From NCBI GenBank assembly GCA_021817225.1, contig JAKAVR010000020.1:1-32437 (forward strand): DNA of 32,437 bases, read 5' to 3'. A model generated the notes under the pieces. That model did no database searches. It saw only the letters and a program-made list of their open reading frames with translations, and was not told the DNA's origin. Shown here one piece after another: positions 1-32,437 of this stretch (position 1 is its first letter; each line of letters opens with the position of its first letter). The stretch comes from Thermoplasmata archaeon (GTDB lineage: Archaea; Thermoplasmatota; Thermoplasmata; Sysuiplasmatales; Sysuiplasmataceae). The position numbers were made by a program, and so were the translations under genes.

Positions 1-86
1 TCCTTCTTTGAGAGTATGATTACTGACTTTGGCGCAAAACTTGACAATGCCCATCCCATCCCGACGCGCTGCCGTCTGGGAAGGGC

Positions 87-665
87 ATGGCATTACTGCT
101 TCAAAAACTTTACGATTGGTGCACTAGACAATATCCGTTCTCTACAAATGTATCGCAGGCAGTTGTCTCCAGTGCCAACCATAACCGTTCCACTCTTTCC
201 CTTTCCCTACAAAACGGAAATATCTACTTTGATGCAGGCCCAAACCAAAATCTGAGCTACCTCTACGTTAGGTTTGACCTAATCTTAACTGGACATTTCA
301 CCACCGGTCTGCATCCCAACTCCACGACAATATTCTACAATGCTCAGGCACTCAAGAATCAGAGTATTGAGACCCTTCTTGCATATGTAACACCACCCCA
401 GCAGGTATCTAATTTGTCAACCTATAATTTGTGGATATTCAACAACGTCAATGGTGCAAGCAGTGTCAATGCCACCGCGGCATTGCTAAACGAGAACAGC
501 AGTCTGCCGTCGTACAATTTTTCCATCTCGATCAACATGATAATTTTCATAAATTTGTGGTACCCGGACAGCACTCATACTTTTGATTTTGGCGCACAAG
601 TGAACGGATTTGGCATACCTGTCGTTGCAAGTGTCTCAATGTCGATAGTGGAACTTGGCAATTAG
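87..665 (+). CDS. hypothetical Asn-rich, probably extracellular protein; 5' end uncertain
   Basis: Open frame rich in N-x-S/T sequons; no signal peptide visible from this start and upstream frame is closed by stops. Confidence 0.45.
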   Translation: MALLLQKLYDWCTRQYPFSTNVSQAVVSSANHNRSTLSLSLQNGNIYFDAGPNQNLSYLYVRFDLILTGHFTTGLHPNSTTIFYNAQALKNQSIETLLAYVTPPQQVSNLSTYNLWIFNNVNGASSVNATAALLNENSSLPSYNFSISINMIIFINLWYPDSTHTFDFGAQVNGFGIPVVASVSMSIVELGN

Positions 666-695
666 ACATGGAGTGAAATCGAGGAGGAAAGAAGA

Positions 696-863
696 ATGAA
701 TCGCAACCACATCAGGATAGACAGTGGGTTTTCGGAAAGGCATGAAGAAATAACGTGCGCGTACAAAAGGAGAGTTAACAATAGAACGGTGTCACACAAG
801 GTTCGTGCAGTTGAGTCAGTTCCTCACTGTGTCGCATCTTCCACTGGCAAACATTTTCCATAG
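696..863 (+). CDS. small hypothetical protein (55 aa, MNRNHIRIDSGFSERHEEITCAYKRR...)
   Basis: ATG at 696 preceded by a strong SD-like GAGGAGGAAAGAAG; below the ORF track size cutoff. Confidence 0.3.
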   Translation: MNRNHIRIDSGFSERHEEITCAYKRRVNNRTVSHKVRAVESVPHCVASSTGKHFP

Positions 864-973
864 TACCTCACGGTGCTATATTCCGGCTTTGTCTCTTTTT
901 AATCATACACAGCGTCGCTCGAACAGTTCTGTGCGTCAAGCTGCATATCCAAGAATCGACTCATATGTGACGG

Positions 974-1002
974 CAAGCCTCGCGGCAATTAAGCGAGGCT
1001 TG
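974..1002. repeat. perfect 10-bp inverted repeat (hairpin)
   Basis: CAAGCCTCGC (974-983), 9-nt spacer, GCGAGGCTTG (993-1002). Confidence 0.7.
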
Positions 1003-1242
1003 ATTGTGTTGTCCTCCGCCCGATTCGGTCCCGTACGATATTGTCAAGCGCCAGCGATGAGAAAGACCGGTCGAAATGACAGGCACTAATGAACCAGGCC
1101 CGACATTTTTGCCATGCAGTAAATCCGTTTGTTCTGACTGGATGTGCACGAACGCGCATCCGTTGGAATTGAAACTTTTAAGCCAGCCCAAATCATATCC
1201 CTCCCTCAGACAAAACGAATTTGTGGGGAACAGTCAAGTCAA

Positions 1243-2010
1243 GTGAGAATATTGAAGCTGTTTAGGAACAGACATCAAGTCCTGCTTGCTTTCTTGGTGG
1301 TAATAGTATCATTGCTCTTGATTTTCTTGTTCATATTCCGGCCCCTGCTTGCTGGACCAACTTTTGCGGTGGCCAACAATTCTGTTTCGGGAACTTATTA
1401 TTGGAATACAAGTTCGTCAAACAATCCCCTCCCGAGCATTGGAGTAATCAGTTACATCAACGAGACACATGCGTTTTCATCCCAAATCATCTCCTCACAG
1501 CTATCCTTTATCCTTCTAGGGGAAGGAGCAAATCAGGGTAATCTGATACTAAACACTGATGGCTCATATATTTTCACCGGGAATGTCAGCGGAGTCATGA
1601 AGGCGAATCTGACTCCCAGCGCAATCAGAATCAGCGTTAATGACAGCGGGCCCGGAATGGGGTCGATAATAGGTGTGGAATTTGTCAACAGCTCCTCGAA
1701 TAACAATGGTCTCTTCTATCCAGTCAACGGATTCAACATGTCTAATCCCCCAGATATTTTCACCGACTCCTTTCCCTTCTCGGCAGGCTGGAATATCCAG
1801 AAACCGGATTCTGTTCAAAGAAATGCCAACGGGGGTGCGTTTTCATTCAGGGCACTGTTCATACTGTCCTACATTCTGACTTCAAGAGTCACACTGCCGA
1901 ATTATTTTGCATTTGATGTTATGCTACTGGGGTTGAATGAAAATGTGAGTTGTTCAATTAACCTGCACCTTGATGCCTACCCACCTCTGGCAGCTTCAAC
2001 CACGGGATAG
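1243..2010 (+). CDS. membrane-anchored surface protein with N-terminal TM segment and Asn-rich ectodomain
   Basis: ORF 1144..2010; GTG at 1243 directly precedes RILKLFRNRHQVLLAFLVVIVSLLLIFLFIF; many N-x-S/T sequons. Confidence 0.6.
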   Translation: MRILKLFRNRHQVLLAFLVVIVSLLLIFLFIFRPLLAGPTFAVANNSVSGTYYWNTSSSNNPLPSIGVISYINETHAFSSQIISSQLSFILLGEGANQGNLILNTDGSYIFTGNVSGVMKANLTPSAIRISVNDSGPGMGSIIGVEFVNSSSNNNGLFYPVNGFNMSNPPDIFTDSFPFSAGWNIQKPDSVQRNANGGAFSFRALFILSYILTSRVTLPNYFAFDVMLLGLNENVSCSINLHLDAYPPLAASTTG

Positions 2011-2301
2011 TCGACGAGTTATGCAGACGTTTAGGGTTCAAGTCCCATTGCATTCATTTGCGTTTTTGTCGGAGCTGTCACCGGCCTCCTGAAGAATGCA
2101 GTCTCGATCGCATTGCCGTGCTTTGAGGTTTAAGGGCTATTGGCCCAAGATGTCGAATTATGACGAATGTAATGTGCCTATGAACGTCTCAGACTCCAAC
2201 TGAGGCATTCGGGGACGCAAGGCAGCCGTCAATCTGCATGAGCAAATGACGAAGTTCGGGCCAAATCAAGCTTTAAGCCATGCCAGGACATTGAGTTTGC
2301 A

Positions 2302-2709
2302 ATGACAGCACGATCATCAATATCTGAGTCCGCCAGCTTGTACAGCCCTCCTTCTGATGTTCTCGTTGTCACCACTCCATACCTGCCAGGATATCGCGTA
2401 ACAAAAGTAATTGGCAATACATTCGGCTTGATAGTGCGTTCGCGCGGCCTGGGCCAGAACATATGGGCATTCTTCAGAAGCTGGGGTGGCGGAGAGATCA
2501 AGGTGTACACCAACCTTCTTGCCCAGGTGCGCCATCAGGCCATTGAGCGTCTTTGCGAACACGCAAAGGGTCTTGGCGCAAACGCCGTCCTTTCCCTTGG
2601 ATTCGACACATCTGAAATAGGATCCGTGATGACTGAGGTTCTGGCATTTGGTACAGCTGTGGTCGTGGAGCCGGACACCGCGTCCCCGCAACCTGTGTCT
2701 CTACGGTGA
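2302..2709 (+). CDS. YbjQ/UPF0145 family protein
   Basis: VVTTPYLPGYRVTKVIGNTFGLIVRSRGLGQNI...LLAQVRHQAIERLCEHAKGLGANAVLSLGFDTSEIG pattern of the family. Confidence 0.85.
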   Translation: MTARSSISESASLYSPPSDVLVVTTPYLPGYRVTKVIGNTFGLIVRSRGLGQNIWAFFRSWGGGEIKVYTNLLAQVRHQAIERLCEHAKGLGANAVLSLGFDTSEIGSVMTEVLAFGTAVVVEPDTASPQPVSLR

Positions 2710-2919
2710 TGGGCAATTGGAACAAGCTCTATGAATGTCGTCCATGAGAATGGCCTGAGTTGGCCAGGAAGATTGAGCCACGACATGTAATATTGTAATT
2801 GTGATTCAGACAACTTCTGCCGCTACCAGGTATTTGGCATATGTTTTATCTGTCAGTGCCTCATATTTCTTTGACTGGGAAGCGGTGAATTCTTCTCATT
2901 TCACAGGGATGGAAGAAGC

Positions 2920-3072
2920 ATGCGAATTCTGAAACTGAGACTACTCACTATGGGTTGCATTATCGCAGCTCTCGGGGTAATTCTGAGTGTAACAAGGGGT
3001 CTTTCCGTCCCAATTGAAGTACTCGTCGGGGCCGGGCTTGTGCTCTTCATTGCGGGATTACTGATGAAATAG
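2920..3072 (+). CDS. small two-TM membrane protein (50 aa)
   Basis: MRILKLRLLTMGCIIAALGVILSVTRGLSVPIEVLVGAGLVLFIAGLLMK; ATG 2920 to TAG 3072; below ORF track cutoff. Confidence 0.5.
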   Translation: MRILKLRLLTMGCIIAALGVILSVTRGLSVPIEVLVGAGLVLFIAGLLMK

Positions 3073-3457
3073 TCTCCGTGCACGCACCGCTTTCCTGAAC
3101 TGACTTCGAATGCGGGCCGTCTGAACCTGTTTGCACAAGCAGTTTTCTGATTCCGTCCTCCTCATTCAACGCATTCATTGAAATCGTGAATTCACGCAAC
3201 TCGGACTATTCTGAATCATTCACTTAATAGAACCAGAGCGGTTACCCTGTGCAACTGCCTTCCATCCCAGACACCAGGCAGTCGTTGCCTCAATCCCTGT
3301 CTTTGTAACGAGGCGCTGAGAATTTCACCGTTTCGAATATGTATGATTCGGAATTTCATGAGAAAATGATCGCCATGGGGGAAAAATCCTGTCCCATGGC
3401 AGACTCCCTGCATGAGCTGTCTATAGACTTGTCTGCATAAGTCAGAACATACGAGCT

Positions 3458-3867
3458 GTGGGCAGCTTGCGACTCGACAGACTTATTGGAATAGGTGTTG
3501 TATTCTGTTAATGGTCTTCTTTGTACCTTTTGCCGCCCTTCCCGGATACGTGCAGCATGGTGAGACCCTCTTTTCGGCATTCTCAACCGCAGTCGTAAAT
3601 CTGCCTCACACGCAGGATACAGGAACGGCCAGCGAAGTAGCCGGCGCACTGACTGTTGTGATAACTTGACCTGTGACTATACCTGCGGGCTGCATGGGCA
3701 TAAATCCGCTCGGATCCGGTGTACTTGGCGTCTGTGGCATGGGAATGCTGACGGCTGCCCCCTACCTGACAGGCCAGTTGTCGTCCTGTTCGGCTTCCAA
3801 CTTCGACTTGGGATTTTACTTCATCTGGGTCCTTTCGATCGCCGAACTGGCGGCAACGACCAAGTGA
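3458..3867 (+). pseudogene. decayed paralog of the four-TM protein encoded at 10519..10998
   Basis: VGSLRLDRLIGIGVVF / LLMVFFVPFAALPGYVQHGETLFSAFSTAVVNLP...ALTVVIT*PVTIPAGCMGINPLGSGVLGVCGMGMLTAAPYL aligns along the 10519..10998 protein; one frameshift near 3495-3510 and one in-frame TGA at 3667-3669. Confidence 0.8.
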
Positions 3868-3924
3868 AATGGCGGTGCCTTTGGGCGGCGCCGGGTCAGG
3901 GCAGCGGCTGCTGTGCCGGCAGGT

Positions 3925-4770
3925 TCACCGGTGGCGGGATTTCGGTCTTCCCAGGCTGTTCAGCTCATCAAATGTCATTACATTTCTCGTGAGCGTCTCG
4001 TAAGTGCCTATCTCCAGCACCTCTGTTGCAGCAATTTTCAGATGTGAAAGGGCTATGTACGCCCCGCTTGGACCGAAGCTCACCCTGGCGACTCCAAGTC
4101 TCTCGAGCTCATCAATCGGCGGCAGCTCTCTCCTTATCATCACGTTTACGGGACAATCCAGAGCATCCACGAATTTTGAGATGGAATAGGCATCCATGAG
4201 TCCCATGGGATATACACAGTCTGCCCCCGCGTCCCTGTATGCCACCGCCCTTCGGACTGCCTCCTCAAACCTGGCATCATCGTCCCCTTTCGCATACCTG
4301 AGCGCATCTGTCCTTCCGTTCACAACCAGGGGCACACCTGCTTCCCTTCCCGCCTCTATGGCCGCTTTTATCCTTTCTGTCTGTTTCTCCAGCGGAAGCA
4401 GCTTACGTGTGCCGTGGACAAAGTCCTCTATGTTTATGCCAACAGCCCCTGCCTTTAGCACGTCATGGACCGTCCTCTTGACTTCAGCTGCCGTCTTTCC
4501 AAATCCCCCCACTATGTCCGCGCTCAGGGGGACACTTATGATGCGCGCAATCCTCCGCACGGCCAAGGCAAGTTCCTTCCTGTCGATGAATTCACCATCG
4601 GGGTAGCCGAGCGACACCATCATCGCAGAACTTGAAGTTGCAATGGCTGGAAAACCGGTTTCCTCGAATATCCTGGCGCTGACAGCATCCCAGGCATTTG
4701 GCAGTATCAGTATGTGTTTGCCGTGATGCAGTTTGCGAAACAACTCAGCCTTGCTTCTCTGGGACGACAT
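3925..4770 (-). CDS. isocitrate lyase/PEP mutase family protein
   Basis: LPNAWDAVSARIFEETGFPAIATSSSAMMVSLGYPDG...VPLSADIVGGFG...GAVGINIEDF...VVNGRTDAL. Confidence 0.9.
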   Translation of the reverse strand: MSSQRSKAELFRKLHHGKHILILPNAWDAVSARIFEETGFPAIATSSSAMMVSLGYPDGEFIDRKELALAVRRIARIISVPLSADIVGGFGKTAAEVKRTVHDVLKAGAVGINIEDFVHGTRKLLPLEKQTERIKAAIEAGREAGVPLVVNGRTDALRYAKGDDDARFEEAVRRAVAYRDAGADCVYPMGLMDAYSISKFVDALDCPVNVMIRRELPPIDELERLGVARVSFGPSGAYIALSHLKIAATEVLEIGTYETLTRNVMTFDELNSLGRPKSRHR

Positions 4771-5210
4771 TCAGTGCACAAAATGCACAGGCATTATTAA
4801 ACAGTTCGATGTCCTCGTGCATCGCGGGAGCAATAAGGGCGCTGTCTTCCCTTCCAAATCCAGCATATGGAGAGCAGAGTCTTGGCACCATCCTGCCTGC
4901 ACCCCGCCTTCTCTTCCCCGCCAGTGGCGCCGAAAGCGTCGAATCTTGAAATCTTGGAAATCTGGAGCATCCTGGCAAGAACATCAAACGATTAAGATTC
5001 TAATGTGGCTTGTCGGCAGTTCACCTCATGCGGTAACCGGGCACCGCATCGGACAGTTGCGTGATATTGCCTGTTTTTCTGTTTTTATACCGTATGCATC
5101 ATATGTTCGGCATTTCTTATATCTGGAACTGCAGGCTAAGGAGAGATCGGTGTCAGTAAACGCAAGTACTGAGTAAAAGCATAGGGAGCACTTCCACGAA
5201 GCATCGCCTC

Positions 5211-6263
5211 ATGAAGGCATTTGTGATGCGCACGGTCGGAGAGGTTGGAATGACCGAGAAAATCATACCAACTCTTGGACCGGATGATGCTCTTGTCAGG
5301 ACGACGGTGGCGATGATATGCACATCCGATTCACATACTGTTCGTGGTTCCATCGGTCCCAGAGTGAACATGACGCTTGGTCATGAGGCAGTCGGGATAG
5401 TGAGCGATGTGGGCTCCAACGTGAAGCTCTTCAAACCGGGGGACAGGGTTGTAGTAGGGGCTATTACACCGGACTGGTTTGATCCGGCATCGCAGGATGG
5501 ACATTCCTCGCAGGCAGATGCACCGCTTGGCGGCTGGAAGTTCTCCAACACCAAGGATGGCGTATTCGCCGAATATTTCCATGTCAATCAGGCAGATGCA
5601 AACATGGCCAGAATTCCAGATTCAGTCCAGGACGAGGCGGCTGTGTACTGTGCAGACATGATGTCTACTGGCTTCATGGGTGCAGAGAATGCACATATTC
5701 CGACAGGAGGGACGATAGCCATTTTCGGCCAGGGACCGGTTGGACTGATGGCCACCGCTGGAGCGAGGCTCAGGGGCGCAGGGTTGATAATTGCGGTAGA
5801 GAACGTGCCCGCAAGGCAGGAACTGGCAAAATACTACGGCGCAGACTTCGTTATTGATCACACAATGGAGAACGTTGTAAGGAAGATCATGGAAATCACA
5901 GATGGAGAAGGCGTCGATTCATCAATCGAGGCTACCGGCTCCGATACCGCTTTCCAGAACTGCATCAAGGTGACGAAGCCGGGAGGTTTCGTATCTGGCA
6001 TAGGTTACCACGGAGACGGGGAATTCGTTCATATTCCAAGGACAGACTGGGGTGTTGGAATGGCGGAAAAGACAATTGTCACCGGTCTCTGCCCTGGTGG
6101 GAGGCTCAGAATGGAGAGGCTGCTCAGGATACTCGAGATGAAGAGAATAGACCCGACAAAAATGACGACTCACAAATTCCACTTCGATGAAATGGAGAAA
6201 GCATTCGAGATTATGGACAAGAAGCTTGATGGGGTAATAAAAGCGCTCATTTTCTTTCAATGA
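5211..6263 (+). CDS. zinc-dependent secondary alcohol dehydrogenase (Thermoanaerobacter brockii ADH-like)
   Basis: MKAFVMRTVGEVG...CTSDSHT...GHEAVGIV...GDRVVVGAITPDW...GWKFSNTKDGVFAEYFHVN...DMMSTGF...GLCPGGRLRMERLL. Confidence 0.92.
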   Translation: MKAFVMRTVGEVGMTEKIIPTLGPDDALVRTTVAMICTSDSHTVRGSIGPRVNMTLGHEAVGIVSDVGSNVKLFKPGDRVVVGAITPDWFDPASQDGHSSQADAPLGGWKFSNTKDGVFAEYFHVNQADANMARIPDSVQDEAAVYCADMMSTGFMGAENAHIPTGGTIAIFGQGPVGLMATAGARLRGAGLIIAVENVPARQELAKYYGADFVIDHTMENVVRKIMEITDGEGVDSSIEATGSDTAFQNCIKVTKPGGFVSGIGYHGDGEFVHIPRTDWGVGMAEKTIVTGLCPGGRLRMERLLRILEMKRIDPTKMTTHKFHFDEMEKAFEIMDKKLDGVIKALIFFQ

Positions 6264-6345
6264 ACCCATCTCTTCTCATTCGGGCAACATGTTTCCCGGA
6301 AGCAGGTTCGGCGGGATATTATAGCTTCCACCCATTGAGTCAATT

Positions 6346-7083
6346 ATGGGCAAACGAGAATCGCGGAATCTTCTCTACTCCGACCTTGCGGAGTACTACG
6401 ATGCCATCTACAACTGGAAAGACTATTCCTCAGAAGTGCATTTTATCAAGAAGCTTATCGCCTCAAGCAAGAAATCAGTCGGCAACGAGCTCCTAGACGT
6501 CGGCTGTGGAACAGGAAGGCATGTTGCACTCCTCGCGGACAGTTTCAAATGCACAGGGCTGGACCTGAGTGACGAGATGCTCCGTATCGCCAGAAGGAAT
6601 GTGAAGGGCGCGAAGTTCGTCAAGGGAAACATGTTTGGCTTCGAACTCCACAAGAAGTTTGACGTTATTCTATGTCTTTTCAGCGCCATTGCCTATGCTA
6701 AGACGGACGAGCAGTTGAAGGGAACACTGTCCTCATTTTCAAGCCACCTCAGGGATGGAGGGATGGTCATAATTCAGCCGTGGATTCAGAAGTCGAAGTG
6801 GAAGAAGGGGCACATAGCAATGGAGACATTTGATTCAGGGAACGTCAAGATAGCAAGGGCATCATACAGTGGAGGCACCCCCAGGCTCTCAACCTTCAGG
6901 ATGGAATACATTATCGCCGAGAAGGGCAAAGGGATAAGGCATGTGGTGGAGGAAGACGCATTCCCCTACTTCCAACGTGCGAAATATGAAAGGATAATGA
7001 GGAAACTTGGGCTGCGACCCAGGTTTGTCACCAACAAGCTCTTTGGCGACAGGGGCCTCCTCGTAGGGATCAAGGATTCATAG
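6346..7083 (+). CDS. class I SAM-dependent methyltransferase
   Basis: YDAIYNWKDY...LLDVGCGTGRHVALLADSFKCTGLDLSDEMLRIARRN; TATA-like atattatag about 29 nt upstream of ATG. Confidence 0.88.
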   Translation: MGKRESRNLLYSDLAEYYDAIYNWKDYSSEVHFIKKLIASSKKSVGNELLDVGCGTGRHVALLADSFKCTGLDLSDEMLRIARRNVKGAKFVKGNMFGFELHKKFDVILCLFSAIAYAKTDEQLKGTLSSFSSHLRDGGMVIIQPWIQKSKWKKGHIAMETFDSGNVKIARASYSGGTPRLSTFRMEYIIAEKGKGIRHVVEEDAFPYFQRAKYERIMRKLGLRPRFVTNKLFGDRGLLVGIKDS

Positions 7084-7177
7084 AACATGGACTGTTCACC
7101 GGTAACAGCAAGGTTGAGTTTCCTCTTGTCTGAGATGCAGATGCTTTGGCGATGGAATGAGATGAAGCTCGGAACTG

Positions 7178-7185
7178 TTTTTAAA
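7178..7185 (+). promoter_or_regulatory. TATA box consistent with a leaderless transcript
   Basis: tttttaaa centred about 25 nt upstream of ATG 7206. Confidence 0.5.
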
Positions 7186-7205
7186 CTAGAAGCAAATCAG
7201 ACATC

Positions 7206-7655
7206 ATGGTCTCCGATAGGAAGACGGTGATTGTGCTGGGACTTCTTGTCCTGGTGGAATACACGCTGGGAGCGCTTGTCACATTCAGCGATCCATTGGA
7301 TGCAGGTTTCAGTTTGTCCTCCTTCCCGACGACATATCCTGCCTATCTTCCACTCGTCCACAGGCTTTTCTCCATAGTGCTCATAGCAGCATGGATAGTC
7401 CTTCCGGTGTCGCTGAAGGGCTCAAGGGCTTTTGTGTTGTCGCACATCACCCTCGGGCTGATAGTGTTACAGGCAATCATCGGAATATTCATTCCCTATA
7501 CACAGGGAAACCCGGTCAACAACTACATCGTGATAGTCCATTTCTCTGTCAGCGGGCTTATCATCGCTGCTGCGGGGTTCACAGTGGTGCTTGCTTGGCT
7601 TGCCGACCGTCCCGATGGAAGGCAAACAGTGCGTAAGCCGTCAGTAGAGAACTGA
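7206..7655 (+). CDS. half-size CtaA/COX15-like four-TM membrane protein
   Basis: Four hydrophobic segments; LVHRLFSIVLI, LQAIIGIFIPYTQGNPVN, IVHFSVSG motifs, paralogous to the convergent gene. Confidence 0.65.
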   Translation: MVSDRKTVIVLGLLVLVEYTLGALVTFSDPLDAGFSLSSFPTTYPAYLPLVHRLFSIVLIAAWIVLPVSLKGSRAFVLSHITLGLIVLQAIIGIFIPYTQGNPVNNYIVIVHFSVSGLIIAAAGFTVVLAWLADRPDGRQTVRKPSVEN

Positions 7656-8046
7656 CAAGCATAAGAACACCGGCGTTTCCTTCATGCAATATGACATTTA
7701 CAGGATGATCCTGGCTGTAAATCGTGATGCCCCCGAGCACGGCCTGCAGGAGGAGCAGGACAAAGGCAGCAATAGAGAGCCACAGGAGGTTCATACCCTC
7801 TCGTCCGCCTGCATGGTTGAGAACGAGCTTCAGCAGGACCACAACTAAGTTGATTATGAACACCACAATCAGAACGATCGCCCATAATCTGTGAATCTCC
7901 TCCAGCACTCCAGGCCAAGTGAATACTATTGTTGAGTATGGGAAATCGTTGTAGCCGGGGTCGAGGAATACAACCATCGAGGCTATAACAAACTCAATCC
8001 AGGTTACGACCGTTACCAGAATGGCCGTCAGTTTGTAAGATTCCAT
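7579..8046 (-). CDS. half-size CtaA/COX15-like four-TM membrane protein
   Basis: MESYKLTAILV start (ORF extends to 8073); EIHRLWAIVLIVV, LLQAVLGGITIYSQDHPVN, ILHEGNAG motifs. Confidence 0.68.
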   Translation of the reverse strand: MESYKLTAILVTVVTWIEFVIASMVVFLDPGYNDFPYSTIVFTWPGVLEEIHRLWAIVLIVVFIINLVVVLLKLVLNHAGGREGMNLLWLSIAAFVLLLLQAVLGGITIYSQDHPVNVILHEGNAGVLMLVSSLLTAYALFAFHRDGRQAKQAPL

Positions 8047-8135
8047 CCGAGTCGTTACGAACAGCCACCTCATCTATTTTACCGTTGCTGCCGACACGTA
8101 GAAAGATGCAGCCCCGATCTGGCGGGGAGTTCACA

Positions 8136-9299
8136 CTATGTCCTGCTGCCTATGAATTTCTCAAGTTCATCCAGACCGTGGCCGATGTCTTCAAGATTCC
8201 CGGAAAAAGATATTCTCAGGTGCTTCTCCCCTTCCGTACCAAAGGCAATGCCCGGCAGGACGGCGACGTGATGACTCTCTAGGAATTGTGCACAGAACTC
8301 CTTCGATTTCATATCAATGTCATATGAGGGGAAGGCGTAGAAAGCGCCGTCGATGTTTCCCGTATGCATACCATCTATCTGATTCAGCCGCTTCTGCACG
8401 AAGTCCCTCTTTGTTCTGAACTCCTCCCTGAACCTCTGTATGTGGCCGTCGCAGTGATTAAGCGCATATTCGGATGCCAGTTGTATGAACGGGGGTGAGC
8501 AGGTGTATGTGTGTTCGACGAGCCTGACCATATCCCTGAGAACTTCATGCGAAGCAACTACATACCCAGCCCTCCACCCTGTCATTGAATAGCTCTTCGA
8601 AAGTGAAAAGAGGGACACAACGGTATCGGGCTCTTTTTCAAGGCTGCCTGCAGAGATATGCTCTTTTTCGTAGACAAGATCTTCGTATGCCTCGTCGCTG
8701 ACAAGCCTTGCCCCGTTCGACGCACATTCGCCATAGATCTCCTCCAATTCTCTTCTGTCGAGAACCTTTCCGGTGGGATTGCATGGATCGTTCAGAACGA
8801 CGGCCGCAGTCCTGGAACTCATGGCCGATTTGAGTTTCTTCAGATCGGGGGTGAAACCATCAACTGTCCCGTAGTATCTCACCTTGAGCCCTGCAAGGAG
8901 GGCAGGCTCGGTATAGAAAAAGCCAGGGTTGGGGAGCAGTATTTCATTCCTGCCGCTGCCAGCCACAGCCATGAATGCCGCATATATCGCCATCTTGGTT
9001 GTCATGAATGCGCAGCTGTCGGCCGCACACTCGATCCTGTTCTTCCGTCTGACCTTGGCTGCTATTGCCTCCCTGACGGATGGAATGCCGGATGCAGAAG
9101 TGTAATGTGTCTTTCCATCCTTCATGCCGCTGTAGGCAGCATCGACGATATCGGCCGGTGTGTCGTATGTGGGCTCCCCCACTGCGAGTGAGATTATTCT
9201 CTCCCCTCGTTCCATCTTCTTCAGCACAAGGTTGATTGAATCGAATGCACCCGAGTCATGCAAATCAGAGAGCCGCGTAGCTGCCACCTGGTTCCACAA
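8136..9299 (-). CDS. class I/II PLP-dependent aminotransferase
   Basis: ISLAVGEPTYDTPADIVDAAYSGM...NPCNPTGKVL...SDEAYEDLVY...SLSKSYSMTGWRAGYVVA. Confidence 0.93.
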   Translation of the reverse strand: MWNQVAATRLSDLHDSGAFDSINLVLKKMERGERIISLAVGEPTYDTPADIVDAAYSGMKDGKTHYTSASGIPSVREAIAAKVRRKNRIECAADSCAFMTTKMAIYAAFMAVAGSGRNEILLPNPGFFYTEPALLAGLKVRYYGTVDGFTPDLKKLKSAMSSRTAAVVLNDPCNPTGKVLDRRELEEIYGECASNGARLVSDEAYEDLVYEKEHISAGSLEKEPDTVVSLFSLSKSYSMTGWRAGYVVASHEVLRDMVRLVEHTYTCSPPFIQLASEYALNHCDGHIQRFREEFRTKRDFVQKRLNQIDGMHTGNIDGAFYAFPSYDIDMKSKEFCAQFLESHHVAVLPGIAFGTEGEKHLRISFSGNLEDIGHGLDELEKFIGSRT

Positions 9300-9379
9300 T
9301 GTCCGGGCGCTTCAATATGTTTCTCATACTGACGGACTTGGATGGAGATGGTCAACATGGAGCACAAGGCATCTTGTGG

Positions 9380-9772
9380 TCAATTGAGGTTTCGGCCGAG
9401 CAGTCCCCTGATGGTTTCTGTGAGCAGAATCAGCTCTTTTGTCGGATTGTCTCCCCTGCTCATGTACGCAATGTTGCTCAGCTTCAGGACTTCGTCCCTC
9501 AGCTTTTCGTTGTATGCATCGGATAGCATGACGACCGGTATATCGTGTCCCTCAATCCTGAGCTTCCTGAGATATTCGATACACGCATTGTCCCCTTTCC
9601 TGCAGCCATAGATAACAACGTCAATCTGGCCATCTGATATCATAGCCATTCCCTCCTTCAGCGTACTTGCAACCTCAACCTGCATGTCTGCAGTCATCTC
9701 CAGCAGCAGCTTTAACGGTTCAAGAGGGGTTGCCTGCTCGTCGACATAGAGCACCTTCAGGGCAGAATTCAT
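9380..9772 (-). CDS. degenerate response-regulator receiver-like protein
   Basis: MNSALKVLYVDEQATPLEPLKLLLEM...DVVIYGCRKGDNACIEYLRKLRIEGHDIPVVMLSDAY; expected phospho-Asp position reads YG; start chosen at the internal Met before LKVLYVDE. Confidence 0.65.
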   Translation of the reverse strand: MNSALKVLYVDEQATPLEPLKLLLEMTADMQVEVASTLKEGMAMISDGQIDVVIYGCRKGDNACIEYLRKLRIEGHDIPVVMLSDAYNEKLRDEVLKLSNIAYMSRGDNPTKELILLTETIRGLLGRNLN

Positions 9773-9871
9773 AATTCGTGGACTTCCGATCATGTAATCT
9801 GGCTTTTTAGACAAGTTTAGAATTTGATAACCAAAATCCCATGTCAGGGGAGGCCTGAATGAATCGACTCC

Positions 9872-10474
9872 TCAGTTGAATTCGCGACCGCCCTGCCCAA
9901 GTTTCCTCCCGAAATCCATCTCAACTGCCATGACGATGGTCCAGATGTCTATCACAACGATTCCGAATGCTTCTATCGCCGCTGTAGAAGGCCATGGGAC
10001 AAGGACCGCGACGATTGTGGAGACTACCCCCAGCAGGAGCAACACCAATCCGGAGCGTTTCCTGCGATCAAACACTAATCCTGCACCCCATGCAAGAATG
10101 GCTAACAGCGACTGCACGAAGAACCAGTAGGAGACGAAAAGGTGAGGATAGGTGCCTTCGTGGAAGAAACCTATCATTATAAGAAAGAAACCGGCAACGA
10201 GAAAGAATACGCTCCCTGTTGTTTCAGTCCTGTTCCCTGAAAACACCACAAGCGACCAGGAGTAGATGCATATCAAAGTTCCAGTTAACATCATCCCGTC
10301 ATTGAAAAACCAGGGCGCGGTTGCACCTGGTGCGCCAAGATCGCTGAATGCGTTCCTGGTGAATACAAACCACGGGTTAAGCATCGCCGCAACAAAGATG
10401 ACAATCCACGCAACAGCTATTCCGGCAAGACCAAGTTTGAACACCACTCGTGCACTTTCAACCAGCTTCGTCAT
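9872..10474 (-). CDS. DUF998-like multi-TM membrane protein
   Basis: TRNAFSDLGAPGATAPWFFNDGMMLTGTLICIYSW...GFFHEGTYPHLFVSYWFF. Confidence 0.8.
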   Translation of the reverse strand: MTKLVESARVVFKLGLAGIAVAWIVIFVAAMLNPWFVFTRNAFSDLGAPGATAPWFFNDGMMLTGTLICIYSWSLVVFSGNRTETTGSVFFLVAGFFLIMIGFFHEGTYPHLFVSYWFFVQSLLAILAWGAGLVFDRRKRSGLVLLLLGVVSTIVAVLVPWPSTAAIEAFGIVVIDIWTIVMAVEMDFGRKLGQGGREFN

Positions 10475-10518
10475 CTCTTCGCCACCCTGCAGCAGCCATG
10501 TATGACACTCGGGGGGAA

Positions 10519-10998
10519 TTAAGCACTTTCAGGCTCACGGTCTTCAACCGGAACAGTTCCGGCAGGCATTCGCCCTCTTCTTCCCGCAAGTGATATGGCC
10601 ACCGCAGCAATCGAGGCAACAAGTATCAGGTAATAACCCGTGCCGAAGGAAAGGAGACTCATCAGCGACATCTTGTCCGCTATGAAGGGGAAGGCAGTCA
10701 ACAGCGTCATCCCCGAGATGCCCAGAACACCTGATCCGAGTGGAAAGGCACCGAGGACGCCTGCAACAATTATGAGTATTCCTGCAACTATCGTGACTAT
10801 TGTTGCCTCTGCTGCAAGCATGCTCTGTTCTTTAGGCACCTGGGGCAGACTCAGCGTCGCGCTTGAGAACGCGCTGTAGAGAGTCGACCCCTGCTGCACG
10901 AAACCAGGAATCGATCCAAAAGGGATGAGAAATGCTGCCAGGAGCGTTATGACGCCGGCAGCAGTTCCAGCCACTCTTCCTGCCTGCAAATTATCCAC
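10519..10998 (-). CDS. conserved four-TM membrane protein (intact paralog of pseudogene at 3458..3867)
   Basis: Four hydrophobic helices; FPLGSGVLGISGMTLLTAFPF motif shared with the pseudogene. Confidence 0.7.
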   Translation of the reverse strand: MDNLQAGRVAGTAAGVITLLAAFLIPFGSIPGFVQQGSTLYSAFSSATLSLPQVPKEQSMLAAEATIVTIVAGILIIVAGVLGAFPLGSGVLGISGMTLLTAFPFIADKMSLMSLLSFGTGYYLILVASIAAVAISLAGRRGRMPAGTVPVEDREPESA

Positions 10999-11108
10999 TA
11001 CCGATTACACTGACACAAACTGTCTGTCTCTTATTAAGCGTTCACCATCTGATTATCAAGGATGGTAGGGTGTGAATTTCCAGATGATGCCTCAATCTGT
11101 ACGACTAT

Positions 11109-11122
11109 CGATATCGATATCG
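11109..11122. promoter_or_regulatory. 14-bp perfect palindrome CGATATCGATATCG, candidate PadR operator
   Basis: Read directly; adjacent to TATA-like ttatata (11123-11129), which lies 23-29 nt upstream of ATG 11152. Confidence 0.55.
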
Positions 11123-11151
11123 TTATATACGCGCTGAAGTGTGATCGCGCC

Positions 11152-11730
11152 ATGAAGCACGGAGGCTTCCAGTCCCAGTGGCGAAAAGGGTTCATCGGCA
11201 TCTGCGCGCTGAACATGATGACGACCGAGCCTGTATACGGCAACATGTTGGCGACGGCACTGTACGAATTGAGTGACCACCAGTGGAAACCGGGCCCCGG
11301 AGCTATCTACCCCGCACTTCACAAGCTTATCAAGGACAAACTTGCCGTTGCCCGAAAGGAGGACGGCCGTATGGTATACACGATCACAAGGAAGGGCCGT
11401 TCCCTGCTTGAAGGCATACGCACTGAGGCGGAGGCAAGCCAGCGGTATGCGATAGACTTCGGCAGGATATGGCTCAGCGCTCTGAAACCAGACAATGCGA
11501 CAGACATTCTGCTCAGGAGGCTGAGAATGAATCTTTCGACGGTTGAGGCGGTTCTCGAAGGAAAACAGTTTGCACTGTCGGAATCTGAGAAGGAATACCT
11601 GCTCAACCAGGCCCTCGGAGAACTCAGGAGGGTGACAGGAAAGCTTGAATCCAGGATGGGCAGGCGGGCCGGGAGCCCGGGCGCGAAGAACGAAACAGGT
11701 AACACGATTGAAGACAGAACACAGAAGTGA
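11152..11730 (+). CDS. PadR family transcriptional regulator
   Basis: WRKGFIGICALNMMTTEPVYGNMLATAL...WKPGPGAIYPALHKLIKDKLAVARKEDGRMVYTITRKGRSLL; start at 11152 fits leaderless spacing better than 11062. Confidence 0.9.
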   Translation: MKHGGFQSQWRKGFIGICALNMMTTEPVYGNMLATALYELSDHQWKPGPGAIYPALHKLIKDKLAVARKEDGRMVYTITRKGRSLLEGIRTEAEASQRYAIDFGRIWLSALKPDNATDILLRRLRMNLSTVEAVLEGKQFALSESEKEYLLNQALGELRRVTGKLESRMGRRAGSPGAKNETGNTIEDRTQK

Positions 11731-12782
11731 AAACAATGCTCGAGATGGAAGAAGCAGCAAGAAATGGCAATTACGAAAGCAAGAACGTTATAATGGAGGT
11801 CAAAGGACTGACCAAGATTTTTGAAAACAAGCTGAAGGCTGTTGACTCCGTATCGTTCAGCGTGTACGAGGGGGAGATATTCGGTTTCCTCGGGCCCAAC
11901 GGGGCTGGAAAGAGCACGACAATAAAAATGCTCACCACGCTCCTCAGACCATCTGAAGGGGATGCTGTCGTATGCGGATTCGATATCAGGAAACAGCCGC
12001 AGGAGGTCCGGTGGTCCGTCGGGGTGGTGCCGCAGGAATACACCGCGGATGAAGACATGACTGGTTTGGAAAACATAATGCTCTTCGCAAACCTCTACGG
12101 CATACCGGGCGACGTTGCGCGGAAAAGGGCAGACGAGCTGCTCATGCTTGTTGAATTGAATGAGGCTGCGGGCAGAAAGGTCTCGACATACTCCGGCGGA
12201 ATGAGGCGGAGGCTTGAGCTTGCGTGCGGCCTTGTGAATCATCCGAAGGTTCTGTTCCTGGACGAACCCACGCTTGGCCTTGATGTGCAAACGCGCACCG
12301 CGGTTTGGAGGTACATACGTATTCTCAAGGAGCAGTACGGCATGACACTCTTCCTGACAACTCACTACCTGGAGGAGGCCGACGGCCTGTGCGACCGTGT
12401 AGGCATCATAGACCATGGAAAGATTGTCAGGCTTGGGACTACAGGAGAACTCAAATCCGGCGTCGGCGGCGATGCAATCGAGCTTGGCATCAGGGAGAAG
12501 GATGTCGACCTGACCTCCTTCATAATGAAGGTGGACAGCGTCACCTCTGTAGTCAGGGAGAATGACCACTACAGAATCAAGGCTCCCCTGGGTGAGGAGG
12601 CGGCACCGGCCATAATGGATGCAGTGCGTTCTGCCGGATATCATGTTGACAGGATATCGCTGACAAAGCCAACGCTCGACGAGGTCTACCTCGAGTACAC
12701 GGGCCACAAGCTACGGGACGAGGAAGCTAACAGCCAGCAGGTGATGGCGCAGCAGAGGACTGTCCGCAGGGCAAGGGCGTGA
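11727..12782 (+). CDS. ABC transporter ATP-binding protein, DrrA-like
   Basis: GFLGPNGAGKSTTIKML (Walker A), YSGGMRRRLELA (signature), VLFLDEPTLGLD (Walker B); GTGA overlap with upstream PadR stop. Confidence 0.95.
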   Translation: MKTMLEMEEAARNGNYESKNVIMEVKGLTKIFENKLKAVDSVSFSVYEGEIFGFLGPNGAGKSTTIKMLTTLLRPSEGDAVVCGFDIRKQPQEVRWSVGVVPQEYTADEDMTGLENIMLFANLYGIPGDVARKRADELLMLVELNEAAGRKVSTYSGGMRRRLELACGLVNHPKVLFLDEPTLGLDVQTRTAVWRYIRILKEQYGMTLFLTTHYLEEADGLCDRVGIIDHGKIVRLGTTGELKSGVGGDAIELGIREKDVDLTSFIMKVDSVTSVVRENDHYRIKAPLGEEAAPAIMDAVRSAGYHVDRISLTKPTLDEVYLEYTGHKLRDEEANSQQVMAQQRTVRRARA

Positions 12783-13708
12783 TTGGCATGGCGACCACTG
12801 AAGCGAATGCGGTTGGGGGCTTTCAGATGAAGGGCGAAGAGCAGGTCAGGATAAACAAGGGCATGCTTCACGGGCTCTGGGCGCTGACAAACAGGGAACT
12901 GAAGAAGTGGTACAAGGTGCCAGTGCTCCTGTTCCTTTCAATAATACAGCCTGTCATATGGCTCGGGCTTTTCGGCAAGGCCATGAATTTCGGAGCGCTT
13001 TTCACAAGCACATCGTTCAACATACCAGGCCTCAACATTCCAAAGGCGACGCTGGACCAGCTGGCAACTCAGGCAATGCTTAGCACATTCGGTACAACAG
13101 ACTATTTCTCATTCCTCGCCGTTGGCATGCTCTCGTTCATCATACTCTTCACTGCAATGTTCAGCGGAATGTCAATTGTGTGGGACAGGAGGTTCGGGTT
13201 CCTTGACAAGCTTCTGAGCACCCCTGTCGCCCGCGGCTCGATTGTGATGGGCAAGGTCTTCTCAAGCATCATACGCTCTCTTGCCCAGGCTGCAGTTGTG
13301 CTTGTCGTGGCTGTTCTGCTCGGGATGGACACAGCAAAGATCACAGTTGTCGGCCTGGCTGGAACATTCCTTGCGCTCTTCCTTATGGCAATGGGACTAT
13401 CAGCCCTTTTCCTCATGCTCGCCCTCAGGTCCACCGACTGGCAAAGCCAGATGGCCATCATGAATCTGCTCAACCTTCCGCTGCTCTTTGCAAGCAACGC
13501 GCTATTCCCGTCAAAGCTAATGCCAGCGTGGCTGCAGGTTGTCGCAAAGCTCAATCCGGTCAGCTACGCAACGGATGCGGGCAGGCAGCTTCTTCTCGGG
13601 GTGCCCGGTTTTGCATCGCTCGGCTTCGACTTCCTGTTCCTCACGGCATTTGCAGCCCTCTTCTCAGGAGTGGGCATATTCCTTTCATGGCGCTACCTGT
13701 CCAGGTGA
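12779..13708 (+). CDS. ABC-2 type permease, DrrB-like
   Basis: NRELKKWYKVPVLLFLSIIQPVIWLGLFGKAM...WDRRFGFLDKLLSTPVARGSIVMGKV; GTGA overlap with the ATPase gene. Confidence 0.93.
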   Translation: MIGMATTEANAVGGFQMKGEEQVRINKGMLHGLWALTNRELKKWYKVPVLLFLSIIQPVIWLGLFGKAMNFGALFTSTSFNIPGLNIPKATLDQLATQAMLSTFGTTDYFSFLAVGMLSFIILFTAMFSGMSIVWDRRFGFLDKLLSTPVARGSIVMGKVFSSIIRSLAQAAVVLVVAVLLGMDTAKITVVGLAGTFLALFLMAMGLSALFLMLALRSTDWQSQMAIMNLLNLPLLFASNALFPSKLMPAWLQVVAKLNPVSYATDAGRQLLLGVPGFASLGFDFLFLTAFAALFSGVGIFLSWRYLSR

Positions 13709-13730
13709 CGGCACTCCTGCCCCAAACCAC

Positions 13731-15140
13731 TTAAACAAATCCCTTTTCCGTGAGCTTGAAAACCATGTTCTCCGACACATGGCTGCTTCCCACCAGGTAG
13801 GCCACCGTGGCGACTGCTATTCCCACCACGACAAGCGCGCCTACAAGGGAAACGACGGAGACGATTGCCATCATCGAGAGGAAGAGAATTGGTCCCAGAG
13901 AAAGCATCTGCTTCAGGTTCTGCTGGCCGGTCATTATCTCTGAATCAACAATCTGGTTTACCGATAGCCTGGAGCTGAAGTAGATGGTCACCACAGGCGA
14001 CAGCGGAACTGTTATTCCCATGAATATGAGCGCGTTCAGCGCGCTTTTGAAGCCGAAGAACATGAGCACCATATCCGAAACGATGAAAGGCGCCATGATC
14101 ACATAAGTCTGCATGATCTTGGAGATTGCAAGACTCCTCCAGTAGACCTTGATGGGCATGGAAATGAATGCAAGCCAGGCCCTCTCATGCGAAAGCACCT
14201 CCTGGGCGAAGAGGATGGAGGAGAAGATCCCAATGTACAGTGAACCGAGGAGGAGCGTAATGTTGATGGGCCCGACGTTGCCTTCCCTGAATGCGAGGTA
14301 GAGGTAGATGAAGGCAAGGAATGGCGCCGGGATGAGAAGGTAGTAGAGCCTTATCCTCGATATCCTGACGCTCACGCTTCCGCCTATGCCAAACCTGCCA
14401 GTCAGGCTGAGCTCCGAAAGGTGGTGCGCGTATATTGCCTCCACGGGCGACTTGCCCGCGAAGCTCTCCGGTTTCCTGAACTCTGTACCGGAACGCCTGG
14501 AAGTGGTTTTGAGGAAGCCGATCTCAATGTCTCTGAGCTGCCTTACCGCGTATATGTTGAACGGTATGTTCAGGGCTATCACTATGAAAGTCCCGGCAGT
14601 CATGTTGCCCGTGAAGACGGATGTGAACGAGTAGTTGAAACCGAGAATAGGCAGGATCGCCCATACACCAAGAATTGTCGCGAGCAGCGCCTTCTGCCTC
14701 GTTTCAAGCTTGAATGAGATTATGCTGAGCGATGTCACAAGCAGTGCCAGCAGCGCTATGTTTCCTGCCATGATGCCTTTCTGCAAAAGGCCGCCCGAGA
14801 CATAGGGAAGGACATATCCGACAGCAAACAGGAAGGATATCCCGGTTGCCATGAACTGCATCAGGTAAAGGCTGACGACGAGCTCCCTCCTGTTCAGCGG
14901 GAGAGTGAAGAGGTAGTCCAGGTCCGACTTCATCAGGGCCACTCCGCCTAGAAAAACCATGAAAACAGTAAGGAAGATCAGTATTCCCACAAGGTAGTAG
15001 TTGAAGAACGAGTTCGTTGTCTCAACGCTGCTGTAGAGTGTTCCGAGAATCACCGAGTATGCAAGGAATATGAATATGAATGCTACAAGCGGTTTTGAAA
15101 AACGTGTGACTATCAGGAATTTGACAAGCTTACCCAACAC
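13731..15140 (-). CDS. ABC-2-like multi-TM permease
   Basis: Many TM helices; KSDLDYLFTLPLNRRELVVSLYL; overlaps the upstream ATPase gene by 11 nt. Confidence 0.8.
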   Translation of the reverse strand: MLGKLVKFLIVTRFSKPLVAFIFIFLAYSVILGTLYSSVETTNSFFNYYLVGILIFLTVFMVFLGGVALMKSDLDYLFTLPLNRRELVVSLYLMQFMATGISFLFAVGYVLPYVSGGLLQKGIMAGNIALLALLVTSLSIISFKLETRQKALLATILGVWAILPILGFNYSFTSVFTGNMTAGTFIVIALNIPFNIYAVRQLRDIEIGFLKTTSRRSGTEFRKPESFAGKSPVEAIYAHHLSELSLTGRFGIGGSVSVRISRIRLYYLLIPAPFLAFIYLYLAFREGNVGPINITLLLGSLYIGIFSSILFAQEVLSHERAWLAFISMPIKVYWRSLAISKIMQTYVIMAPFIVSDMVLMFFGFKSALNALIFMGITVPLSPVVTIYFSSRLSVNQIVDSEIMTGQQNLKQMLSLGPILFLSMMAIVSVVSLVGALVVVGIAVATVAYLVGSSHVSENMVFKLTEKGFV

Positions 15141-15921
15141 CCGTCATCAGCCTCACAACCACATTTTCGATCGACTCTGTCGGGTGGGCCTGTGCCTGGA
15201 GTTCGGCCATGCTGCCGCTCCAGACATTCTTCCCCCTTGAGATGACAATTGCGCCGTCAGTCAGCCTCTCGGCTATTGACATTATGTGTGTAGAGACAAG
15301 CACCGTCGCGTTGAGCCTCTCAAGCATTCCGACCACTTTTTCCTGGGTGGGTATGTCAAGGTAGTTAAGCGGCTCGTCAAGAAGTATCACCCTGGGCTGG
15401 TGTATTATTGCAAGAGCAACAGCAAGCTTCTGCCTGTTTCCCCTTGACAGCTTGCCCACCTTGGACTTTTCATATTCCGAGAGGGAAAGTTCACCCAGGA
15501 GGCCGGAAACCCTTTCCTCAAGGTTATCCACTCCGCGCAGGGCGCCCACATACTCAAGGTTCTCCCTGACGCTAAGTGTTGCGTAGGGCGACGCGTCCTC
15601 GGGAAGATACCCTATCAGCCGCTTTGCATCCATCGAAGTCGGGTCGTGGCCCATGATCGTTATCTGCCCCGAATCCGGCTTGAGAAGCCCTACGAGAAGT
15701 TTCAGCGTCGTGCTCTTTCCAGCCCCGTTGGGCCCTATGAGCGCGTACTTCTCGCCCTGGGGAATATCGATGCTCAGGCCATCGAGCGCCACGGTGCTGC
15801 CGTACACCTTTCTTATGTTGTTCAGATAAATGCAGCTTCTGCTGCTGTCCGCGTGACTTTCCTGAGTCTCCAACACGCGTTTATTATCAACCAACTGTGC
15901 CTTATTAGTTGTGGTAGCCAT
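15130..15921 (-). CDS. ABC transporter ATP-binding protein
   Basis: ALIGPNGAGKSTTLKLLVGLL, LSRGNRQKLAVALAI, VILLDEPLNYLD; start chosen at MATTTNKAQ, ORF extends to 16092 inside the helicase gene. Confidence 0.9.
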   Translation of the reverse strand: MATTTNKAQLVDNKRVLETQESHADSSRSCIYLNNIRKVYGSTVALDGLSIDIPQGEKYALIGPNGAGKSTTLKLLVGLLKPDSGQITIMGHDPTSMDAKRLIGYLPEDASPYATLSVRENLEYVGALRGVDNLEERVSGLLGELSLSEYEKSKVGKLSRGNRQKLAVALAIIHQPRVILLDEPLNYLDIPTQEKVVGMLERLNATVLVSTHIMSIAERLTDGAIVISRGKNVWSGSMAELQAQAHPTESIENVVVRLMTGVG

Positions 15922-18900
15922 TGTTCCTGTTGTCAGCCTGTTTCCTGTATGCGTAACCGCAGGATTGCGTCCATGCACACCCGGAGCAGTTCTCCGGCGA
16001 AGGAATTGCGCCATTGCTCCCTTCGGCAATCCCGTCGAGAGTCGCCTCGGCCTTCTTTCCGAACGATTCGAGTTCGCCGGGACTGATGACAAACTCCCTC
16101 GTCTCTGCAGGATTGTCGAGTGCGAATGTCACAAGCCTGAATACGGGAGGCGAGTGGAGATGCTTCAGCGCCAGGGCATAGAGCATCAGCTGATTGCGAT
16201 ACTCCGGTCCCTTTGCCCTGATGTCTCCCGTCTTGTAGTCCACGACAAGAAACTCTTCCGGTGCCTGGACAAACAGGTCGATTTTTCCCGAGAGTCTGTG
16301 CCTGCCCACCGCCAGTCCGAAATTTGTCTCCCTCCTGAGCTTCCCGCTGCGGGAAGCGTCTCTTGCAGCGCGGCCGTAGTCAGAATTGACGAACCTGCCT
16401 GCTGTCTGCACCGCGTCCGCGACCCCGGCGTGCAGAGCGTCGGCGTTCAATGGCATGCTGTCCCTGCTGTAATCGTATGCCTCGAGCAGAGTATGCACGG
16501 CCGTTCCTCTTTCGGCGGCTGCATTCTCCTCATCGCCTGTGGTATGGAAGGCGCCCTCCGACATGGTTCTCCTGTAAGGGCAAACGAGATACTCCGCGAC
16601 AGCAGTGGCTCTTGCAGTCAGGGCGTGCTTTGCCTGAGGTTCCCTGTATAAGCTAAAGGAAAGCGGCCATTGCGCTTTCTTCTTTCCAGGAGCCACCGGC
16701 CCCACAGTGGCGCCCTTCCGTATGTATACGATCCTGCAGCCGCTCTGCAGTTCCACGACTTCCCTTCCTGCAAATGCGGGCACCACTTCGCCGAGGAGTC
16801 CGTTCCAGCTTCTGCTCTCCCTGTTTCCCATATCGAAAAGTGAGGCACAGAGTATCTCCTTTGCCCTTGTCAGGGACACATAGAAAATCCTCCTCTCCTC
16901 GTGTTCCTTCTGGCTTCTCCTTCTGCCAGAGGCGGCCCTGTTTATTCTTTCAATTCCCTCACCGATGCCTGGGGCCGATCGCCGGGGCACGCCTGGTATT
17001 ATTCCTGCCTCGTCATGGTAGAACGTCTCTGCTCTCTCCGGCTGTGCCGTCCTGGAGCTGTCTGCTACAAATACGACAGGGAACTCGAGGCCCTTGCTTG
17101 CATGAACAGTCATTATTCTGAGTGCGTCGCTCTTCTCGTCGTTCATCGGGTACTCCGCTTCACCCCTGCCGTCCTCAGACCTTGCCTCCAGCCTTCTGGC
17201 AGCCTCCCTTATCCCGATAGGGCCATCGCTTTCCATCCCCCTTACAATATCGACGAGCTTCAGTATGTTGGCGTAAGCCTGCTTTCCCTCCCCCGAGGCA
17301 AGGTAGACAAGGTCGAGCCTTGTCCTTTCAATGATATCCCTTAGCACGATATGGGCGAAATTGTTCCTGTTGTGTGAGTATTCTTCGTCAATGGTCTGGA
17401 AAAGCTGCAGCTTCTTCCTGTCATCTCCGGTGGCGGTGCCTAATGTTTTCGTCATTTCATACCTGTTGGCCGAGAGTGACAGGAGAATGTCATCGCTGCA
17501 GCCGTAGATGGGAGACCTGAGTGTCGCAAACGTGTAGTAACTGTCTTCGGGCCTGGCGAGATGGTAAATGTAATTGAGCAGATCCATCACCTCCTTCTTT
17601 TCGAAGAAGGAATCACTCTGGACGTGTATGTACGGTATTCCCTGCTCCCTCAGTACACTCTCATAAGTCCAGATCGGTGCCCTTGACCTGAAAAGCACCG
17701 CAATGTCCCTCAGGCATATCTTCCTGTATGCTCCGGCCTCGTCGTCGAACACCTCTGTTCCTGTGTCAATCAGCCTCCTTACCTCGCTGCAAATGAGTTC
17801 GGCTTCATTCTCCCTTCTCTGTCCGGCGCCCTCTCCCCCGGGAAGGAGGATCCTGACAGAGGGCTCTGCCCCTTCCCTGAGTTCTCTGTTTGCGCACCTC
17901 ATCGGCGCGTACTCCACATTCCCTTTTCCAAAAACGTCGGGGAAAATAAGGTTGAAGAAGGAAACTAGTCCTGGAGCGCTCCTGAAATTGTCATTCATTC
18001 CGAGCACATGCCCCTCGTTGAGCCTCAGGATATCCTGCTCGACCTCTTCCATTATGGACGGATCGGCATTTCTCCACTCATATATTGACTGCTTCGGGTC
18101 TCCCACAAATGCGCGTTTTCCATCCCGTGAGATCATTGATATTATGCTGTACTGCAGCCTGTCGGTGTCCTGGAACTCATCCACCATTATGTAATCGAAT
18201 TTCTCCCTGTAGTGGTTACAGATATCCGGGTTTTCCCTCAGCAACTGGTATGTGTAGTAGAGGACATCATCGAACGTGAGCAGCCCCTTTTCCTTCTTTC
18301 TCCTCTCCAGATCATCCCAGAAATGCAAGAGGTACCTCCCAAGGACACCAGCCGTGCGTTTCATGAATTCTATCAGGTCGCCCGAATTCGAAAGCCGTCC
18401 GTCGCCGGCAGAAGCAGCCGCCGTGGAGAATGCAGTGAGCGACTCAACCCCTCTGGAAAGCAGTTGCTCCAGGTCTTTACGCATGACACCCCGCAGCCTG
18501 AGGGATGAGTATATCCTGAGAAGCGACGACGCAAGGCAATTCTGCCCGAAGTTGGCATAACCGTAATTAGAAATGAACTCGCGCAGTTCCCCGTCTGACT
18601 GCAGGTGCGCAGAGACAATTCCTTCAATAGACTCCATCGACTCGGTCAGCATGCTGTTCTCGTCTGCAATCTCGTATGACGGATTGATTGAAAGCTCAAG
18701 AAGGTGCGAAGCAAGTATGGTGTTGCAGAACGAATGTATTGTCGATACACTGTCTGTGAGCAGCGCCCTGACGTCATTTCCAGACCTTCTGAACAGTGAT
18801 TTTCTGAGATTGTAGGCGGCCTCGTTTGTGAATGTAATTGCAAGTATCCTGTCAAAGGGGTTAGCTGTGCTCTTCATGGAGTTGAGCAGCAGCACATACG

Positions 18901-19027
18901 CCTCCACAAGCGTCCGTGTCTTTCCGCTGCCCGCACCCGCCCTTGCGACCACATCCCCGCTCCCAAGGATTGCTTTCACCACCTCAGACTGCTCTTCGGT
19001 CAGGGTGAGTCCCGCATCGGGTCTCAT
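15905..19027 (-). CDS. UvrD/RecB-type helicase with C-terminal PD-(D/E)XK nuclease (AddA/AdnB-like)
   Basis: ARAGAGSGKTRTL, ITFTNEAA, DYIMVDEFQDTDRLQ, FVGDPKQSIYEWRNAD, MTVHASKGLEFPVVFV, RRIFYVSLTRAKE; nuclease GKIDLFVQ...FLVVDYKTGDIR...QLMLYA; cysteines EYLVCPYRR...CSGCAWTQSC; start MRPDAG in ATGA overlap with upstream gene. Confidence 0.92.
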   Translation of the reverse strand: MRPDAGLTLTEEQSEVVKAILGSGDVVARAGAGSGKTRTLVEAYVLLLNSMKSTANPFDRILAITFTNEAAYNLRKSLFRRSGNDVRALLTDSVSTIHSFCNTILASHLLELSINPSYEIADENSMLTESMESIEGIVSAHLQSDGELREFISNYGYANFGQNCLASSLLRIYSSLRLRGVMRKDLEQLLSRGVESLTAFSTAAASAGDGRLSNSGDLIEFMKRTAGVLGRYLLHFWDDLERRKKEKGLLTFDDVLYYTYQLLRENPDICNHYREKFDYIMVDEFQDTDRLQYSIISMISRDGKRAFVGDPKQSIYEWRNADPSIMEEVEQDILRLNEGHVLGMNDNFRSAPGLVSFFNLIFPDVFGKGNVEYAPMRCANRELREGAEPSVRILLPGGEGAGQRRENEAELICSEVRRLIDTGTEVFDDEAGAYRKICLRDIAVLFRSRAPIWTYESVLREQGIPYIHVQSDSFFEKKEVMDLLNYIYHLARPEDSYYTFATLRSPIYGCSDDILLSLSANRYEMTKTLGTATGDDRKKLQLFQTIDEEYSHNRNNFAHIVLRDIIERTRLDLVYLASGEGKQAYANILKLVDIVRGMESDGPIGIREAARRLEARSEDGRGEAEYPMNDEKSDALRIMTVHASKGLEFPVVFVADSSRTAQPERAETFYHDEAGIIPGVPRRSAPGIGEGIERINRAASGRRRSQKEHEERRIFYVSLTRAKEILCASLFDMGNRESRSWNGLLGEVVPAFAGREVVELQSGCRIVYIRKGATVGPVAPGKKKAQWPLSFSLYREPQAKHALTARATAVAEYLVCPYRRTMSEGAFHTTGDEENAAAERGTAVHTLLEAYDYSRDSMPLNADALHAGVADAVQTAGRFVNSDYGRAARDASRSGKLRRETNFGLAVGRHRLSGKIDLFVQAPEEFLVVDYKTGDIRAKGPEYRNQLMLYALALKHLHSPPVFRLVTFALDNPAETREFVISPGELESFGKKAEATLDGIAEGSNGAIPSPENCSGCAWTQSCGYAYRKQADNRNNGYHN

Positions 19028-22005
19028 TTCAGCTGCCCTCCGTACCTGCATACAGTGAAATACCCGCAGTGCGCGCATTCGCCCTCCATGGGTGTAACGG
19101 GGAAGTTCCCTGCACTGATGTTGTCTGCAACAGCTGTGATTTCGCTCCTGTAGCGTGACAGCTCAGCTGCAAACTGCTCCTCGCCAAGTATGGAGAAGTA
19201 CGCCCTCCTCCTTTCCTGGATGGGAAACAGCCTGCCCATGGAATCCCTTTTCACGATTCCCGCCTTGTCCGGAGTACCCTCTGACTTCAGCAGCATGTAG
19301 TAGAATGCACCTGCGAGTCTTGCCCCTTCTACTTCATCCAGATATACAGCGTAAAGCGGTATTCCGAAATCAATAAGCTTGTTGCCCGCCCTGAAATATC
19401 TCTTTGTAAGCCCGTCCGGCCTTCCCGACTTGTAGTCGTATACAATCATCTCGCCAGACTTGCTGTCCACCGTCTCCACTCTGTCAATCACTCCCCTGAA
19501 CCTGTGCTGTCCGAGGGAGAACGCCTTCTGACCGTTGTATCCAAACCTCTTCTCCAGCCCCTTTATCTCACCACCCATCCTTGATTCGGCATCCACCTCC
19601 CCATCGACAAAAGCCGAAAGAGATGCCTTCACCTCCTCCACATGCACAGTGAAAAGCAGGTTCCTGTTATCACGCCTGCCATAGAGTTCGTCAAAGTATC
19701 TGTCTGCAAAATCTTCTATTGCCTTCCTCGCCTTCTCCTTCCCCCCCGTTCTGATGAAGTCGAGCCCGTGTTTCTCATAGAACCGGTGCAGTATTTCGTG
19801 CATCTGCGACCCCCTGTCCATGGGGTTCAGGGGCGGAAGCGTCTGATTTGCGTTTACGATTCTGGTTGCAACATATCTGAAGGGACACTTTGAGTATTCG
19901 CTGAGGTCAGTCGCCGAGAGAATCCTGTCCTTGACCAGCTCCCTGATTTTCTCCTGTTTGAATCCCCATTCCAGCGGATCTGTGTCTGCAATACGCTTCC
20001 TCTCAAGTATGCCACCGATATCGGTTATGAATTCAGCCGGTGCATTCTTCAGTACTTCGGACTCGTCAGCTCCCGACGAGGAAAGCGCGGCTCGAATCCT
20101 TTCAGTTTCACGTGCATTCCAGACCACACCTTCCTCCGGGTAGAATGATGAGAATTCCAGGCTTTTACTCTCTATACTTTCAATCAGATCCTCCCTGCCC
20201 ACGTTTTTTTCCATCAACTGAAGTACAAATGTGGAAGGAAGGATCCGCCTTCCCTGCTCATCACTGTATACATAGGAGAAAGTTACAATATCGGACGAGG
20301 CAACAACACTTTCGAATGCATGACCCTCAATCGAGTTCCTGGCTTCCGTTGAGGAACGGAGGGAAACGCCGTTTCTGGAGATTGCATCGATGGCAGACTG
20401 CCTCAGGAAGACGCCATCCCTGACCCTGTCTGGAAAGACATCCTCGTTCATGCCAATCATGAACACATGTCTGAATTTCCTGAAATAGAGGAGGCCCGCA
20501 TCTGTGAAGAGAATGCTGTCACTCCCTGCCTGAACGGTCTTGAAATAGCTGTTGTCCACGTAGCTTTCAAGCATCTCGCTGAACTGTGCAAGAGTGATTT
20601 TGCCGTCAGTAAACGCCATCTCCCCCGCTTTGGAGAGCGAACTGAGTTCGCGGAGACCGTCTGTCAGCGCCGAGCTGCCGGTATATTCCTCACCTGTCAG
20701 AAGAGCCGTGGAGGCTGCACGCAGTATCTCCTTCGCAAACACGACCCAACAGTCTATTGCCATGCGCCCCGATGCTTTCTTCCTGAGCGCCTGAAACCAC
20801 CCGGAAAAGGGAACGCCACCCACCGGTCCGATCGGGTCGAATGCCTCAAGGTTTCCGCCGTTTGGAAGATTCTCGGGTAGATGCGCTGCAGATTCCTCAA
20901 CTTCCCCGAGCCTGTCTCCGGAAGAAGCGAAAAAGTCGTGTTCAAGCAGTCGCATCACCTTGCTCTTCGTGACAGGACCATTGAGAAGATCCAGAACACA
21001 TGCCAGAAAGGAGTAGTGCCTGATGCTGCCGAGCTTCTTCCTTCCCTCCCCGTCAACACGCAACCCGTACTCGCCGAATATGGCAATGGCCTCCTCCCTG
21101 TACTCCTCCGCAGATCTCGCCACCACCGCAAAGTCTGACTGGCCGAGACCACGGCCCGACAGCTCAGCAACTATTCTTCTGGCCACCTCCCTCAACTCCC
21201 TTCTCATGTCGGGAGCACCGAAGATATCTCTGATCGCGGCACCGTGGCCGGCTGCTCGCCCCTCTGCTCCGCTGGTGACTCCCGGGATTGCGCGCATGAG
21301 ATCCTGGACGGAGCGCCAGCCTATGTCCGTATTTCTGAAAAATATGGCCACCTCGGCCACCGATGCGAGGTTCTTCAAGAGCTTTATGAGCACGCTGTCT
21401 GCAAATACAAGTCCTGCCACCACAATTCGCCTTACTCCCGTATGGAGCAAGCACTCCGCATTTTTTGATGCGTCGTGAACGAGGAGGTACCTGTCGTAAA
21501 ATCCGTTCTCTGCAAGCTGGTTCATCCTCCCCCGGTACGCGCGGCTGAACTCCGAAAGGATCGATGTTCTGGCATTCTCCATACTGCTTCCATCGGAACC
21601 TTTTCTCAGCAATTCTTCGGCCGATCCCTCCGAACTGATGATGTTTGGCCATAGGGGCCTGAATTCCTTGAGGAGCGCATCCGCGAAGCCGCCAATGCTC
21701 TTGCTTCCTTCGCGGAAATCGAGTTCATCAACAATTTCCCTGGCGATGAGCTGAATAAGCTGGTCGGGAAGTACTACGGGCTTGACCCCTCTTGCCTCCA
21801 GCACAATCCTTGAGGAAAGCTCATCGAAGGTCATGAAAAGGGATGAATCAACAAACCCGTCCCTCTCCAGCAGGTAATCAGTCATTTCCCTGACGGCAAA
21901 CGAATCGGGAAGGACACACAGGGTTTCACCCCTGCTGCTGCCTGAATATTCATCGACCATTGACTGCAGCGGATCACCGAATGAAAAATGGACACCAGCA
22001 CCCAT
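19024..22005 (-). CDS. AddB-like helicase-fold protein with C-terminal PD-(D/E)XK nuclease and Fe-S-type cysteines
   Basis: FRHVFMIGMNEDVFPDRVRDG; SEYSKCPFRYVATRIV...RGSQMHEILHRFYEKHG; FRGVIDRVE...MIVYDYKSGRPDG; GECAHCGYFTVCRYGG. Confidence 0.85.
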   Translation of the reverse strand: MGAGVHFSFGDPLQSMVDEYSGSSRGETLCVLPDSFAVREMTDYLLERDGFVDSSLFMTFDELSSRIVLEARGVKPVVLPDQLIQLIAREIVDELDFREGSKSIGGFADALLKEFRPLWPNIISSEGSAEELLRKGSDGSSMENARTSILSEFSRAYRGRMNQLAENGFYDRYLLVHDASKNAECLLHTGVRRIVVAGLVFADSVLIKLLKNLASVAEVAIFFRNTDIGWRSVQDLMRAIPGVTSGAEGRAAGHGAAIRDIFGAPDMRRELREVARRIVAELSGRGLGQSDFAVVARSAEEYREEAIAIFGEYGLRVDGEGRKKLGSIRHYSFLACVLDLLNGPVTKSKVMRLLEHDFFASSGDRLGEVEESAAHLPENLPNGGNLEAFDPIGPVGGVPFSGWFQALRKKASGRMAIDCWVVFAKEILRAASTALLTGEEYTGSSALTDGLRELSSLSKAGEMAFTDGKITLAQFSEMLESYVDNSYFKTVQAGSDSILFTDAGLLYFRKFRHVFMIGMNEDVFPDRVRDGVFLRQSAIDAISRNGVSLRSSTEARNSIEGHAFESVVASSDIVTFSYVYSDEQGRRILPSTFVLQLMEKNVGREDLIESIESKSLEFSSFYPEEGVVWNARETERIRAALSSSGADESEVLKNAPAEFITDIGGILERKRIADTDPLEWGFKQEKIRELVKDRILSATDLSEYSKCPFRYVATRIVNANQTLPPLNPMDRGSQMHEILHRFYEKHGLDFIRTGGKEKARKAIEDFADRYFDELYGRRDNRNLLFTVHVEEVKASLSAFVDGEVDAESRMGGEIKGLEKRFGYNGQKAFSLGQHRFRGVIDRVETVDSKSGEMIVYDYKSGRPDGLTKRYFRAGNKLIDFGIPLYAVYLDEVEGARLAGAFYYMLLKSEGTPDKAGIVKRDSMGRLFPIQERRRAYFSILGEEQFAAELSRYRSEITAVADNISAGNFPVTPMEGECAHCGYFTVCRYGGQLK

Positions 22006-22166
22006 CTTCTAACACCCGTATTCAGGGACATTGCTCGTCATGGCCAGTTCAGTTCACTAAACATCCGGGACTCAGCTTTTAAGTTTATTGTGGGTGTGCT
22101 GTATGCACACTGCCCAGGCCGCACTCCCTGTCAGTGCAGGATCCGCAAGTGTCGCGGTCCTGTTGT

Positions 22167-23129
22167 TCAGACCTCTTTTCCCCTGCCTTCCTTCAATGCT
22201 TTTTCGTAGACATATCTTGCAGTGATGAGATCCTCCAGTCCGATACCAAGCGACTTGAAAATCGTCCTGTCTGTGGTGGAATGGGGATTGTGATTAAGCT
22301 TGCCTGCCAGGACCTGCCAGCACTCGTTTACATGCTCCTCCTCGAGATTACCGGACTGAAGCGCTCGTACAAGGTCTCCTGACTCGATAATCGCCTGTTC
22401 CCTGGAATCAACAACAACCGTCTTTGCAGAGCAGAATGTAGGCGTCTCAAGTTCGGCGGACTCTATCCTGTTTGCGCCAATTGCATTGATGTGGCAGTCA
22501 TCCGGCACGGAACTGTCTGATATCACGGGGTCCCTGGATGTTGTAGCTGTCACAAGTATGTCCATATGCCCGAAATCACCCGATGACTTCACACCTTCGG
22601 CATTCAGGCCGTACTTCTTCGAAATCATTTGCGAAAAAGACGCTGCCTTTTCAGCCGACCGGCCGCTGACGACGACACGGTCAATGTCACGCACGGCTGT
22701 CACCGCCTCTATCTGAGTCTCCGCCTGGTAACCCGTGCCTACACAAGCCAGAACCTCGGCGTCCTTCCTCGACAGCAGGTCTGTCATCACTCCTGAGGCC
22801 GCACCTGTCCTTAGCTGGCCCATCCTGCTTGCCTCTACAATGCATACTGGCTTCGTGTCTTCCACTGAAAAGAGAATCACAAGAAAACTGGCATCAATCC
22901 TGTTGCCGTAATATGCCTTAAGACCCGAAAAGCCTATGCTGTCAACAGCAACTGGAAGTATGTTTAACGATCCCTTGGCCGTCCTTACCCTGCCTCTTGG
23001 CAACGCATCCACCTTCCCTTCTGCCTGCAGCTCGAAACCGATCCTCACCTGCTCGATTGTCTCCTTCATTGTGAGCAGTTCATCCACGTCCTGTTCACTT
23101 ATGTACAGTGTCATGGGGAAGTCACTCAC
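22167..23129 (-). CDS. ornithine cyclodeaminase/mu-crystallin family protein
   Basis: LPRGRVRTAKGSLNILPVAVDSIGFSGLKAYYGN...SRMGQLRTGAASGVMTDLLSRKDAEVLACVGTGYQAETQIEAV; GTG start at 23129 (alternative Met five codons in). Confidence 0.92.
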   Translation of the reverse strand: MSDFPMTLYISEQDVDELLTMKETIEQVRIGFELQAEGKVDALPRGRVRTAKGSLNILPVAVDSIGFSGLKAYYGNRIDASFLVILFSVEDTKPVCIVEASRMGQLRTGAASGVMTDLLSRKDAEVLACVGTGYQAETQIEAVTAVRDIDRVVVSGRSAEKAASFSQMISKKYGLNAEGVKSSGDFGHMDILVTATTSRDPVISDSSVPDDCHINAIGANRIESAELETPTFCSAKTVVVDSREQAIIESGDLVRALQSGNLEEEHVNECWQVLAGKLNHNPHSTTDRTIFKSLGIGLEDLITARYVYEKALKEGRGKEV

Positions 23130-23641
23130 TTTTTGTTGTGCATTGTACCGGACGTCTGGCCAGCTGTCTTAAGCGCGGACCTTCCCATCTGGTCCCTCAG
23201 GGCATAAAGAGCCTGCCTGCTGAACTTGTTGGAATCGACGCTTCTGAACGGTCTCGTCACGACTCCTTCCCTGTCTATTACGAAGGCAAATTTCCTCGGT
23301 TTCTTCACAATCAGGCCCTCGACTGCGCCATACTTCCTGAAGAGGGCACCGGTTGGTTCCGGGAAAACTGGGTAATTGAGTTGGTGTTCGTCATGGAACT
23401 TCTGGACGGAAGCAGCGTCGGCGTGTATTGCCACAATCACCGAAGCTTTCAGCGCAAGAAACTCGTTGAAATCGTCCCTGAAATTGTCCACTATCTCGCC
23501 TGTATCTTGATGGTTTATGTCTGGGAGGAATACAAGCACCACCGGTCCCGACTGTATGACTGTATTGAGGTTGGCAATAGTCCCATCCCCCGAGGTCAGG
23601 CTGAAGTCTGGCGCTTTTGTCCCTTTTTCAGGTGCCTTCAT
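23126..23641 (-). CDS. peroxiredoxin-like (AhpC/TSA fold) protein without cysteines
   Basis: KAPDFSLTSGDGTIANLNTVIQSGPVVLVFLPDINHQDTGEIVDNFRDDF...YPVFPEPTGALFRKYGAV; start MKAPEKG (ORF to 23674). Confidence 0.82.
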   Translation of the reverse strand: MKAPEKGTKAPDFSLTSGDGTIANLNTVIQSGPVVLVFLPDINHQDTGEIVDNFRDDFNEFLALKASVIVAIHADAASVQKFHDEHQLNYPVFPEPTGALFRKYGAVEGLIVKKPRKFAFVIDREGVVTRPFRSVDSNKFSRQALYALRDQMGRSALKTAGQTSGTMHNKK

Positions 23642-23710
23642 CGTTTCACTCCTTTCGTCTCGGTTCGAAATCAATGCTCCAGCTTAAACTTGTCGTCCCC
23701 CCCTCATCCG

Positions 23711-23743
23711 CAGCCTCTCTCCCCCTGGTGGCGGGAGAGGCTG
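23711..23743. repeat. 9-bp inverted repeat in REP-like sequence
   Basis: CAGCCTCTC (23711-23719) / GAGAGGCTG (23735-23743) inside ccccctcatccgcagcctctctccccctggtggcgggagaggctg. Confidence 0.65.
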
Positions 23744-24065
23744 TCAAAATGTGGTGACTTATCCGATGAGAGCAGCCAAGGCGCCTGGACTGACTTGTCA
23801 ACTCGGCGAACCACCTGTTTCGACGCCGGTGCACTGGCAGCTGCCTATGGTGGTAAACTTTATCAGGGTACACCTCCACAAGGCGCGGTGTTTTCTTTTT
23901 TGTCGCCTGATCGAGAAAAGTCTGATACATGCTCAATTGTGTTGAGGTTAATAAGCTCCCGAACGATCCGGAGCCAATTGTGCCATTTGTTCTGCCAATC
24001 ATGTAGCATCAAAAACTACAAAATGTTTAAATCAAACGCACCAATTCGAAGCTTAGGGCTGAATA

Positions 24066-25859
24066 ATGACTACAATAATGGAACATGTAGTGAGCTCTGA
24101 ACAAGAGGACATTCCGGACTTCGAACTTAGCCCGAATGCAAGGTTCAATTCCAGGGCAGAAGCCTGGAGCGAGCTCAAGCATCTACTGACCGATGAAATG
24201 AGGCCTCTCAGGGTAACAATGAGCCTTTGCCCGGAGTGCACGGCAGACAAGAAGTGGGACACGATGAAGGTTCCCGCTGTTGTCTATGCGCATAACGGCA
24301 TGGTCAACATGGTCAAGGAGTGCAGGGAACACGGCGTTGTCCAAGACAAGTACTGGGAAGACGTCGACATGTATGTCACAGCCGAGCGCTACAAGGACCC
24401 CGGAATAAAACTGCTCAACCCGCAGGTCGACTTCAAGGCATCCAAGATAGATTGCCCCAAGCACTGCGGTCTCTGCGTCAAGCACAAGTCACACACCGGA
24501 CTGGGCAACATTGTGGTCACAAACAGGTGCGACCTTGCCTGCTGGTATTGTTTCTTCTATGCAAAGGAAGGAGAGCCCATCTACGAGCCGACACAGGACC
24601 AGATCAGGAAAATGCTGCTCAAGATGAGAAACGAGAAGCCCATAGGGGCCAACGCCGTCCAGATAACAGGTGGCGAGCCGACACTCAGGGACGACATCAT
24701 TGACATAATAAAGATTGCAAGAGACATCGGGTATGAGCATGTCCAGCTCAACACTGACTCGGTCAATTTCTCCCGCAAACCCGAGCTTGTGAAGGCGGTC
24801 AGAGAGGCAGGCTCCAACGTTGTCTACATGAGCTTCGACGGCGTAACACCTGAGGTAAACAGGAAGAACTACTACGAGGCCCCGCTTGCTCTTGAAAACT
24901 GCAGGAAGGCAGAGCTGGGGGTTGTTCTTGTTCCGACAGTCATCGGCGGCGTGAATGACCATCAGCTTGGAGCAATACTCAGGTTCGGTGCAACCAACAG
25001 TGATGTTGTCAGGGCAGTGAACTTCCAGCCGGTCTCGCTTGTCGGAAGGATGCCCAAGAAGCAGAGGGAGATGCAGCGTGTCACCATTCCTGGATGCATC
25101 AAGAAGATCGAAGAGCAGACAAACGGTGAAATTGGTAAGGAGGACTTCTTCACAGTCCCATCCACCACAAAACTCACCAACTTCATAGAGGCATTCACTG
25201 GCGAGGACAAATACAGGCTGTCGATACACTTCGCCTGCGGCGCAGGAACCTATGTCTTCAGGACAGACGACAACAAGCTTGTCCCTGTCACAAGGTTCAT
25301 CGATGTCGATGGGCTGTTCGACTACCTCCAGGAAAGGGCGGACGACATCAACAACGCAAAGAACAAGAAGCTCGCAAGGGCAAAGGCAGCTCTTCAGGTC
25401 ATATCAAAGATAAACTCGTTCATTGACTATGACCATGTGCCGCCCGAGCTGCACATTAAGCGCATGTTGATGAAGGCACTGATGAGCGGAAACTACGACG
25501 GACTGAAGGATTTCCACAAGAGATCCCTGTTCATCGGTTTCATGCACTTCATGGACCCGTACAACTACGATGTGGACAGGGTCGAGAAGTGCGACATACA
25601 CTACGCAATGCCTGACGGCAGGGTTGTGCCCTTCTGTGCATTCAACGTCATTCCTGAAATGTACAGGGACAAGGTCCAGAGGAAGTACTCCATACCCGCA
25701 AAGGACTATGAGGCAAAGACCGGCAAGAAGCTCCGGTTTGACAAGTTCAGGAGAGACTACACGCCTGAATACAAGAAGCAGATTGCGGACAAGTACTACA
25801 TCAACCCGCTGGGTGCCGAAAACATACCGACCGCACTCCCGGTAATAAGGGCAAAGTAA
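24066..25859 (+). CDS. tes: radical SAM protein of the tetraether lipid synthase (Tes/GDGT-MAS, MJ0619-like) family
   Basis: CDLACWYCFFYAKEG radical SAM motif, ITGGEPTLRDDI, N-terminal LCPECTAD and CPKHCGLCVKH cysteine motifs. Confidence 0.85.
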   Translation: MTTIMEHVVSSEQEDIPDFELSPNARFNSRAEAWSELKHLLTDEMRPLRVTMSLCPECTADKKWDTMKVPAVVYAHNGMVNMVKECREHGVVQDKYWEDVDMYVTAERYKDPGIKLLNPQVDFKASKIDCPKHCGLCVKHKSHTGLGNIVVTNRCDLACWYCFFYAKEGEPIYEPTQDQIRKMLLKMRNEKPIGANAVQITGGEPTLRDDIIDIIKIARDIGYEHVQLNTDSVNFSRKPELVKAVREAGSNVVYMSFDGVTPEVNRKNYYEAPLALENCRKAELGVVLVPTVIGGVNDHQLGAILRFGATNSDVVRAVNFQPVSLVGRMPKKQREMQRVTIPGCIKKIEEQTNGEIGKEDFFTVPSTTKLTNFIEAFTGEDKYRLSIHFACGAGTYVFRTDDNKLVPVTRFIDVDGLFDYLQERADDINNAKNKKLARAKAALQVISKINSFIDYDHVPPELHIKRMLMKALMSGNYDGLKDFHKRSLFIGFMHFMDPYNYDVDRVEKCDIHYAMPDGRVVPFCAFNVIPEMYRDKVQRKYSIPAKDYEAKTGKKLRFDKFRRDYTPEYKKQIADKYYINPLGAENIPTALPVIRAK

Positions 25860-25884
25860 TCGCACCGGACGGCTTCAATCTCTT

Positions 25885-26562
25885 TCACAATTTCTTCCTT
25901 TTTTCAAGTTTTCTTATTCTCATTACGGAACTAAGGCCTGTTGTCGCGGTGGTGTAATCGGCGATGGTCAACGCCTCCCTGTGAAGCGGGCTGTCCAGTG
26001 TGATGGTTTCATACTCTCCACCTTCCCCGCACTGGTTGACGCCTGTTTTTCTGTTCAGCGATTCAATTTCGTCAGCAAAAGAGCAGTCAATTACCCTGCC
26101 AAGGTGCTTCACTCCCAGTCCCTCGGCAGCCGTAGCGACAATTACCGCCCTGATACCCGCCTCTATGATATCCCTGAGAAGCAGCGACTGGCTCTTTCGC
26201 CACAGGGGGGAAAAACACCTGAGGCCCGCCTCATGGCACAGCATGTCAATTCGAGTGAACTGGTAGTCGGATTGTATTGCTCCTGTAACGATCCCCTCGG
26301 CCCCCTGCTTCTTTGCCTGTTCAATCAGGCGAAACAAGACCGTCAGCTCCTCCCCCTTTTCTGCCCTGGCGGCAATAAGTTTCTTTCTCATTGACAGTGC
26401 TATCTCGTCTACAATCTCAATGTTGGGTGTGTGAAACATCATTGAATCGGCATCCGAAGGCAGTACCGAAACAAGGAAAGGTACTTCGTGCCCTGACAGC
26501 TCCATGATGAATGTGGAGTATGTCGAGTCCTTTCCGCCCGAGTAGAGCGCTGCCAGTTTCAT
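25885..26562 (-). CDS. dph6: diphthine--ammonia ligase / PP-loop ATPase (Dph6, MJ0570-like)
   Basis: MKLAALYSGGKDSTYS...EGIVTGAIQSDYQFTRID...CFSPLWRKSQ...NQCGEGGEYETITLDSP; internal Met start (ORF to 26628). Confidence 0.9.
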   Translation of the reverse strand: MKLAALYSGGKDSTYSTFIMELSGHEVPFLVSVLPSDADSMMFHTPNIEIVDEIALSMRKKLIAARAEKGEELTVLFRLIEQAKKQGAEGIVTGAIQSDYQFTRIDMLCHEAGLRCFSPLWRKSQSLLLRDIIEAGIRAVIVATAAEGLGVKHLGRVIDCSFADEIESLNRKTGVNQCGEGGEYETITLDSPLHREALTIADYTTATTGLSSVMRIRKLEKRKKL

Positions 26563-26666
26563 ATTCAATAGCAATATGTGGCCGGGTGTGATATGCCTTT
26601 CCAGGCGCATGCATCTGTCTCCGTGCAATAAACGATCATATTATACGCGTCAGCGATTCACCAGCG

Positions 26667-26843
26667 ATGTACTGCCCCAGGTGCCTGAAAACAATCCCCG
26701 AGGACCGCATAAGTGATATCACAAGGGAGCTGAAGAACACCCTTGGAAACACAATGCTTGAGAAGGGGAAGTGCCCGGTATGCGGGACCGAGCTTATTTC
26801 AGCCGGCAAACCGGCAGAGCGGCATGAAAAGGGTAGTCTCTGA
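26667..26843 (+). CDS. small zinc-ribbon-like protein (58 aa)
   Basis: MYCPRCLKTIPEDRISDITRELKNTLGNTMLEKGKCPVCGTELISAGKPAERHEKGSL; two CxxC knuckles; below ORF track cutoff. Confidence 0.6.
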   Translation: MYCPRCLKTIPEDRISDITRELKNTLGNTMLEKGKCPVCGTELISAGKPAERHEKGSL

Positions 26844-26860
26844 ACATACCAGGTGACCCA

Positions 26861-27571
26861 ATGGCACTGGCCTATGATGAAATGTCCTTCGAGTCATTCG
26901 AAGGGGAACTGAAGGGAGACCCTATCTGCATTCTGCCCGTCGGCGCTACTGAGGAACATGGCAAGCATCTCCCGCTGTGCGCTGACAGCACTCAGGCGCT
27001 TTATACTGCCAGGGCTCTAGCGGAGAGGGTAAAAGGCCTCGTGCTCCCGCCTATATCGTACGGCGTGTCGTCATCGCTCAAGGATTTCCCAGGCACGCTG
27101 TCGATAAGCTTCGATGCTTTGCGGCTTATTGTCCGGGATATACTCAAGGAGCTGATACGGAACGGAGTCAGGAAGATAGTCGTCATTTCCTCTCACGGCG
27201 CCCAGGCCCACATGTCTGCGATCAGGACCGCATGCGAAGAGGTCGCCGATCTCGGGGATGTCAAGCTGATGGCTCTGTGCGATTATGAGATAGCATACAG
27301 GCTCAGGGGGACAGGCTCCATACCTATTGATGATGGCCACGGCGGCGTTGTGGAGACAAGCAGGATGCTTGCTTTGGCTCCAGACCTTGTGGGTGAGGCC
27401 AGGCCCTCAGGCAAAGACAGCACGCCCTCATTCCTGGTTTCCAGGCACAAGCGCAGATACATGACTGAGGGAATTATTGGTGAGAGTTCCAAGGCCACGG
27501 CTGATCTTGGAAAACAGATCAACAGCTATGTCATCGAGGAACTCGTCAAGGCAGTGAGAGCGGTGATGTAG
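26861..27571 (+). CDS. creatininase family amidohydrolase (possibly ArfB-type deformylase)
   Basis: LPVGATEEHGKHLPLCADS...VVISSHGAQAHM...DDGHGGVVETSRMLAL. Confidence 0.88.
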   Translation: MALAYDEMSFESFEGELKGDPICILPVGATEEHGKHLPLCADSTQALYTARALAERVKGLVLPPISYGVSSSLKDFPGTLSISFDALRLIVRDILKELIRNGVRKIVVISSHGAQAHMSAIRTACEEVADLGDVKLMALCDYEIAYRLRGTGSIPIDDGHGGVVETSRMLALAPDLVGEARPSGKDSTPSFLVSRHKRRYMTEGIIGESSKATADLGKQINSYVIEELVKAVRAVM

Positions 27572-27586
27572 CTGGACCACCCCGCC

Positions 27587-28267
27587 GTGGAAGAGTACAG
27601 GCGCAGGGCAGCCGAGAAAGCGACCGAGTATCTGAAGGACGGAATGGTCATCGGTCTTGGCACCGGCAGGACCGCCTCCTACGCGATCAAGAAGATAGGC
27701 AAGCTTGTAAGGGCGGGGATGAAAATCACAGCAGTGTCGACCTCTGATGCCACAACGGCACTCGCCGAGGCGGAGGGCATCAATGTCTCCAGCCTGGACG
27801 AGCATCCTGTCATAGATGTGACAATAGATGGCGCCGACGAGGTGGACCCTTCACTGGACCTTGTGAAGGGGAAGGGCGGGGCGCTTCTGAGGGAGAAGAT
27901 AATAGCATACTCGACCAAGGATGAAATAATTGTGGTTGATGAGTCAAAACTTGTCGGAAGACTTGGCGAGAAGGAAGCAATACCAGTCGAGATACTGAAA
28001 TTCGGTTATCTTAGCACCGTAAATCACCTCTCATATATGGGCTGCACCGTCACGCTCAGAATGCAGGATGGTCATCTTTTTGTGACGGACAATGGCAACT
28101 ACATAGCCGATTGCAGATTCTCCTCCATAAACCAGCCCTATGAGTTGCATTCCAGGATAAACACAATTCCGGGAGTCATCGACAATGGAATGTTCCTGGG
28201 CATGGCAGCAAGAGTGCTCGTGGGCAGGGAAAGGGAAGTGACTGTCCTAGAAAGGAAAAGGAGATAG
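27587..28267 (+). CDS. rpiA: ribose-5-phosphate isomerase A
   Basis: GMVIGLGTGRTASYAIKKIG...VDVTIDGADEVDPSLDLVKGKGGALLREKIIA-type core; GTG start. Confidence 0.95.
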   Translation: MEEYRRRAAEKATEYLKDGMVIGLGTGRTASYAIKKIGKLVRAGMKITAVSTSDATTALAEAEGINVSSLDEHPVIDVTIDGADEVDPSLDLVKGKGGALLREKIIAYSTKDEIIVVDESKLVGRLGEKEAIPVEILKFGYLSTVNHLSYMGCTVTLRMQDGHLFVTDNGNYIADCRFSSINQPYELHSRINTIPGVIDNGMFLGMAARVLVGREREVTVLERKRR

Positions 28268-28302
28268 TGTGCAACTAAGACCCCGGTGAGCAGAGCCACC
28301 AG

Positions 28303-28671
28303 TCACTTGGTGCCGTATTCTCTGAGGCTCTTGAGATTCGTTTCTATTCTCTGTATCCTTTTTGACTCCTCTTCTTCAATCTGTTTTATTATGTTGTCAA
28401 AAGGCACTGAAAGCTTGTAGGAATGGACGGGCCTGCCCTTTCCTTCTTTCTTTATGTCCCTCTTGGTTACCCATTTTCTCCTTCGCAGTTCCTGCATTGC
28501 TATGGAAACTTCGGGCTGCCTGAGCGCTGTGGATGTCTCAATCTCAACAGAAGTTGTCTCGTTCTTTTTCTTAAGAAAAACGAGTGTCTTAGCCATGTTC
28601 TTGGCCATGCCAGTATTGATGAGATACTCAACAAGCATCTCATCCTGTTTGGTAAAACCCCTGCTTGGCAT
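28303..28671 (-). CDS. archaeal winged-HTH (TrmB/ArsR-like) transcriptional regulator
   Basis: LVFLKKKNETTSVEIETSTALRQPEVSIAMQELRRRKWVTKRDIKKEGKGRPVHSYKL. Confidence 0.8.
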   Translation of the reverse strand: MPSRGFTKQDEMLVEYLINTGMAKNMAKTLVFLKKKNETTSVEIETSTALRQPEVSIAMQELRRRKWVTKRDIKKEGKGRPVHSYKLSVPFDNIIKQIEEEESKRIQRIETNLKSLREYGTK

Positions 28672-28745
28672 CAGAGTCGGTCAGATTTAAAGTGGCGCTG
28701 ATATAAATTGCTTTCTATATTCAGGGACACTTACAAATTATGATC

Positions 28746-28775
28746 GACCCTGTGACGACTGAAGAACACAGGGTC
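28746..28775. repeat. perfect 9-bp inverted repeat in intergenic region
   Basis: GACCCTGTG (28746-28754) / CACAGGGTC (28767-28775). Confidence 0.65.
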
Positions 28776-29022
28776 TTTGTGCTGCGATCACATATTAAAA
28801 AATTTCAGGTGACGGATCAAATGGATTGACTCAGTTCCGCTGCGCGCACATGCAACCATTCCGGTTCTGTCAGAACATCCTGATGATTAAGTCCATGCCG
28901 AGGCTGCAAGAAGCCGGGTGCCATGACTTGAATGGAGTGATATGGATCAGTTCTGCAGCCTCCCGGATGACTGATCCGGCAATGTCTGGAAGGCAACTGA
29001 AGGGGACTTATTGGCCTGGATC

Positions 29023-29124
29023 ATGGCAAAGACTCCTAAAGGAGTGTCTGGGTCAGGCAAGTCGCATTTGGCCTTCGGACCGCCTTCTGCACCGATAACC
29101 ATTTTATATGAGTTGATTTTATGA
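29023..29124 (+). CDS. possible 33-aa leader ORF with P-loop-like motif upstream of rpl44e
   Basis: [33 protein letters not shown]; its TGA overlaps ATG 29121 as ATGA. Confidence 0.25.
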
Positions 29125-29162
29125 AACAAGGAGAACTACTGCAGGAGCTGTTCCAATTGAAG

Positions 29163-29435
29163 ATGCCAAAGGTCGTAAAAGCTTATTGTCCGCATTGCCT
29201 CTCACATACACCTCATGACGTTGAAAGGGTAAGGAAACGAAAAGCCTCTGAACTCAAGCAGGGCCAAAGGAGATTCAGAAGGGTCACGAGCGGATACGGT
29301 GGCTTTCCAAGACCAAAACCTGAAGGCAGGGAGAAGCCCACAAAGAAGCTGGCTCTCAGGCTCAGGTGCAAGACTTGCAAGAAGGCATATCCAATGACGG
29401 GCTTCCGGACAAAGAAATTCGAACTTACGGAGTGA
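29163..29435 (+). CDS. rpl44e: 50S ribosomal protein L44e
   Basis: [29 protein letters not shown]...[27 protein letters not shown] opens at 29121 but homology starts at MPKVVK. Confidence 0.93.
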
Positions 29436-29441
29436 TTTCAA

Positions 29442-29639
29442 ATGACAGAAGGCAAGGACAGGGCAAAGTTTGTTATCGTCAAGTGTCCAGACTGCAGTTC
29501 CGAACAGATTACTTTCGAGAGGGCAACTTCCGCGATTACATGCAAGATTTGCGGAAGTACTCTTGCAACACCGACGGGCGGCAGACTCAAATTCAAGGGG
29601 CAGCTCGTGAGGTCAGTGGAAGATGCCGCCCAGTCCTGA
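29442..29639 (+). CDS. rps27e: 30S ribosomal protein S27e
   Basis: FVIVKCPDCSSEQITFERATSAITCKICGSTLATPTGGRLKFKGQLV. Confidence 0.95.
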   Translation: MTEGKDRAKFVIVKCPDCSSEQITFERATSAITCKICGSTLATPTGGRLKFKGQLVRSVEDAAQS

Positions 29640-30408
29640 ATATCCGGACGAGGGTGAGCTCGTTGTAGGCACCGTCCAGAGCGTCAAGAATTTTGGCGCA
29701 TTTGTAGCCCTTGACGAATACGGATCCCGCGAGGCGTTCATCCACGTCAGCGAGATTGCAACCGGCTGGGTCAAGTACATAAGGGATTACGTCAAGGAAG
29801 GGCAGAAGATAGTCTGCAAAGTCGTAGAGGTGGACAGGGCAAAGGGGCATGTCAACCTCAGTTTCAAGCAGGTCAATGACCATCAGAGAAGAGAGAAAAT
29901 CCAGCAATGGAAGAACGAGAACAAGGCAAGGAAGATCATCGACATACTTGCAGAGAGACTCAAGGCCGAACCAGGCGCCTTCTACGACGAAGTTGGCACA
30001 AAGCTGATTGAAAATTTTGGGTCGCTTTATGGAGCGCTCGAGGCGGCCGTAAACGACAAGAATGCTCTGAAGAAGGCACATCTCACTGGTAACTGGGTCG
30101 AACAGTTCGTCCAGATTGCCGAAGAGAACATTACAAGTAGCCAGGTGAAAGTGGAAGGCATTCTGGAAGTCAGTTCTTCAAAACCGGACGGCGTCGAGGA
30201 TGTCAGGAACTCTCTGCTTGAGGGTGTTTTCGAGGGAGAGGATTTCAGCGTTCAGATTCAGTACATAGGTGCGCCGAAATACAGGGTCGTGGTCACTGCT
30301 CCGGATTACAAGAAGGCGGAAGAGGAGCTGAAGAAGAGTTCCGACAAGGTGCTCAAGGCAGTCATTAAAACTGGTGGAATAGGCAAGTTCACAAGGCACC
30401 AGGCCTGA
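29623..30408 (+). CDS. eif2a: translation initiation factor aIF2 subunit alpha
   Basis: S1 domain GELVVGTVQSVKNFGAFVALDEYGSREAFIHVSEIATGWVKYIRDYVKEGQKIVCKVVEVDRAKGHVNLSFKQV; canonical neighbours. Confidence 0.96.
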   Translation: MPPSPEYPDEGELVVGTVQSVKNFGAFVALDEYGSREAFIHVSEIATGWVKYIRDYVKEGQKIVCKVVEVDRAKGHVNLSFKQVNDHQRREKIQQWKNENKARKIIDILAERLKAEPGAFYDEVGTKLIENFGSLYGALEAAVNDKNALKKAHLTGNWVEQFVQIAEENITSSQVKVEGILEVSSSKPDGVEDVRNSLLEGVFEGEDFSVQIQYIGAPKYRVVVTAPDYKKAEEELKKSSDKVLKAVIKTGGIGKFTRHQA

Positions 30409-30532
30409 TGGCTGGATCTGAATGGTCTGCTTTCAAGGTGACATGCGCTCACGCTACCTTAAAATACTGTCTGCCCTCTAAGCATGAATCACAGCCAGTA
30501 AACGAATGGATTGAAGTCGTGCAGTCAGCAGG

Positions 30533-30730
30533 GTGATAAGTTTGCGCAGTATCATGATGAAGTGTCCGAAATGCCTTGGCTACACCCTCCAGCAGGCTTG
30601 TCCGAGGGACGGGGAAAAAACCCGAATGACGATACCTGTGCGCTATTCGCCGGACGACAGGTATGCAAAGTACAGAAGAGCGTTAATGGAGCAGCTACAG
30701 AAAGGAAGGAGCGAGAATGCAGGACATTGA
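30533..30730 (+). CDS. nop10: Nop10-like H/ACA RNP protein (start may be an internal Met)
   Basis: MMKCPKCLGYTLQQACPRDGEKTRMTIPVRYSPDDRYAKYRRAL between aIF2alpha and PAC2 genes. Confidence 0.88.
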   Translation: MISLRSIMMKCPKCLGYTLQQACPRDGEKTRMTIPVRYSPDDRYAKYRRALMEQLQKGRSENAGH

Positions 30731-31490
30731 AGTCAGGTTTTCTGAAAAGCCATCGCTGAAGGATCCAATATTCATTGAGGGACTGCCAGGAGTCGGAAAC
30801 GTTGGGAAGCTTGCGGCCGAGCACCTCATAGATCAGCTCAAGGCGGTGAAGTTCGTGGACATCGTATCGAAGTACTTTCCACCGCAGGTGATTGTGAAGG
30901 ATGACGGCCTTGTGAGGCTTGTATCAAATGAAATGTATTATGTCCAGCGCTCTGACAAGGAAAACGACCTTGTGTTTCTTGTCGGTGACTACCAGGGTGT
31001 CACCCCGGAGGGGCAGTACATGCTTTCAGACCGTGTCCTCAATATCGTCAAGGAACTCGGTGTCACAAAAATATTCACTCTTGGGGGATACGGCATCGGC
31101 AAGATGGTCGACAAACCAAGGGTCCTGGGTGCTGCCACGGACCTTGAGCTTATCCGGGAAATGAAGGAACTTGGCGTCGTATTTTCCAAGGGAGAACCGG
31201 GAAGCGGGATCGTCGGAGCGAGCGGGCTGCTGCTCGGGCTTGGACTGATTTACGGTATGCAGAGCGTCTGCCTTATGGGTGAGACTTCGGGCTATTTTGT
31301 TGATCCCAGGGCTGCCGAAGTTGTGCTTGAGGTGCTTGTCAGGAAACTCGACGTCCAGATAGACTATGAAGCACTCAGGCACAAGGCGCAGCAGATTGAC
31401 CAGATCACCGCGAGATTGAAGGATATGGAGACGCAGCAGGGCCCCGAAGGCATTGGCGAAAGAAGGGAAGACCTCGGTTATATCGGCTGA
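30717..31490 (+). CDS. PAC2 family protein (proteasome assembly chaperone-like)
   Basis: PIFIEGLPGVGNVGKLAAEHLIDQLKAVKFVDIVSKYFPPQV...GIVGASGLLLGLG...GETSGYFVDPRAAEVVLEVL. Confidence 0.93.
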   Translation: MQDIEVRFSEKPSLKDPIFIEGLPGVGNVGKLAAEHLIDQLKAVKFVDIVSKYFPPQVIVKDDGLVRLVSNEMYYVQRSDKENDLVFLVGDYQGVTPEGQYMLSDRVLNIVKELGVTKIFTLGGYGIGKMVDKPRVLGAATDLELIREMKELGVVFSKGEPGSGIVGASGLLLGLGLIYGMQSVCLMGETSGYFVDPRAAEVVLEVLVRKLDVQIDYEALRHKAQQIDQITARLKDMETQQGPEGIGERREDLGYIG

Positions 31491-31612
31491 ATGAGTTGGA
31501 CAGACTTGTCTGCAAAAAAATAGAAAGGCGGATTTAGTTCAATAGGAGCCAAATCCCTGAGTGCATCCCATCCCTTCTGGCCCGAACATTCCACCTTCCA
31601 AGGTCCCTCTTT

Positions 31613-31852
31613 CTATTTGCTGAGGAACTTCTTCTCGAATTCCTCCATCTCTGCAAGTGACTTGTCAGCTTCAGCTAGCTTCTTGAGTTTGTCCATGACT
31701 GTGTCGACCCTCTGATAGATAAGGTCACGGACTGCAGATCGTATCGCTTCGGATCTTGAGGGAAAGTCATCAACCTTCACAAGGAAGTCAAGCGCTTTGA
31801 GGTAGCGTGGGGGTAGTCTTATTGTGACTTTCTCGAGATCCTGTTCGTCCAT
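31613..31852 (-). CDS. ribbon-helix-helix (CopG-like) DNA-binding protein
   Basis: LEKVTIRLPPRYLKALDFLVKVDDFPSRSEAIRSAVRDLI. Confidence 0.85.
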   Translation of the reverse strand: MDEQDLEKVTIRLPPRYLKALDFLVKVDDFPSRSEAIRSAVRDLIYQRVDTVMDKLKKLAEADKSLAEMEEFEKKFLSK

Positions 31853-31934
31853 GATATTACCTGAGGGTCTAAGCGACCTCTTGTGTCAGACATATATTCA
31901 CAATTATATTTAATAGTTACTACGCTGGTGGCGT

Positions 31935-32000
31935 TGTGAAAAAACCGGCCTTTGTGAAAAAAGTCTTCATTCTGTGAAAAAAAAAGACCGTCTGTGAAAA
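31935..32000. repeat. four phased TGTGAAAA-type direct repeats (18-20 nt period)
   Basis: TGTGAAAA at 31935, 31953, 31973, 31993. Confidence 0.7.
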
Positions 32001-32004
32001 TTCT

Positions 32005-32290
32005 GGAGGTTGGAAATGCTGATGTCCGCAACAATGCCCTTCTCCACTATTGCATCCCTGAGCTTCCTCAGGGACCATGTTGTGAATGGATAGCCCAGTG
32101 AGGATGGCGGTGTCAGTGCCATGTTCACCATTTCGAGCCTTATCTCGTCTATAAACTTCCTTGGTCTGCCTGTGCCTCCCCTGTTCGGCAGCGGCTTCAG
32201 CGAGTCGAAGCCCTTCTCGTTGAACTCATGAATAATGTGCCTCGTCCACTCGACGGACAGGCTGTGTTGCACCCCACTAGATCCGTACAT
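32005..32290 (-). pseudogene. truncated IS630-family transposase fragment (N-terminal HTH region only)
   Basis: SVEWTRHIIHEFNEKGFDSLKPLPNRGGTGRPRKF...GYPFTTWSLRKLRDAIVEKGIVADISISNLQ; no DDE catalytic domain follows; upstream frame closes quickly. Confidence 0.78.
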
Positions 32291-32421
32291 ATCAGGTGTG
32301 GAGACTCGGAATGGAGGTCAAGGGGGACATTTAGAGCGAGTGAGCGAAGCGAACGAGCGTTCGAGCCTGGCGGAATGCAAAGGATCAAACAGCCGGAAAG
32401 CAATGACAGGGAGGTGGCAGC

Positions 32422-32437
32422 ATGACGACAAAGAAGG
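32422..32437 (+). CDS. possible start of a further gene truncated by the window end
   Basis: GGGAGGTGGCAGC-ATGACGACAAAGAAGG, SD-like motif then ATG. Confidence 0.3.

Follow-up and report, generated by a model that had tools for sequence, protein, structure and literature searches.

A divergent AddAB-class helicase-nuclease as a probable replacement of archaeal end resection in the Candidatus Sysuiplasma family

Results

The addB-addA locus

The window analysed here is an entire 32-kb contig (32,437 nucleotides) from a draft genome (MAG) of a Thermoplasmata archaeon, 95% complete and with a contamination estimate of 1.6%. Relatives include Ca. Sysuiplasma superficiale and further Thermoplasmata MAGs, and the Ca. 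Sysuiplasma source archaeon comes from an acid-mine-drainage habitat. Below, f1 stands for the Ca. Sysuiplasma family and other f numbers for other families. The two open reading frames that the initial annotation had reported at 15905-22005 were both found, at 19024-22005(-) and 15905-19078(-), and carry the following features:

19024-22005, minus strand: addB-like gene, 993 aa; helicase-fold N-terminal part without Walker A and C-terminal Fe-S PD-(D/E)XK nuclease
19045-19920, minus strand: AddB nuclease/iron-staple module, residues 696-987; Pfam PDDEXK_1, 1.5e-31
19024-19027, minus strand: addB/addA stop/start overlap, ATGA, read from the sequence
15905-19027, minus strand: addA-like gene; SF1A UvrD/RecB-type motor and C-terminal Fe-S PD-(D/E)XK nuclease
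18917-18940, minus strand: AddA Walker A, AGAGSGKT, residues 47-54; AGSGKT invariant in the Ca. Sysuiplasma family
18167-18181, minus strand: AddA helicase motif II, DEFQD, residues 300-304; invariant in the Ca. Sysuiplasma family
15959-16609, minus strand: AddA nuclease/iron-staple module, residues 824-1040; Pfam PDDEXK_1, 2e-22

The addA frame opens at 19078 (1057 aa), and the true start of AddA is probably Met18, at 19027. Since addB and addA share the ATGA overlap, we consider them one operon. Motif II of AddA aligns with DEYQD of B. subtilis AddA. At the other end of addA, a mechanically called frame for an ABC ATPase (window 15130-16092(-)) overlaps the gene; as its relatives have 248-250 aa, translation probably begins much further downstream.

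Both proteins had been said to end in a PD-(D/E)XK core within a C...CxxCx5C cysteine set, and this is what we observe. The catalytic H/D/D/K residues are H862, D934, D947 and K949 in AddA, whose nuclease module also has Q963, and H736, D841, D857 and K859 in AddB. The cysteines are C833...C1031-x2-C1034-x5-C1040 and C707...C977-x2-C980-x5-C986, respectively. All eight cysteines and the catalytic residues of both proteins are invariant among 6-7 family members (28-51% identity to the window proteins), and C707, H736, D841, K859, C977, C980 and C986 are invariant across 29 archaeal and bacterial AddBs. Judged from these alignments, the invariance of nuclease residues and cysteines is far above chance, and each module is predicted to bear a four-cysteine Fe-S (iron-staple) set. 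A nuclease of this four-cysteine "iron-staple" kind was originally reported from AddB (PMC7430649). AddAs with four cysteines also occur in some Firmicutes (Selenomonadales and Alicyclobacillaceae) and in Thermoplasmata family f21; an archaeal invention of the two-Fe-S AddAB was thus rejected, given the AddAs of these two bacterial groups.

Assignment to the AddAB class

Pfam recognises UvrD motor domains and PDDEXK_1 in AddA and only PDDEXK_1 in AddB. The top NCBIfam models are TIGR02785 for AddA (2e-88) and TIGR02773 for AddB (3e-28), the equivalog cut-offs being missed by far (297.5 against 707.65 bits and 97.9 against 903.7 bits). Since these models were made for Gram-positive proteins, the missed cut-offs reflect how the threshold was curated rather than any feature of the structure. 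The profiles thus place both proteins with AddAB, as homologues below the equivalog level.

Structural comparisons point the same way. The AddA profile matches 3u44_A with 350 bits (2.8e-103), followed by UvrD (218 bits), RecB (176 bits) and AdnB (117 bits), and the only significant PDB match of the AddB profile is 3u44_B (3.6e-29). With only 7 sequences, AlphaFold2 gave a poor model of AddB (pLDDT 57), and one from an alignment of 29 sequences (pLDDT 81.5) was used instead. Foldseek aligns this model along its length with 3u4q_B (1.2e-36), and with RecC and AdnA at about 3e-22. Neither a Walker A nor a UvrD/SF1 Pfam match was found in AddB.

AddA therefore has a complete SF1A motor with a C-terminal PD-(D/E)XK nuclease, AddB has an SF1-helicase fold with no active motor and a C-terminal nuclease, and the two genes stand side by side across the Ca. 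Sysuiplasma family. The profiles, the PDB and fold matches and the missing Walker A of AddB together give the AddAB plan of one motor and two nucleases. We conclude that the pair encodes a machine of the AddAB class, and does so in a genome that is truly archaeal. The initial annotation had left the choice between AddAB and AdnAB open; profiles and fold comparison settle it for AddAB, rather than AdnAB or RecBC, AddB being devoid of helicase motifs.

Conservation in the family

AddB is present in 8/8 f1 genomes and AddA in seven of them, the contig of the remaining one stopping inside addB. Wherever contigs permit a view, addA adjoins addB. The neighbours of addAB are common to f1 relatives, some being more than 90% identical, and the window also carries the genes for aIF2-alpha and diphthamide synthase, which are archaeal/eukaryotic markers. 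The GC and GC3 of addAB lie within the range of the remaining contig. Since synteny is conserved among relatives, the pair is neither a chimera nor a recent import.

Other end-resection genes

Archaeal end resection had been ascribed in the initial annotation to HerA-NurA with Mre11-Rad50. Searches of the eight f1 draft genomes (69-97% complete) detected neither NurA, nor a NurA-linked HerA, nor a canonical hook-bearing Mre11-Rad50. NurA was found in 0/8 f1 genomes by the same search that found it in 18/41 genomes. The sole full-length HerA in the window's genome belongs with a solo HerA found throughout the class, to whose members it is orthologous and mostly 42-58% identical; its identity to the NurA-linked HerAs, of which it is no orthologue, is 23-29%. 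Most f1 genomes have a full-length solo HerA. The best Rad50-profile matches in f1 are SMC-like proteins of about 1200 aa or a hookless ATPase. The latter is, in the window's genome, an 898-aa protein with GENEAGKS and no zinc-hook CxxC, encoded next to the only Mre11-like gene. This hookless pair has orthologues in G015 (f9) and G022 (f3), both of which also have Rad50, and in G015 it stands alongside a canonical Mre11-Rad50. We thus regard it as an additional system and not as the missing Mre11-Rad50. RadA was found in 8/8 f1 genomes.

The hookless pair (a Mre11-like phosphoesterase and a GxNEAGKS ATPase of about 900 aa; L201:4664-8481, L253:935-4734, L254:2682-6520) is conserved in f1 as well as in genomes from two further families, and it resembles YhaO/YhaN.

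AddAB in Thermoplasmatota and haloarchaea

About a dozen families of Thermoplasmatota have AddAB-type pairs. Those of f6 and f7 escaped a search of the phylum that used the AddB profile alone, and were the reason for building a second profile (A3). Among 390 Thermoplasmatota genomes, about 60 have an AddB-type B subunit and 73 have NurA. Both occur together in 2/390 genomes against 11.2 expected (P 2e-4 by genome; P 0.006-0.03 at family level, shared ancestry being handled only in part). AddAB-type pairs and NurA thus nearly exclude each other in these 390 genomes. Some families have neither, so NurA may be absent for other reasons or may have been missed by the Pfam model.

Canonical Rad50 was unseen in AddAB-bearing f1, f2 and f35, in most tested f6 genomes and in G401 (f9), but it is kept in the AddAB-bearing families f7, f20, f21, f22, f26, f43 and f47. 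Therefore AddAB does not force the loss of the archaeal set, and the idea that its presence strictly predicts the loss of Rad50 was discarded; it may permit the loss of the archaeal resection set. Within f9, G401 has AddAB and no Rad50 match at 1e-12, whereas G015, G026 and G036 have Rad50 and no AddAB.

An AddB-AddA-like pair of a second and highly divergent type (about 855-905 and 920-995 aa) is found in many f6 genomes and in f7, at L050:9449-12115 and 6553-9468, L044 and L048 in f6 and at L046, L049 and L051 in f7. The tested f6/f7 B subunits have no NCBIfam match and, where tested, only Pfam PDDEXK_1. Three f6 genomes first examined were without NurA. Some f6 AddB-like genes (G318:C27, G363:C30, G349:C25) are intact except for TAG or TGA codons in frame, which could reflect readthrough or sequencing error. 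Adjacent AddB- and AddA-like genes are also present on haloarchaeal plasmids, at L241:4432-11477 (Haloferax lucentense pSVX82-3) and L242:4411-11480 (Salinirubellus salinus plasmid), and are annotated there merely as PD-(D/E)XK nuclease and UvrD-helicase proteins.

Evolutionary history

Both trees, of AddA and of AddB, recover a branch of f1 with f21 (SH-aLRT 96-99 for AddA and 95 for AddB) outside every sampled bacterial clade. A further group comprises f20, f22 and f35, joined by f2 in the AddA tree. Separate positions are taken by the haloarchaeal plasmid pairs in both trees and by f6/f7 in the AddA tree. In these quick tree searches with thin bacterial sampling, none of these groups lies inside a sampled bacterial clade. 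The AU test did not reject a single clade uniting f1 and f21 with the Thermoplasmatota AddAs of bacterial-like type (p 0.195). The trees favour an old archaeal branch over a recent import. Thus, of the two origins suggested at first, the under-described archaeal branch, which has the f1 synteny on its side as well, fits better than a horizontal acquisition of recent date. A RecBCD/AddAB-class machine had been called unusual in archaea; such machines are not as rare as supposed, given the pairs in other Thermoplasmatota lineages and on haloarchaeal plasmids.

Discussion

We propose, with a probability of about 75%, that the two genes encode a heterodimeric helicase-nuclease driven by ATP, a divergent AddAB of archaea that probably carries out end resection in the Ca. 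Sysuiplasma family. Bacterial AddAB attaches to a double-strand end, where AddA draws in the 3'-ended strand; the two nucleases cut the separated strands, and a 3' tail is left for the recombinase. Every expected motor residue and the residues of both nucleases are present in the archaeal proteins. By analogy, AddA and AddB would form a heterodimer in which the SF1A motor of AddA would pull the 3'-ended strand, unwinding from the double-strand end. The other strand would be held by AddB as a helicase-fold scaffold that has no Walker A, and the predicted Fe-S staple would keep the AddB nuclease together. The two nuclease modules may then each cut one of the strands, leaving a 3' tail that could be passed to RadA. 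Since NurA, NurA-linked HerA and canonical Mre11-Rad50 are undetectable in the family, AddAB probably does the resection there, and we think that it probably replaces Mre11-Rad50 and HerA-NurA in this task.

Alternatively, AddAB could be an extra helicase-nuclease, resection being left to the solo HerA with an unrecognised nuclease and to the hookless Mre11-like/ATPase pair. The f1 genomes do keep the hookless pair, most of them keep a full-length solo HerA, and many AddAB-bearing families keep Rad50. However, G015 has the hookless pair beside a canonical Mre11-Rad50, an orthologue of the pair is found in Rad50-bearing G022, and the solo HerA is class-wide, so neither is specific to genomes lacking Mre11-Rad50 and HerA-NurA. 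We therefore consider this explanation rather unlikely.

That the pair serves defence or a mobile element, as a helicase-nuclease destroying DNA that enters the cell, seems more doubtful still. Bacterial AddAB and RecBCD also destroy phage DNA, and AddAB pairs are found on haloarchaeal plasmids. However, in f1 the pair is present in every genome with conserved flanks, near the aIF2-alpha and diphthamide synthase genes, and PADLOC gives only generic UvrD and Cas4-like similarities. We find it very hard to believe in an AdnAB-type complex with two motors: two nuclease modules are what AdnAB has, but the B subunit shows no Walker A or SF1 Pfam match, and PDB and fold matches prefer AddB to AdnA/AdnB. 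Finally, bacterial contamination or a chimeric contig, which the MAG origin and the 1.6% estimate might suggest, is ruled out in practice by synteny in independent genomes, since seven relatives have the genes, the neighbours are syntenic and archaeal, and the GC and GC3 of addAB match the rest of the contig; the archaeal context assumed from the beginning is thus secure.

Returning to a resection AddAB, a wider proposal can be made, to which we give even odds: a bacterial-type AddAB displaced Mre11-Rad50/HerA-NurA in Ca. Sysuiplasmatales and, independently, in further families of Thermoplasmata's phylum, Thermoplasmatota, and it feeds RadA instead of RecA, possibly with its own Chi-like signal.

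We found no paper on archaeal AddAB in the open-access literature, and novelty is claimed within this literature, subscription papers lying outside it. Reviews of archaeal repair make no mention of AddAB in archaea (PMC7690668, PMC7776575, PMC4471258). Among these three, one states that Mre11-Rad50 is universally conserved and that archaeal resection steps are unclear, and the Haloferax review reports that H. volcanii has neither HerA nor NurA; resection without HerA-NurA may therefore occur in other archaea too. In the Ca. Sysuiplasma family, the Mre11-Rad50/HerA-NurA set is undetectable and AddAB is conserved. This AddAB allows a direct test of whether a bacterial-style resection motor can feed RadA, and it bears on whether archaeal end resection was swapped out more than once.

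Comparison with known systems

B. subtilis-type AddAB (RexAB) is the best PDB match of both window proteins. It shares with them the gene pair, the single SF1A motor in AddA, the helicase-fold AddB, one PD-(D/E)XK nuclease per subunit and the Fe-S staple in AddB. The window pair differs in its archaeal host with RadA, its smaller subunits, the four cysteines also present in AddA and the lack of a Walker A in AddB. Mycobacterial AdnAB is likewise heterodimeric and has one nuclease per subunit, but the B subunit of the window pair has no motor motifs, and the sequence and fold match is weaker. RecBCD has in common the SF1A motor and the PD-(D/E)XK nuclease, and the AddB fold also matches RecC; in contrast, the second subunit of the window pair has a full nuclease and RecC has none. 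A RecBCD identity was rejected on the full nuclease motifs of the B subunit and on the neighbours scanned around the pair, none of which is RecD-like.

Among archaeal systems, the UvrD-Cas4 fusion of mesophilic archaea joins an SF1 helicase to an Fe-S nuclease (PMC5704561). This fusion is a single gene with no AddB, whereas the window has two genes. A protein of UvrD-Cas4 type was seen in family f4 (L043). The archaeal HerA-NurA and Mre11-Rad50 resemble the window AddAB in the task proposed, which is to supply RadA with 3' tails, but the motor and nuclease of the window AddAB are unrelated to theirs. In summary, the window AddAB belongs to a known class, as a divergent representative in an unexpected role, the probable replacement of archaeal end resection.
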